Of a stretch of 54,009 nucleotides of DNA, positions 1-54,009 are shown one piece after another. The notes below the pieces were generated by a model, which was not told where the DNA came from, ran no database searches, and was given only the letters and a program-made list of their open reading frames with translations. The stretch's first letter is position 1. Each line of letters begins with the position of its first letter. Source of the DNA: Gemmatimonadota bacterium (lineage in GTDB: Bacteria > Gemmatimonadota > Gemmatimonadetes > Gemmatimonadales > GWC2-71-9); assembly GCA_022566515.1 (NCBI GenBank), contig JADFIT010000007.1, forward strand, positions 1 through 54,009. The letters run 5' to 3'. Both the position numbers and the translations under genes were made by a program.

Positions 1-329
1 GGTCGTCTCGACAACAACGCGCAGGGACCGGTCCACGTCTCCGAAGATGTCGGGGATGGAGATGCACCCCTCCTCCTCCTTCTCGTTGCCTTCGCGCTCG
101 ATGATCACTGGATTGATCAGGACCACGGCGGGATCATCGCCCGCATGGACGACGGCAACTCGCTTCGCGAGGCCCACCTGGTTGGCCGCCAGTCCGATTC
201 CTTCGGCTGCATACATGGTGTCGAACAGGTCTCGTACGAGCTTGCGCACTTCGTCGTCGACGCACGCCACTTCATCGGAGTGTTGCCGCAGCACCGGCGA
301 TCCCAGCAGGTGGATGGGGCGCAACGCCA

Positions 330-330
<1 letters not shown>
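1..330 (-). CDS. def: Peptide deformylase, 3' end cut off by window edge
   Basis: Removes the N-formyl group from the initiator methionine of new proteins in the cytoplasm. The visible 110 codons contain family motif 1, GIGLAANQVG, at about residues 44-53 and motif 2, EEGCISIP, at about 85-92, whose Cys binds the catalytic metal. The HExxH motif lies beyond the window edge. The start is GTG at 330-328, which overlaps the TAG stop of yajC as TAGTG, so the two are translationally coupled. It is the last visible gene of the yebC-ruvCAB-queA-tgt-yajC operon. The two motifs make the family call secure; only the C-terminus is unseen. Confidence 0.93.
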
Positions 331-2841
<2,511 letters not shown>

Positions 2842-2923
2842 GGCACGGTCTTGACGTGAGGGTTGTGCCGGGCTGAAGCATGGAGAAGAGACCTCTCACC
2901 GCTTGTTGCCCACGGCTTACATC

Positions 2924-3958
2924 TCACTCCTCAAACATCGTGCTCTGTTCCACCGCGCCAGTCGGCAGAGCGATGCCGAGGTGTCTGTACGCGGCCGGGG
3001 TGGCCATTCTGCCACGAGCCGTGCGGTTCAAGAATCCCTGTTGTACCAAGAAAGGCTCGTATACTTCCTCGAGTGTGCCGGCGTCCTCCCCGACGGCCAT
3101 CGCAAGCGTGTTGAGGCCGACCGGCCTGCCGTCGAACTTGTCGATGATCGTCTTGAGGACTCTCACGTCCATATCGTCGAGGCCGTACTCGTCCACGTTC
3201 AACCGGCTGAGGGCCGCTTGGGCAACCTCGTGTGTGATCACGCCGTCGGCCTTGACCTGCGCGTAATCCCGAACCCGGCGCAGCAACCGGTTCGCCACTC
3301 GCGGTGTCCCACGGCTCCTCTTGGAGATCTCAGTTGCGCCGTGCTGCTCGATGTTCACGTCGAGGATCGCAGCCGACCGTATCACGATCCGCTCCAGCTC
3401 TTCGGCGGGATAATACCCGATGCGTTCGATGATCCCGAATCGAGCGCGCATCGGCGGAGTGAGCATGCCGAATCTGGTAGACGCGCCAATCAGCGTAAAC
3501 GGCTCCACCCGCAGCGGGACGGTTTGAGAGTTCGGTCCGTCGGCGATGCGGACGTCTACGCAAAATTTTTCCATCGCCGGGTAGAGAAACTCTTCCAGCA
3601 CCGGTCTGAGTCGATGGATTTCGTCGATGAAAAGCACGTCGCCACGTTTCAGCGAAGTGAGGAGCCCCACGAGATCACCGGCCTTTTCGATAACCGGACC
3701 GCTGGTGGTGCGAACGCTCACCCCCATTTCACGAGCCACCAATGTTGCCAGCGTGGTCTTGCCGAGGCCTGGAGGGCCATAGAATAGGGTATGATCGAGC
3801 GGATCGCCGCGTTTCTTTGCGGCGTCGATGGCGATCTGCAGGCTTTCGCGTACCTGATTTTGCCCGACGAATTCCGCCAGGTGGGACGGACGAAGTGATG
3901 CCTCACTTACGTTTTCGTCAGGCAGGGTTTCAGGGGTCGTGATTTCCGGACGATTCAC
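2924..3958 (-). CDS. ruvB: Holliday junction branch-migration ATPase RuvB
   Basis: Hexameric AAA+ motor that, with RuvA, drives branch migration of Holliday junctions. Seen: [13 protein letters not shown] near the N-terminus, Walker [12 protein letters not shown], Walker [11 protein letters not shown], the sensor segment [22 protein letters not shown] with the arginine finger region, and the C-terminal winged helix ending near [15 protein letters not shown] prefer GTG at 3958, which overlaps the stop of the upstream zinc-ribbon gene as GTGA and gives 344 residues; a TTG at 3979 would add seven residues. Unlike the classical ruvAB order, a small gene is inserted between ruvA and ruvB. Confidence 0.97.
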
Positions 3959-4119
3959 TTGGTGGCGGTCGCCTCCCAACGCACGGGTCGCTTACCTGGC
4001 GCGATCGTATGTTTCTGGTGACAGCTGATGCAGCGGTCGGTTTCCCTCGTGCTGTCGGCCTTGCAGAGAAGGCGGTTGGTCGTGCCGCACTTGGTGCAAA
4101 TCCACTCGGCGGATTTCAT
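3955..4119 (-). CDS. Small zinc-ribbon protein between ruvA and ruvB
   Basis: A 54-residue frame beginning [19 protein letters not shown]. It contains CTKC at residues 8-11 and CISCHQKH at about 30-37, i.e. a CxxC-x18-CxxC treble-clef or ribbon-type site, and ends in a basic tail ([12 protein letters not shown]). Its ATG overlaps the ruvA stop as ATGA, with a GGAGG just upstream inside ruvA, and its TGA overlaps the likely ruvB GTG start as GTGA. Double 4-bp coupling and the four Cys argue that it is a real gene. Function unknown; position suggests a role with the RuvAB complex or DNA/RNA binding, which is inference only. Confidence 0.72.
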
Positions 4120-4709
4120 TTGCCTCCGGAAAGAAGTTCTAGTGCTTCGCGCAGTACTTCCGCTGTGTCGGTTGTTCCGTTGGAAGCCAGGACGGATCTG
4201 ACGGCGCCGTCGGCCTCCAATTGTCCGTATCCCAACTTGACGAGGGCCTTGATTGCCCGATCTCCGGTAGAGTCTATACTGTCCCCCTCGCCCGCCACTT
4301 CAAGGTCGCGCATACGGTCCTTCAGTTCCAGTATCATGCGTTCGGCCTTCTTCTTTCCGACGCCGGACACCGTGCACAGGGCGGCCAGGTCGCCTTCCTT
4401 GATGGCTCGTACGACCCGTTCACTTCCCAAAGCGGATATGAGACTGAGCGCCAGCCGCGGCCCGACACCGCTCGCGCCAAGGAGGCGTTGGAAAACCGTC
4501 CGGGTCTCGAGTGTGTCGAAGCCGAACAGCGACCAGCCGTCCTCACGCACAATCGGCACTGTGTGGAGGTGCACTTCTCCGCCGGCGGGCGGCAATCGCT
4601 CCAGAACGCTGATGGGGACCGCAACTTCGTAGCTCACGCCACCGGCCGTTGCAATCGTCACCAAATCGCCCACCCGAGCGGATACGGTACCGCGGACTGC
4701 GGCGATCAT
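4116..4709 (-). CDS. ruvA: Holliday junction DNA helicase subunit RuvA
   Basis: Tetrameric junction-binding protein that loads RuvB. The 197-residue product has the N-terminal OB fold (MIAAVRGTVSARVGDLVTI...GGVSYEV), the helix-hairpin-helix pair ASGVGPRLALSLISAL and VSGVGKKKAERMILELKDRM, and the mobile C-terminal domain III (IKALVKLGYGQLEADGAVRSVL) that contacts RuvB. Length and domain order are normal. The ATG at 4709 overlaps the ruvC stop by 4 bp. Confidence 0.97.
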   Translation of the reverse strand: MIAAVRGTVSARVGDLVTIATAGGVSYEVAVPISVLERLPPAGGEVHLHTVPIVREDGWSLFGFDTLETRTVFQRLLGASGVGPRLALSLISALGSERVVRAIKEGDLAALCTVSGVGKKKAERMILELKDRMRDLEVAGEGDSIDSTGDRAIKALVKLGYGQLEADGAVRSVLASNGTTDTAEVLREALELLSGGK

Positions 4710-5188
4710 GGTTTCTTTGTCAAGAGAAAGGTCAGCGCCACGGCAACGCCGTCAGCCGCATCGTGGGGCGTCGGGGGCTCCTTCAGATTCAAGAGGCGCT
4801 GAACCATGCACGCCACCTGCGACTTTGTCGCGCCACCGGCGCCGGATACGACCTTCTTTACGGTAGCCGGCGGAAACTCCACGATGGCGAGTCCGGCGCG
4901 GGCTCCGGCCAGCAAGATCACGCCACGAGCGTGGGCGAGGACGACCGTTGTTCGCACATTCTTGGCGTAGAACACGCTCTCCAACGCCATGGTATCGGGG
5001 TGGTGCTTGTCGATGAGCTGCACCACGCCGTCGTGTAGTGCGTCGAGCCGGTGCCAAAGCTCCCGTCTCGGGTTCGTGCGGATGACTCCACACTCGATCA
5101 AGTCGCCGACGCCTCGGTTCGATGGCTCGACTACCCCGTATCCGGTAACCGCCGTGCCAGGGTCGATACCGAGGATTCTCGGAGTCAC
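4706..5188 (-). CDS. ruvC: Crossover junction endodeoxyribonuclease RuvC
   Basis: Dimeric resolvase that nicks Holliday junctions symmetrically. The 160-residue RNase H-like fold carries the four acidic positions: Asp in GIDPGTAVTGYG (residue 8), Glu in MALESVFYAKN (about residue 70), and the C-terminal HDAADGVAVA pair. Length is typical. It overlaps yebC upstream and ruvA downstream by 4 bp each, the usual yebC-ruvC-ruvA arrangement. Its presence together with RuvA and RuvB gives the complete classical resolvasome here, in addition to the RuvX protein encoded near 34 kb. Confidence 0.97.
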   Translation of the reverse strand: MTPRILGIDPGTAVTGYGVVEPSNRGVGDLIECGVIRTNPRRELWHRLDALHDGVVQLIDKHHPDTMALESVFYAKNVRTTVVLAHARGVILLAGARAGLAIVEFPPATVKKVVSGAGGATKSQVACMVQRLLNLKEPPTPHDAADGVAVALTFLLTKKP

Positions 5189-5934
5189 TCGCCGGCTGCG
5201 GCGAGCGTTTCCGCGTCGATGTCGAAATTGCTAAATACGTTCGAGACGTCGTCGTTCTCGTCAAGCACGGCGAGCAGCTTCAACAATTTCTCTGCACCTT
5301 TACCGGAAACCTGCTGCGTGCTCTTCGGGACCATCTCCAACTCGGCCCCTTGGGGTGTGAGGCCGGCAGCCACTAGGATGTCGCGAACGCTGTGAAGCGA
5401 GGCCGGGTCGGTGCTCACGATGTATTGATCGCCTTCCTTCACCATATCCTCGGCACCGGCTTCCAGCGCTGCCTCCAGGGCGGTGTCCTCGTCGTGCTTC
5501 GTAGCGTCGAGATAGAGTTGCCCCCGGCGCTCGAACATCCACGCGACCGAGTTTGGGGCCCCTAGGTTACCACCGTGCTTGGCAAAGGCGTGGCGAATCT
5601 CGGCGACCGTCCGGGTGAGATTATCGCTGGCGACCTCTATCATGATCGCCACCCCTCCAGGGCCGTATCCTTCATAAACGGCCTCTTCATAGTGGACACC
5701 CTCGAGCTCGCCGGTGCCTTTCTTGATGGCCCGTTCGATGTTGTCCTGGGGCATGTTCTGGCCCTTGGCCGTTTCGATGGCCAATCGGAGGCGTGAATTG
5801 CCGTCGGGGTCCCCTCCGCCGGCACGGGCGGCCACGGTGATTTCGCGAATGAGCTTGGTAAACTTTGCTCCCCTCTTCGCGTCCAACGTCGCTTTCTTGC
5901 GCTTGATCTGGCTCCACTTGCTATGACCGGACAT
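5185..5934 (-). CDS. yebC: YebC/PmpR family protein
   Basis: YebC/TACO1 proteins bind DNA as regulators or, as shown for some members, help ribosomes translate difficult sequences. The 249-residue product begins with the invariant MSGHSKWSQIKRKKATLDAKRGAKFTKL, here split into MSGHSKW and the following basic helix, and continues with GGDPDGNSRLRLAIE, MPQDNIERAIKKG and the later Y(E)GYGPGG loop, all diagnostic. It is the first gene of the operon; its ATG lies at 5934 with about 80 bp upstream before the next gene, where the operon promoter should sit, although I do not see a convincing consensus. Confidence 0.96.
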   Translation of the reverse strand: MSGHSKWSQIKRKKATLDAKRGAKFTKLIREITVAARAGGGDPDGNSRLRLAIETAKGQNMPQDNIERAIKKGTGELEGVHYEEAVYEGYGPGGVAIMIEVASDNLTRTVAEIRHAFAKHGGNLGAPNSVAWMFERRGQLYLDATKHDEDTALEAALEAGAEDMVKEGDQYIVSTDPASLHSVRDILVAAGLTPQGAELEMVPKSTQQVSGKGAEKLLKLLAVLDENDDVSNVFSNFDIDAETLAAAGE

Positions 5935-6015
5935 CTCGCCTTGCTGAGTGGGAATGTACGGTGAAATATACCGGATTTTCGGATTGGTGAGGTTGGGAAC
6001 GAGGGGTTTGCAAGG

Positions 6016-6879
6016 TCACCGGTCCGGATCGACCATGTCCTCGAATCTCATCCATTTATGGTAGAAATAGAGGTCGATGAACCCTGTGGGACCGTTGCGG
6101 TTCTTGGCGATGATCAGCTCGGCGGCGCCCTCGACGCCGCCTCCCGGGTTGTACATCTCTTCGCGAAACAGCCCCAAGACGATGTCAGCATGTTGCTTGA
6201 CCGAGCCGAGCGCTCCGAAGTCGTCCAGGGTCGGCCGCGGGTCCTTGCGTGCCGCCTGGTGTAGTGGGAGCTGGGCGACCAGCAGGCAGGCAATGTCCCG
6301 TTCGAGCGCCAGCCCCTTCAACGCGCGGAGGGCTGCCGCGGTGTCTTCCTCTTGGGTGAGCCTGTCCCTGGGAGGCGGCAGCAGCTGAAGGTAGTCCACG
6401 ACGATGAGCTTGGGCTTGTGTTTCCAGGCGGAGGCCAATGCCTCGTCGAATCGGCCTCCGACGAGTGGGTGGATGTAGAGTGGCAGCTTCTGCAGGTTCA
6501 GAACTACAGACCCGACCGCCGCGCGCGTTTCGTCCGAGAACTCCGCTTTTCGGATTTGATCGATCTGCGTCCGGCCTTCGATCGCCATGGCTCGCTCGAA
6601 GACGCGCTCCTCATCCATCTCGCCGGAGAAGAAGACCACCGGAGTGCCGATCGTGGCGCTGCGCAGTGCCATTGCCAGGGCTAGTGCCGACTTCCCGGAG
6701 CCCACGTCACCACCCAACACTACGAGATCTCGTCGGCGCATTCCGCCGCCCAGCATCCGATCGAGGGAGGGAAATCCCGTAGGCACGGTGTCATCGGCAA
6801 GCTCTCCGGCGGTATGGGAGTCCATGCGCTGGACGAGGCGAGCCAAGGAAATGCGTTCTGTGCGCCTTCGGTTTGCCAT
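6016..6879 (-). CDS. DnaB-like RecA-fold ATPase lacking the N-terminal domain
   Basis: A 287-residue protein consisting almost entirely of the replicative-helicase C-terminal domain. Seen: TGFPSLDRMLGGGMRRRDLVVLGG leading into Walker A GDVGSGKSALA, the FFSGEMDEE H1a segment, Walker B LIVVDYLQLL, and LLVAQLPL...VKQHADIVLGLFREE with the arginine-finger-like tail. Full-length DnaB is about 450 residues with a helical N-terminal domain that is absent here. I chose ATG 6879 (MANRRRTERISL); the frame stays open upstream to 7056 but that extension is low-complexity. It may be a DnaB paralogue or a RadA/KaiC-like ATPase rather than the replicative helicase. Confidence 0.85.
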   Translation of the reverse strand: MANRRRTERISLARLVQRMDSHTAGELADDTVPTGFPSLDRMLGGGMRRRDLVVLGGDVGSGKSALALAMALRSATIGTPVVFFSGEMDEERVFERAMAIEGRTQIDQIRKAEFSDETRAAVGSVVLNLQKLPLYIHPLVGGRFDEALASAWKHKPKLIVVDYLQLLPPPRDRLTQEEDTAAALRALKGLALERDIACLLVAQLPLHQAARKDPRPTLDDFGALGSVKQHADIVLGLFREEMYNPGGGVEGAAELIIAKNRNGPTGFIDLYFYHKWMRFEDMVDPDR

Positions 6880-6976
6880 GCTGCCTAAGCTATCGATGGT
6901 GTTGGCCGTTGTCCCCCACCGCCACTGCCGCCCGCCCTTCCTCCCCTCCCTCCCAGCCGTCCCGCGCCGGACGATC

Positions 6977-7372
6977 TCACTCGCCTCGAGAGTTCCGCAC
7001 CTGGGCCTGGGCGAGTCGCGCGGCTCTGGCGATGGTGTCGCCTGGGCCCGATCCAAGTGTCTCGTCTACAGGGGCGATCAACTGTTGTAGGGTGATGCTC
7101 GCGGCTCGCGGGGTGCCCTCCCGGAGTTGCCGGACCGCGCCGGTCAGCGCCCTGCGCAGAGGGGCGGGTAATGACAGGCCGTGCAGTCGGTGTTCCAGCC
7201 CGTCCAAGCGGCGCCCGTGATGGCGTTCGCTCACCCGGTTTGGGGGAAGCAGGTCTCCGCAACACCGAAGCACCAGCCATACGGCGAAGATGCCGTTGCG
7301 GCGAGGACCGCGGACGGCTGTGCCCAGGGTCTCCGTCATCAAGGTCTCTTGTCGCGCGAATGCGTCGCTCAC
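6977..7372 (-). CDS. Hypothetical protein, 131 residues
   Basis: Not recognised. The frame begins MSDAFARQETLMTETL and has an alternative Met at residue 12. The product is Arg/Leu/Ala rich, with a helical C-terminal half (LPAPLRRALTGAVRQLREG, then ITLQQLIAPVDETLG and DTIARAARLAQAQVRN). It is separated from the DnaB-like gene by about 100 bp of C-rich sequence, and from the divergent PorX-like gene by 133 bp. No membrane span or signal peptide is visible. It could regulate or partner the PorX-like gene; there is no direct evidence. Confidence 0.5.
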   Translation of the reverse strand: MSDAFARQETLMTETLGTAVRGPRRNGIFAVWLVLRCCGDLLPPNRVSERHHGRRLDGLEHRLHGLSLPAPLRRALTGAVRQLREGTPRAASITLQQLIAPVDETLGSGPGDTIARAARLAQAQVRNSRGE

Positions 7373-7505
7373 GCGTTTGCCTCAGACGGTGTGGTGGTGG
7401 AGAACTCCCGCGTTGCCGGCATAACGCAAGAATTTACGGGTGGGCTCTTGGGGGCGCCACCGGTAGCGTTGGTGTGGGCGGTGCGTTCCGTGTACGTTTC
7501 TCCTC

Positions 7506-9074
7506 ATGGCACGTCCGAAGACAGTTCTCTGGGTTGATGACGAGGTGGAATCGCTCGCCGCACACGTGCTCTTTCTCGAAGAGCAGGGGTATGAGGTGGA
7601 GTGTACGGCGCATGGAGATGATGCGATCGCGTTGTTGCAGCGCCGACCCTACGGCGTGATTTTGCTCGATGAGCAACTTCCGGGGAAGCGTGGCCTGGAG
7701 TTGGTTGCTGAGATTCGGGCGATCGACGCGGCCGTGCCGGTTGTGATGATCACGAAGAGCGAAGAGGCGGGGACGATGCGGGAGGCGATCGGAGTTGAGA
7801 TGGACGATTATCTCGTCAAACCGGTCAACCCTCGACAGGTGCTGAGCGCGATCACACGACTCATCGAAGGTGCACAGATTCGCCGCCAGCGGATGGCTCA
7901 GGACTTCGTGCAGCGGTTCCGGGAGTTGGAGCAGCGCCGATCGGCGCAAATGGGGTGGCGGGAGTGGATAGAGCTGATAGCGGAGTTGGCCTCGTGGGAG
8001 GTCCGGCTGGGGTCGGGTGACGAATCGGGGCTGCGAGAGGCGCTGAGCACGTTGCAGCAGAGTCTACACGAGGATTTCGCGCAATTTATCGAGGCGAATT
8101 ACCCACGCTGGTTAGCGGATGCCAAAGCCGACCGGCCGCCGCTCTCCGTGGACGTTGGCGAGGAGTTTCTCGTTCCCATACTGAGGACGGAGGGGCGAGT
8201 ATTGCTCGTCGTGCTCGATTGTCTCCGACTCGATCAATGGGAGCTGCTGAAGCCGTTGATTACGGAGTTCTTCGACATGGAAGTCTCCTACTATTTCAGC
8301 ATTCTTCCGACGGCGACGCCGTATTCCCGGAACGCAATCTTCAGTGGATTGTTTCCGGTGGAGATTGCTGAGCGGTATCCGCAGTGGTGGGCGGACCGTG
8401 GTGAGGACAGTTTGAATGCCCATGAAGACGAGTTGTTGCGGGAACAGTTGAGGGATCTCACGGGCACGGAGGTGCCCGTACATTACGAGAAGTTGTCCAC
8501 GACGAGCGGAGGGTCTGAGATGCTCAAACGGCTTCCGGCACACCTGGCGGAAGACGGGGTGACAGCACTCGTGTTCAATTTCGTCGACCAGCTCACTCAC
8601 GGCCGGGGTGAGCACGCCATCCTCTATGAAGTGGCAAAGAACGCGTCCGCGCTTCGGAACCTGACGCGTACATGGTTTCGAACGTCGGCATTGTTTCAAG
8701 CGTTGCGTGAAGCCGAACGTCGGCGTGTCTCCGTTCTGCTCACGACGGATCACGGTTCGATCCACTGTCACACGCCGGCCACCGTTTTCGCCAAGCGTGA
8801 CGCCACGGCTAATCTCCGCTACAAGTTCGGTGAAGATCTTCGCGCGGAGCGCAGCGACGCGGCGATCCTCGTGAAGGATTTGCCGGCGTGGGGGTTGCCG
8901 GACAGGGGCCTTGGTGTCCGCATGCTCCTGGCCACGGGCGATCGCTTCTTCGTGTATCCCACGAAGTTGCGCGAGTATCAAGCCCGCTACCGTGGGGCGT
9001 TCTTGCACGGTGGCGTCACACCCGAGGAGGTGATCTTGCCGATCGCTCTCCTCACGCCGCGCAGAGGCCGCTAA
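7506..9074 (+). CDS. PorX-like response regulator with PglZ/alkaline-phosphatase-fold domain
   Basis: A 522-residue protein of PorX architecture. Residues about 6-120 form a receiver domain: acidic pair DDE at 11-13, phosphoacceptor Asp in VILLDEQLPG (D55), and the conserved Lys in VMITKSEEA. A helical linker follows (residues 125-210), then a PglZ domain with metal-ligand motifs LLVVLDCLRLDQW, TATPYSRNAIFSG, FVDQLTHG and TTDHGSIHC. PorX was first described as the regulator of type IX secretion in Bacteroidota, and its PglZ domain hydrolyses oligonucleotide/cyclic-nucleotide-type substrates. No T9SS genes or partner kinase are visible here. The stop is one base before the next gene's GTG, so it is probably co-transcribed with the ABC exporter. 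Confidence 0.9.
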   Translation: MARPKTVLWVDDEVESLAAHVLFLEEQGYEVECTAHGDDAIALLQRRPYGVILLDEQLPGKRGLELVAEIRAIDAAVPVVMITKSEEAGTMREAIGVEMDDYLVKPVNPRQVLSAITRLIEGAQIRRQRMAQDFVQRFRELEQRRSAQMGWREWIELIAELASWEVRLGSGDESGLREALSTLQQSLHEDFAQFIEANYPRWLADAKADRPPLSVDVGEEFLVPILRTEGRVLLVVLDCLRLDQWELLKPLITEFFDMEVSYYFSILPTATPYSRNAIFSGLFPVEIAERYPQWWADRGEDSLNAHEDELLREQLRDLTGTEVPVHYEKLSTTSGGSEMLKRLPAHLAEDGVTALVFNFVDQLTHGRGEHAILYEVAKNASALRNLTRTWFRTSALFQALREAERRRVSVLLTTDHGSIHCHTPATVFAKRDATANLRYKFGEDLRAERSDAAILVKDLPAWGLPDRGLGVRMLLATGDRFFVYPTKLREYQARYRGAFLHGGVTPEEVILPIALLTPRRGR

Positions 9075-9075
9075 C

Positions 9076-10929
9076 GTGGGCCGCTACAAGCGGCTGCTCG
9101 GGTACCTCTGGCCGCATCGCCGGGCGTTCGCGGGAAGCATGGCCGCCGCGGTCTTTGCCTCGGTGCTAGACGGGTTTACGCTAGCCCTCTTGATTCCCCT
9201 ACTCCGCGTCTTGTTCGAGGTGGGTACCGCCCTGCCGGAGGCGCAGACTGCGGTCGAGCGGATAGTCGATGTTGCTGTTGGGGGCTGGATTCTCGGCGAT
9301 GGCCACACGTCCTCGCTGCGGAACATAGTACTCTTGATCCTCGGCGTGACTGCGCTCAAGAACGTCGGGGTGGTCTGCGCGCTTTACCTCGGCGTGTATG
9401 CGCAGGAGAGCGCGACCCGCGATCTGCGACGGCAGTTCTTTGCCCACCTCCAGGGGCTGAGCCTCGGTTTCTACCAGCGCACCAAGTCCGGCCAGTTGGT
9501 CAGCCGCATGTTGGCCGATATCGACCAAGCGTCCGTGTTCTTCAGTCAGATGTTGCAGTCACTCGTCAGGCAGGGCGTGATGGTCGTGGTGTACGTCGGC
9601 ATCCTCTTCGCCCTTTCCTGGCAGCTGACCCTCGTCACCGTGTTGTTGGCACCCGCGATTGCGATGGTGTTCAAGCCGATTCTCCGCCGTGTGAGGTCAC
9701 AGTTCGCGGTTGCGGCGGAGGCGCGGGGAGAACTCACTGCTCAGCTCAACGAGACGCTGCGTGGCGCCAAGGAGGTCAAGACATATGCCGCAGAAGGATA
9801 CGAACGCCGCCGGTTCGGCGCTGCACTCGACAGGTTCGTGCGGTCCACGCTCCGAGCGCGTCGCCTCGCCGCGCTTCCCAGCCCGCTGAGCGAAACGCTG
9901 GCAGCGGGTGTGATCGTACTCCTGCTCTTGGCCGGTGCGTGGCTCGCGATCGGCGGTCAGGCCATGCGGCCCGAACTCGTCATGACCTATCTCGTGGTTG
10001 CCCTGCGGTTGCTATCGCCGGTGAAGCATGTCGCCCAATTCCCGGCGTTCGCCGAGCAGGCGCTAGCCGGGGCGGAGCGGGTCTTCGAGATTCTCGATCA
10101 GCCGTTGGATGACGTGGACCCGCCGGCGACCAAAACCTTCCCTGGATTGAAGGAGGTGATCGAGTTTCGCGATGTGTGGTTCGCCTATCGCGACGACGAT
10201 TGGGTGCTCAAGGGTGTGAATCTAACCCTCCGCCGCGGTGAGATAGTGGCCATCGTCGGGCACTCGGGAGCGGGTAAGTCGACACTCGTAGATCTGCTTC
10301 CCAGGCTCATCGATCCGGTACGTGGCGAGGTGTTGCTGGATGGAGTTCCCAGTACGGATTACAGCCGCCAGTCGCTCCGGCGGTCGCTCGCTGTGGTTGC
10401 CCAGGAAACCATCATCTTCAATGACACGGTGTCGGCTAACATCGCGTACGGAGAGGATGTCGAGCGCGAGGCCATAGTGGAAGCTGCAAGAGCGGCCAAC
10501 GCTCACGAATTCATAGAACGTTTGCCCGACGGGTACGAGACCCGCGTCGGTGAGCGCGGAACGATGCTGTCCGGGGGACAGCGGCAGCGGATTGCCGTTG
10601 CTAGAGCGTTGCTCCGCGATCCTCCGATACTCATTCTCGATGAGGCCACGTCGGCGCTCGATTCAACCTCGGAGCGGTCGGTACAGGAAGCCATCGCGCG
10701 ACTCATGCAGAACCGCACCGTGCTGATAGTGGCCCATCGGCTTTCCACCGTTTTGGGTGCTGACACAATCGCCGTCATCGATCGAGGGGTCGTTGTCGAG
10801 TGGGGCCGCCACGATGACCTAGTTGCGGCAGGGGGACGATACCAGGAACTGTATGATGTCGAGTGGACGCCACGACCAATGAATTCGACGAGTAAAGGCT
10901 GCGAGGGTGACGCAGCGTGGTCCCAATGA
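9076..10929 (+). CDS. MsbA-type ABC exporter (TMD-NBD fusion)
   Basis: Half-transporter that dimerises to flip lipids or export hydrophobic compounds across the inner membrane. The N-terminal about 330 residues form six membrane spans (first near LFAGSMAAAVFASVLDG-like residues 18-40; others in NIVLLILGVTALKNVGVV, MVVVYVGILFALSWQ, LAAGVIVLLLLAGAWLA). The C-terminal domain has Walker A GHSGAGKSTLVD, Q-loop VVAQETIIF, signature LSGGQRQRIAVA, Walker B ILILDEATSALD and the switch His in AHRLST. The start is GTG at 9076, one base after the PorX-like stop. MsbA is the closest archetype, but the substrate cannot be read from sequence. Confidence 0.93.
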   Translation: MGRYKRLLGYLWPHRRAFAGSMAAAVFASVLDGFTLALLIPLLRVLFEVGTALPEAQTAVERIVDVAVGGWILGDGHTSSLRNIVLLILGVTALKNVGVVCALYLGVYAQESATRDLRRQFFAHLQGLSLGFYQRTKSGQLVSRMLADIDQASVFFSQMLQSLVRQGVMVVVYVGILFALSWQLTLVTVLLAPAIAMVFKPILRRVRSQFAVAAEARGELTAQLNETLRGAKEVKTYAAEGYERRRFGAALDRFVRSTLRARRLAALPSPLSETLAAGVIVLLLLAGAWLAIGGQAMRPELVMTYLVVALRLLSPVKHVAQFPAFAEQALAGAERVFEILDQPLDDVDPPATKTFPGLKEVIEFRDVWFAYRDDDWVLKGVNLTLRRGEIVAIVGHSGAGKSTLVDLLPRLIDPVRGEVLLDGVPSTDYSRQSLRRSLAVVAQETIIFNDTVSANIAYGEDVEREAIVEAARAANAHEFIERLPDGYETRVGERGTMLSGGQRQRIAVARALLRDPPILILDEATSALDSTSERSVQEAIARLMQNRTVLIVAHRLSTVLGADTIAVIDRGVVVEWGRHDDLVAAGGRYQELYDVEWTPRPMNSTSKGCEGDAAWSQ

Positions 10930-12098
10930 AAGTTGCCACAGCAGGTGACGCACTTAGGGAGCGGTTCCGCATACTCAGGGAGAAGGAATTCCCCTGGACC
11001 GCTGAAACCACCTACCTGAATAACGCGAGCATCGGCCCCATTCCGGAGCGAACCAGGAGGTGCCTCGATGCGTTCAACGCTCGGCGTACCGCCCCCTATC
11101 TGCTTCCCGACACCGATCTCCAGCAGATTTTGCGCGATGCCCGAGCTGCTGCGGCTCGGCTCATCCACTCCGACGTAACCGAAATCGGGCTTGCTACCAA
11201 CACGAGCCATGGCCTGAGCCTCGCCGCTTCGGCCTTGCCGATTCGCAAGGGCGACATTGTGCTCGTGCCGGACAAGGAGTTCCCCGCCAACGTCTACCCC
11301 TGGTTACTGCTGCGCGACAAAGGCGTCGACGTCGAGTTCGCTCCGAGCACTCCGGAGGGATGGCCGAATGAGGAGTACCTGTTGGAACGGCTGACGGACC
11401 CACGGGTGCGGGTGCTTGCGATCTCGTTCGTTCAGTTCTCCAACGGATACCGCGCTGACCTCAACCGGCTGTCGGAAGCTTGCCGCGAGCACAACGTGTT
11501 CTTCGTCGTAGACGCAATTCAAGGATTGGGCCAATGCACGCTGGACGTGCGTGAAACGCCGATCGACATTCTGGCCAGCGGTGGTCAGAAGTGGCTGTTG
11601 TCACCGTGGGGATCCGGCTTCGTCTATGTGCGTCAGGCCCTACTCGAAGTGCTCGACCCCGTGGTGTGCGGATGGATGGCCTTCGAAGGTACTGACGATT
11701 TTACACAGTTGACGGATTATCAACCGAAATTTCATCTCGACGGGCGGCGGTTCGAGATGATCACGCTGCCGTTTCAGGATTTTATGGGCATGACAGAGAG
11801 CCTCACCATGCTGATGGAGCTGGGGCTCGAGAACATCGCGGCGTACACGCGGTTGCTAAAGGAACCGTTACTCCGGCTCGGCGATGAAGGACGGTTCGAC
11901 ATCACCTCCCCCACAGATTCCAGCCACGAATCAGCCATCGTCTGCGTTGCGCCTCGGAATCTGACCGGTGCATTTCAAAGGTTGAACGAAGCAAACGTGG
12001 TATGCTCGATGCGCGAAGGATCTATTCGGCTGTCGCCGCACTTTTACAACACGGTGGAGGAGATGGAGCGAGTTGCCGGGATTCTGGCGGAAGGGTAG
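10926..12098 (+). CDS. Class V aminotransferase (PLP-dependent)
   Basis: A fold-type I PLP enzyme of about 390 residues. The Schiff-base Lys lies in LASGGQKWLLSPWGSGF, the PLP-ring Asp in FFVVDAIQGLGQ, and the N-terminal LNNASIGPIPERT matches the class V (NifS/kynureninase/isopenicillin-epimerase) start. There is no cysteine-desulfurase active-site Cys loop that I can identify. ATG 10926 overlaps the ABC exporter stop as ATGA; an upstream in-frame GTG at 10917 would add three residues. Co-transcription suggests a link to whatever the exporter carries, but the substrate is unknown. Its stop is followed directly by a GGACGGAA tandem repeat. Confidence 0.88.
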   Translation: MKVATAGDALRERFRILREKEFPWTAETTYLNNASIGPIPERTRRCLDAFNARRTAPYLLPDTDLQQILRDARAAAARLIHSDVTEIGLATNTSHGLSLAASALPIRKGDIVLVPDKEFPANVYPWLLLRDKGVDVEFAPSTPEGWPNEEYLLERLTDPRVRVLAISFVQFSNGYRADLNRLSEACREHNVFFVVDAIQGLGQCTLDVRETPIDILASGGQKWLLSPWGSGFVYVRQALLEVLDPVVCGWMAFEGTDDFTQLTDYQPKFHLDGRRFEMITLPFQDFMGMTESLTMLMELGLENIAAYTRLLKEPLLRLGDEGRFDITSPTDSSHESAIVCVAPRNLTGAFQRLNEANVVCSMREGSIRLSPHFYNTVEEMERVAGILAEG

Positions 12099-12100
12099 GA

Positions 12101-12116
12101 GGACGGAAGGACGGAA
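12101..12116 (+). repeat. GGACGGAA x2 directly after aminotransferase stop
   Basis: Two perfect octamers, starting two bases after the TAG. The 17-bp block GGACGGAAGGACGGAAA (12101-12117) recurs in inverted orientation at 12573-12589, so the pair brackets the four-helix-bundle gene. See also the other post-stop repeats in this window. Confidence 0.9.
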
Positions 12117-12131
12117 AGCGTGAAAACCGTC

Positions 12132-12497
12132 TTATCTAGACTCACGTTTTCCCATCGATCTATACAAGCCCCAAAGAAGCTTGCCAGTCGTTTCTCGCAA
12201 AGCATCCACCTGTTGCCAATCTGCATCGTCAAAGAAATCCAGGTCCCCAGCAAGCATTAACAGGTAGGTGAGCTCGGAAAACGATCCGAGGGCGATATCC
12301 AGATACCGTCTAAACTCCCGGTGCCCTCGCTTGGCTGCGCCTTCAGCGATATTGGACGAGATGGAGACCGCTGACCGCCGAGCCTGAGAGGTTATTCCGA
12401 ACATCTCTTCTCTTGGAAAACACCGCGTGATCCGGTAGACACAAAGCGTCAGTTGATGGGCAGCGCGCCAAGCTTCCAATCGTTCGAACGGCATCAT
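12132..12497 (-). CDS. Four-helix-bundle protein (23S rRNA intervening-sequence type)
   Basis: Members of this family are small helical proteins first met inside intervening sequences of 23S rRNA genes, and are also scattered singly in genomes; molecular function is unclear. The 121-residue product starts MPFERLEAWRAAHQLT after an extra Met and shows the family signature: RSAVSISSNIAEGAAKRGHREFRRYLDIALGS (read as SAVSISSNIAEGA followed by the FRRYL helix) and then ELTYLLMLA. It is convergent with the aminotransferase and lies downstream of tyrS on the same strand. Inverted copies of an octamer repeat flank it, which is consistent with insertion as a unit. Confidence 0.88.
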   Translation of the reverse strand: MMPFERLEAWRAAHQLTLCVYRITRCFPREEMFGITSQARRSAVSISSNIAEGAAKRGHREFRRYLDIALGSFSELTYLLMLAGDLDFFDDADWQQVDALRETTGKLLWGLYRSMGKRESR

Positions 12498-12573
12498 ATT
12501 GCACGCTACATCCTTCGGCCCGTGCCACCACCATCATTCTATCGCCGCGTCGAATCAATCTAATGCACCGCCT

Positions 12574-12604
12574 TTCCGTCCTTCCGTCCTTCCGTCCTTC
12601 CGTC
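12574..12604 (-). repeat. TTCCGTCC x3.9, reaching the tyrS stop codon
   Basis: Nearly four perfect octamers; the array ends inside the tyrS TGA (complement of 12603-12605). Read in the tyrS sense strand it is GGACGGAA repeats, the same unit and same sense polarity as the array after the convergent aminotransferase gene. Confidence 0.92.
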
Positions 12605-13871
12605 ACCCCGTCACCTTCACAATCACGTCTTTCTTCTTCCCTCTCCGCAACCAGAGATAGCGATCCGCAAGCAGCGAGTAATCGGCTACGGTTGCCTCGC
12701 CGTGCGCCCGCTCGCCGTTGATGTACACACCGCCCTGCTGTAGTTGTCGCCGCGCGTCGCCTTTCGAGTCCGTCAGGCCCGCAGCAGAGATGAGATCGAC
12801 AACGGTCGACGGTAGATCGTTGCGGTTCGTCGTCCATGAGGGCAGTTCGGCCTCCAACGTCTCCCACACGTCCAGAGAAGCCGCGCGGATGATGTCGACG
12901 TTGAGTCGGTCGAAAAACACGTTCGAAGCAGTCCTTACCCGTCCCGCAACGTCCACGCCATGGATTCGCTCCGTGAGATCCTGTGCCAGTGCGCGATGAG
13001 GAATCCGCGCACCGGGATCTCCGTGGTGCTCTGCTAACAGGCCCGCGATGTCGTCGCTGGATTTGAACGTCAAAACCTTGAGGTACGACTCCACGTCGCG
13101 GTCGTCGGCGTTGATCCAGAACTGGTAGAACCTGTACGGAGACGTCAGCTCAGGATCCAACCACACGGCTCCTTCCGCCGTCTTGCCGAATTTGGCCCCA
13201 CTCGACGTCGTGATCAGCGGGGCACAGAGCGCGTGTGCCGCACCGCTGTCGATACGCCTGATCAGCTCCGTGCCTGCCGTGATATTCCCCCACTGGTCGC
13301 TTCCACCCAACTGCAACTCGCAGCCGTGGGTACGGTATAAATGAAGGAAGTCGTATCCCTGGAGCAGCATGTAGGTGAATTCCGTGAACGATATTCCGGA
13401 CTCCAGTCGTGTCTTGACTGATTCCTTTTGCAACATGAGCGAAACAGTGAAGTGCTTCCCGATATCACGCAGAAACTCGATCAGCCCCAGCGAGCATAGC
13501 CAATCGGCGTTGTTGACCATTTTGGCTGCATTCGAGCCAGAGAACTCCATGAAGCGCTCGAGTTGGGACCGTTGCCTGGCAACATTCGCCTCGACGTCGG
13601 CATCGTCGAGCAACGGCCGCTCGGCGTCCCTACCGCTGGGATCGCCGATCAACCCGGTGCCGCCCCCGACGAGCACGATGGGCGTGCCTCCGGCCCGCTG
13701 TAGGTGGGCGAGAAGCATGACGAGTACCAGGTTACCGATCTGGAGGCTCTTGGCCGTCGGATCGAACCCGCCGTACCCGGTGATCGGTCCCTTGGCGAGA
13801 CGGTCAGCCAGGCCGGGGGTCACGTCGTGGATCATGCCACGCCAGGTGAGTTCTTCGAGCAAAGTGTCCAT
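12603..13871 (-). CDS. tyrS: Tyrosyl-tRNA synthetase
   Basis: Charges tRNA-Tyr. The 422-residue class I synthetase has the TyrRS form of the HIGH motif (GGFDPTAKSLQIGN), the GLIGDPSGR loop, the tyrosine-binding TYMLLQGYDFLHLY and QLGGSDQWGNI segments, and a KFGKT loop in place of KMSKS. An S4-like RNA-binding domain ends the protein (about residues 355-420, DARRQLQQGGVYINGERA). This is the TyrRS subclass with a C-terminal S4 domain, of normal length. It is transcribed away from the PBP gene, with about 69 bp between the starts. Confidence 0.98.
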   Translation of the reverse strand: MDTLLEELTWRGMIHDVTPGLADRLAKGPITGYGGFDPTAKSLQIGNLVLVMLLAHLQRAGGTPIVLVGGGTGLIGDPSGRDAERPLLDDADVEANVARQRSQLERFMEFSGSNAAKMVNNADWLCSLGLIEFLRDIGKHFTVSLMLQKESVKTRLESGISFTEFTYMLLQGYDFLHLYRTHGCELQLGGSDQWGNITAGTELIRRIDSGAAHALCAPLITTSSGAKFGKTAEGAVWLDPELTSPYRFYQFWINADDRDVESYLKVLTFKSSDDIAGLLAEHHGDPGARIPHRALAQDLTERIHGVDVAGRVRTASNVFFDRLNVDIIRAASLDVWETLEAELPSWTTNRNDLPSTVVDLISAAGLTDSKGDARRQLQQGGVYINGERAHGEATVADYSLLADRYLWLRRGKKKDVIVKVTG

Positions 13872-13940
13872 CGCGGCGAAGGTTACGAAGCGGGGTAACC
13901 GCTGGCAAGCCGACCTGGTTCTAACTACGTTGAAGGACCG

Positions 13941-16163
13941 ATGGTATCTCCTCTAAAGCCCCTGGTTGCCATGTGGCGCAAGCCGGAAACCCGCCGGAAT
14001 GTGGGTTTCAGTTTCTTTGCCGTGATGGGTCTCGGCATGGGTGTGGCGTTCGGCTCGTGGACCCGGGCCTGCGCCGGCACGTCGTGTCCTTCCATCAGCT
14101 ACCTGGAAACGTGGCAGCCGGAGCAGTCGGCCAAGTTCTATGCTGCCGACGGCCGGTTGATTCGAGACTTCGGCGAGACGCGCACGATCGTCGCCTTGGA
14201 GGCGATGTCACCCGCCATTCCCGCGGCCTTTCTCGCCGCCGAGGATAGGCGTTTCTTCCAGCATTCGGGTGTGGATTACCGGGGGTTCATCCGTCAGTTC
14301 CGGAACCTGATGCTCGGCCGGCGGTTGGCCGGCGGCTCCACCATCACCATGCAACTCGCCCGGAACGTGTTCAGGACAAAGCTCCCGTGGGAGAGAAGCA
14401 TTCAAAGGAAGGTGCGGGAGATCCAGGTGGCCCTGGAGTTGGAGCGAACCTATCCCAAAGAACGCATTCTGGAGCTGTATCTCAACCAGATCTTCCTCGG
14501 CGGCCGGATCAACGGCGTCGAGGAGGCGGCACGTCGCTACTTCGGAAAATCATCTTCCCAGGTCAACGTTGCCGAAGCCGCGCTGCTGGCGGCCCTCGCC
14601 CCCCGGCCCAATAGCTACCAGCCGAGGGGTAACCCAGAGAGCGCGTTGCTCCATCGCAACATAGTGCTCAACTCCATGCGAGATGAGGGCTACCTCACCC
14701 CCGAAGAGGCTGAACAGTGGAAAGCACACCCGATCGAGGTGAGTTCTCGTGAGGACTTCCTGGGTGTGGGGGAATATTTCGTGGAGTGGGTGCGGAAACA
14801 ACTCTATGCGAGGTTCGGAGACGCATTGTTCGATAAGGGTTTTCGCGTCTATACCACCCTCGACCTTTCCATGCAGTTGTCGGCCGAGCGCGCCCTCGAG
14901 AAACGGCTCCGAGAAATCGAGGCCGGAAACCTCAGGCCGCAGGATTCGACCTACGGCCTGCGTGAGTTCCCACATCCCTCCTACAAACAAATCCACGACA
15001 GTCTCGGGGGAGTCCTTTCTGAGTCGAGTGAGATGCCCTACCTGCAGGGGGCGTTGATAACGATGGAGGCGGAGAACGGCTATGTACGAGCGATGGTTGG
15101 CGGGCGGAACTACGATGAGTCGAAGTTCAACCGCGCCACCCAAGCGCTACGGCAGCCTGGTTCCACATTCAAGCCGTTCGTTTATTCGGCCGCGATTCGA
15201 GCCAACCGTCCCGCCAGTCATATCATCGTGGATTCGGCCATCAGCATCTTCCAGCCGACCACCGGCCAACCCTGGGAGCCGCGTAACTTCGAAGGCGACT
15301 ATCGCGGCCCGATGACCTTGCGACAGGGGCTGCGCACGTCGCGGAACTTGATCGCAATCCAGTTGGGCCGCGAGATAGGCGTGAACACGTTCGTAGGCGA
15401 GGCGTTGCGGTACAAGCTGTCGACTCGGATTCCTACCGTTCCCTCCACCGCCATCGGTGGCGGGGAGGTGTATCCCATCGAAATGGTGTCGGCGTACACG
15501 GGCTTCGCGACCCTCGGCGTGCATGCGGCTCCCTTGGGCATCCTCCGGGTGGAAGACGCAGAGGGCAACATCGTGTGGCAGCCCCAGGTGCGGACGGAGC
15601 GGATCATGGATCGTGAGCACGCATGGATCATGAACAGCATGCTGCAGGAGGTGGTGAATGTTCCGACGGGCACGGCTTGGGGTGCCATCCGGTCGCGCGG
15701 GAGATTCCCGCGAAGCATTCTCGCCGGTGGCAAGACAGGCACCACGAACGACGGCACCGACGTCTGGTTCATGGGGTTCACGCCGGAACTGGTGACCGGC
15801 ATCTGGATGGGGTTCGACAGGCCCCAGCGAATCATGGACGCGGCGACAGGCGGAGGCCTCGCGGCGCCGGCGTGGGCGGAATACATGAACGAGGTCTATG
15901 CCCGGCGCGCCGCCCCGGACTCGGCACCGTGGCGACGCCCCGCGTCGCTCATCACCCGGCAGGTGGACAAATTCACCGGCTTTCTGGCAACACGGTTCTG
16001 CCCCATTCACGAGCGATATCAAGAGTGGTACATCCCGGGCACAGAGCCCACGGAGTACTGTCCGTACCATCCGGATCCGTTCCGATTTGGGATCAGCAGC
16101 TCGGCCGGCGGCCCTCCAGGTGGCTGGAACGCCCAGATCCACCGCAGCACTGTAGGTCGCTGA
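13941..16163 (+). CDS. Class A penicillin-binding protein (glycosyltransferase/transpeptidase)
   Basis: Bifunctional cell-wall synthase anchored in the inner membrane, 740 residues. One N-terminal membrane span (about residues 20-38). The GT51 domain shows AAEDRRFFQHSGVDYRG and GGSTITMQLARNVF, including the catalytic Glu and the lipid II-binding segment. The transpeptidase domain has the SxxK serine in PGSTFKPF, the SRN triad in RTSRNLIAIQ, and KTGTTNDG. The C-terminal tail carries two CPxH motifs (FCPIH and YCPYH) about 25 residues apart, an unusual addition. It is probably mrcA/pbp1A-like, but class A PBPs are hard to split, so no symbol is given. Confidence 0.95.
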   Translation: MVSPLKPLVAMWRKPETRRNVGFSFFAVMGLGMGVAFGSWTRACAGTSCPSISYLETWQPEQSAKFYAADGRLIRDFGETRTIVALEAMSPAIPAAFLAAEDRRFFQHSGVDYRGFIRQFRNLMLGRRLAGGSTITMQLARNVFRTKLPWERSIQRKVREIQVALELERTYPKERILELYLNQIFLGGRINGVEEAARRYFGKSSSQVNVAEAALLAALAPRPNSYQPRGNPESALLHRNIVLNSMRDEGYLTPEEAEQWKAHPIEVSSREDFLGVGEYFVEWVRKQLYARFGDALFDKGFRVYTTLDLSMQLSAERALEKRLREIEAGNLRPQDSTYGLREFPHPSYKQIHDSLGGVLSESSEMPYLQGALITMEAENGYVRAMVGGRNYDESKFNRATQALRQPGSTFKPFVYSAAIRANRPASHIIVDSAISIFQPTTGQPWEPRNFEGDYRGPMTLRQGLRTSRNLIAIQLGREIGVNTFVGEALRYKLSTRIPTVPSTAIGGGEVYPIEMVSAYTGFATLGVHAAPLGILRVEDAEGNIVWQPQVRTERIMDREHAWIMNSMLQEVVNVPTGTAWGAIRSRGRFPRSILAGGKTGTTNDGTDVWFMGFTPELVTGIWMGFDRPQRIMDAATGGGLAAPAWAEYMNEVYARRAAPDSAPWRRPASLITRQVDKFTGFLATRFCPIHERYQEWYIPGTEPTEYCPYHPDPFRFGISSSAGGPPGGWNAQIHRSTVGR

Positions 16164-16197
16164 CCTGCTGAAGATCGCCGCAAGAGCCGTCTATACC

Positions 16198-17403
16198 GTG
16201 TCCGGCCCCGTAATCGTCGACGGGGCCGTTCTCATTGGTGAAGACGGTCGGATCGCAGAGGTCGGAACGGCCGAAAAGGTGTCTCAGCCGGAGAGCGCCG
16301 GCACCGTCGAATTGCCCGACACCATCCTGATGCCGGGTTTGGTGAACCTCCACACCCATCTGGAGCTGACGGCCCTCGGTGGCAGGATCGAGGAGGACGA
16401 CTTCTTCCAGTGGATTCAGCACGTGAGGAACGCCAAGGCGGAATTGGCGCTGGAGGCGTTCCGGGAATCCGCCGGGCAGGGCGTAAGGGATGGGTGGCGT
16501 TGGGGCATCACGACGGTAGCGGACACCGGAGACAGTGGAGCCGTGGTCGACGCATTGACCGACCTGGGCGGTCGTGGCGTCGTCTACCAAGAAGTCTTCG
16601 GGCCGCACCCGGCCGATGCCGCCGAGGCCTTCGCTGCGCTGGAGAAGACCGTGGAGGAACTGATCGTCAGGGCCGGCGATTCGGTGCGGATCGGCGTGTC
16701 GCCCCACGCTCCCTACACGGTTAGCCAGCCGCTCTATCGACTGGTGGTGGAGTTTGCCAAGAGCCAGAGCCTCCCTGTTGCTGTTCATATTGCGGAATCA
16801 CACGCGGAAGTCGATCTGGTCACCCAGGGGAAAGGGCAGTTTGCCGAGGCATGGAGCCGCAGGGGCATTCCTGAGATTGCCACGGCCCGATCGCCGGTGG
16901 CCTACCTCCACGAACTCGGAGTGCTCAGGGAGGGACTCCTGGCCGTTCACGCAGTGCAGACCGACCTGGCCGACGCGAAGCTCCTGGGGGATCACGGGTG
17001 CAGCGTTGCATTGTGTCCCCAGTCCAACGTGCGTCATGGGCATGGAGCACCGCCAATAGGTCGCTTCCGGGAAGCAGGATTGGCGATGGGGCTGGGTACG
17101 GATTCAGTGGCTAGCGTGGGATCGCTGGACTTGTTTCGCGAGATGCGACATGTTCGCCGCCTTGGAGGATTGAGTGCCGCAGAGGTCATCGAGCTGGCCA
17201 CGCTGGCCGGAGCGCGTGCCTTGGGGCTGGAGGGGCAAATCGGGTCGCTGCAGGTTGGGAAGTGGGCCGATATGTGTGTCCTCCGAATGGCCCCGGGTGG
17301 GTGGTCAAGCCCGGAAACCATGGCGGAGGGGATCCTCGACACCGCTGCCGGCGATGTCGTCCAGACGTACGTTGCAGGCCGGTGTGTGTACGATGCCTGC
17401 TAA
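16198..17403 (+). CDS. Metal-dependent amidohydrolase (cytosine deaminase/chlorohydrolase-like)
   Basis: A TIM-barrel hydrolase of the ATZ/TRZ-SsnA-deaminase group. Seen: metal ligands HTHLE (in MPGLVNLHTHLEL), VSPHAPYT, VAVHIAESHAEV, CPQSNVRHGHG and the catalytic/metal Asp in GLGTDSVAS, followed by LGLEGQIGSLQVGKWAD. The GTG start at 16198 gives 401 residues but omits the usual first beta strand; the same frame reads LLKIAARAVYTVSGPVI back to CTG codons at 16165 and 16168, immediately after the PBP stop, so translation may begin at a rare CTG. The substrate is not determinable from sequence. Confidence 0.9.
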   Translation: MSGPVIVDGAVLIGEDGRIAEVGTAEKVSQPESAGTVELPDTILMPGLVNLHTHLELTALGGRIEEDDFFQWIQHVRNAKAELALEAFRESAGQGVRDGWRWGITTVADTGDSGAVVDALTDLGGRGVVYQEVFGPHPADAAEAFAALEKTVEELIVRAGDSVRIGVSPHAPYTVSQPLYRLVVEFAKSQSLPVAVHIAESHAEVDLVTQGKGQFAEAWSRRGIPEIATARSPVAYLHELGVLREGLLAVHAVQTDLADAKLLGDHGCSVALCPQSNVRHGHGAPPIGRFREAGLAMGLGTDSVASVGSLDLFREMRHVRRLGGLSAAEVIELATLAGARALGLEGQIGSLQVGKWADMCVLRMAPGGWSSPETMAEGILDTAAGDVVQTYVAGRCVYDAC

Positions 17404-17421
17404 CCCGCACTGCGAATATCG

Positions 17422-17877
17422 ATGAAAGTCCAACGACACGCCGCCATAATCCGCATCGTCCGGCGGGAACGCGTTCACAACCAGGAGAAGTTGCGCGAAT
17501 TGCTGCACGACGAGGGGATCGCCGTGACCCAAGCGACGTTGTCGCGGGACCTACACAACCTTGGCCTGTCCAAGGTGACCGACCCGGCCGGTGGGTCGTT
17601 CTATGCGGTCCCGTCGGCGCAACTGGCTCCCTTCCCTCCGGTGGAGCAGCTGGTGTCCACCCTCCTCCTCAGCATCGACGGCGTCGGCCCCTTCGCGGTG
17701 GTCAAGACGCCTCCCGGGAGTGCCGAGGCTCTGGGCGGGTCGTTGGACCATGCCTCGTGGGAGGATGTGTTGGGGACGATTGCCGGCGACGACACCCTCT
17801 TGATCATCACCCGGAGCGAGGCGGCTCGAGCCAGGGTTGCCAAGCGTCTCGGCGACCTGGCCGGAATCAAGAGTTGA
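17422..17877 (+). CDS. argR: Arginine repressor ArgR
   Basis: Hexameric arginine-responsive DNA-binding regulator. The 151-residue product has the N-terminal winged helix (RHAAIIRIVRRERVHNQEKL, then VTQATLSRDLHNLGLSKV with the conserved SRDL recognition helix) and the C-terminal arginine-binding/oligomerisation domain with GTIAGDDTLLIITRS. The C-terminal half is a little divergent (GVGPFAVVKTPPGSAEALGGSLD) but the TxPGxA and GTIAGDDT motifs hold. It sits just upstream of argG-argH, and a good ARG box lies 15 bp past its stop, so it most likely represses that operon. Confidence 0.95.
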   Translation: MKVQRHAAIIRIVRRERVHNQEKLRELLHDEGIAVTQATLSRDLHNLGLSKVTDPAGGSFYAVPSAQLAPFPPVEQLVSTLLLSIDGVGPFAVVKTPPGSAEALGGSLDHASWEDVLGTIAGDDTLLIITRSEAARARVAKRLGDLAGIKS

Positions 17878-17909
17878 CAGGACCCGGGCCTGCTGTATTA
17901 TTATTCACT
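17874..17909 (+). promoter_or_regulatory. argGH promoter with ARG box
   Basis: A -35 TTGACA (17874-17879) overlaps the argR stop codon, 16 bp precede a -10 TATTAT (17896-17901), and an ARG-box-like palindrome TGTATTATTATTCA (17894-17907) covers the -10. It matches the TGAATWWWWATTCA core at 13 of 14 positions. ArgR bound here would block RNA polymerase directly. argG begins about 30 bp further on. Confidence 0.8.
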
Positions 17910-17937
17910 CTAGCGCATAAATCTTCATCAAGCGAGA

Positions 17938-19161
17938 GTGCCGATGGGCCCCCTGGTGGTGTTGGCGTATTCTGGCGGACTCGATACCTCTGCGATCGTC
18001 CCCTGGTTGAAGGAAACGTACGATGCTCGGGTTCTGTGCTTCGCCGCGGATGTGGGGCAGGGGGCAGGCGAACTCGACGGGATCGAGGAGAGAGCCATCC
18101 GGTCCGGCGCGGTTGGGTGTGTGGTCGAAGATCTCAGAGAGGAATTCATCCGCGATTTCGTCTTTCCCACGATCAAATCAGGGGCTGTATATGCCCGGGA
18201 ATACTTGCTGGGTACGGCGATGGCCCGACCGGTGATCGCGGCGGCCCAGGTAGCTGCGGCCCGAGAGGCGAATGCCGACATCTTGGCTCACGGGTGCACG
18301 GGCAAAGGGAACGATCAGGTGCGTTTCGAACTTACCTACGGAATCTTGGCGCCGGATCTTGGCATCATTGCTCCCTGGCGGGAATGGAGTTTCGAGGGGC
18401 GTGAGGATCTCCTGCGCTACTTGGCCGCCAAGGGCATTGAGGTTGCGGCATCGTTAGAAAAGCCGTACTCCCGGGATCGCAATCTCTGGCACTGTTCCCA
18501 CGAGGGCGGCGTATTGGAGGATCTCGCGACGCCCGCGCCCGACGATCTGTTCTTGATGACCAGTGACCCGTGCGACGCCCCGGACACTCCGCAGGACGTG
18601 CAGATCGAGTTTGAGGCCGGCGAACCTGTGGCGGTAGACGGGGTTCCGCTGGGGCCCGTGGCGTTAGTGGAACACCTGAACGCCGTGGCGGGTGCGCACG
18701 GGGTCGGGCGTGCCGACGTTGTGGAAGACCGACTCGTGGGTATGAAGTCACGCGGCGTGTATGAGACTCCTGCTGGGACCGTGCTGCGAGCCGCCCATCG
18801 CGAACTCGAACAGATCGTGCTCGACCGCCGGACGCTGAGTCTGAAAGACCAAATCGCTCCGCGGTACGCCGATCTGCTTTACGAGGGCCGTTGGTGGACG
18901 GCTGAGCGCGAGGCGCTGGATGCATTGTTCGCGACTACGCAGCGGCGTGTGACCGGAGACATCGAGCTGCGTCTGTTCAAGGGGAGCGTCTCGGTCCGCG
19001 CACGGCGGAGCCCGTTCAGCCTCTACTCCGCCAAACACGTTACCTTTGAAGCCGACGACGTGTATGACCAAGCCGATGCCGGAGGGTTCATCCGGTTGTA
19101 CGGCCTACAGGAGCGACTGGCATCCGAGCTGCGCAAATCGGAGGAGAACGCGTTGGTGTGA
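17938..19161 (+). CDS. argG: Argininosuccinate synthase
   Basis: Condenses citrulline with aspartate using ATP, the penultimate step of arginine synthesis. The 407-residue product starts (GTG, with an in-frame ATG at 17944) with MGPLVVLAYSGGLDTSAIV, the PP-loop ATP site SGGLDTS. Further landmarks are DVGQGAGELDGIEERA, the citrulline/aspartate-binding HGCTGKGNDQVRFEL, EKPYSRDRNLWHCSHEGG and GVYETPAGTVL. Length is normal. Its stop overlaps argH as GTGA. Confidence 0.98.
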   Translation: MPMGPLVVLAYSGGLDTSAIVPWLKETYDARVLCFAADVGQGAGELDGIEERAIRSGAVGCVVEDLREEFIRDFVFPTIKSGAVYAREYLLGTAMARPVIAAAQVAAAREANADILAHGCTGKGNDQVRFELTYGILAPDLGIIAPWREWSFEGREDLLRYLAAKGIEVAASLEKPYSRDRNLWHCSHEGGVLEDLATPAPDDLFLMTSDPCDAPDTPQDVQIEFEAGEPVAVDGVPLGPVALVEHLNAVAGAHGVGRADVVEDRLVGMKSRGVYETPAGTVLRAAHRELEQIVLDRRTLSLKDQIAPRYADLLYEGRWWTAEREALDALFATTQRRVTGDIELRLFKGSVSVRARRSPFSLYSAKHVTFEADDVYDQADAGGFIRLYGLQERLASELRKSEENALV

Positions 19162-20597
19162 CCCACGATAGCGACACAGACAACCATCCATCTCCGTCCG
19201 CCTCGCATCAAATGTGGGGCGGGCGTTTTGCTACGCCGCCCAGCGAGGCGTTGGCGGCGCTCAACAACAGTCTTTCGGTCGACCGCCGCCTGTGGGCACA
19301 GGACGTTCGCGCCAGCAAGGCATGGGTGACGGCACTGCAGGATGCGGGGGTACTGGATTCCGAGGAGGCAGGGTTGTTGCACGGGGGTCTCGATCGGGTG
19401 GGCGACCGCCTCTCTGGCGGCGCCGAAGCCGAGGCAGCAGACGAGGACATTCACACCCTGGTAGAGCGACTTCTGTACCAAGAAGTGGGAGACCTTGCCG
19501 GTAAGCTTCACACTGGGCGCTCCCGCAACGATCAAGTCGCCACGGATTTGAGGTTGTGGTGTCTCGACGCGCTGGGCCCGCTCGACGAACAGATCGCGGC
19601 GCTGGGAGCCGCTCTCGTGGTGCAGGCGCGGGCGGGCATAGACATGCTTCTTCCCGGGTACACCCATGGTCAGCAGGCCCAGCCCGTCCGCTGGGCGTAT
19701 GTCTTACTGGCCCACGCCTGGCCGCTGGTGCGAGACCGAGATCGGTTGGCGGATGTGCGGCGCCGAGTGGCTGAGCTTCCGTTGGGATCCGGTGCGCTAG
19801 CCGGATCTAGCGTGGCGGTGGACCGTGACCTATTGAGGGACATTCTCGGGTTTCGCACGGTGTCGGCGAACGCCCTGGACGCCACGGGCGACCGAGATTT
19901 TGTGGCGGAGTTGTTGTTCGCCCTCACGTTGCTGGCAACGCACCTGTCCCGATTAGGGACAGAGTTGGTCACGTACAGTTCGACCGAGTACGGTTTCGTT
20001 CGATTGAGCGATGCGTTCTCGACTGGATCGAGTCTCCTCCCTCAGAAGCGGAACCCCGACGTATTCGAGCTTGCCAGGGCCAAGGCGGCGCGGACGCTGG
20101 GTGATCTGGTTGCGATGGTGGGCATGTTACGCGCCTTACCTGCGGGATACAGTAAAGACCTGCAAGAGGATAAATCGTTGTTGTTCGACGCCATGGACGC
20201 TGCGTTGGTCACATTGCCTGCGGTGCGGGGGGCCGTGGAGACGATGCAGCCGATTCCGGACCGAATGCAATCGGTGTTGCGCGAAACGCTGCTAGCAACC
20301 GACGTCGCGGACGAGTTGGTTGGAGAAGGCGTGCCGTTTCGGGAGGCCCATGGTTTGGCCGGGCGTCTGGTGCGAGAGGCGGAAGACCTCGGCGTCTCGC
20401 TTCGTGAATTGCCGGCTGAGCGTGCGAGGAAGATTCATGAGGTGCTGCCCGACGTATTGGGGCGGTTGGGATCTTTCGAAGACTCGGTCGAGCGCCGCCG
20501 CACGTCCGGGGGAACCTCGAGAGCATCAGTCGAGGCGCAACTCGGCGTTTTGGAGCAGGCGTTTGCTGGCCAGTTCCCTCCGGAGGCTGCAACCTAG
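19158..20597 (+). CDS. argH: Argininosuccinate lyase
   Basis: Splits argininosuccinate into arginine and fumarate. The 479-residue fumarase-superfamily enzyme has MWGGRFATPPSEAL at the N-terminus, DEDIHTLVERLL, HTGRSRNDQVATDLRLW, the GYTHGQQAQPVRW segment with the catalytic His, and the signature loop GSSLLPQKRNPDVFEL with the catalytic Ser. The GTG start overlaps argG by 4 bp. Its stop shares a CTAG with the stop of the convergent small acidic gene. Confidence 0.98.
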   Translation: MTHDSDTDNHPSPSASHQMWGGRFATPPSEALAALNNSLSVDRRLWAQDVRASKAWVTALQDAGVLDSEEAGLLHGGLDRVGDRLSGGAEAEAADEDIHTLVERLLYQEVGDLAGKLHTGRSRNDQVATDLRLWCLDALGPLDEQIAALGAALVVQARAGIDMLLPGYTHGQQAQPVRWAYVLLAHAWPLVRDRDRLADVRRRVAELPLGSGALAGSSVAVDRDLLRDILGFRTVSANALDATGDRDFVAELLFALTLLATHLSRLGTELVTYSSTEYGFVRLSDAFSTGSSLLPQKRNPDVFELARAKAARTLGDLVAMVGMLRALPAGYSKDLQEDKSLLFDAMDAALVTLPAVRGAVETMQPIPDRMQSVLRETLLATDVADELVGEGVPFREAHGLAGRLVREAEDLGVSLRELPAERARKIHEVLPDVLGRLGSFEDSVERRRTSGGTSRASVEAQLGVLEQAFAGQFPPEAAT

Positions 20598-20827
20598 TCG
20601 CTCAGTTCCTCCAACATCTGCACGAAGTCGGGTTCTTCCCAGCGAAACCGGTGAGGGTCCACCGCGTCACGGAGGGTGGAGAGCAAATCGGAGATTTGCT
20701 CGGCAAAGGGTTCTTCGAACTCCTCTTCGCGAAAGATGTCTTCCGCCCAAGCGGCCAGATCCTCGAGCGGCAGAAATCCCTCGATGTGCAGCTCGATTTG
20801 GGCTTTCAGGTCGTTACGAGTCAGCAT
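20594..20827 (-). CDS. Small acidic hypothetical protein, 77 residues
   Basis: Not recognised. From ATG 20827 the product begins MLTRNDLKAQIELHIEGFLP and is strongly acidic and helical, with AWAEDIFREEEFEEPFAEQI and WEEPDFVQMLEELSD. The frame is open upstream to 20989, but that extension covers the promoter of the divergent HNH gene and looks non-coding. No membrane span. Its stop overlaps the argH stop, which makes it a tightly convergent neighbour. Acidic composition could mean a protein-binding or DNA-mimic role, but that is speculation. Confidence 0.6.
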   Translation of the reverse strand: MLTRNDLKAQIELHIEGFLPLEDLAAWAEDIFREEEFEEPFAEQISDLLSTLRDAVDPHRFRWEEPDFVQMLEELSD

Positions 20828-20875
20828 ACACACATGGCAGTGGCGTTTCGCGTTGTGAGGCCAGAAGCTATAGTC

Positions 20876-20904
20876 TTGCAATAACTTACGGCGCTGGGTA
20901 AAAT
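20876..20904 (+). promoter_or_regulatory. Promoter for HNH gene
   Basis: A TTGCAA (20876-20881), a 17-bp spacer and TAAAAT (20899-20904) form a good sigma-70-type promoter reading toward the HNH gene. The transcript start would fall about 30 bp before ATG 20941. The leader holds a CCCGCC/GGCGGG inverted repeat around 20926-20950. Confidence 0.6.
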
Positions 20905-20940
20905 ACCTACGAACTCGTTTAGGCCCCGCCGATTTGCACA

Positions 20941-21525
20941 ATGCGGCGGGATTTGTGTCATATGTTGCTGCATACACGTTGCTTGGCATTGAACACGTCT
21001 TTTGAGCCGCTGACCCTCGTTCCGGTTCGGCGGGCCTTGCGGTTGGTTATCGACGGCAAGGCCGAGATCGTCGAGGTGGATAGGGGTCGGTTCTTCCGAA
21101 GCGAGCACCTGACCATTCCCAGGCCCAGTGTCATACGGTTGGTCAGATTCGTGCATGTTCCCCGCAAGTTCCGCCGTCAGGTCACCAACACGTTCCTCTT
21201 CGCCCGCGACCGGTACAGCTGTCAATACTGCGGTCGATCGGTTGCCCAGTTCCGCAGCAGGGAATGCCTGACCCGCGATCATCTCGTTCCCCTCTCGCGC
21301 GGCGGCACGAATGATTGGACGAACGTTACCACGTCGTGTTCGACTTGCAACACGAGGAAGGGAAACCGGCTTCCCCAAGAGTGCGGCATGCACCCACGTA
21401 TGACCCCGCACGAACCGTATTTCGTGCATCTGGCGTGGGCCGTACGGCGTCTTACGCCTATCCAGTCGAAATACATCAAGATGTTCTACGGTCGGGACAC
21501 TCTGGCCCAGATCTCTCGACTGTAG
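20941..21525 (+). CDS. HNH endonuclease family protein
   Basis: A 194-residue protein with the widespread small-HNH layout. The N-terminal domain reads CLALNTSFEPLTLVPVRRAL and LRLVIDGKAEIVE; then the metal-binding treble clef CQYCG, LTRDHLVPLSRGG (HNH His) and CSTCNTRKGNR. The second CxxC pair stabilises the fold. Start ATG 20941 or more likely ATG 20962 (MLLHTRC). Single-gene unit with its own promoter. The biological target is unknown for this conserved group; no methylase or defence partner is adjacent, so a restriction role is not supported. Confidence 0.88.
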   Translation: MRRDLCHMLLHTRCLALNTSFEPLTLVPVRRALRLVIDGKAEIVEVDRGRFFRSEHLTIPRPSVIRLVRFVHVPRKFRRQVTNTFLFARDRYSCQYCGRSVAQFRSRECLTRDHLVPLSRGGTNDWTNVTTSCSTCNTRKGNRLPQECGMHPRMTPHEPYFVHLAWAVRRLTPIQSKYIKMFYGRDTLAQISRL

Positions 21526-21610
21526 CTTTGGACGGCTCAACGACCCGGCGACGCCAGAGAGTGATTATCAGGGTGCTTGGGGAATAGATGGGAGGTGGTG
21601 AGGGTGCTCC

Positions 21611-23224
21611 ATGTCCGCTATCTTACCAGATTATGATCCTTGTGACAGAGGAGATTTGGCAGCCTATCACCTAGCCGAACTCTTCGCCGAGCAGGCGGAG
21701 AAGAATCCCAGTCGAGAATGCCTCATTTTTGGCTTGCGGCGCATGACGTATGGCCAGGTGGACCAGGAAGCCAGGGCGTTACAGGCGGCGTTCAGCGACT
21801 TCGGCATCGAGGCGGGAGATTCCGTTGCCGTAGAACTCACCAACCGGCCGGAGTGGATCGTCTGTCTCCTGGCTGCCGCTCGATTGGGGGCTGTCGTTGT
21901 TCCCATCGACCCGTCAGTGAGTTACCACGAACTCAAGTACCAGCTGCGTCACGCTGAGGTGAGCCTGCTGGTGGTTGCCGAGTCAGATGAGCTAGATCCT
22001 CTCGAGGTGTTCGACGAGCTCATCGCGGAGTTGCCCGACCTCCACTACCTCATCACAGTCGGCGATGAGGATCGGTGGTACGACGACAGGGTTTTCCGGT
22101 TTCGCGATTTGGTATCGGGTGGCCGGCGAACGCCGCAGCCCATCGCAGAGCTGGATCCGGCGTCTGATCCCTTGGCGATCGTTTACACCTCGGGCACGAC
22201 GGGTAAGCCCAAGGGTGTCGTGCTGACGCATGAAAACCTGGTTCTGACAGCGATCCGAACCACAGAGGCGCTAGTGCCTGAGGAAGGCGAGGTAGTGCTA
22301 TGTGCCGTCCCGCTGTCAACGGTGTTTGGCACTCATATCGCCATCTCCACCCTGCTCATGGGGGCCACGCTGGTGCTGTTGGATCGCTTCAAGGCCAATG
22401 AGGCCCTGGCGGTGATCGAGCGCGAGCGGGTCACTATCTGTCACGGGGTGCCGACAATGTTCCAGCTCTTGATGCGCGACACATCATTCAAGAGTCGGGA
22501 TCTCTCTGCTGTCCGAACCGGCATCGTGGCCGGGAGCCCGGTCTCCGCGGACCTGGTGCGGCGAGTTCGGCAGTGGAATGACGTGCAGATCGCCTATGGC
22601 CTGACCGAGACTGGGCCGACTGTGACGATCACGCGTTTCGGGGATTCTCCCGAGGCGCGTGAAAGCACGGTGGGCCGGCCGATCGAGGGTGTCGACTTGA
22701 AGATTGTCGACATCAAGACGCAAGTCCTTCATGGGGCTGAGGCTGCTGGCGAACTCGCCGTAAAGGGACCGAACGTGATGTCGGGTTATTACCGCATGCC
22801 TTCGGAAACCGAGCGGTCGTTCACACCTGAAGGATACTTTCTCACCGGTGACCTTGCGGTCACGGATGAGGACGGGTTTGTGACGATCGTGGGCCGCCGC
22901 GCAGACATGATCATTCGCGGGGGCTACAACATTTATCCGCGCGAGCTGGAGGATGTCCTCCGCACGCATCCTGGTATCGACGAAGTCTGCGTGTTTGGTA
23001 TCCCCAACGAGATTCTAGGGGAACTCATTTGCGCCGGCATCGTCCCGGTCGAAGGCGCCATTGTCACGGGTGACGAGTTGAAGGAATTCGCCCGCGATCG
23101 AGTCGCCGATTACAAGGTCCCTGACATCGTCCGTTTCCTCGACAGCTTCCCGATGACCGGGAACGGGAAGGTGAAACGTATGGAACTGGCGGAGTTGGTG
23201 AGACTCGAGATGAGTACAAAGTGA
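21611..23224 (+). CDS. AMP-dependent acyl-CoA synthetase/ligase
   Basis: Activates a carboxylic acid to an acyl-adenylate and then to acyl-CoA. The 537-residue ANL enzyme shows the P-loop [19 protein letters not shown], the A5 YGLTETGPT, the A7 [17 protein letters not shown]8 [21 protein letters not shown] hinge, and the catalytic Lys in [10 protein letters not shown]. Length fits medium/long-chain fatty acyl-CoA ligases. SD-like GGGAGG lies upstream of ATG 21611. The stop overlaps the next gene as GTGA. The substrate is not predictable from these motifs. Confidence 0.92.
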
Positions 23225-25215
23225 ACGAAACGAACGAAACGTCTGAAGCGCCCCTGGTATCGCGCGCACCACTAAACACACGCAAGACCTCAGGTAACGC
23301 TGCCTTATTGATCGATTTTGACAATGTGACGATGGGGATTCGGTCGGATCTCCAGCACCAACTCAAGGAACTCCTCAATTCCGAGATTATCAAGGGCAAA
23401 GTGGCGGTGCAGCGCGCCTACGCTGATTGGCGTCGCTACCCACAGTATATCGTGCCACTCTCGGAATCCTCGATCGATCTCATCTTTGCGCCGGCGTTCG
23501 GATCGAACAAGAAGAACGCTACCGATATTCGCCTCGCCATCGACGCACTCGAACTCGTGTTCACACGGCCCGAAATCAACACCTTCATCTTGCTCTCGGG
23601 GGACAGCGATTTCTCGAGCCTCGTTCTCAAGCTCAAAGAGTACGGCAAGTGGGTCATCGGTGTCGGTATCCGAGAATCTGCCAGCGATCTGTTGGTGCAG
23701 AACTGTGACGAGTACTACAGTTACACGGAGCTTACCGGTTTCGCGAAGGAAGGCGAGACAGAAGTCATGCGGCGCGATCCATGGGAACTGGTGGTCGAAG
23801 CGACGCTCCGCATGAAGGAGAGCAATGACACGATGCGGTCGGATCGGCTCAAGCAGGTCATGCAGCAGCTCGATCCGCACTTCGACGAAAAAGATGCCGG
23901 GTTCAACCGGTTCGGCAAATTTGTGATCGAGGCACGTCGCCGCGGACTGCTGGAACTCGAGAAGATGGAGAGCGGCCAGTACCAGATAGACATTGGCCCG
24001 GATGCCAACGTTCCACCTGATAGTGTGATGCCGCCGGCTGGAGAGGAGGAGCCCCGAGAGGCGAAGCCGCAGAAGAAAAGCGGTGGCGACGCCAAGGGGC
24101 CGGCCCCGAGCGGAACGCTCACGTTGGCGGACGGCTTTGCGCTCTTGAAGCAGGTCTTGGTGGACTTGCAAGCGGTCGGCGAGAATTCAACGGATGCCAA
24201 GAAAGCTCGCGAGCGAATGACGGAGTTGGCAAGCGTTGCCGACGATCCGATCTTCGAGCCCAGACGCTTTAGCCGGATGCTGAGACAGGCTCGCGATGCC
24301 GGTATCATCGATCTCGTGAAAGACGGCAGGGTGTACCGGCTGAGGTTGAAGGCTGAAGAAGACGTGTCCGAACCGGAAGAGCGGCCGTCAAAGGGGCCAG
24401 AGCAGCCTGAGGAAACCACGGAGACGTCCCGACCGCGGGCCGAAGCCAAGGACGCAGAGCCGGCTGCCGTCGAGCAGTCGGATGCCAAGAGGAAGGTGGC
24501 GAAACGGTCTCTCCACAGCCGTGGAGGCAAGCGCTCGGGCAAGGTTGCCGAGATTCGCGAGGCTGCACCAGAGGGGGCCGCAGAGGCCCCTGCGGTCGAG
24601 GAGGTGCAACCACCCCAGGAATCCGGTCGTAGCGGTGAAGCGAAGCCGGCCCGGCGGTCGGTGAGGGGTCGCGGGAGTAGTCGTACGTACAACAAGCCCA
24701 AGACCACAACCACCGATCCGGTTCTTGAGGAGCCGACGCCGCAAGTGGAGCCGGTATTGCCCAGGGCAATCCCAACCGCGACGCGAAGGTCCATACGTGG
24801 ACGGGGTTCGAGCCGCCGGACGAAGCAGGCACCGATCCCCCATGGAGTTCCGCCCGAAGATAGGAGCACAGCTCGGGACAGGACTGAATCAGCAGGCCGC
24901 GAGAAGAAAGGTGCTGTCCGGCACTCACCACACAGAGGCGAGACGCAGGGGAGCGGCAGGCGGGACACCGATCTGGAGCGCGCGTCACGGAGTGACGCGA
25001 GGTCAAGATCTCGGGGCCGACGGCAGCCTACAGCCGGGCGCTCTGACGGGGATGCCCCTGGTGAGCAATCCCCCCAGGGCACACCTCGATCGTCCCGCGA
25101 GACAAAAGCCGCCTCGTCACTCATCGAGAAGCGTGCGGTTGACGAATCCGAAGGCGGCGGTGGCTTTTTCAAGCAGCTGCTACAGAGCTTTCGAGGAGAG
25201 GACAAAAACGAGTAG
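23221..25215 (+). CDS. NYN (LabA/DUF88) domain protein with OST-HTH domains and Arg/Gly-rich tail
   Basis: A 664-residue protein. Residues about 25-175 are a PIN-like NYN nuclease domain with its acidic residues in [23 protein letters not shown] and [12 protein letters not shown]. Residues about 180-262 form an OST-HTH/LOTUS winged helix ([29 protein letters not shown]) and residues about 300-380 a second one ([17 protein letters not shown]). The last 280 residues are low-complexity and basic, with four KRS/RRS...RG modules such as [11 protein letters not shown] and [11 protein letters not shown]. Domains of this sort act on RNA. GTG start overlaps the ligase stop. Confidence 0.9.
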
Positions 25216-25801
25216 TAACAGCAACCTTCCCCGCAAATTCTACGCGCGCGACACCGTAAGTGTCGCGCGCGATCTTTTGGGCTGCGTTCTGGAAACACGC
25301 ATTCGTGGTGCTGTGACGGCAGGGCGTATCGTCGAAGTCGAGGCCTATGTGGGCCCTCATGACCCCGCTTCGCACGGCGCCAACTGGCGCCGCACGGCGC
25401 GGACAGAACCCATGTACGGCGCTCCCGGAAGCGCGTACGTCTACAGGTCGTACGGGGTCCACTGGTGTTTCAATGTCGTAACGGAGCGTGACGATTATCC
25501 TGCGGCTGTGTTGGTGCGTGCACTGGAGCCCCTGCGGGGCATGAAGGTGATGTCGCGACGCCGGTCCCAAGACGATCTGCGGTTGCTCTGTTCCGGGCCG
25601 GGTCGGCTCACCCAAGCTCTCGGCATCACGGCTGCGTTGAACAGCGCTCGTCTGGATGGTGCACGGATCTGCATCAAACAGGGAACGCTGCTATCGGAGG
25701 AAGAGGTGGGATCGGGGCCACGGGTGGGGATCTCGCGTGCGACGGACTGGCCGCTCCGTTTCTTCGTAGAAGGCTCTCGGTGGCTTTCCCGCCGTGGGTG
25801 A
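25160..25801 (+). CDS. 3-methyladenine DNA glycosylase (MPG/AAG family)
   Basis: Excises alkylated purines from DNA. Family motifs run LPRKFYARDTVSVARDLLG, IVEVEAYVGPHDPASH (catalytic Glu region), the Tyr-containing GSAYVYRSYGVHWCFNVV, AVLVRALEPL, and SGPGRLTQALGI. The homologous part begins at about 25220, right after the NYN gene stop, yet no ATG/GTG/TTG is in frame there. The nearest standard start is GTG 25160, inside the NYN gene, which I used. An ACG at 25208, 5-7 bases after a GGAGAGG Shine-Dalgarno sequence, is an alternative. The protein is otherwise full length. Confidence 0.88.
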   Translation: MAFSSSCYRAFEERTKTSSNSNLPRKFYARDTVSVARDLLGCVLETRIRGAVTAGRIVEVEAYVGPHDPASHGANWRRTARTEPMYGAPGSAYVYRSYGVHWCFNVVTERDDYPAAVLVRALEPLRGMKVMSRRRSQDDLRLLCSGPGRLTQALGITAALNSARLDGARICIKQGTLLSEEEVGSGPRVGISRATDWPLRFFVEGSRWLSRRG

Positions 25802-25804
25802 GTT

Positions 25805-26431
25805 CTAGCGCTGGGTGCTTACGATCTCCTCGGAGTGGGTCAGCGCGTAGCGGAGCCCGATGTTGAAGGCGTGCTGCTGGCTCCGAATCACAAAGTCGTT
25901 GCTAGCCGGCATGAACTGGTACTGGCCGAATAATGCCCAGCGCTCGTTGAACCGGCCTTGGATGCCCCCGCTTAGGACGAGGAATGCCTTGGTAGCCGCG
26001 CTCTCAACTGCGCTTCTATCGAGGCTGCTGGTGAACGGCGGGAGCGGCTCTGCGTCGGTAATGCGATGGATGGCAAACCCGCCCCCGAGAAACACCTGAA
26101 TCTTGCCATCGGTCGGAACGGCATACACGGTAGCCTGAATCCGCTGACCGCTTTCGAAGCTGACCGCCTGTCCGGTGCTGATAGTCTGGCTGGCGATGTT
26201 GTCGAAGTACAGTTGGTCGAACGCCAGGTACAGGGCGGAGCGACCTGCCGTGATGAACCAATGGCCCCCTGCGGAGTAGCCAGTCTGATTGCCACCGGCT
26301 TTGAAGAGGAAGGCTCCACCCTGGGCTCCCCAATACCATTTTTTCTGCCACGATCGGTCTTGGGCGGTGGCCGGAACTGTCTGAGCCGCCAGCAGCAGAG
26401 CGACCAGGAAGATTCCGCTTCGATTTCGCAT
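25805..26431 (-). CDS. Secreted outer-membrane beta-barrel-like protein
   Basis: Not assigned to a named family. From ATG 26431 (GGAGG 8 bases upstream) the 208-residue product has a signal peptide MRNRSGIFLVALLLAAQTVP ending at ATAQD, then alternating aromatic/hydrophobic strands rich in Gly (WYWGAQGGAFLF, GGHWFITAGRSALYLAFDQL, KIQVFLGGGFAI, FLVLSGGIQGRF, WALFGQYQFM) and ends in a strand HAFNIGLRYALTH. That pattern fits an eight-stranded OmpA/OmpX-like barrel. Convergent with the glycosylase gene, 3 bp apart. Confidence 0.8.
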   Translation of the reverse strand: MRNRSGIFLVALLLAAQTVPATAQDRSWQKKWYWGAQGGAFLFKAGGNQTGYSAGGHWFITAGRSALYLAFDQLYFDNIASQTISTGQAVSFESGQRIQATVYAVPTDGKIQVFLGGGFAIHRITDAEPLPPFTSSLDRSAVESAATKAFLVLSGGIQGRFNERWALFGQYQFMPASNDFVIRSQQHAFNIGLRYALTHSEEIVSTQR

Positions 26432-26591
26432 CTGGTTTGCCTCCAACGAGTTAGCCGTCAGGGAACAGCAGTCCCCAAAATAGGGATTCCGAGCTAAAAA
26501 TCCACCCCCAAAATACCGTATGGCATTGAAAATGGACGATTTAAGGCCCGAAACCCCGAAACTACTTGAAGGGCGTGGCTTCGGCGGTGAT

Positions 26592-27791
26592 CTAGATCAA
26601 CTTCAGCCGAGTCCCGACCTTTACGAAGGCCTCTAGCGCCTGATCCAGGTCGTCCTTGGTGTGGCCCGCCGAGACCTGGCAGCGAACCCGGGCCTCCCCT
26701 TTTGGGACCACCGGAAATCCAAATCCTGTCACGAACACGCCCTCATCGAGCAAGAGGTTGCTCATCTGAATGGCCTTGGCTGTTTCGCCGAGGATGACCG
26801 GGATGATCGGCGTTTCACCCTCGAGGGGCTTGAAGCCTCGGGCAAGGAGCTGTTCGCGGAAATACCGGGCGTTCTCGTGGAGCGCTGTCACGCGTTCGGG
26901 GTGGCTCCTCAGGTACCGCACCGCGCCGAGTGCGCTGCCGGCGACCGCGCAGGGCAGGGCGTTGGAGAACAGCTGTGGTCGGGCCCGCTGGGTCAAGTAA
27001 TCGGTGAGCGCGGCAGACGAGGCGGTGAATCCCCCGGCGGCGCCGCCGAGCGCTTTTCCGAGAGTTGACGTGATGATGTCGACCTCACCGAGCACGCCCA
27101 CGTGTTCGGCCGTCCCCCGGCCGGTGGTTCCCAGCACGCCGGTGGCGTGTGAGTCATCGACGACGACGACGGCATCATGTTCCCGTGCCAGCTCCAAGAT
27201 GCCGGCGAGCTTCGCCACGTCTCCCTCCATGGAGAATATGCCGTCGCTGACGACGTAGCGCGTCCGCTTGTTTCGGGAAGCCTCGAGCTTGGCCTTGAGA
27301 TCGTCGAGGTCGGAGTGCTCGTAAACGGCGGTTTCGCACTTGCTGATCGACTTGGCGAGGCGCATGGCGTCGATGATCGATGCGTGATTTAGGCGATCCG
27401 AAATAATGATGTCATCCGGCCCCGTGAGCGTGGCAAACAGGCCCTCATTGGCGTTCCAGCACGACACGTAGGTGAGTGACGATTCCGTCCCGACGAGTTC
27501 CGCCAGTTCTCTTTCCAGCTCGCGGTGCACCGTGAAGGTGCCACAGATGAATCGGACGCTTGCCGTACCGGCTCCAAAGCGTTCCAGGGCATCCTTCCCA
27601 GCCCGTACAACCGAGGGCTCGTTGCTCAGGGCGAGGTAGTTGTTGCTCGACAGGATGATGATCTGCCCTCGTCCTTCCATGGTGACACGGGGCGCTTGGG
27701 GCGAGTCGATGTAGTTGAGTTTCTTGTAGATCCCATCCTGCCGGAATTGGTGGAGTTCGTCTCGCAGCCGCTGTTCCATGGTGGCGTTCAT
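26592..27791 (-). CDS. kbl: Glycine C-acetyltransferase (2-amino-3-ketobutyrate CoA ligase)
   Basis: Second enzyme of threonine degradation: cleaves 2-amino-3-ketobutyrate with CoA to glycine and acetyl-CoA. The 399-residue alpha-oxoamine synthase shows QGQIIILSSNNYLALS-like substrate loop (here GRGQIIILSSNNYLALS), GTASVRFICGT, the PLP Asp in VVVDDSHATGVLG, and the Schiff-base Lys in ITSTLGKALGGAAGGF. Its ATG overlaps the tdh stop, and tdh makes its substrate, which distinguishes it from the related BioF and HemA enzymes. Confidence 0.96.
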   Translation of the reverse strand: MNATMEQRLRDELHQFRQDGIYKKLNYIDSPQAPRVTMEGRGQIIILSSNNYLALSNEPSVVRAGKDALERFGAGTASVRFICGTFTVHRELERELAELVGTESSLTYVSCWNANEGLFATLTGPDDIIISDRLNHASIIDAMRLAKSISKCETAVYEHSDLDDLKAKLEASRNKRTRYVVSDGIFSMEGDVAKLAGILELAREHDAVVVVDDSHATGVLGTTGRGTAEHVGVLGEVDIITSTLGKALGGAAGGFTASSAALTDYLTQRARPQLFSNALPCAVAGSALGAVRYLRSHPERVTALHENARYFREQLLARGFKPLEGETPIIPVILGETAKAIQMSNLLLDEGVFVTGFGFPVVPKGEARVRCQVSAGHTKDDLDQALEAFVKVGTRLKLI

Positions 27792-28828
27792 GCACTTCCT
27801 CCAATTTCGAGGATGACCTTGCCCGCTTCGCCGGATCGAATAGCGGCGAGGGCGTCGTCGATCTGTTGCATGGGAAAGGTGTGGGTGACGACGGGCGACG
27901 GATCAAAGAGCCCCGATTCAAGGAAGGACCGCATCTGGTACCACGTCTCGAACATTTTGCGTCCCACGACGCCGTAGACTGTGAGCCCTTTGAAGATCAG
28001 GTCGTTGGCGATTTGGATGGGCACTTCCTTCTCGGGAATGCCCAGGAGCTGCACTCGACCGCCCGGTCGCGCGCACTTCAATGCCTGTCTGATGGCGTCC
28101 GGATGTCCGGACATTTCACATACGACATCGACGCCCGCCGAATGCGTCTCATCCATCACACGCTGCACCAGGTCTTCTTGGATTACATCGATACAGACAT
28201 GCGCGCCCATTTCTCTTGCGAGTTCGAGACGGCGGGTGACGAGGTCGGCGGCGAAGATGCGGGCCGCTCCTGCGGCGTGTGCGACGCCGACTGCGAAGCA
28301 TCCAATGGGTCCACAGCCTAGCACGAGGACGGTGCTTCCCGGAATATCTGCCGTGAGAACGGTGTGAAAGGCGTTGCCGATGGGATCCATGATGGCTCCC
28401 GTCACTGTGGAGATGTCACCCAGCGGCATCACGTTCGAGGCCGGCATGGCGATGTATTCGGCGAATGCCCCGTCACGATCGATGCCGATGATTTGGGTGC
28501 TGGGACACACGTGACCGGCCCCCGTGCGGCTCTGTCTCGTGTGGCCGGAGACGATGTGTCCCTCTGCGGTTACACGCTGACCGATATGAAAGGTGTCACC
28601 GACGTCTCGGCCGATCTCGACGATCTCTCCTGCGAATTCATGGCCGACCACGATGGGCGGCTTTATACGGCCCTGAGCCCACTCATTCCAGTCGGCGATG
28701 TGGAGGTCGGTTCCGCAGACGCCTGCGTGGTGCACCTCGATCACCACGTCGGTGAGGCCGCATGTGGGTTTGGGGATGTCGGTGAGAATTAGGCCGGGGG
28801 CCCGCTGAAGTTTCTGAATTGCGCGCAT
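27788..28828 (-). CDS. tdh: L-threonine 3-dehydrogenase lacking most structural-zinc cysteines
   Basis: NAD-dependent zinc alcohol-dehydrogenase family enzyme converting threonine to 2-amino-3-ketobutyrate. From ATG 28828 (MRAIQKLQRAPGL) it has 346 residues. The catalytic zinc ligands are intact: Cys and the His/Glu in GVCGTDLHIADWNEW and VVGHEFAGEI. The Rossmann motif is VLVLGCGPIGCFAVG. In the E. coli enzyme the structural-zinc loop is CGHCRNCRGGRTHLC; here it reads SGHTRQSRTGAGHVC, so three of four Cys are replaced. The frame is open further upstream to 28990, but that part has no homology-like features. Confidence 0.94.
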   Translation of the reverse strand: MRAIQKLQRAPGLILTDIPKPTCGLTDVVIEVHHAGVCGTDLHIADWNEWAQGRIKPPIVVGHEFAGEIVEIGRDVGDTFHIGQRVTAEGHIVSGHTRQSRTGAGHVCPSTQIIGIDRDGAFAEYIAMPASNVMPLGDISTVTGAIMDPIGNAFHTVLTADIPGSTVLVLGCGPIGCFAVGVAHAAGAARIFAADLVTRRLELAREMGAHVCIDVIQEDLVQRVMDETHSAGVDVVCEMSGHPDAIRQALKCARPGGRVQLLGIPEKEVPIQIANDLIFKGLTVYGVVGRKMFETWYQMRSFLESGLFDPSPVVTHTFPMQQIDDALAAIRSGEAGKVILEIGGSA

Positions 28829-29243
28829 CAACCGTTCGCAGGAAAGGTCAGTAATGTAGTGCCGAATAATATAATCGCTGGACGTGGATCGGCACCGAGC
28901 GTGCAGGGGAAAGGTGATTTCCCTCACAGACTCGTGTATCAAACACTCTACGTTGAGACGGTCGCATGGAAGTGGTCTGTGGTGATGCACGAGGCAGCCG
29001 GACAGTTTGCAAAGGCAGGTTTTAGTGCTCGATCACATATTCGTAACTTGGAGTATTCGCGCGATCTGTTCGTTTGGTGGTCGGAGATGTCAAACGTTGG
29101 AGAGCGTTTGTCGTGGTGACTTCAGAAAAAAGTATTGCGCGTTCTGTCGGTATGTATAATATTCGCTTCGATTTACGCGCCGACCGGAAACTTGATCGTA
29201 TGAAGCGGCTTCGACGCTACAATAGAAAACACCGGAGGAGACG

Positions 29244-29456
29244 GTGCCTCGGTTTTGGGGCGGTGCCGGCTTTTCTCTTCGACGGCGCTATTTCGCTTCC
29301 CCTCTTTTTTACCTCCAACGACGAAAATTGCACTCAATGAATCAACGCTTCGGCGTTTGCTCGATACGGCGAAACCGCCGTCTGCTGGTTGAGGCTTCCA
29401 CTCATGTGTTCGAGCGCGCAGGAGTGGTCTGCGGCGGGGTCCGCCGCGCAACGTAA
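29244..29456 (+). CDS. Possible 70-residue basic small protein
   Basis: The frame starts with GTG preceded by CGGAGGAGACG, a strong Shine-Dalgarno match at usable spacing, and a TACAAT lies about 25 bp upstream. The product is rich in Arg and has FSLRRRYFASP, LQRRKLHS and IRRNRRLL; it ends TAA just before a 9-bp palindrome. I recognise no family. The strong SD favours a real or leader peptide; the hairpins inside the frame favour a structured RNA instead. Confidence 0.25.
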   Translation: MPRFWGGAGFSLRRRYFASPLFYLQRRKLHSMNQRFGVCSIRRNRRLLVEASTHVFERAGVVCGGVRRAT

Positions 29457-29479
29457 GATCCATCCAATCCGGATGGATC
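29366..29479 (+). repeat. Three consecutive perfect hairpins before the H1-like gene
   Basis: Hairpin 1: ACGGCG-AAAC-CGCCGT (29366-29381). Hairpin 2: GCGGCGG-GGT-CCGCCGC (29431-29447). Hairpin 3: GATCCATCC-AATCC-GGATGGATC (29457-29479), ending 27 bp before the ATG. All stems are perfect. They could form a structured 5' leader, an operator (hairpin 3), or both. Confidence 0.75.
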
Positions 29480-29506
29480 GCTTCATTATTCCCGGGAGGA
29501 GTTTTC

Positions 29507-29695
29507 ATGGCAGCTAAGCGAAGGGCCAAGAAGGCCACCAAGCGCAAGGCAACCAAGCGCAAGGCGCCAAAACGCAAGGCGACCAAGCGCAAGGCAACCA
29601 AGCGCAAGGCGCCCAAACGCAAGGCAACCAAGCGCAAGGCCACCAAGCGGCGTAAAGCCGCGAAGAAAACGACGAAGCCGAAGCGTCGTCGTTAG
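29507..29695 (+). CDS. H1-like lysine/arginine-rich repeat DNA-binding protein
   Basis: A 62-residue product that is almost entirely Lys, Arg, Ala, Thr and Pro, built of KRKAT/KRKAP pentapeptides (at least seven consecutive copies, e.g. ATKRKATKRKAPKRKATKRK) and ending KKTTKPKRRR. This composition resembles eukaryotic histone H1 tails and bacterial HctB/AlgP-type proteins that compact DNA. The coding sequence is therefore a near-perfect 15-bp tandem repeat (about 29535-29650), prone to length change by slippage. SD GGGAGGAG lies 5-6 bp before ATG. A strong hairpin terminator follows. Nucleoid role is inferred from composition. Confidence 0.85.
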   Translation: MAAKRRAKKATKRKATKRKAPKRKATKRKATKRKAPKRKATKRKATKRRKAAKKTTKPKRRR

Positions 29696-29727
29696 GCTGA
29701 CGCAGGAGCTCAGCCGTACGTTGCACG

Positions 29728-29751
29728 GGGGCCGGCCGCTTTGCCGGCCCC
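29728..29751 (+). terminator. Hairpin terminator after H1-like gene
   Basis: Nine-base-pair perfect stem GGGGCCGGC/GCCGGCCCC with a 6-base loop, 33 bp after the stop. There is no clean T-run, so it may stabilise the 3' end or act in both directions, since the next gene converges from the right. Confidence 0.7.
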
Positions 29752-29799
29752 GCGACGTTTCGGCCGTCGTTTCAGTTTGGGAATCTTGTCGTGAAGTGA

Positions 29800-30600
29800 T
29801 CAGGGCCGAGTGGTGAGAAGCCAGTGCGGTCGGCCCGCGCGCGACGAGGATTCGACCACCCATCCGCCGTAATGCCGTTTCCAGACGTCCATAGGAATGA
29901 GATCTTCTTCCAGCGAGAGGGAAAGAACCAGGTGGACTCCGCCCGGTGCGGTTCGAGACTTGAGCAGCTTGACCAACTTGGATGCCGTCGCGTCGTCCAG
30001 AGATCCGATGAGGGTGGGGTCGATCACCACGAGGTTGGGATTCACGTCGGGGAACCACCCGCCGAGGTTGATCACGAGTGTGTGGAAGCGCTGGCCGAGA
30101 GCCTCCGCGGCTGCGCGGCTCTCGCTCGCTTCGACGCCGGGCAGGTCTTGATCGATGAGCAGCACGTTGGCTTCATAGGCGGCAATCAGAAGACCCGCGG
30201 GTGCGGCTCTGTTTCCGACCACCAGCGCCAATTCGTCCTCTTCCAGGCTGCGTGCGAGCCGCGAGAGCGGCGTGTCAGAGGGCAATCCCCAGTGTGTCGG
30301 TGCTTGCTGTGCTCGCCGCAGTTTGAGGTGTTTTCCTCGCCAGCGCCGAAAGGCCGGCAGCCGGAGCCGCTGCTTGATGATCCGGTCTACGTGATCGAGC
30401 AAGAGCACTTCGGTCAAGACCAATTGACCCTCGGGCCCGGCGTCGAGTTCGCGGACTGCATCGTCCCCGAGACTCAGCAATTCTGAGCGTGACAGCTGCT
30501 CCTTGTACTCCTCAATACGCTGCAGAAGGAATTCTTGGTATTCGCGGCGTAAGGACTGAGTCCTGCGCTGCGGAGGCTCGGGTTTGGGGTTGGTGAGCAC
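29800..30600 (-). CDS. Hypothetical protein, 266 residues, possible degenerate methyltransferase-like fold
   Basis: Not recognised. The GTG start gives MLTNPKPEPPQRRTQ followed by a helical segment YQEFLLQRIEEYKEQL. The C-terminal half alternates hydrophobic strands and helices: ELALVVGNRAAPAGLLIAAY, VLLIDQDLP, HTLVINLGGWFPDVNPNLVV, VIDPTLIGSL, APGGVHLVLSLSLEE, WVVESSSRAGRPHWLLT. That order resembles a Rossmann/SAM-methyltransferase fold with strand-4 to strand-7 preserved, but the glycine-rich SAM loop is not evident. Its start abuts a long low-complexity region. Function not assigned. Confidence 0.65.
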   Translation of the reverse strand: MLTNPKPEPPQRRTQSLRREYQEFLLQRIEEYKEQLSRSELLSLGDDAVRELDAGPEGQLVLTEVLLLDHVDRIIKQRLRLPAFRRWRGKHLKLRRAQQAPTHWGLPSDTPLSRLARSLEEDELALVVGNRAAPAGLLIAAYEANVLLIDQDLPGVEASESRAAAEALGQRFHTLVINLGGWFPDVNPNLVVIDPTLIGSLDDATASKLVKLLKSRTAPGGVHLVLSLSLEEDLIPMDVWKRHYGGWVVESSSRAGRPHWLLTTRP

Positions 30601-30830
30601 GGTACCGTCAACCTCGCGATCGCCGGTCAGACGGTCAAGCCTCCCGCCGCCCTTCCACCCTCCCCTTCCCCGGCGGTACCCTACCCGCGCCCTTCACCGC
30701 CCGGCGGTACCACCCCCCGCACCCCACCCCGGCGGTCAGGCGGGATCTGTCGCTTACATTCCGTCGTTCAGTCTTTCCGTCATTCCGACCTACTTACCGC
30801 CTTACCGCCCTACCGCCTTACCGCCCTCCG
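30601..30830. repeat. Low-complexity C-rich intergenic region with octamer array
   Basis: The whole gap between the unknown gene and rlmI-like gene is repetitive on the plus strand. Two copies of CCCGGCGGTACC start 31 bp apart (30669, 30700) and a shorter CCCCGGCGGT follows near 30727. From 30759 to 30825 runs an octamer array: four degenerate TTCCGTCN units, a 3-bp break, then four YTACCGCC units (30794-30825) ending 5 bp before the stop codon of the gene at 30831. In that gene's sense strand the units are GGCGGTAR and NGACGGAA. Confidence 0.85.
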
Positions 30831-31988
30831 TCAATCCACCGCCCGCAACACGGCGGCTTTCAGGTATCCCGTCTCGGGCACCGTGAGGATCCTGGGATGG
30901 TCACGGCTCTGCCCCGTGATCTCTTGCAACACTAGACGCCGGCCGCTGTCGGAAGCGGCTGAAATGAGCATCTCGAAGAAACGGTCCCGGCCGATGTGGA
31001 AGGAACATGAGGCGGAAAATATGGTGCCCTTAGGCGCCAGGATGCGCATCGCACGCAGGTTGATTTCCTTGTATCCTCTCAACGCCCGATCGATGGCGGA
31101 GCGCTGGCGCGCGAACGCGGGTGGGTCGAGAACGATGGTGTCGAACTGTCGACCCTCCCTTTCGTACTCGCGCAGCAAGTCGAAGACGTTGGCCTCCACC
31201 CACTCCAGGTTGTCGAGACCGTTCAATTCTGCGTTCTTCGCCGCGACCTCCAGAGCGGCGGCGCTGGAGTCCACAGCCACCACTGATTCGGCGCGCCGGG
31301 CCATCTGGAGTGCAAACAACCCCTGATAGGTGAACAGATCGAGTGCGCGGCCGTGGGCCACGCCGGCCATGAGAACGCGGTTTTCCCTTTGATCGAGGAA
31401 ACAGCCCGTTTTTTGCCCCGTGTGCGGTGCGACCAAATACCGCACGGCGCCCTCACGTACTTCGACGAATTCAGGAATGGGGCCTCGGATTTCCTCGACC
31501 TCCAAGGGAAGATCCTCATGACGCCGCACCGATGCGTCGTTACGGAGGAGGATAGATTTCGGGTTGACTACGGTGTCGATGGCGGCGAGTACCTGGCCTC
31601 GCACCGCCTCCAGTCCAGCCGAAAGCAGTTGTACGACGACGATTTCTCCGTATTTGTCGACGATCAGTGATGGCAGGCTGTCGCCTTCGGCATGCACGAT
31701 GCGATAACCTGTGGCGTCCAGATTCTCCGGGTCGCGCACGGCAAGGGCCTCGGCCATCCGGTCGTGCCACCAGTCACCATCGACGGGTGCTTCCTGGGAC
31801 GTGAGGAAACGCAAGCTGATTTCAGAAGGTGGGCTCCAGAGCGCTTGACCGAGGAAGTTTCCGTGGGTGTCCTCCGCCCGGACGACACCCGGCGCCGCGT
31901 CTGACCGTTCCACGTCGGAGCGGTAGATCCAGGGATGGCCTCGGCGCCACCGCCGTGCGCCTCGTGGAGAAACGATGATCTTTTCCAT
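30831..31988 (-). CDS. RlmI-like 23S rRNA (cytosine-5) methyltransferase
   Basis: Class I SAM-dependent methyltransferase with an N-terminal PUA domain. From ATG 31988 (MEKIIVSPRGARRWRRGHPW) it has 385 residues. PUA segment about 1-75 (GHPWIYRSDVERSD, LGQALWSPPSEISLR), then the linker domain with GDSLPSLIVDKYG, SAM motif I ALDLFTYQGLFALQMA, acidic motif II VVAVDSSAAALE, and catalytic motif LDPPAFARQR; the next Cys is in FSASCSFHI. This order matches the RlmI/YccW family. The start overlaps the aroH stop as TAATG, so the two are coupled. Confidence 0.9.
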   Translation of the reverse strand: MEKIIVSPRGARRWRRGHPWIYRSDVERSDAAPGVVRAEDTHGNFLGQALWSPPSEISLRFLTSQEAPVDGDWWHDRMAEALAVRDPENLDATGYRIVHAEGDSLPSLIVDKYGEIVVVQLLSAGLEAVRGQVLAAIDTVVNPKSILLRNDASVRRHEDLPLEVEEIRGPIPEFVEVREGAVRYLVAPHTGQKTGCFLDQRENRVLMAGVAHGRALDLFTYQGLFALQMARRAESVVAVDSSAAALEVAAKNAELNGLDNLEWVEANVFDLLREYEREGRQFDTIVLDPPAFARQRSAIDRALRGYKEINLRAMRILAPKGTIFSASCSFHIGRDRFFEMLISAASDSGRRLVLQEITGQSRDHPRILTVPETGYLKAAVLRAVD

Positions 31989-32353
31989 TACAAGTCCGGG
32001 CGGAGGGTTTGGGCCTCGTGCAAGTAGATGTGTTTGATGTCCGCCGGTGCCCGATCGGTGTTCACGTGCATCAATACCCTGACGCACCGCGGGAGACCAC
32101 CTGGCACTGCTGTCTCCAGAGCGCCGAGCAGCGGCGTGTTCTCCCACCCGAGCCGGCGAGCCGCCTGCGCCGGATATGTGCTCTGGAGGTCGGGTGTCAT
32201 AGTGAACATTATGCTCGCGATGTCGTCTACAGCAATATCATTGGCCAAAACGAGGGCCTCGAGCAGCTCCCTCGTTGCCGTGAGTATAAGCTCCCGGTCG
32301 TCGGTCTCTACGACCGTGGCCCCGCGAATCCCCCGAACCGCCATATTATTCAA
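31988..32353 (-). CDS. aroH: Chorismate mutase, AroH type
   Basis: Converts chorismate to prephenate for phenylalanine and tyrosine synthesis. The 121-residue monofunctional enzyme has the trimeric AroH fold signature: VRGIRGATVVETDDRELILTA (here starting VRGIRGATVV), ELLEALVLANDI, IASIMFTMTPDL, FPAQAAR-like TYPAQAARRLGW, and VPGGLPRCVRVLMHVN. The catalytic Arg and Glu of the family lie in the first and third segments. ATG 32353 or ATG 32344 (MAVRGIRG), the latter behind a GGGAGG. Divergent from thiE with essentially no intergenic DNA. Confidence 0.93.
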   Translation of the reverse strand: MNNMAVRGIRGATVVETDDRELILTATRELLEALVLANDIAVDDIASIMFTMTPDLQSTYPAQAARRLGWENTPLLGALETAVPGGLPRCVRVLMHVNTDRAPADIKHIYLHEAQTLRPDL

Positions 32354-32354
32354 C

Positions 32355-32987
32355 GTGCCTCCCGATTACCGCCTGATTGCCGTTACGGCCTCGGAACTGA
32401 TCCCTGGCCGCGATGTCGTGGACGGTTGTCGTGCCGCCGCGGCGGGTGGCGCGACGGCGGTGCAAATCAGAATGAAACACACCCCAGCCTCCCAGTTGTG
32501 TCGCACCACCGAGCGTATTCTGCGGGCCGTGGACGTTCCGGTGTACGTAAACGACCGGCTGGACGTGGCCCTCTCCGTTGGAGCCCACGGGGTGCACCTC
32601 GGAGCCGACGACCTTCCGCCCAATCGCGTCGGGGCGATCGTTCCGGCGTCACTCCGCGTGGGCCTTTCGGTGGGCTGCGACGGTGAAGCAGGCGACGCCG
32701 CGGAGGCGACTGGGGCACACTATTGGAGCATCGGCCCGTTCTATCCTACCCAAAGCAAGGCCGATGCGGGACTGCCTCTGAGAGCTGAGGGGTTCAAACG
32801 CCTGGCGAGGCTCGCACCGACGGGTATCCCTGCCATTGCCATCGGCGGGATCGACCAACGTAACGTGTCCGCCGTGGTTGCGGCCGGAGCCCAGGGCGTG
32901 GCGGTCATCAGTGCGATCTTTGGTGCCGCGGACATCGAGCGCGCCACGCGTCGCATTCGAGATGCATTGGATGCGTCCTTTCGATAA
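32355..32987 (+). CDS. thiE: Thiamine-phosphate synthase
   Basis: Joins HMP-PP and THZ-P to thiamine monophosphate. From GTG 32355 (PPDYRLIAVTASELIPG) the TIM-barrel has 210 residues. Motifs: GATAVQIRMKHTP (VQxRxK substrate loop), VYVNDRLDVALSVGAHGVHLGADDLP, the GLSVGCDGEA phosphate loop, WSIGPFYPTQSK, and IPAIAIGGIDQRNVSAVVAAGAQGVAV. Length and motif order are typical. The start lies 2 bp from the outermost aroH start on the other strand, so its promoter must sit inside aroH. No SD is apparent. Confidence 0.94.
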   Translation: MPPDYRLIAVTASELIPGRDVVDGCRAAAAGGATAVQIRMKHTPASQLCRTTERILRAVDVPVYVNDRLDVALSVGAHGVHLGADDLPPNRVGAIVPASLRVGLSVGCDGEAGDAAEATGAHYWSIGPFYPTQSKADAGLPLRAEGFKRLARLAPTGIPAIAIGGIDQRNVSAVVAAGAQGVAVISAIFGAADIERATRRIRDALDASFR

Positions 32988-32999
32988 CGCTGCGGGCTC

Positions 33000-33959
33000 T
33001 CACCGGTCGCGTATCCGCCGAGTGGTTTCCAAGTGTTCTCGGTATGTGCGAGAGAAGACATGCCGGCCGCCGGGTCCAGCCACGAAGAACAGGAAATCGC
33101 TCCGGTGGGGGTACAATGCCGCCTCGATCGTCGCGGCGGACGGTTGGGTGATCGGGTGCGGTGGGAGGCCGTCGATGATGTACGTATTGTAGCGAGACTG
33201 GATTCGGTAGTCGCGAATGAAGAGCCTGCGCCGCTTCCCCAACGAGTAGATGACGGTTGGGTCGGCATCGAGACGCATTTTCCTGGCGAGTCGGTTATGG
33301 TAGACCGAGGACACATACCGAAGGTCCGACGGATGTTGCGCTTCTCCCTCTATGATCGAGGCTAGCGTCACCACTTCGTCCCGTGTCATCTGAAGGGTGT
33401 CGAGGCGTCTGTTCCATGCAGGCTGCCAGCGTTTTTCGAACTGCGCCACCATCTGTTTCACGACATCGAGCGCTGTAGCGCCGATCGACACACTGTACGT
33501 GTTGGGGTAGAGATATCCCTCCAGGGTGGGCTCGCGCGCTTGCACTCTGCTTACCAGGGTGCTGTCCCGGGCCGCTTCCAGGAAGCTCTCTGCCGGGATG
33601 CCGAGTTGCGCCTCAACCAGCTCGGCCACCTCGTTGAGCATGAGCCCCTCCGGTACGACCAGCCGATTCTGGGCAGTACGACCCGCGACCAGATCGTGCA
33701 AAACGCGACGCCCCGATGCTCCGTGCTGAAAGTCGTACACGCCGGCTTGAAGGGCTCGCTCGTAGCCTGCCAGCTTGGCGTACATTCGGAACCAGCGCGG
33801 CGAATCGATGACGCCGCGGGAAAACAGGGAATCAGCCACGGTCCAGACCGATGCGCCCTGCGGAATCGTCACTCGAACCGGATCCTCGCCAGCGGCCTGC
33901 GGCTTGGAGCAAGCCATGGAAAGCACGGCTGCGAGTACTCCGAGGGACCGTCGGTTCAT
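33000..33959 (-). CDS. mltG: Endolytic transglycosylase MltG
   Basis: Cleaves nascent glycan strands in the periplasm and so sets their length. The 319-residue product starts MNRRSLGVLAAVLSMAC; the LSMAC lipobox suggests a lipoprotein instead of the single-span form of E. coli. A LysM-like segment (RVTIPQGASVWTVADSLF) precedes the YceG domain with GYLYPNTYSV, the catalytic Glu in LASIIEGEAQ, YVSSVYHNRLARKMRLDADPTV and TYIIDGLPPHPI. ATG 33959 overlaps the ruvX stop as ATGA; an ATG at 33968 is also possible. The ruvX-mltG neighbourhood is common in bacteria. Confidence 0.95.
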   Translation of the reverse strand: MNRRSLGVLAAVLSMACSKPQAAGEDPVRVTIPQGASVWTVADSLFSRGVIDSPRWFRMYAKLAGYERALQAGVYDFQHGASGRRVLHDLVAGRTAQNRLVVPEGLMLNEVAELVEAQLGIPAESFLEAARDSTLVSRVQAREPTLEGYLYPNTYSVSIGATALDVVKQMVAQFEKRWQPAWNRRLDTLQMTRDEVVTLASIIEGEAQHPSDLRYVSSVYHNRLARKMRLDADPTVIYSLGKRRRLFIRDYRIQSRYNTYIIDGLPPHPITQPSAATIEAALYPHRSDFLFFVAGPGGRHVFSRTYREHLETTRRIRDR

Positions 33960-34405
33960 TGGCGGCATGTGTCTAGGTACGCCTGCAAGAGCACGGTGGC
34001 GGCGAGTTGGTCGACGTCACTCTTGCGGCCTACAGTGGATCCGCCCAAATCGCGAATCGCACTGAGCGCTCTAGCCGTAGTCATACGCTCGTCGAGAAAG
34101 ATGACCGGAAGGCCGGTTTTTTCCCCCATCAGTCCACCCTCATCGCGAACTCGACGTGCCGTCGGACCCTCGTCACCCGAAGCCTCCAAGGGAAGACTGA
34201 AAACCACACCCACCGGCGCCTGCTCGTCCAGATGACTCTTGAGTTGCTTGAGGGGGAATCGCCTTCCCTTACGGCGGGTCAGCGTCGTCAAAGGGTGGGC
34301 GTGCCTTTGCTCGGGATCGGAGATTGCAACTCCGATGCGTTTCTCACCCCAGTCGATGCCAAAAAGTCGGCCGCTGGTCGGAAGTGTGGCTGCCGGCTGC
34401 ATCAC
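33956..34405 (-). CDS. ruvX: RuvX/YqgF family putative pre-16S rRNA nuclease
   Basis: RNase H-like nuclease implicated in 16S rRNA 5' processing and also described as a Holliday-junction resolvase-like protein. The 149-residue product has GIDWGEKRIGVAISDPE with the first catalytic Asp, VVFSLPLEASGDEGP, the Glu in VIFLDERMTTARA and the final Asp in KSDVDQLAATVLLQAYLD. All catalytic acids are retained. It is followed by mltG with a 4-bp overlap and preceded by rho (7 bp gap), so rho-ruvX-mltG may form one transcript. Confidence 0.94.
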   Translation of the reverse strand: MMQPAATLPTSGRLFGIDWGEKRIGVAISDPEQRHAHPLTTLTRRKGRRFPLKQLKSHLDEQAPVGVVFSLPLEASGDEGPTARRVRDEGGLMGEKTGLPVIFLDERMTTARALSAIRDLGGSTVGRKSDVDQLAATVLLQAYLDTCRQ

Positions 34406-34411
34406 ACACGG

Positions 34412-35662
34412 CTACCCTTGCTGCATAGTCGCGAAGAACTCCTTGTTCGTCTTCGCGCGCTTCATGCGCTCCAGTAAGAACTCGATCGCCTCCACAGTGG
34501 ACATGTCGGCCAGAAAATTGCGTAGCAGGTAGGTCTTGTTGAGTTCCTCTTGATCGAGCAGAAGCTCTTCTTTTCTGGTTGAGGTCTTTTGGACGTCGAT
34601 GGCAGGGTAAATACGTCGGTCGGCGATGCGTCGGTCGAGCACCAGCTCCATGTTACCAGTGCCCTTGAATTCTTCGAAGATCACCTCGTCCATTCGGCTT
34701 CCGGTCTCGATTAGCGCGGTCGCGATGATGGTTAAGGACCCGCCGCCGTCTATGTTCCGGGCCGCACCGAAAAACCGTTTTGGTTTCTGTAAGGCGTTGG
34801 CGTCTACACCGCCCGAGAGAATCTTGCCGGAGTGGGGGGTCACTACGTTGTGCGCCCGGGCAAGTCGCGTGATCGAGTCGAGTAGGATCACGACGTCCCT
34901 CTTGTGCTCGACGAGACGGCGGGCCTTTTCGATCACCATGTCTGCCACCTGCACGTGGCGGTCTGCGGGCTCGTCAAACGTCGATGCGATGACTTCGGCG
35001 TGGACGTTCTCTTCCATGTCCGTGACTTCTTCGGGCCGCTCGTCGATCAATAGGACGATGAGCGTGGCTTCCGGAGCGTTTTCGTGTATCGCGTTCGCGA
35101 TCTTTTGGAGCAAGATCGTCTTGCCCGCCTTCGGTGGGGCAACGATCAAGCCCCGCTGGCCGAAACCGATGGGCGAAAGCAAGTCAATGACCCGGCAGCA
35201 GAGGTCTCCGTCCTTCCGCTCGAGGGAGATGCGTCGATTCGGATAGCGGGGCTTGAGGTTGTCGAACGCAATCCGGTGCTTGGCGGCCTCGGGATCTCCG
35301 AAATTCACACTCTCCACCTTGAGCAGCGCCAAGTAGCGTTCCCCTTCCTTGGGCGGCCGTACCTGACCCAGCACCGTATCCCCCGTTCGCAGGTCGAACC
35401 GCTTGATCTGGCTGGGGCTCACATAGATGTCGTCGGGTCCGTACAGATAGTTCCAGTCCTGGCTTCGGAGAAAGCCGTACCCCTCAGGGAGAATCTCCAA
35501 GACACCCTCCCCGCGCAGAACGGTGTCAGTGTCGAGGAGTGACTGCTCGATACGGAAGATCAGATCCTGCTTGCGCAGGCCTGAGTAGTTGGTGATGTTC
35601 AAATCTTCGGCCATCGCGTTTAACTCCGCGACGGACTTTTGTTTCAGTTCAGTGATGTCCAC
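34412..35662 (-). CDS. rho: Transcription termination factor Rho
   Basis: Hexameric RNA-dependent ATPase that terminates transcription. From GTG 35662 it has 416 residues. N-terminal helical domain [20 protein letters not shown]; cold-shock-like RNA-binding domain with [26 protein letters not shown] (read GYGFLRS ... GPDDIYVS); Walker [13 protein letters not shown]; Walker [18 protein letters not shown]- and R-loop segment [28 protein letters not shown]. The frame is open upstream to 35827, but the promoter described next lies there, so the short start is right. Confidence 0.97.
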
Positions 35663-35798
35663 GGTGGGGGGACTCCATGGTTCCGGATACTTCCTTCGGT
35701 ATGGTATGGCGAACGCTACGCAGCCTCGGCTGGGCCGTGCGAGATGTGATGCGTGCAGGTTTCGGTACGGGGTTTCTCGATGATAATGAAAGCAAATC

Positions 35799-35827
35799 AT
35801 AATAAAGTTTACTGGAGGGTCAGTCAA
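35799..35827 (-). promoter_or_regulatory. rho promoter
   Basis: On the minus strand TTGACT (complement of 35822-35827), a 17-bp spacer and TATTAT (complement of 35799-35804) form a near-consensus promoter. The leader to GTG 35662 is about 130 nt, long enough for the autogenous attenuation known for rho in E. coli. The -35 element lies between the SD (GGAGGG, 35814-35819) and start of the divergent protease gene. Confidence 0.8.
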
Positions 35828-35829
35828 GG

Positions 35830-36957
35830 GTGCCTTTGAGGCAGATCTCGCGGTTTCTCAGCTACTGGCGTGTTTGTACGGCCCTCGACAGAGAAGTGGT
35901 GGACGCCGTCCTTGCCCCAGCCTACAGCTCTAGTACGCCGGAGCTGCTCGAGGCCCTGAAGGCCTGGCCCGGGACGTATTACTGGTCACGTCGAGAGGGA
36001 TCGGACCGGCTCGTGCTCATTCGGGCCCTGGCACCAGCCCCGGCGGACAGGTGGGCGCTACACCTGCTGCTGTTCCTGGCTACCTTCGCCACCGTCTGGA
36101 TTGCGGGCACTTTCCTTACGGATTCCCCGCTCAGGTTCGGTTTTCCCGTCGGCCCTGATCTGGCCGTGTGGTGGGGGTCCGTCAAGGAGTGGATCGGAGC
36201 CTCTATGCCGGGCCTGGGGTTTGCGACCGCCCTCATGAGCATCCTCCTGGCTCACGAGATGGGACATTACGTGGTCGCCAAGTGGTATCGCATAAGCGCA
36301 TCACTGCCGTATTTCCTGCCGGCTCCGCCGCAACTCAATTTCATCGGGACGTTCGGAGCGTTCATTCGGCTGCGAAGCCCGATCGTGGACCGGCGCCAAC
36401 TCATCGACGTGGGTGCGGCGGGTCCCTGGGCTGGTCTGGTCGTCGCCCTCGTCGTCCTCGTCATTGGTCTCCTCAACTCCCAGGTCATAGCCGGCGCGGA
36501 GGGTGTGACCCGGCAGCTGATCTACATTGGCCAGCGCCCGTTCTACCTCGGGGATTCGTTGTTGATGTCAGCCGCGATATCGTGGCTGGTCGGGGAGGGA
36601 ACGGTGCTGCTGCACCCGATGGCGCTGGCCGGATGGTTCGGGCTCTTCGTGACTACGCTCAACTTGTTGCCCTTGGGCCAGTTGGACGGTGGCCACATCC
36701 TCTACGCTCTGGTCGGCCGGCACCAGGCGACCATCGGCAAGCTGATGTGGTACGGCCTCGTGATATTGGGCTTTCAGTTTTGGGGGTGGTGGCTCTGGGC
36801 AGCTCTCATCCTGATCCTGGGCCGGGGCCGCCTCGCCCACCCGTCCGTACTCGATCCGCACCGGCCTATTCCCACGAGTCGCTGGCCGCTGGGAGTGGCT
36901 ACCGCTGTGCTCTTCATCGTGACGTTCACAATAGACCCGTTGCCCTCCATACTGTGA
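35830..36957 (+). CDS. Site-2 protease family (M50) membrane metalloprotease
   Basis: Intramembrane zinc protease of 375 residues. The zinc-binding HExxH is HEMGHY in [15 protein letters not shown] (about residues 139-144) and the third ligand region is [12 protein letters not shown]. Multiple membrane spans include [60 protein letters not shown] and [19 protein letters not shown]. There is no PDZ insertion between the motifs, unlike RseP. The N-terminal 70 residues ([18 protein letters not shown]) are cytoplasmic. Start GTG with GGAGGG upstream. Confidence 0.92.
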
Positions 36958-37118
36958 GGAGATCACCGCATGCAGGCCCGCCGAACCCCCGGCCCCAGGC
37001 AGTTACCCTCGTTGCCACATAATTGCCCCAATTAAGTAATGTAAAAAGCAAGATTTGGGCCGTGTGGCATTGAGGCAATGCTTGGCGGACACGATGGCCG
37101 GTGACTGTTCGGTCGCTG

Positions 37119-37146
37119 TTGCGTAAGTCACAGGTGGTATTATATT
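37119..37146 (+). promoter_or_regulatory. Promoter of the 37171-37661 pair
   Basis: TTGCGT (37119-37124), 16-bp spacer, TATATT (37141-37146), placing the transcript start about 20 bp before ATG 37171. Just upstream (37013-37069) lies an imperfect nested inverted repeat (TGCCACA/TGTGGCA with inner CCCAA/TTGGG) that could end the protease transcript. Confidence 0.5.
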
Positions 37147-37170
37147 TACGAAACCTTTCGGAAGATCCGA

Positions 37171-37464
37171 ATGTCCGGGAATACATCTCCTCGATACAAT
37201 CAGCCCTATCCCAGCGAACCAGCAGTCCACGATCTACCTCCGATTCGCTATGGAGAGGAGATCATTGCGCTGCGGCTGGTGGTCAGGAGAGCCGAAGACG
37301 GTTCTTGGCGTGGCAGGCTCGTCTTCGGTTCCGGCGAGGCTCAAGAGGCCTTGGCCACGGCTGAGATATTCTTCGGTGCCATGGAACCTGACCTCTGGGA
37401 TTCCGTCCGAGATCTGCGCGACCATCATATTCGGGATCTGTATCGCTCCCTGATAGCGGAATGA
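37171..37464 (+). CDS. Hypothetical protein, 97 residues
   Basis: Not recognised. The product starts MSGNTSPRYNQPYPSEP, has an extended proline-rich N-terminus, then a probable beta-hairpin (IIALRLVVRRAEDGSWRGRL, VFGSGEAQEALATAEIF) and a C-terminal acidic helix (WDSVRDLRDHHIRDLYRSLI). It has its own promoter and SD-like GGAAGA. Its stop overlaps the next ATG as ATGA, so it is coupled to the orphan DHp gene and may be its partner. Confidence 0.6.
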   Translation: MSGNTSPRYNQPYPSEPAVHDLPPIRYGEEIIALRLVVRRAEDGSWRGRLVFGSGEAQEALATAEIFFGAMEPDLWDSVRDLRDHHIRDLYRSLIAE

Positions 37465-37661
37465 CGGACGGTGGAGCTATCGCAGAGCGCATCAGCAAGC
37501 TCCGCCATGACCTTGCCAACCCACTCTCGGCCATTCTGGCCGAGGCCCAACTGCTGTTGTTGAGAGACCCTCCCCTGGACAAAGAGACCCTAGAGGCGAT
37601 CAAGTCCATTGAAGAGCAGTCCCGACGCATGCGCGACCTGCTGCACCAGAGCGACTACTAG
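37461..37661 (+). CDS. Stand-alone histidine-kinase dimerisation (HisKA/DHp) domain protein
   Basis: A 66-residue protein consisting only of a DHp-like helical hairpin. Helix 1 carries the H-box KLRHDLANPLSAILAEAQLL with the phosphoacceptor His at about residue 16; helix 2 is ETLEAIKSIEEQSRRMRDLL. There is no CA/HATPase domain, sensor or membrane span. It could accept or pass a phosphate like a phosphotransfer protein, or dimerise with a kinase as a regulator; which is unknown. ATGA overlap with the upstream gene. Confidence 0.75.
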   Translation: MTDGGAIAERISKLRHDLANPLSAILAEAQLLLLRDPPLDKETLEAIKSIEEQSRRMRDLLHQSDY

Positions 37662-37708
37662 GACCAAGCCGTAGCTCCCGCTCCCAAGGCCACCCGGCCA
37701 GTCGTGGG

Positions 37709-37725
37709 CCCTTGACGCTCAAGGG
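37709..37725 (+). terminator. Short hairpin terminator after DHp gene
   Basis: Perfect CCCTTGA-CGC-TCAAGGG stem-loop followed by GTTTG, 48 bp past the stop and about 50 bp before the next gene. The T-run is short, so termination may be partial. Confidence 0.5.
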
Positions 37726-37773
37726 GTTTGCGAGACAAGTTCTCAACTCGCAGTGTCCCCAAGGAGTGAGATT

Positions 37774-39132
37774 GTGGCCTCCTTAGCTAAGCACCGGTTG
37801 TCCCTTTTTCTCTTAAGACCCCGATACCCCATGTTGGCCTTGCTCGGCGCGGCCTGTCTGCCCGGCGGGGCCTCTGAGGTTTCTCCCCAAGAGATACCAG
37901 ATATCGAGGCTCGGCTCGAGAGCCAACCCAACAATGGCAAGCTGCTGCTGCGATACGGTGCGGCGCTGTTCGCCGCCGGGCGCTGTGATAGCGCTGCCAC
38001 CGTTGCTAGCCGTGGTGCCGACCTGCGCCCCACAGACGCCCTGGGGCCACTCGTCATAGGCCAGTGCCTCGAGCAAGCAGGCGAATATGACGAGGCGATC
38101 GCCCTTTACGCATCGTTCGCCGAAGCGCACGGCGATGCACGGGGCACACCGGCAGTGCGGGCGAGGGAGATGCTTGCCCGCCGGGAGCGGTCCACGTCGC
38201 GGGCCCGGGAAGCCCTGGCTCGCGAGCAGGAGCTGACCACCCAGCCGGCCGACGCCAACACGATTGCCGTACTTCCGTTGACCGTGTTGGGAGATTCGAC
38301 ATACGCACCGTTGGGGCGTGGTCTCGCGCAAATGATCATATCAGATCTGTCGCTGCTACAACGCTTCAGGTTGGTCGAGCGGTTGCAGATTGGCGCTCTG
38401 CTACAGGAGTTGAGACTGACTGAGATGGGGAGCGTCGATCCGGCGACGGCGGCACGGGTGGGGCGGCTGGCCAGAGCCAGCCGGATGGTGCAGGGTCTGG
38501 CGGTGATCCCTCCACGAGGTGATGTCCGGCTAGAGGCTAGCGTCGTGCAAGCCAACGGCGAGGTGACCGGGCCCGAATTAACCACTGGCCGTCTCCGCGA
38601 CCTGCTGCGCATGGAGAAAGAGTTGGTCGTTGGGATCTCGCTCCGTTTGGGGTACCGGCTCTCGCTCGCCGAGCGCCAGGCCATTCTGGAGAATGGAACC
38701 GAGAGCCTCACGGCGTTTCTGTCCTACTCTCGCGGATTATTGGCGGAGGATCTGGGAGACTACGCCACGGCAGCCGTTCACTTTTCCAACGCGGTACAGG
38801 CCGACCCTGGTTTCGAGCTTGCGCGGACGCAGTATGAGGCCGCCGCCGCGGCTGCGACGGTAGAAGGCGCGTCGGCGAGCCAGGTAACTACGGTGTCTCA
38901 GACCACGGTTGCCGAGCCGGTGCTCGGACCGGCGAACGCCGTATTGAGTGCCATGGCGAGTGTAGTAGTGGACATTGCGGCGACTCAGGCCGAGCAGAAT
39001 ACCGGGGGAGGCCAGACCGGAGGTCAGAGTTCGACGACGACCAACATTGCCTCGCCCTCGCCTACGCCCACGGCCACGGGCACGACTGCGACCGTGTCGG
39101 GGATCGTGCGGATCATCTTCAAGCTGCCATGA
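37774..39132 (+). CDS. TPR/CsgG-like lipoprotein
   Basis: A 452-residue exported protein. GTG 37774 has AAGGAG at ideal spacing; GTG 37753 is a weaker alternative. The N-terminus shows a hydrophobic stretch ending in the lipobox LLGAAC (ALLGAACLPGG). Tetratricopeptide-like helices follow (NGKLLLRYGAALFAAGRC, CLEQAGEYDEAIALYASF), then a CsgG/TolB-N-like domain: IAVLPLTVLGDSTYAPLGRGLA, MIISDLSLLQRFRLVERLQIGAL, VIPPRGDVRLEASVV. A further TPR (FLSYSRGLLAEDLGDYATAA, FSNAVQADPGF) and a Ser/Thr/Gly/Pro-rich C-terminus complete it. Its stop overlaps the next gene. Confidence 0.82.
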   Translation: MASLAKHRLSLFLLRPRYPMLALLGAACLPGGASEVSPQEIPDIEARLESQPNNGKLLLRYGAALFAAGRCDSAATVASRGADLRPTDALGPLVIGQCLEQAGEYDEAIALYASFAEAHGDARGTPAVRAREMLARRERSTSRAREALAREQELTTQPADANTIAVLPLTVLGDSTYAPLGRGLAQMIISDLSLLQRFRLVERLQIGALLQELRLTEMGSVDPATAARVGRLARASRMVQGLAVIPPRGDVRLEASVVQANGEVTGPELTTGRLRDLLRMEKELVVGISLRLGYRLSLAERQAILENGTESLTAFLSYSRGLLAEDLGDYATAAVHFSNAVQADPGFELARTQYEAAAAAATVEGASASQVTTVSQTTVAEPVLGPANAVLSAMASVVVDIAATQAEQNTGGGQTGGQSSTTTNIASPSPTPTATGTTATVSGIVRIIFKLP

Positions 39133-40259
39133 TGAAGACGCATCGGCTCGTGGCACTCGGGGCATTGCTAGCCGTTCCTGTGGCCTCGGCGGCTCAGCAG
39201 GAGGTCGACGTACGAGTGTCGAGTCTGTTCGAGAGCTACACTTTCGATGTGGGGCTTCCCTTCAGGAAGGTCACGGAATTCACTGTGCCCGTGATCATTA
39301 CGTACCAACTGGGCCGGTTCGGGAATGTCGCGCTATCGAGTGGATATGCCACTGTCGATTTGACGTCTTCGGATCCGAGCCAGCTGGCCGACCAGACGGT
39401 CTCCGGTGTATTGGATACGGAAGCTCGACTGACCGTAAACATCGTGCCTGGCCGATTGGTGGTGTTGTTGACAGGAACCGTGCCTACCGGAGTGAAGACG
39501 GTTGCGTTCGAGGAGCTTTCAATTTTGGGGGCGATCTCGAGCGACGTGATCGGGTTCTCGACCGCGGACTTCGGATCCGGCGGAAACGTCGGTGGGGGAT
39601 TCGCCGGTGCCGTTCCCATCGGGAGGATGGCGCTTGGTTTTGGGGCCACGTACCGCAGGCCGCTGGAATACGAACCGGTGCTGGGGCAGTCTGACCAGCT
39701 CCGTCCTGGATCGGAGCTGCGGATCCGCACCGGTATCGAGGGCCCGATCGCACGGCGAACCTATTTGCGGCTCGCCGGGATTCTCGCGCGGCGCGCAAAA
39801 GACCGCATCGATGGCTCCTCCCAGAATGGTGTGGGCAACCGAGTGATCGGCTATGCGGCAGTCAACCAAGGTCTCGGATCGTCCGCCTTGACGTTGTACG
39901 TGTTCGACGTGTTCCGAGGTGATCCGCGAGTAGAGCAGACGGCGGTGGGAGCCGCACTTCTCCCCCGGGGGAATCTGTTCGGCGTGGGCGGCGAGTTGTC
40001 GATTCCTCTCGGCTTCACTACCAGCGTAGTGCCGCGTTTTGAATACCGTCTCTCCAACGCAGCTCCCGATACGGTCAATACCTCTCTCGAGCGTTTGGGG
40101 CAGTCGCTCCGATTCGGACTCGATCTTCGCGCCCGCGCGACGCAACGCCTCGCCGTGGTGCTTCACGCCGATGGCTTGACAGGCTCGGTCAGGCAGTCCG
40201 GAAGGGATATCGGCGTCACGGGATTTCGCGTGGCGGTCCACCTCGAGCTGATACGTTGA
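39129..40259 (+). CDS. Outer-membrane beta-barrel protein
   Basis: A 376-residue protein with signal peptide MKTHRLVALGALLAVPVASA cut before AQQE. The mature part is a series of amphipathic strands with Gly/aromatic pattern (VPVIITYQLGRFGNVALSSG, LVVLLTGTVPTG, MALGFGATYRRPLEY, YLRLAGILARR, FGVGGELSIPLG, SVVPRFEYRLS) and ends in a strand FRVAVHLELIR. It overlaps the TPR/CsgG lipoprotein by 4 bp, so the two probably form one envelope unit. Function is not identifiable; a porin-like or transport role is possible. Confidence 0.78.
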   Translation: MMKTHRLVALGALLAVPVASAAQQEVDVRVSSLFESYTFDVGLPFRKVTEFTVPVIITYQLGRFGNVALSSGYATVDLTSSDPSQLADQTVSGVLDTEARLTVNIVPGRLVVLLTGTVPTGVKTVAFEELSILGAISSDVIGFSTADFGSGGNVGGGFAGAVPIGRMALGFGATYRRPLEYEPVLGQSDQLRPGSELRIRTGIEGPIARRTYLRLAGILARRAKDRIDGSSQNGVGNRVIGYAAVNQGLGSSALTLYVFDVFRGDPRVEQTAVGAALLPRGNLFGVGGELSIPLGFTTSVVPRFEYRLSNAAPDTVNTSLERLGQSLRFGLDLRARATQRLAVVLHADGLTGSVRQSGRDIGVTGFRVAVHLELIR

Positions 40260-40294
40260 TGGCTTGAGTCGCCCGCACTTCCCCCTGCGCACGC

Positions 40295-40507
40295 TTGAAC
40301 TACAACTCGGGTGACACACAGTTCACTATCATCTTGAACAACATCATCTTCGGAACGACCCCGACGACCGGGTTCTACATGGACGTGACCGACAGCAATC
40401 CAGTCGGCGACGTGCTCACGATCCAGATGGCGAATCCGACACCTGTTGATCCTATGACGTTTGTCTTGAAGGATGGCGGTGCAGTGGTGATCTGGCCCTG
40501 GCAGTAG
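40295..40507 (+). CDS. Possible small or remnant gene, 70 residues
   Basis: The frame starts at TTG 40295 without an evident SD, and reads NYNSGDTQFTIILNNIIFG, then TGFYMDVTDSNPVGDVLTIQ and ends VLKDGGAVVIWPWQ. It looks like the end of a larger beta-rich secreted protein, so it may be a relic instead of a complete gene. A strong terminator follows 20 bp after its stop. Confidence 0.3.
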   Translation: MNYNSGDTQFTIILNNIIFGTTPTTGFYMDVTDSNPVGDVLTIQMANPTPVDPMTFVLKDGGAVVIWPWQ

Positions 40508-40527
40508 CCTAACCCCCTTAAACGATC

Positions 40528-40556
40528 AAGGGGATCGGGCAACCCCCGATCCCCTT
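40528..40556 (+). terminator. Strong hairpin terminator
   Basis: Twelve-base-pair perfect stem AAGGGGATCGGG/CCCGATCCCCTT with a 5-base loop. In the plus direction it is followed by TCCTAC repeats; in the minus direction by TTTAAGGGGG. It likely ends transcripts from both sides, as the genes converge here. Confidence 0.8.
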
Positions 40557-40575
40557 CCTACTTCCTACTTCCTAC
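40555..40575 (-). repeat. TTCCTAC x3 next to a stop codon
   Basis: Three perfect heptamers (GTAGGAA in the sense of the gene at 40579), three bases after that gene's TGA and touching the terminator stem on the other side. Same post-stop placement as the octamer arrays elsewhere in the window. Confidence 0.9.
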
Positions 40576-40578
40576 CTC

Positions 40579-41208
40579 TCAGTTCTCGATCTTAAAGCTG
40601 TCGATGTGCATGTCGAGGTTGTGGTTCAACCGTAGACCGACGATGCCATCGGTGTAGAGATCGGCTGCCGGGACCCGGTCGACTTCGGTTCCGTTCACCA
40701 TGAAAATCACGTCACCGTCCGCCACGCGGATAGCGACCTCATTGGTCATGTGCGCGAGTTCTGACGCGTTGATGGCCTCGCTCTTGGTCCAGCCACGGAT
40801 TTCAGCCGTGTCGTCGCCGGTGCGGGTCTTGATGATGTAGCTCCCGTCTCCACGTACGAGAAAGTAGCTGTAGACTTGATCGGCGCCTTGCATGTCTTTG
40901 CCGCCGAAGATGAGTCCGGTCCCGTGCCCGTGCCCTTTGGAGCTGAGCTGTTCGATCGTGGCCGAGATCGTGTAGCTACCAGTCGCCCTGTCGTTTTCGC
41001 GGTAGAGGGTCACGCCCGGGCCAACGGTGATGTCCCACCCCGTCCCCTTCTCGACGAGCCGGATGTTGTCGAAATTCTGGCCGCGGTCGGTGCGGGCCAT
41101 CCAGCCCGGGGCCAACTGGCCGCCGCCCGAGACCGTGCGGTCGGCGTCCTGCGCCGCCGCCGGCAGTGCCAGGGAAAGCGCAACGAGTGTCAGTGGAATC
41201 GAACGCAT
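40579..41208 (-). CDS. Secreted DUF1080/LamG-like domain protein
   Basis: From ATG 41208 the 209-residue product has a signal peptide MRSIPLTLVALSLALPAAA cut before QDAD. The rest fits a concanavalin-like jelly roll of the DUF1080/3-keto-disaccharide-hydrolase type: DITVGPGVTLYRENDRATGS, SYTISATIEQL, GTGLIFGGKDMQG, YSYFLVRGDGSYII, NEVAIRVADGDVIFMVNGTE and DGIVGLRLNHNLDMHIDSFK. The frame is open to 41409, but the signal peptide fixes the start. Probably binds or hydrolyses carbohydrate in the periplasm; substrate unknown. Confidence 0.83.
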   Translation of the reverse strand: MRSIPLTLVALSLALPAAAQDADRTVSGGGQLAPGWMARTDRGQNFDNIRLVEKGTGWDITVGPGVTLYRENDRATGSYTISATIEQLSSKGHGHGTGLIFGGKDMQGADQVYSYFLVRGDGSYIIKTRTGDDTAEIRGWTKSEAINASELAHMTNEVAIRVADGDVIFMVNGTEVDRVPAADLYTDGIVGLRLNHNLDMHIDSFKIEN

Positions 41209-41388
41209 GGTATACCTCGGATAGCTGAATGATGAGCTGTGGATTCTATCACAGTGGCGGCGCTTGCGACAGGCTCCGGTTGAGCCTCGCGGCGAGGTCT
41301 TTGTCATTGTTCTGATGGATATTTTAATGCGTGACGTCGTTATCTTTCCGTTACCTTCCAAGTCCATGAGCTTTCCAATCACATCTTC

Positions 41389-42120
41389 GTGACGCTCACT
41401 GCGATCCAACTGCTACTCGCATGGGCCGTGGTCTGTGTCGGCGCCACGCTACAGGGTTCCATCGGTTTCGGACTAGGTGTGGTTGGAGCACCGCTCCTGG
41501 TACTCATCGCCCCCGCTTTGGTTCCCGGACCCCTCCTCGTCAATGCGCTTGTGCTGACCGTGCTGATCAGCCATAGGGAGCGCCGCTCGATGGATCTTTC
41601 GGGCCTGGGCTGGGCGATTGGGGGACGGCTGTTCGGAGTCTTGGTGGCCGCCGGTACGCTGGCCGTGCTGCCCCGGGACCGTATGTCGTTGGCGATCGGA
41701 GCCGCGGTCCTGCTGGTCGTGGGTATCAACGCCACCGGCGTGCGTGTACGGCCTGGGCCTCGCTCGTTGATGGCAGCTGGGGCGCTTTCCGGCCTGACGG
41801 GGACAATTTCGTCGATCGGCGGGCCTCCCATGGCACTGCTCTATCAAGACGCGGCGGGATCGCGCCTCCGCGGTACGCTCTCGGGGTACTTCGTGGTAGG
41901 CGTCGTGATGTCGATTATGGCCCTGGCGTCCGTTGGGCGGTTCGGGTGGGAGGAGTTCCGCATGGGAGCGACGCTTGTTCCCGGCGTGCTCGTCGGCTTT
42001 GTTATCTCGGGCAGCACGGCAGCTATTGCCGATCGGGGATCTTCCATCAGGAAGACGGTGTTGATTGTGTCTGCGGCGTCGGGAGCCGTGGTGGTCGTGG
42101 AGCAGATTTTTTGGGGATGA
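41389..42120 (+). CDS. TSUP family transporter (TauE/SafE-like)
   Basis: Integral membrane permease of 243 residues, about eight spans, related to sulfite/organosulfur exporters. The family repeat is visible twice: GATLQGSIGFGLGVVGAPLL near the N-terminus and GALSGLTGTISSIGGPPMAL in the middle, both with the glycine-rich GxxG pattern. Start GTG at 41389. Divergent from the DUF1080-like gene with about 180 bp between. The substrate cannot be deduced. Confidence 0.88.
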   Translation: MTLTAIQLLLAWAVVCVGATLQGSIGFGLGVVGAPLLVLIAPALVPGPLLVNALVLTVLISHRERRSMDLSGLGWAIGGRLFGVLVAAGTLAVLPRDRMSLAIGAAVLLVVGINATGVRVRPGPRSLMAAGALSGLTGTISSIGGPPMALLYQDAAGSRLRGTLSGYFVVGVVMSIMALASVGRFGWEEFRMGATLVPGVLVGFVISGSTAAIADRGSSIRKTVLIVSAASGAVVVVEQIFWG

Positions 42121-42235
42121 TGCGTCGTTCACTCCTGTCGGTGCTCCGGCGCTCCGGCCATATTCTTCCCGGGTGGAAGCTGTAGGAGTTTCTGCCTCGC
42201 GTTTTGTCGTCGACTGTCATGGAGCGGAATTGGGC

Positions 42236-43081
42236 ATGAGACAAGAGCTGATCGACGTCGTTCGTTCGGGGTTGGCCGATCGCTACCGGGTTGAGCGATT
42301 CCTCGGCAGGGGGGGGATGGCCACCGTGTTTCTGGCCGAGGACGTGTCGACAGGTGATCAGGTGGCGTTGAAGGTCTTGAATCGATCGCTGGCCACCCGA
42401 ATCATGCGGGAGCGCTTTGAGCGCGAAGTGGCGGTCGGCTGCAGCCTAGGGCATCCGAACATCGTACCGACGTTCTCAGGTGGGGAGGTCGAGGACTTGC
42501 CGTTCCTGGTCATGCCCTATCTGCCGGGTGATTCGCTGCGACAGCGCCTAGAGAAGACAGAGCGCCTCGATGTGACCGAGGCCGTTGCCATAGGGAGGGA
42601 GATCGCGGATGCGCTGGTGTGCGCGCACAGCGCGGGCATCATTCACCGAGACATCAAGCCCGACAACATCCTGTTCTCGAAAGGCCACGCGATGGTGACC
42701 GATTTCGGTGTGGCCGTAGCCCTCAAGGCGTCGATGGATGACCGTCTCACGGCCCCAGGCGAGGTCCTGGGAACGCCTACGTATATGAGTCCCGAGCAGG
42801 CCATGGGCCGTTTTCGGCTCGACGCGCGCACGGATATTTACAGTTTGGGCTGTGTGATATATGAGATGCTGATCGGAGCTCCGCCGTTCCGTCCTTCCCA
42901 TCCCGACGCCGTCATCGTGCGCCGTCTCGACGACCCCGCACCGAGCGCCTGTGAGCAGCGCCCTGAAATACCGAAACGGATTGAGGCAGCCGTTCGCAAG
43001 GCTCTCGAATGGAAACCCGAGGATAGGTTTGCCACGGCCGAGGAGCTTAGAGACGAGCTGACAGTGGCTGGCGCGCAGTAG
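42236..43081 (+). CDS. Hanks-type serine/threonine protein kinase
   Basis: A 281-residue soluble kinase, essentially the catalytic domain alone. Glycine loop FLGRGGMATVFLAED, catalytic Lys in VALKVLNRSL, C-helix Glu in RFEREVAVG, catalytic loop HRDIKPDNILF, DFGVA metal loop, and the APE-like GTPTYMSPEQAMG followed by DARTDIYSLGCVIYEML. All catalytic residues are present. No C-terminal sensor or membrane span, unlike PknB. ATG 42236 is preferred; the frame extends upstream through the end of the TSUP gene. It converges with ccmH across a strong hairpin. Confidence 0.93.
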   Translation: MRQELIDVVRSGLADRYRVERFLGRGGMATVFLAEDVSTGDQVALKVLNRSLATRIMRERFEREVAVGCSLGHPNIVPTFSGGEVEDLPFLVMPYLPGDSLRQRLEKTERLDVTEAVAIGREIADALVCAHSAGIIHRDIKPDNILFSKGHAMVTDFGVAVALKASMDDRLTAPGEVLGTPTYMSPEQAMGRFRLDARTDIYSLGCVIYEMLIGAPPFRPSHPDAVIVRRLDDPAPSACEQRPEIPKRIEAAVRKALEWKPEDRFATAEELRDELTVAGAQ

Positions 43082-43101
43082 GCGGTAAGCACGCCTACTG
43101 C
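43075..43101. terminator. Bidirectional terminator hairpin between kinase and ccmH
   Basis: A 10-bp perfect stem GCAGTAGGCG/CGCCTACTGC with a 7-base loop. Its left arm contains the kinase stop codon (TAG) and its right arm ends one base before the ccmH stop, so it closes both convergent genes. Confidence 0.75.
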
Positions 43102-43593
43102 CTAACGAACCTTTGCCAGCTCCTCCTCCAGCAGCGCCGCCGACTCAGCATCCAGCTCCTCGGCGTCAGTTCCAGCCGGCGGCGCGCCCTTTCTCGCGGT
43201 GGAGCGCATCCACAACGCCAAGAAAACCCCGGCCACTACAAAGAACGCGCCAGGAGCCGCCCAAGCCAGTAGTCCGAACCCCTTGGCCTCGGGCATGCTG
43301 CGGATTTCGTCGCCGTAGGTGGCGTACAGCTCGTTCGTTATCTCTTCAACCGTGGCGCCTTGCGCTAGTTGCCCGCGGATTTCTTCCCGCAGCTCGGCCG
43401 CTGCGGGTGAAGGGCAATTGGCGATGAGCCTTCCGGGACAGAACGGGCTCATCACAGTGCTGAAAATGTGGCTCGCATTCGTCTCAATGGCGGCGGCCTC
43501 TTGGTCCGCAGTCTCCTGCGCGATGACCGAACCGGAGCTGATGGCGAGCGCAGCCGAGGCGGCCAACATGCCGCGTACGATTTTTCCTGTCAT
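43102..43593 (-). CDS. ccmH: CcmH/NrfF-type cytochrome c maturation protein with altered Cys motif
   Basis: CcmH reduces apocytochrome c cysteines for haem attachment. The 163-residue product has a signal-like N-terminus (VRGMLAASAALAISSGSVIA), the domain helix AAELREEIRGQLAQGATVEEI followed by YATYGDEIRSMPEAKG, a membrane span LLAWAAPGAFFVVAGVFLAL and an acidic tail. The usual LRCxxCQ motif is replaced by FCPGRLIANCP, two Cys separated by seven residues. This fits a CcmH variant; without other ccm genes nearby, the role is probable but not proven. Confidence 0.82.
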   Translation of the reverse strand: MTGKIVRGMLAASAALAISSGSVIAQETADQEAAAIETNASHIFSTVMSPFCPGRLIANCPSPAAAELREEIRGQLAQGATVEEITNELYATYGDEIRSMPEAKGFGLLAWAAPGAFFVVAGVFLALWMRSTARKGAPPAGTDAEELDAESAALLEEELAKVR

Positions 43594-43613
43594 GGCTCGT
43601 TCTTCTGAGTTGT

Positions 43614-43625
43614 ACAGCTAGCTGT
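43614..43625. promoter_or_regulatory. Palindrome upstream of ccmH
   Basis: Perfect 12-bp palindrome ACAGCTAGCTGT, 20 bp upstream of the ccmH ATG. It may be an operator. No factor can be assigned. Confidence 0.3.
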
Positions 43626-43681
43626 TCGTTACTTCCCGGACCTCGCATCCACCCGATCCTAGCAACCTCGCAGCGATCGTA

Positions 43682-44737
43682 TCAGTTCCCGTATGCCCCA
43701 GCGGGAAACCAGGCCAGGTGGTGACCCGGTGCTGCACGGACTTGTACGTGAGTACCTTCGGTGAGGACGAGGGTGTGTGGCTGAAGACTGCGGACGATCG
43801 CCCCGGAGGCAAGGCGGACGCGGTACACGTTCTGCATGCCGGTGAACGTTCGCGACACCACGGTTCCCGGTCCGTTCGGATCTGGAGTGATGGCCACATC
43901 ATCCGCCCGAATCGCAATGTCTACGGCTGTCCCAACCGGCATGCCGTCTGTCTGGTCGAGAGTGCCTATTTCCGTACGAATGCCGGTGGGCGTGACCTCG
44001 CCTGTGATGAAGTCGGTTTCTCCGACAAACTCGGCAACGAACCGCGATGCCGGAGTCTTGAACAGATCCTCAGGAGCGCCAATCTGCTCTATGCGGCCGG
44101 CGTTTTGCACCGCCACTCGATCTCCTACGGCGAGGGCTTCCTCTTGATCGTGAGTGACCAGAATCGCTGACGTGCCGTTCGCCTTGAGAACTTCGCGTAC
44201 CTCATCGCGGAGTGCTATCCGCAGTGTCCTGTCGAGGTCCGAGAACGGCTCGTCAAGCAGGACCAGCGCCGGTTGTGGGGCGAGCGCTCTCGCCAGTGCC
44301 ACCCGCTGCTGTTGGCCGCCGGAGAGTTCGTGCGGATATCGACCGGCGACGTCGGCGAGCCGTACCATGTCGAGAACTTCACCTACCCGTCGCGTGCGGG
44401 CGCCGGCTTTGTGCTTGGGTAGGCCGAACGCCACATTGTCGCAAACCGTCATGTGCGGAAACAGCGCGTTGTCCTGAAACACCAAACTGATCTTACGTTC
44501 TTCGGGAGGCACTAGCGTTGACGCGTCGCTGAGAACGCGACCGTTGCTCGAGATAGTGCCCTGGTCCGGCGTTTCGAGACCGCTGATGAGGCGTAATAAT
44601 GTCGACTTACCACACCCGCTCGGGCCCAGCAGGACCAGCAGCTCGCCTACGCGGACATCTAGGGTAACGTCCACGGCAGCTGGTATATTTCCGTAGTGCT
44701 TCTCGATGCCGCTCAGAGACAAAATGGTCTCGGCCAT
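43682..44737 (-). CDS. fbpC: Ferric-iron ABC transporter ATP-binding protein
   Basis: Energises ferric-iron import. The 351-residue subunit has Walker A GPSGCGKSTLLRL, Q-loop VFQDNALF, signature LSGGQQQRVALARAL, Walker B LVLLDEPFSDLD and switch His in VTHDQEEAL. The C-terminal TOBE/OB domain (VDIAIRADDVAITPD...VYRVRLASG) is typical of FbpC and PotA. Last gene of the fbpA-fbpB-fbpC operon, 1 bp after fbpB. The neighbouring iron-type binding protein makes iron the likely substrate. Confidence 0.92.
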   Translation of the reverse strand: MAETILSLSGIEKHYGNIPAAVDVTLDVRVGELLVLLGPSGCGKSTLLRLISGLETPDQGTISSNGRVLSDASTLVPPEERKISLVFQDNALFPHMTVCDNVAFGLPKHKAGARTRRVGEVLDMVRLADVAGRYPHELSGGQQQRVALARALAPQPALVLLDEPFSDLDRTLRIALRDEVREVLKANGTSAILVTHDQEEALAVGDRVAVQNAGRIEQIGAPEDLFKTPASRFVAEFVGETDFITGEVTPTGIRTEIGTLDQTDGMPVGTAVDIAIRADDVAITPDPNGPGTVVSRTFTGMQNVYRVRLASGAIVRSLQPHTLVLTEGTHVQVRAAPGHHLAWFPAGAYGN

Positions 44738-44738
44738 G

Positions 44739-46436
44739 CTACTGGTTCCCCCCCGGGGTGGCCATACGGCCCACCCGCATGAGCAGCATGACCGGTATCA
44801 GTCCCACGATCACGATGGTGAGCGATGGCAATGCGGCCGACTCCCAGAGCGATTCCGCCGCCAGCATATAAGTCCACATGGAAAGCGTTTCCATGCCGAA
44901 CGGCGCTAGCAGGATGGTTGCAGGCAGCTCCTTCATAACATCAACGAACACCAACGCCGCTCCGGCGGCCATTCCCACCTTGATCAACGGAAGGTGCACT
45001 CGCCACATCACGCGCCCCGGTGTGGCGCCTAGCGTCCGGGCCGCCTCTTCCATGTTGGGGGTAACCTTCACCATGCTCGACTCGACGCTGTTGTACGCAA
45101 CGGCCATGAAGCGCACTACATACGCGTAAAGGAGTCCCACGATGGATCCTGTCAACAGCAATCCGGGGTTGATGCCGAACAGGCTCTCCGAGGCGCTCAT
45201 GACGGTTCGATCGATGATCGCGACGGTAATCAAAACACCGGCGGCAATTACTGCCCCGGGAAGCGCGTATCCCATCGTTGCCAGTCGCGTCGCCGCCCGG
45301 CCGAAGCGTCCGGTGTTCATCCGCGTACCCTGGGCGAGTATGAGGGCGATGAGCACGGCGATAACGGCAGCGGTGGCGGCCAATGCGAACGTGCGAACGA
45401 CATACCCCAGGTATACGGTCTTGAGAACATTCGCGGTGGCAACGTTAGACAGGTCACCAACCGTCCACGAGACCAACCGAGCAGCCGGTAGAAGGAACGC
45501 TGCACCGAAGATCGCCGTGCATGTTGCGGTGGCCGCCCATTTTCGCCACCCGACGAGTGTTACCCGCGTTATCTGGCGTGTCCGGCGGCCGGGCTGGTAA
45601 TAACGGGCTCGCCCGCGCAACAGCCGTTCGACAATCACGATTGTCAAGGCAAAGAAGAGAAACAGGGCCGACAACTCGATAGCGGCGTCGCGATTCATCA
45701 TTCCCTGCCACACGTGAACTATGCCTTCACTCATCGTGCGGAAATTGAAAAACCTTACCGTCGCGAAGTCGGTCATCGCTTCGAGCAACGCCAGGGTCAC
45801 ACCCGCGACGAGTGACGGGCGTGCCAGCGGCAGCACGAGTCTGAAGAACGTTTGCAACCGGGTGTATCCCATGGCGCGTGCGGCATCGAACGTTGACGAG
45901 GACTGCTCGCGAAACGCCGCCCTGGCGAGGAAGTACACATATGGGTAGAGCGTCAGTCCCATGACGAGTATCGCGCCTCCGCCGGAGCGGATGTTCGGCA
46001 GCGCAATGTCTGCGCCGAACCAGGCGCGCAACGTGGTCTGCACCGGTCCCGCGAAGTCGAACGTCGCCATGTACACGAAGCCCATGACATACGTTGGTAC
46101 TGCGAGCGGCAGGATGAGGGCCCAATCGAAGATCCGGGAGCCGGGGAACCGGTAAGCGGTTACCAGCCACGCCAGTCCCGATCCCAGCGCCAACGTGATG
46201 ACGGCGACCCCAAGCATCAGCAGCAAGGTGTTGCGTATCATCTCCGGAAGGATCGTGCCCCACAACTGGGCCCACACCTCGCCGGTGGGATGGAGCAGCC
46301 GGGCGACCAGGAGCACCATGGGCACTACGACCATGGCGGCTACCATGACGGGCAGGGTAGACCACAACAAGCGGCGCGCTGCGGTGGCACGCCGCGCCCT
46401 CACCGTCGAGAGAGAAGAGGAGAGTTCCATGCTCAC
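44739..46436 (-). CDS. fbpB: Ferric-iron ABC transporter permease (fused two-domain)
   Basis: A 565-residue integral membrane protein with about twelve spans arranged as two permease halves, as in FbpB/SfuB. The two EAA-type cytoplasmic loops are FDAARAMGYTRLQTFFRLVLPLARP in the first half (read AARAMGYTRLQTF) and EEAARTLGATPGRVMWRVHL in the second. It overlaps fbpA by 4 bp and is 1 bp from fbpC, so all three are translated from one message. Confidence 0.93.
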   Translation of the reverse strand: MSMELSSSLSTVRARRATAARRLLWSTLPVMVAAMVVVPMVLLVARLLHPTGEVWAQLWGTILPEMIRNTLLLMLGVAVITLALGSGLAWLVTAYRFPGSRIFDWALILPLAVPTYVMGFVYMATFDFAGPVQTTLRAWFGADIALPNIRSGGGAILVMGLTLYPYVYFLARAAFREQSSSTFDAARAMGYTRLQTFFRLVLPLARPSLVAGVTLALLEAMTDFATVRFFNFRTMSEGIVHVWQGMMNRDAAIELSALFLFFALTIVIVERLLRGRARYYQPGRRTRQITRVTLVGWRKWAATATCTAIFGAAFLLPAARLVSWTVGDLSNVATANVLKTVYLGYVVRTFALAATAAVIAVLIALILAQGTRMNTGRFGRAATRLATMGYALPGAVIAAGVLITVAIIDRTVMSASESLFGINPGLLLTGSIVGLLYAYVVRFMAVAYNSVESSMVKVTPNMEEAARTLGATPGRVMWRVHLPLIKVGMAAGAALVFVDVMKELPATILLAPFGMETLSMWTYMLAAESLWESAALPSLTIVIVGLIPVMLLMRVGRMATPGGNQ

Positions 46437-47473
46437 CGGTAACCAGCGCGCTCCATTAGCTTCACCGCGTCAGCCTGGTAGCGCCCGTATTCGGCAAGGG
46501 GCATCGGGTCGGCCGTCCAGGGACCAAACGCTGCGATGATCGGATGTGGATCCACGTCGGGGTTTACCGGAAACTCCAGATTACTTCCCGGTAGGCCGCT
46601 GTCGTCGCCCGCTTGGCCGGCGGGACCACTGAGCCATTCGATGAGTTTGATAGCGTTCTCTCGATGCGCAGCCGCGGCCGTCACGCCGATGCCCGAAACG
46701 TTGCGGTGGACGCCGCGCCCGTCCTGGTTTGCCCACAGCATCTTCACGGGGAAATCAGGGTTTGCCTTGAGCAGCCGGCCGAGGTAGTAGTGATTGGTGA
46801 TGCCGGCATCGCAGCCTCCGGCCGCGATGGTCTCGAGAATGCGGGTGTCGCTGTCGATGTACTCCGGCTCGTTGGCTACCCAGCCTCTCACGATCTCTTC
46901 GGCGCGTGCCTCTCCGTGGGCCGCGATGAGACTCGCCACCAAGGATTGGGTGTAGACGTTGGTCGACGGTCGCAGACAGAGGCGACCACGCCACTTCCGA
47001 TCGGTGAGCGCCTCATAGGTGGAGATCTCTGATGGGTCGACGCGCCCCGGCACGTAGGCGATGGATCGAACGCGCTGGCTGAGCGCAAAGAAGCGGTTCT
47101 CCGGGTCCCGCAGGTTCTCGGGAATGTTCTGTTCGAGGACGGCCGATTCAACTGACTGGAGCAATCCGTCGTTGGCGGCGAGCCACAGTCCACCGGCGTC
47201 GACGGCAAGGAAGGCATCGGCGACCGTGTGCTCGCCTTCCGCCCTCAAACGCTCGAGGAGCGCGTGCATATTGCCATGGGATACCCGAACCTCGATCCCG
47301 GTTTCGGCGGTGAAGCCGGCATACATGAGCTCCATCGCGCCGTAATGACGGGTGGAGTAGATGTTGACGACGGGGGAGTCGGCCGCGCCGCCGCAGGCAA
47401 CGGTGAGGAAGACGGCGAGAGACACCGCCCTATAGCGGCATGCGGGTCGGAGATATGCGATTGAACGGTTCAT
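46433..47473 (-). CDS. fbpA: Ferric-iron-binding periplasmic lipoprotein
   Basis: Captures ferric iron in the periplasm. The 346-residue protein has a lipobox LTVAC after a hydrophobic leader (LAVFLTVACGG), so it is membrane-tethered. Iron-binding-family motifs: VVNIYSTRHYGAMELMYAGF, DAFLAVDAGGLWLAANDGLL, RSIAYVPGRVDPSE, LCLRPSTNVYTQSLVA and the tyrosine pair in NHYYLGRLLKANPD that coordinates iron in FbpA/FutA. First gene of the operon, 61 bp downstream of a Fur-box-like site. Confidence 0.93.
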   Translation of the reverse strand: MNRSIAYLRPACRYRAVSLAVFLTVACGGAADSPVVNIYSTRHYGAMELMYAGFTAETGIEVRVSHGNMHALLERLRAEGEHTVADAFLAVDAGGLWLAANDGLLQSVESAVLEQNIPENLRDPENRFFALSQRVRSIAYVPGRVDPSEISTYEALTDRKWRGRLCLRPSTNVYTQSLVASLIAAHGEARAEEIVRGWVANEPEYIDSDTRILETIAAGGCDAGITNHYYLGRLLKANPDFPVKMLWANQDGRGVHRNVSGIGVTAAAAHRENAIKLIEWLSGPAGQAGDDSGLPGSNLEFPVNPDVDPHPIIAAFGPWTADPMPLAEYGRYQADAVKLMERAGYR

Positions 47474-47533
47474 TGAACGTGATCTGGTCCGCCCAAAGCG
47501 CCGGTGCCGGCGTCTCAGGGTGTCCCGGTTAAT

Positions 47534-47548
47534 TGAGAATGAGACTCA
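47534..47548 (-). promoter_or_regulatory. Possible Fur box upstream of iron operon
   Basis: TGAGAATGAGACTCA resembles the 7-1-7 Fur core TGATAATNATTATCA (10 of 14 non-central positions) and has TGAG/CTCA ends as an inverted repeat. On the minus strand it sits between a TTGCAA and TTAACC that could be -35/-10, 61 bp before fbpA. Regulation by iron is therefore plausible. Confidence 0.45.
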
Positions 47549-47719
47549 CTTGCAATTAGCCAACAAACGGAATATAGACGGTGGGTTTTTCCACCTCAAG
47601 GGAGCAAAATGCGGTAGCTTCGCACCCCACCCGGCGGTAGGTTCTCCCGGTGTGATGCCCACGGCGTTCCCGCGCCGGGTCTTGGCATCAGAATCAACGC
47701 GTGAGACTTCGGAGGCATT

Positions 47720-48397
47720 GTGAAGATATTCCTTGATACCGCGAACATTCGCGAGATCGAAGAGGTGGCCAGTTGGGGGATTCTCAGTGGTGTGACGACT
47801 AACCCGACGTTGATGGCGAGAGAAGAGGGAGCCGATTTCGAGGAAACGGTCAAGAAGATCGCGAGTTTGGTCGACGGTCCCATCAGCGCCGAGACGGTTT
47901 CGGAGGATGCGGACGGAATGGTCAAGGAAGGGATGAAATTCGCCGCCTGGCACCCCAATGTGGTCATCAAGGTCCCATCGACCATCGAAGGGCTGAAGGC
48001 TACCGCTTGGCTCAAGCGGGAGGGCATCCGCACCAACGTGACCCTCTGCTTCAATGCCAATCAGGCACTGCTGGCCGCGCGCGCCGGCGCGTTCGTCGTG
48101 TCTCCCTTTGTGGGCCGTCTCGACGACATTTCCGAGCCGGGCATGGATCTGATTCAGGAGATTGCCGAAGTGTTTGGTATGGATTCGGAAATCGATACTC
48201 AGATTCTTGCCGCCTCGATCAGACATCCTCGGCACATTATCGAGGCGGCGAAAGCTGGGGCCGATATCGCGACGGTTCCCTTTGGAGTGTTGCAGCAGAG
48301 CATGAAGCATCCGCTCACCGAGGCGGGCATCGAGCGGTTCCTCGACGATTGGCGCAAGCGGGAAGCGGTGCAGATCGCTACGGTGGGTACAGAGTGA
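47720..48397 (+). CDS. Transaldolase/fructose-6-phosphate aldolase family protein
   Basis: A 225-residue TIM-barrel class I aldolase of the small transaldolase (TalC/FSA) subfamily. Seen: [29 protein letters not shown], the Schiff-base Lys in [59 protein letters not shown] and [10 protein letters not shown]. Whether it is a transaldolase or an F6P aldolase depends on active-site residues I cannot decide by eye. SD GGAGG lies 4 bp before GTG 47720. Single-gene unit in the pentose-phosphate/sugar-phosphate area. Confidence 0.93.
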
Positions 48398-48474
48398 CGC
48401 GCGGGTGTCGATGATCGTAGCGGATTCATGCCCCCGTTACGTCGATCCCGTGGGCAAGAATTACCCTCACGCCG

Positions 48475-49260
48475 GTGAGTAAAACTTCATCTGGCAACGG
48501 TGCCGGTCGGCGCGAGATAGAGGCGCCCCGGAGGGGCCGTCTCTTCAAGCTCTTCTTGCCACTCATGAACTACATAGTCGTAAATGTCACGGTGGCAATA
48601 TCTTGGACGCTGTTTCGCGTGTTCAATCGGACGACGGTGATCGGGCGTAGTAACGTTGGGTACGACCGCAACATCCTGCTGCTGTCCAACCATCAAACCA
48701 TGATCGACAGCTTTCTTGTAGGGGGGATGTGCTTTTATCCCCAATCATGGTGGAAGCCGTATCTCATGCCGTGGAATCCGGCGGCGGTCGAGAATTACTA
48801 CAAGAACGCGTTTCTGGCTTGGTTTTCCGACGTCCATAAGTGTATTCCAATTCGCGAAGGGCGCCGCGATCTCGGGGCTCTGAGGAGCATGATCAAGGTC
48901 CTTCCCAAAGGCGTTATGACGCTGTTTCCCGAAGGCACACGGATGCGCGGATCCAAGGTGGGCGAAGGACGAGTAGGGGCCGGGATGGTCATCTTATCGG
49001 CGCGCCCGAAGGTGATACCGGTGGCCATTGACGGCATGCAGGAGGTGCTACCAGTCGGATCGGTCTTCCCACGGCTCTTCAAACACATCTATGTGTCGTA
49101 CGGTCCCCCGTTCGACTATTCGGAATTCCTCAACAAGCCTCGGGACAAGGAGACCTTTCAAGAACTAGTCGACCAGGTTATGAAGAAGATCCAGCAGCAG
49201 CATCGGGAGCTTCGCCGCCTGCGCGGGCTGCCGGTCTCTACCTACGGCGCAGACGAGTGA
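48475..49260 (+). CDS. PlsC-like lysophospholipid acyltransferase
   Basis: Membrane-associated acyltransferase of 261 residues that esterifies glycerol-phosphate or lysophosphatidate. The HX4D motif is NHQTMIDSF, and the acceptor motif is LFPEGTRMR in GVMTLFPEGTRM. A membrane-anchor segment lies at about residues 25-45 (PLMNYIVVNVTVAISWTLF). GTG start 48475. The N-terminal 20 residues are basic. Most likely makes phosphatidic acid; plsC itself is not certain. Confidence 0.88.
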   Translation: MSKTSSGNGAGRREIEAPRRGRLFKLFLPLMNYIVVNVTVAISWTLFRVFNRTTVIGRSNVGYDRNILLLSNHQTMIDSFLVGGMCFYPQSWWKPYLMPWNPAAVENYYKNAFLAWFSDVHKCIPIREGRRDLGALRSMIKVLPKGVMTLFPEGTRMRGSKVGEGRVGAGMVILSARPKVIPVAIDGMQEVLPVGSVFPRLFKHIYVSYGPPFDYSEFLNKPRDKETFQELVDQVMKKIQQQHRELRRLRGLPVSTYGADE

Positions 49261-49369
49261 AACCGGCTGCAATCCGCCAGTCCCATAGCGCTGCCGCAGA
49301 CGGCTAGCTATGATGAAAAATCCCGGGACGAAGAGGACCACCGACCGAACAACAAAGCAGAGACTCATA

Positions 49370-51655
49370 ATGAACCGACTACGAACGATTCCGCGGTACG
49401 CAGTGGCCACCTGCTCGCTCACCTTCCTGGTGCTCGGTTGCGGTGCCTCGGCAAGCCGTCCGGCGCCGGACATCTCTCCGACTCCAACCCCTTCGATCCC
49501 GGCCGACAGCGTCCAACCGGTCATACCCGAACCACCACCTGCGGCCCCGCCCCCGTTGAGAGTCCCGCTGGTGCTGGATACCGTCCGGGCCGGCCGGTTC
49601 GACAACGGAAAGATGTGGACCTTTGAGTACCCACCCCTCGACTACTTCCGTGAGGCTTACGGCTTTGCGCCGGACGAGGCATGGTTCGAGCACGCGAGGC
49701 TGGGTGCGTTGCGGTTGTCGAACTGTTCAGCATCCTTCGTCTCGCCGAACGGGCTGGTGATGACCAACCATCACTGTGGTCGTGAGAGCGTCACACAAGT
49801 GAGCGCAGAGGGTGAGGAGTTGCTCGACAACGGCTTCTACGCGTCGTCGTTGGCGGAAGAGCGGCCGGTAGAGGATTTTTACGCGGACCAGCTCATCGCT
49901 ATCGTGGACGTGTCTGCCGAAGTGGACGCGGCGCTGGAAGGCGTCATGACAGATGCAGCCCGGACCGCGGCCAGGGAGCAGGTCACCGAGCAAATCGACG
50001 AGCGCATCACCGAAGAGCACGGCGGTGAGGATGCCGGTATCGAGGTGGATGTGATCTCCCTCTGGAATGGCGCTAAGACGTCGGCGTACGTGTTCAAACG
50101 CTACACCAACCTTCGCCTCGTGATGGCACCAGAACTGCAAATGGGGTTCTTCGGCGGCGATCCGGACAACTTCACCTATCCCCGCTATGCACTCGACATC
50201 TCGTTCTTCCGGGTGTACGACGAGAATGGCGAGCCACTTCGATCGGACCACTACTTCAAATGGAGTGAAGAGGGGGTGGAGGAAGGGGATGCGGTGTTCA
50301 TAATCGGCAATCCGGGTTCGACCAGCCGTCTACAGACCGTGTCGCAGCTCGAGTTCCGGGGCGCGGTGGGTGACAAGGCCATTTTGGAATTGTTCGGTAG
50401 TCGTGCCGCGGCGCTGCAGGCTTTCTATAACGAAGACCCTGAAGCGGGGGATGCCATCGATCTCCGCAACACCATCTTCGGCCTGTTGAACTCGGAGAAA
50501 GCGTACGGCGGGATCGTGAAGGGTCTGCAAGATCCGGTGACGGTGGCCCGCAAGCGAGCCGCAGAGCGGACGTTCCGTGCGGCGATCGAAAGGGATCCCG
50601 TACTGCAACAGAAATACGGCGACCTGTTCGACCGCATGGCCCGCATTCAGGAGCAGAAGCGCGACCTCGGCGATGATTACGGCGCGTTCTTGGCGCTCGG
50701 CAATCCCAACTTTACGTCGTCGATTTTGATGCGCGCAATTTTTGGCTTCCAGCACCTGCAGGGGCGCGCGTCGGGCGCTCCGGCAGCGGCACTCGCGGGC
50801 CTCGCACAGCAAATGGGTGGTGTGGCGCAGCAGCCGCAGGGGATGCAGGAGCGACTTCTCGCAGCCCGTCTGAGCGATATGAAGCGCCACCTCGGCGAGA
50901 GCGACCCGACCGTGGAGCAGATTCTGCAGGGACGCTCGCCGGAAGACGCGGCGGCTGCGACCGTAGAGCTGTCAATGCTTGCCGACTCCGCACGAGCCGT
51001 CCAGTCCCTCAGCGACGGCTCGCTGACAATGGACGATCCGGCGGTGCAGATGGTGAGCGCGTTCCTGCAACGCCTCGGGGCGTATCAAGGTCGGTTCGGC
51101 AATCTCAACCAGCAAGAGCAGGAAGTCGCATTCGCCCTCGGCCGGGCTCATTTCGATGTCGACAGCACCACCGTTCCACCGGATGCCACGTTTTCACTTC
51201 GCGTAGCGGACGGCGTGGTGAAGAGCTACGAGTACAACGGCACGCGTGCCCCCGTGTATACGACCTTCTACGGTCTCTACGACCATTACCATTCGTATGG
51301 TGCCAGTTCCGAGTGGGATTTGCCCGAACGTTGGCTGAATCCACCGGCGACATTCGATCTGTCCACACCTCTCAACTTCATTTCCACTGTGGACATCATC
51401 GGCGGCAACTCCGGTTCGCCAGTGCTAAACACCGATCTGGAGATCGTAGGAGTCGTCTTCGACGGCAACATCGAGAGCTTGCCCGGCGATTTCATCTACG
51501 TGCCGGACTTCAACCGCGCGGTTGCCGTTGACGCCCGCGGCATACTCGAGGCCCTCGACGAGATCTATGATGCGGACCGGATCGTGTTGGAGTTGACGAC
51601 TGGTAGGTTGGTGGCGACGGAAGAAGAGGCGGATGCGGTGAGGGGGCGGGAGTAG
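49370..51655 (+). CDS. S46 family dipeptidyl-peptidase, DPP7-like lipoprotein
   Basis: Exported serine peptidase that releases dipeptides from oligopeptides. From ATG 49370 it has 761 residues, with a leader and lipobox VLGC (SLTFLVLGCGAS); ATG 49310 is a possible longer start. After a proline-rich linker, the DPP7/DPP11 motifs follow: MWTFEYPPLDYF, NCSASFVSPNGLVMTNHHCG (catalytic His), the family block LQMGFFGGDPDNFTYPRYALD and the nucleophile in IIGGNSGSPVLN. The residue after the following VFD is Gly (VFDGN), as in DPP7, where DPP11 has Arg; hence hydrophobic rather than acidic P1 preference is expected. The stop is embedded in a GGGAGTR tandem repeat. Confidence 0.93.
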   Translation: MNRLRTIPRYAVATCSLTFLVLGCGASASRPAPDISPTPTPSIPADSVQPVIPEPPPAAPPPLRVPLVLDTVRAGRFDNGKMWTFEYPPLDYFREAYGFAPDEAWFEHARLGALRLSNCSASFVSPNGLVMTNHHCGRESVTQVSAEGEELLDNGFYASSLAEERPVEDFYADQLIAIVDVSAEVDAALEGVMTDAARTAAREQVTEQIDERITEEHGGEDAGIEVDVISLWNGAKTSAYVFKRYTNLRLVMAPELQMGFFGGDPDNFTYPRYALDISFFRVYDENGEPLRSDHYFKWSEEGVEEGDAVFIIGNPGSTSRLQTVSQLEFRGAVGDKAILELFGSRAAALQAFYNEDPEAGDAIDLRNTIFGLLNSEKAYGGIVKGLQDPVTVARKRAAERTFRAAIERDPVLQQKYGDLFDRMARIQEQKRDLGDDYGAFLALGNPNFTSSILMRAIFGFQHLQGRASGAPAAALAGLAQQMGGVAQQPQGMQERLLAARLSDMKRHLGESDPTVEQILQGRSPEDAAAATVELSMLADSARAVQSLSDGSLTMDDPAVQMVSAFLQRLGAYQGRFGNLNQQEQEVAFALGRAHFDVDSTTVPPDATFSLRVADGVVKSYEYNGTRAPVYTTFYGLYDHYHSYGASSEWDLPERWLNPPATFDLSTPLNFISTVDIIGGNSGSPVLNTDLEIVGVVFDGNIESLPGDFIYVPDFNRAVAVDARGILEALDEIYDADRIVLELTTGRLVATEEEADAVRGRE

Positions 51656-51677
51656 GGAGTGGGGAGTGGGGAGTGGG
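51648..51677 (+). repeat. GGGAGTR heptamer array with G-quadruplex motif over stop codon
   Basis: Four consecutive heptamers, GGGAGTA then GGGAGTG three times, plus GG. The S46 gene's TAG (51653-51655) is inside the first unit. The G-runs (GGG, GGG, GGGG, GGGG, GGG with 3-4 base loops) match the consensus for an intramolecular G-quadruplex on the sense strand and its RNA. Confidence 0.9.
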
Positions 51678-51708
51678 TCTTAGCCGCGCCCGGAGTGAAT
51701 GGCCACCT

Positions 51709-51921
51709 ATGAAGCGGCGTTTGTCAAGTGGGCACACTCCGACCTCCCGACGTCGCGAGGCGAAATCGGTGAGTGGATTGTTAGCGACGAGCGTCCGGAG
51801 CGAGAGCATGCGCATGGGTTATCGAGACGTTCGCGTTGATACAATCGTGAGCCGCCGACGCGACTCAGGCACCTATTCGGGGTCCAATGGCCACCAGTAT
51901 CTCCTATGCGAGTGGGACGAC
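51709..51921 (-). ncRNA. Candidate guide-RNA region at IS right end
   Basis: IS110 and IS1111 elements encode a structured bridge/seeker RNA in a non-coding end; in IS1111 it lies downstream of the transposase gene. This stretch is free of good ORFs and contains one copy of AATGGCCACC (51886-51895) that repeats one at 51698-51707, 188 bp apart, as expected if an RNA loop pairs with the DNA flanking the end. No RNA evidence is available, so this is inference. Confidence 0.35.
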
Positions 51922-53103
51922 TCAATCACGGAAGGTCTCGGTCGTCGCGGCGACAGGTTTCCGTCGGAGTTCGTCCCGTTGCGTCTTCGATTCAGTCGGC
52001 GCCGGGCACCACGGCTCGTTGGTGCGGAGCATCTGATAGATGATCCGGGCGAGCTTGCGGGCTGTGGCGACCCGCGCGGTTTGCCAGCCGATGCGTTCCT
52101 GCAATCGGCTGTAATACTGGCTCAGCGAGCTATCCGGCGCATACCGTAGGTGGCTCGGGATGGCCGAGACCAGGGCCCAGCGGACCCAGCGATTGGCGCC
52201 GGCCGGTATGCTCCCATGGTGTGTCTTGCCACCGGAGCTGCGAGTACGTGGCGCCAGCCCGGCATACGACACCAATTGAGCCGGGCGATCAAAGCGCGTG
52301 AGCGGCAGCAGCTCGGTGGTCAACAGGAGCGCCCAGAACGGGCCGATGCCGGGAATGGTTTGCAGGAGCCGCGCAGCCGGATCCGAGCGCGCCAGGTCCT
52401 TGATGCGTCGATCGAGCGGGCGGAGCAACTCGCTGATGTGGTCGATGAGGGCGAAGTGGGTCTTGAGGATCTCCTGTTGCTCGGCACCCAGTTCGCGCCA
52501 CGCGTTCGTGCACAGCCACTCCCTCGTCTCCTGGCGCAACAGCTTTTCGCGGCCCACGGCGATGTTGCACTGGTGCAGCTGGCCGTGAATGCGATTGGCG
52601 AACCGGCTGCGTTCGCGCACCAGCCCCGCGCGATGCCGTACTAACCGCATGCGCTCGAGTTGTGCGGCGGGTTTGGGAAACGCCGGGGGGATGAGCCCCG
52701 TGAGCAACATCCGAGCGAGCAACTCGGCATCGACGGTATCGCTTTTCTGGGCACTCTCGGCGATGGCACGGAGCCGCTTCGCGTGGGCGAGTTGGAAGCT
52801 GATCCCCGCCGCCACCAGCAGGTCGTGCAGCCAGGGCCACAACCCGCAGGCTTCGACCACGACCGTGAGGGGCCGAAACGGCGCTAAGACCGCCAGCAGC
52901 CGCTCCGGCTCGCTCGTCGCCACCGACGTCTCGAGCACTTTGGCTCCACTCTTGTCAAGCACGGCTATGGTGCGTAACGTGTGTGTACATCCAATCCTCC
53001 GTAGTACATTCTGGCCTCCTATGGTGAGGTACGCATGCTCTCGCACCGTTTGCCTACTCGCGAGAATAAGCGTGCCCACCATAGCGAGGCCAGCCGCTTT
53101 CAT
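51922..53103 (-). CDS. IS110-family transposase, frameshifted at its N-terminus
   Basis: DEDD recombinase that uses an RNA guide. The open frame (393 codons from ATG 53103) matches from about THTLRTIAVLDKSGAKVLE on: Glu in VVVEACGLWPWLHDLL, DD pair in QKSDTVDAELLARML, and the Tnp20 domain with TIPGIGPFWALLLTTEL, YAGLAPRTRSSGGKTHHGS and PAGANRWVRWALVSA. The genuine start is ATG 53009, with AGGAGGCCAG just upstream, giving MYYGGLDVHT, but that frame stops after 14 codons. The two frames meet at a (GT)4 run, 52979-52986; removing one AC/GT unit restores GLDVHTLRTIAV. So the open frame lacks the first catalytic Asp, and the gene is probably inactive. Confidence 0.9.
   Translation of the reverse strand: MKAAGLAMVGTLILASRQTVREHAYLTIGGQNVLRRIGCTHTLRTIAVLDKSGAKVLETSVATSEPERLLAVLAPFRPLTVVVEACGLWPWLHDLLVAAGISFQLAHAKRLRAIAESAQKSDTVDAELLARMLLTGLIPPAFPKPAAQLERMRLVRHRAGLVRERSRFANRIHGQLHQCNIAVGREKLLRQETREWLCTNAWRELGAEQQEILKTHFALIDHISELLRPLDRRIKDLARSDPAARLLQTIPGIGPFWALLLTTELLPLTRFDRPAQLVSYAGLAPRTRSSGGKTHHGSIPAGANRWVRWALVSAIPSHLRYAPDSSLSQYYSRLQERIGWQTARVATARKLARIIYQMLRTNEPWCPAPTESKTQRDELRRKPVAATTETFRD
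53013..53091 (-). promoter_or_regulatory. Nested hairpin sequestering transposase ribosome-binding site
   Basis: On the minus-strand RNA, GGCCTC(G)CTATGGTG pairs with CACCATAGGAGGCC over 14 bp with a single bulged base; inside, ACGC pairs with GCGT, and CTCGC with GCGAG, separated by two small internal loops. The 3' arm contains the SD AGGAGG of the transposase ATG at 53009, so the stem would close the start site. Confidence 0.65.
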
Positions 53104-53381
53104 AAGATCACGGAAAGCACGGAAGATGAATTGGATTGCTTGGATAGTACCGGTAAAAGCACCGTCATTTTTTCCTGCACCAAAAACGCTTCTGTATGGG
53201 CTTTGATATTCTCCAGCCTGCCCAAAGGTTCTTCGTTTTCAGGATCGGTGATTTCGGCGCCTTCTTCATACAGAAAAAATTGATCCCCCGCTTGCACGCC
53301 CTGTTCTATCCCCGCATTAATCACAATGCGCTGGTTATCCAATATGCTGACCACTTTTGCTCTTATGATTTGCTTGCTCAT
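53100..53381 (-). CDS. Hypothetical protein, probably truncated at 3' end
   Basis: From ATG 53381 the product reads MSKQIIRAKVVSILDNQRIV, then INAGIEQGVQAGDQFFLYEEG and AEITDPENEEPLGRLENIKA, a beta-rich fold resembling a conserved family I cannot name (FlgT C-terminal-like domain is one possibility). After VQEKMTV the sequence turns to LLPVLSKQSNSSSVLSVIL, Ser-rich and unlike the rest, and stops at the IS border. I infer that the IS insertion or the sequence junction cut the native end. GC content and codon use are AT-rich, unlike the 53 kb to the left. Confidence 0.6.
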   Translation of the reverse strand: MSKQIIRAKVVSILDNQRIVINAGIEQGVQAGDQFFLYEEGAEITDPENEEPLGRLENIKAHTEAFLVQEKMTVLLPVLSKQSNSSSVLSVIL

Positions 53382-53501
53382 GTATTTACCCACTAAAAAA
53401 AGATTGATATGTCTGCTTTTATTTTACTACTTTAAATCCAATTCGGTAATGTCTTTCACGATTTTAATTTTATGTTGCTGATGACTAAATATAATCCTAG
53501 A

Positions 53502-53529
53502 TTGTTTTATTCCATGATTTCGCTATAAT
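53502..53529 (+). promoter_or_regulatory. Promoter of toxin-antitoxin module
   Basis: TTGTTT (53502-53507), 16 bp, TATAAT (53524-53529), about 47 bp before GTG 53577. Confidence 0.6.
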
Positions 53530-53576
53530 AAAATTACACTCCAGCGCAAATTAACAAAATAAAAGGTCAATTCATT

Positions 53577-53813
53577 GTGTCTAAATTAGAAAATATTGAG
53601 AGAGAAGCTTACGGTCTTTCTACTGGTGAGAAAATCGAATTGCTCCATCGGCTTACTCTTCACATAGAAGAATTAAAGTTACCGGAAAAAGAAGAAAACG
53701 CAGCCGAATGGAAAAAAGAAATCGAAGAACGTGTTTCCAAAGCAAAAATCAACGGCTTAGTTGGGCGAAGCATGGAAGAAATATCTCAAGATATTAGGAA
53801 AAAATACGCTTAA
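53577..53813 (+). CDS. RelB/ParD-like addiction-module antitoxin
   Basis: A 78-residue product, MSKLENIEREAYGLSTGEKI, then LLHRLTLHIEELKLPEKEEN, a helical N-terminus with an S/T-x-x-E-K/R-I motif, followed by WKKEIEERVSKAKINGLVGR and SMEEISQDIRKKYA. This is the layout of the putative addiction-module component family found upstream of RelE/ParE toxins. GTG start with AAAGG upstream. It is followed by a toxin-like frame whose start overlaps a 21-bp duplication. As a regulator it would bind its own promoter and neutralise the toxin. Confidence 0.85.
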   Translation: MSKLENIEREAYGLSTGEKIELLHRLTLHIEELKLPEKEENAAEWKKEIEERVSKAKINGLVGRSMEEISQDIRKKYA

Positions 53814-53846
53814 AGCCAATTATATTACGCTTGAAGCCAATAATAT
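53805..53846 (+). repeat. 21-bp tandem duplication at antitoxin/toxin junction
   Basis: Two adjacent 21-mers, TACGCTTAAAGCCAATTATAT-like and TACGCTTGAAGCCAATAATAT-like, differing at two positions (length 21, so frames are kept). Copy 1 ends the antitoxin with TAA; copy 2 carries another in-frame stop (TGA) overlapping the toxin TTG start. Confidence 0.85.
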
Positions 53847-54009
53847 TTAGTCCCGAAGCCGAGGAGGAATGGCAATACTCTGTTGAGTATTATAAGCATC
53901 AAAGACCAGGGCTTGGTCTGGAATTTGAAGAAGCCGTCCGGTCAGCTTCCCTCACAATTGCTCAAAACCCCCTTCGCTGGACAACCTTCGGTTCTGCTCG
54001 AAGATACCA
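53831..54009 (+). CDS. RelE/ParE-type toxin, partial at window end
   Basis: Starting at TTG 53831 the frame reads LKPIIFSPEAEEEWQYSVEY, then YKHQRPGLGLEFEEAVRSAS and LTIAQNPLRWTTFGSARRY before the window ends. The FSPEAEEEW...YY......GLG..F...V pattern, with the following P-xx-W, is characteristic of ParE/RelE toxins, which act on gyrase or on mRNA at the ribosome. The C-terminal catalytic strand with the R/K residues is only partly visible. Paired with the upstream antitoxin. Confidence 0.85.
   Translation, partial: MKPIIFSPEAEEEWQYSVEYYKHQRPGLGLEFEEAVRSASLTIAQNPLRWTTFGSARRY

Follow-up and report, generated by a model that had tools for sequence, protein, structure and literature searches.

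Winged helices of the OST-HTH (LOTUS) kind are coupled to nucleases in both bacteria and eukaryotes. Almost all bacterial OST-HTH domains sit in an NYN/DUF88 - OST-HTH architecture (Anantharaman et al. 2010, PMC2848206), and in these LK-nuclease (DUF88/NYN) - OST-HTH proteins an N-terminal nuclease is followed by a single or duplicated OST-HTH, as in the protein described here. In eukaryotes, human MARF1/limkain b1 and Arabidopsis DNE1 likewise combine an NYN nuclease with LOTUS domains (PMC6294520, PMC10226599), and the layout of DNE1, one NYN and two LOTUS domains, is identical to the one reported below. MARF1 recruits partners through its own C-terminal 172 residues, a further possible likeness to the tail of the bacterial protein; unlike the latter, according to the same accounts, it contains eight LOTUS domains as well as RRMs and attaches to decapping factors, which are absent from bacteria. 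The C. elegans granule proteins MIP-1/MIP-2 also join two LOTUS domains to disordered regions (PMC8331183), but they belong to eukaryotic germ granules, and the opening lines of their published abstract name no nuclease domain, unlike the NYN protein here.

A parallel of another kind is offered by the noncatalytic region of RNase E, a fast-evolving disordered endoribonuclease tail with conserved short motifs, described as Arg-rich RNA-binding microdomains and an amphipathic membrane helix (PMC4435900, PMC11964227). The catalytic domain of RNase E is unrelated to that of the NYN protein, whose chain gave no RNase E/G family match in a profile search; in addition, the helix here stands at the very end of the protein, and in the protein of the window its likeness to that of RNase E is weak.

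The window, a stretch of 54,009 nucleotides from a Gemmatimonadota bacterium, encodes on its forward strand (23221..25215) a protein of 664 aa with a GTG start, composed of an NYN domain, two OST-HTH domains and a disordered tail. In those parts of the 2010 survey drawn on here (PMC2848206), bacterial LK-nuclease-OST-HTH proteins are presented without mention of a Gemmatimonadota core gene, a long tail, RG-Ser modules, a terminal helix or helix-hairpin-helix ends, and its figure omits non-globular regions. The class distribution and the tail are the new part; the domain core is of a known kind, on record since 2010. No functional study of a bacterial NYN-LOTUS protein was found in the literature searched.

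The NYN-LOTUS core and its distribution

The NYN (LK nuclease) domain spans residues 27-167 (23299..23721, + strand; Pfam PF01936, E 2.9e-26), and PF01936 is matched by all 57 homologues in the alignment. Four aspartates, D32, D69, D102 and D128, are invariant in these homologues (57/57). Their spacing of 37/33/26, compared as spacing and not through a residue alignment with MARF1, lies close to the 37/31/26 of MARF1 D178/D215/D246/D272, the residues reported as required for cleavage (PMC10226599). The AlphaFold2 model of this region is poor (pLDDT mostly 33-63 for residues 1-180), the underlying alignment being shallow and near-invariant, and 2qip, the crystal structure of a DUF88/LK-nuclease domain, is a weak match (E 0.00036).

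Downstream of the nuclease lie a first winged helix at residues 187-258 (23779..23994, + strand; orthologue PF12872 matches at 194-254, AlphaFold2 pLDDT ~95) and a second at residues 302-376 (24124..24348, + strand; orthologue matches at 324-371, pLDDT ~96). Queried alone, the window protein is matched by no OST-HTH family of Pfam at E<=0.1; among the 57 aligned homologues, 51 are matched by PF12872 at E<=0.05, the best value being 3.2e-13. In the AlphaFold2 model both winged helices share the order H-H-H-E-E, with pLDDT mostly 91-97. Structural searches return generic winged helices, the human TDRD7 LOTUS domain (3rco, E 0.078) being among the Foldseek matches. Because the NYN model is poor and the structural matches are generic, the identity of the NYN and OST-HTH domains rests on sequence profiles. 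The earlier note, made from the sequence alone, was right in assigning two OST-HTH domains, on the strength of the orthologue matches and the predicted topology rather than of the window protein's own Pfam match. Its description of a likely RNase with RNA-binding winged helices is supported by the domain identity and by the four invariant aspartates at MARF1-like spacing. The protein is probably an RNase, in which the NYN domain would cut RNA using metal ions held by the conserved aspartates.

The core is present in 277/297 sampled genomes of the phylum and in 0/6 of the sister class, a pattern expected of a core gene of a single Gemmatimonadota class. The NYN-OST-HTH protein was also considered as a substitute for an absent RNase E or RNase Y, a role that was rejected since the class carries both: RNase E/G is encoded in 96/99 genomes (in the window's own genome it is encoded elsewhere, G000 contig C185) and RNase Y in 58/60 genomes above the cut-off. 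The RNase E/G open frames of the class measure 504 to 715 aa, compared with 1061 in E. coli rne, and these shorter frames may leave room for a scaffold role of the NYN protein. On balance, we favour a housekeeping endoribonuclease of this one class, similar to MARF1/limkain b1, to which the tail would add RNA binding and localisation.

Gene neighbourhood and clade-specific tail ends

The coupling to an acyl-CoA ligase and the overlap with a DNA glycosylase that had been proposed for the gene can both be located in the window. Upstream, an AMP-forming acyl-CoA ligase gene (21611..23224, + strand; Pfam AMP-binding, 8.4e-93) overlaps with its stop the start of the NYN open reading frame by 4 nt, which bears out the coupling; such a gene holds the same position in 38/70 assessable loci. 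Downstream lies a gene for a 3-methyladenine DNA glycosylase (mpg; 25160..25801, + strand; Pfam Pur_DNA_glyco, 4.4e-64). Here GTG 25160 is the nearest in-frame standard start 5' of the conserved region, so that an overlap of 56 nt is probable and the claim holds provided that this start is the one used. The synteny of the NYN and DNA glycosylase genes hints at DNA besides RNA.

One alternative is that the protein has its role in DNA repair, where it would act on DNA or RNA:DNA hybrids in coupling with the downstream glycosylase gene, with its basic tails binding DNA. This reading draws on the gene order, as mpg follows the NYN gene in 64 of the 70 assessable loci, and on the ends of the tails. 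A helix-hairpin-helix-like domain is found in 15/78 tails, and its AlphaFold2 model weakly resembles RuvA, Hel308 and topoisomerase V (E above 1); another 21/78 tails are Lys/Ala-rich and histone-H1-like. There is also one weak HC2 match. The order may nevertheless be general synteny, as other neighbours of the NYN gene are likewise conserved across loci, and the NYN-OST-HTH relatives studied to date, as far as the accounts cited go, cut RNA (PMC6294520, PMC10226599). We consider a role in DNA repair unlikely, and retain the endoribonuclease reading.

These two kinds of end belong to a series of four that differ by clade: an amphipathic helix in the window's own clade, the sequence SFWSKVKRGL with RGG arrays, the helix-hairpin-helix, and the Lys/Ala-rich stretches. 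The types were assigned by motif patterns that we wrote ourselves, and the type counts are descriptive. In the window protein the end is a C-terminal amphipathic-helix-like peptide at residues 646-664 (25156..25212, + strand; AlphaFold2 helix 650-656), for which the shuffle p of the hydrophobic moment is 0.045 in the 14-residue test over the whole tail and 0.19 over the last 45 residues. Across own-clade tails the 14-residue moment reaches p<=0.05 in 15/16, with a median of 0.59 compared with 0.64 for the E. coli RNase E membrane-targeting helix, and the test on the last 45 residues is mostly not significant (5/15 at p<=0.05). As for sequence, likeness to the RNase E helix at p<=0.05 is found in 6/8 clade members tested and in the window's terminal peptide does not exceed chance (p 0.23); moreover, the clade helix consensus scores equally (25) on a part of RNase E around residues 133-157 that is unrelated to the helix. 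A significant amphipathic helix is present in 1/21 Lys/Ala-rich tails, and helix-based localisation is therefore not a class-wide role. Within the own clade, the terminal helix would localise the enzyme or recruit a partner, possibly at the membrane. An EM motif obtained from unmasked tails was discarded because it blended the terminal helix with the helix-hairpin-helix motif.

The disordered tail and its RG-Ser modules

The tail comprises the last 285 residues (380-664; 24358..25212, + strand), which are predicted to be disordered (pLDDT mostly <50) and contain 14.4% Arg, with a net charge of +11 versus -8 for the core. Two modules of the form RRS[VI]RGRGSSR lie within it, at residues 478-488 (24652..24684, + strand) and 522-532 (24784..24816, + strand), together with a degenerate one at residues 428-438 (24502..24534, + strand) that aligns with RSPRGRGGRRP of the congener L082. 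Modules 1 and 2 are identical in 10/11 residues and differ in 11/11 codons. Shared residues without a shared codon argue for selection at the peptide level and against a recent duplication, and a recent DNA duplication was rejected as the origin of the modules. The longest exact repeat of the tail is RGRGSSR (7 aa), a length reached by 2/2000 composition shuffles. The comparison with eukaryotic RG-rich tails made in the earlier note fits the window protein loosely, as its tail contains a single RGG; RGG arrays occur in a sister clade, with up to 22 RG and 12 RGG per tail.

The tail might be a low-complexity extension under little constraint, attached to an otherwise ordinary NYN-OST-HTH RNase of bacteria; net positive charge alone would then count, and no specific role would fall to the modules. 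Much of the tail would agree with this: its identity in three congeners is 28%, 44% and 30% of aligned positions (91-93% in the NYN domain), its ends vary by clade, one homologue (L023) has an open frame without it, and the window tail taken by itself is modestly enriched in RG (8 dipeptides versus 3.9 expected, P 0.026 from shuffles). Selection on the whole tail was rejected, only the modules and the terminal helix standing out. The check on conservation among congeners thus gave a divided answer: the tail as a whole is poorly kept (28-44%) and can hardly be aligned, whereas none of the four congeners lacks an RG module (strict copies: 2, 2, 2 and 1), and a C-terminal helix of the FK type is likewise retained. 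What speaks against a mere appendage is that the modules are preserved though all codons differ, and that the tail motif lies well above composition shuffles and is recovered in held-out clades.

A related motif, RxxRxRRGSRG, recurs in most of the class. The class-wide motif RGPRFRRGSRGG, obtained from the tails of 26 representatives, reaches a log-likelihood ratio of 264 compared with 122.7 +/- 4.7 for shuffles, and a per-tail scan for RGPRFRRGSRGG detects it in 65/77 tails at p<=0.01, a partly circular figure, as 26/77 tails trained the motif. The fair test is the held-out one, with training on 13 own-clade tails outside the genus: it recovers the motif in 19/19 RGG-clade tails at p<=0.01 and, at p<=0.05, in 8/15 helix-hairpin-helix tails and 3/4 congeners. 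Sharing of the module with other proteins of the genome found no support, the degenerate pattern occurring in 3 places, 2 of them in the NYN gene, and the reversed-pattern control in 7. With this evidence an unconstrained appendage seems quite improbable, and the modules, as far as their sequences tell, are kept by selection within an otherwise fast-evolving tail. The conserved tail motifs and the terminal helix suggest a tail that retains RNA or determines where in the cell the enzyme sits; it would serve as an accessory scaffold, whose Arg/Gly/Ser short linear motifs could provide multivalent binding of RNA or partners.

The modules contain R-x-x-[ST], and a bacterial Ser/Thr kinase could phosphorylate them, thereby switching the charge of the tail and so its affinity for RNA. 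The retention of Ser after RG/RRG in the motif through most of the class would suit a basophilic kinase, but Gly or Ala takes the place of Ser in several module copies, and we regard this explanation as very doubtful. It is barely credible that the protein is a phage-defence or toxin RNase: NYN domains are found in conflict systems and the protein's PHROGs matches are to families of unknown function, but no PADLOC model of a known anti-phage defence system was matched at E<=0.01 (0 families), and the gene is a near-universal core gene of the class with a conserved order.

A possible RNA-decay platform

Beyond the housekeeping endoribonuclease favoured here, a broader proposal can be advanced tentatively. 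The protein might form a second, RNase E-independent RNA-decay platform built on a MARF1-like nuclease. Its tail of RG-Ser modules, together with the terminal membrane helix, would bring RNA and partners together, either at the membrane or in condensates; the NYN-LOTUS core would stay fixed, and the end of the tail would be exchanged from clade to clade (amphipathic helix, RGG array, helix-hairpin-helix or histone-like). If true, bacteria would have in this platform an equivalent of LOTUS-domain RNP granules, one that arose independently of RNase E bodies.

The LOTUS domain of germ granules and the mRNA-decay enzymes MARF1 and DNE1 have bacterial relatives, and a near-universal gene with a strongly conserved core is a good place to study their role. 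In addition, conserved motifs in a scrambled tail, with four end types in four clades, represent a natural experiment on the evolution of RNA-enzyme scaffolds outside RNase E. Relatives also occur on plasmids of Burkholderiales (Eleftheria terrae, Caballeronia), with 34-38% identity across the NYN domain and the first winged helix; these proteins measure 391-497 aa, the match stops before the second winged helix, and although RRS[VI]RGRGSSR is missing from them, they share basic, low-complexity C-termini with the NYN protein of the window.

The NYN-OST-HTH protein and its putative role

The open reading frame at 23221-25215 on the forward strand is uninterrupted, with a GTG start, and encodes 664 amino acids that include, as an earlier note had proposed, a certain NYN nuclease domain (PF01936, 2.9e-26). 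D32, D69, D102 and D128 are invariant across 57 homologous sequences, and the spacing of these acidic residues is like that of the four aspartates that MARF1 requires for cleavage (PMC10226599). The two OST-HTH domains of the same proposal are supported by homologues and by structure prediction, but not by Pfam in the window protein itself, where no OST-HTH match was found at E<=0.1. Pfam OST-HTH matches 51 of the 57 aligned homologues, at two sites corresponding to window residues 194-254 and 324-371, and residues 187-258 and 302-376 are each confidently predicted by AlphaFold2 to form a winged helix. In the same model the NYN domain is poorly predicted, and most of the tail lies at pLDDT <50, residues 650-656 forming a short helix. 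Among the many winged helices that Foldseek matched to the model is the LOTUS domain of human TDRD7, a likeness that is consistent with the OST-HTH identity and not specific to it. Bacterial proteins combining NYN with single or duplicated OST-HTH domains were already published in 2010 (PMC2848206), and no study of the window protein was found among open-licence PubMed Central papers on what bacterial NYN-LOTUS proteins do or on NYN proteins of Gemmatimonadota.

The window protein is most likely an endoribonuclease that would cleave RNA selected by its OST-HTH domains, the tail adding further RNA binding and positioning the enzyme. G-rich and quadruplex RNA are reported ligands of the LOTUS domain in human MARF1 (PMC10226599, citing Ding et al. 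2020), and many quadruplex binders are reported to contain RGG motifs (PMC8191793); a joint preference of the OST-HTH domains and tail for G-rich RNA is thus a testable guess, and no more. Granule formation would be plausible by analogy with the LOTUS proteins of germ granules (PMC8331183).

A fast-changing tail with a kept RG-Ser motif

Across 78 full-length proteins, the alignment consensus by blocks is 65-97% at residues 21-260, 40-47% at residues 281-380 (the second winged helix) and 0-37% beyond residue 380; the median tail length is 214 residues. Even in congeners the whole tail is only 28-44% identical to that of the window protein, versus 91-93% for the NYN domain; conservation among congeners holds for the RG-Ser module of the tail and not for its whole length. 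The module is indeed repeated: the window protein has two copies of RS[VIL]RGRGSSR (residues 478-488 and 522-532), as do the congeneric proteins L082 and L084; a third congener, L002, has one, and the remaining 74 have none. In the window protein the copies are identical at 10 of 11 residues but use a different codon at all 11 positions. Expectation maximisation on the tails of 26 representatives, chosen at <75% core identity, yielded a broader motif, approximately RxxRxRRGSRG, with a likelihood ratio of 264 versus 122.7 +/- 4.7 for shuffled tails. When a motif was trained on 13 window-clade members with the genus excluded, it was found at p<=0.01 in all 19 tails of the RGG clade, and at p<=0.05 in 8 of 15 tails with a helix-hairpin-helix (HhH) end and in 3 of 4 congeners; conversely, a motif trained on 16 tails from outside the clade reached p<=0.05 in 15/17 window-clade tails. 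The RGRGSSR module did not always provide the top site for L002 and L082 in these held-out runs. Taken together, the module copies, the excess over shuffles and the held-out matches show a kept RG-Ser short linear motif within an otherwise scrambled tail.

Tail ends and the comparison with RNase E

Patterns written for this analysis divide the ends of the 78 tails into an amphipathic helix (16, the window clade), SFWSKVKRGL after RGG arrays (19), an HhH-like domain (15), Lys/Ala/Arg-rich ends (21) and others (6), one tail being missing. On the maximum-likelihood core tree these labels require 9 changes versus 46 in shuffles, and the HhH-tailed group forms one side of a single branch (support 100/99). 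The HhH-like domain, confined to that clade (L041, L043, L046, L048, L051, L053, L056, L057, L060, L061, L063, L066, L068, L078 and L081), carries the signature Y-x-GVG-x-[KR]TA. It is confidently folded by AF2 (mean pLDDT 86.7), and the model resembles RuvA, Hel308 and topoisomerase V, yet all at E >1; Pfam HHH_5 matches 3/57 aligned homologues. A second tail motif, (LLS/IPK)xGVVE, is common to the RGG and Lys/Ala clades and occurs, by a loose pattern, in 2/16 window-clade tails. The corresponding peptide, PEIPKIGVVEVDPNF or PPELLSVGVVE, is present in RGG-clade homologues such as L012-L014 and in Gemmatimonadaceae such as L042-L047, and looks like a putative partner-docking motif.

The helix of the window clade recalls the membrane-targeting helix of E. 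coli RNase E (residues 565-582; PMC4435900). Its median hydrophobic moment is 0.59, versus 0.64 for the RNase E helix, with p<=0.05 in 15/16 members. When 10 terminal peptides were aligned directly to the RNase E helix, 6 of the 8 from the window clade reached p<=0.05, L084 fell at 0.056 and the window protein at 0.23; two SFWSKVKRGL members had values of 0.13 and 0.07. The clade consensus scores equally against an unrelated RNase E stretch, and the sequence likeness is a lead, not a demonstration. A second reason why the comparison is apt is that the RNase E noncatalytic region likewise evolves rapidly, retaining Arg-rich RNA-binding and membrane motifs (PMC4435900). In Pseudomonas aeruginosa RNase E, Arg motifs are required for RNA binding and foci (PMC11964227). 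The class has its own RNase E/G in 96/99 genomes, with open frames (504-715 aa) shorter than E. coli RNase E (1061 aa), and RNase Y is above cut-off in 58/60 genomes.

Distribution and gene neighbourhood

The gene is single-copy in the source genome (3.59 Mb, 241 contigs). Among the best 80 of 317 confirmed relatives kept from a scan of genome contigs, 78 are labelled as Gemmatimonadota groups, the others being L037 ('bacterium') and L063 (Candidatus Kutchimonas, under Gemmatimonadota). The core is present in 4/4 genomes of the genus and in 277/297 genomes and 108/119 genera of the phylum; of the 20 genomes in which it was missed, 14 belong to the same class and the other 6 make up the whole of the sister-class sample. 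Core identity is typically 60-75% among the matches listed. None of the PADLOC defence models matched the window protein at E<=0.01, and the distribution of the gene suggests a core gene of the class rather than a mobile or defence gene. More distant relatives (34-38% identity) with basic tails are encoded on Burkholderiales plasmids, and their match to the window protein stops near the first winged helix.

The GTG start falls within the stop of the upstream acyl-CoA ligase gene (4-nt overlap), and the nearest in-frame standard start of the downstream 3-methyladenine DNA glycosylase gene is a GTG at 25160, 56 nt upstream of the end of the frame. Of the 70 assessable loci, 64 have the glycosylase gene after the NYN-OST-HTH gene (the window pair spans 23221-25801), an order kept across the class, and 38 have the ligase gene before it. 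An HNH endonuclease gene (20941-21525, forward strand; Pfam HNH 5.2e-15) lies close to the ligase gene, and the nearest loci include several that keep it there (L002, L003, L006, L007 and L008). Further downstream, a 62-aa frame at 29507-29695 on the forward strand consists almost wholly of K-A-T/P-K-R pentapeptide repeats, underlain by a 15-bp tandem repeat (29531-29649, 7.9 copies), and resembles a histone-H1/HC2-type nucleoid protein.
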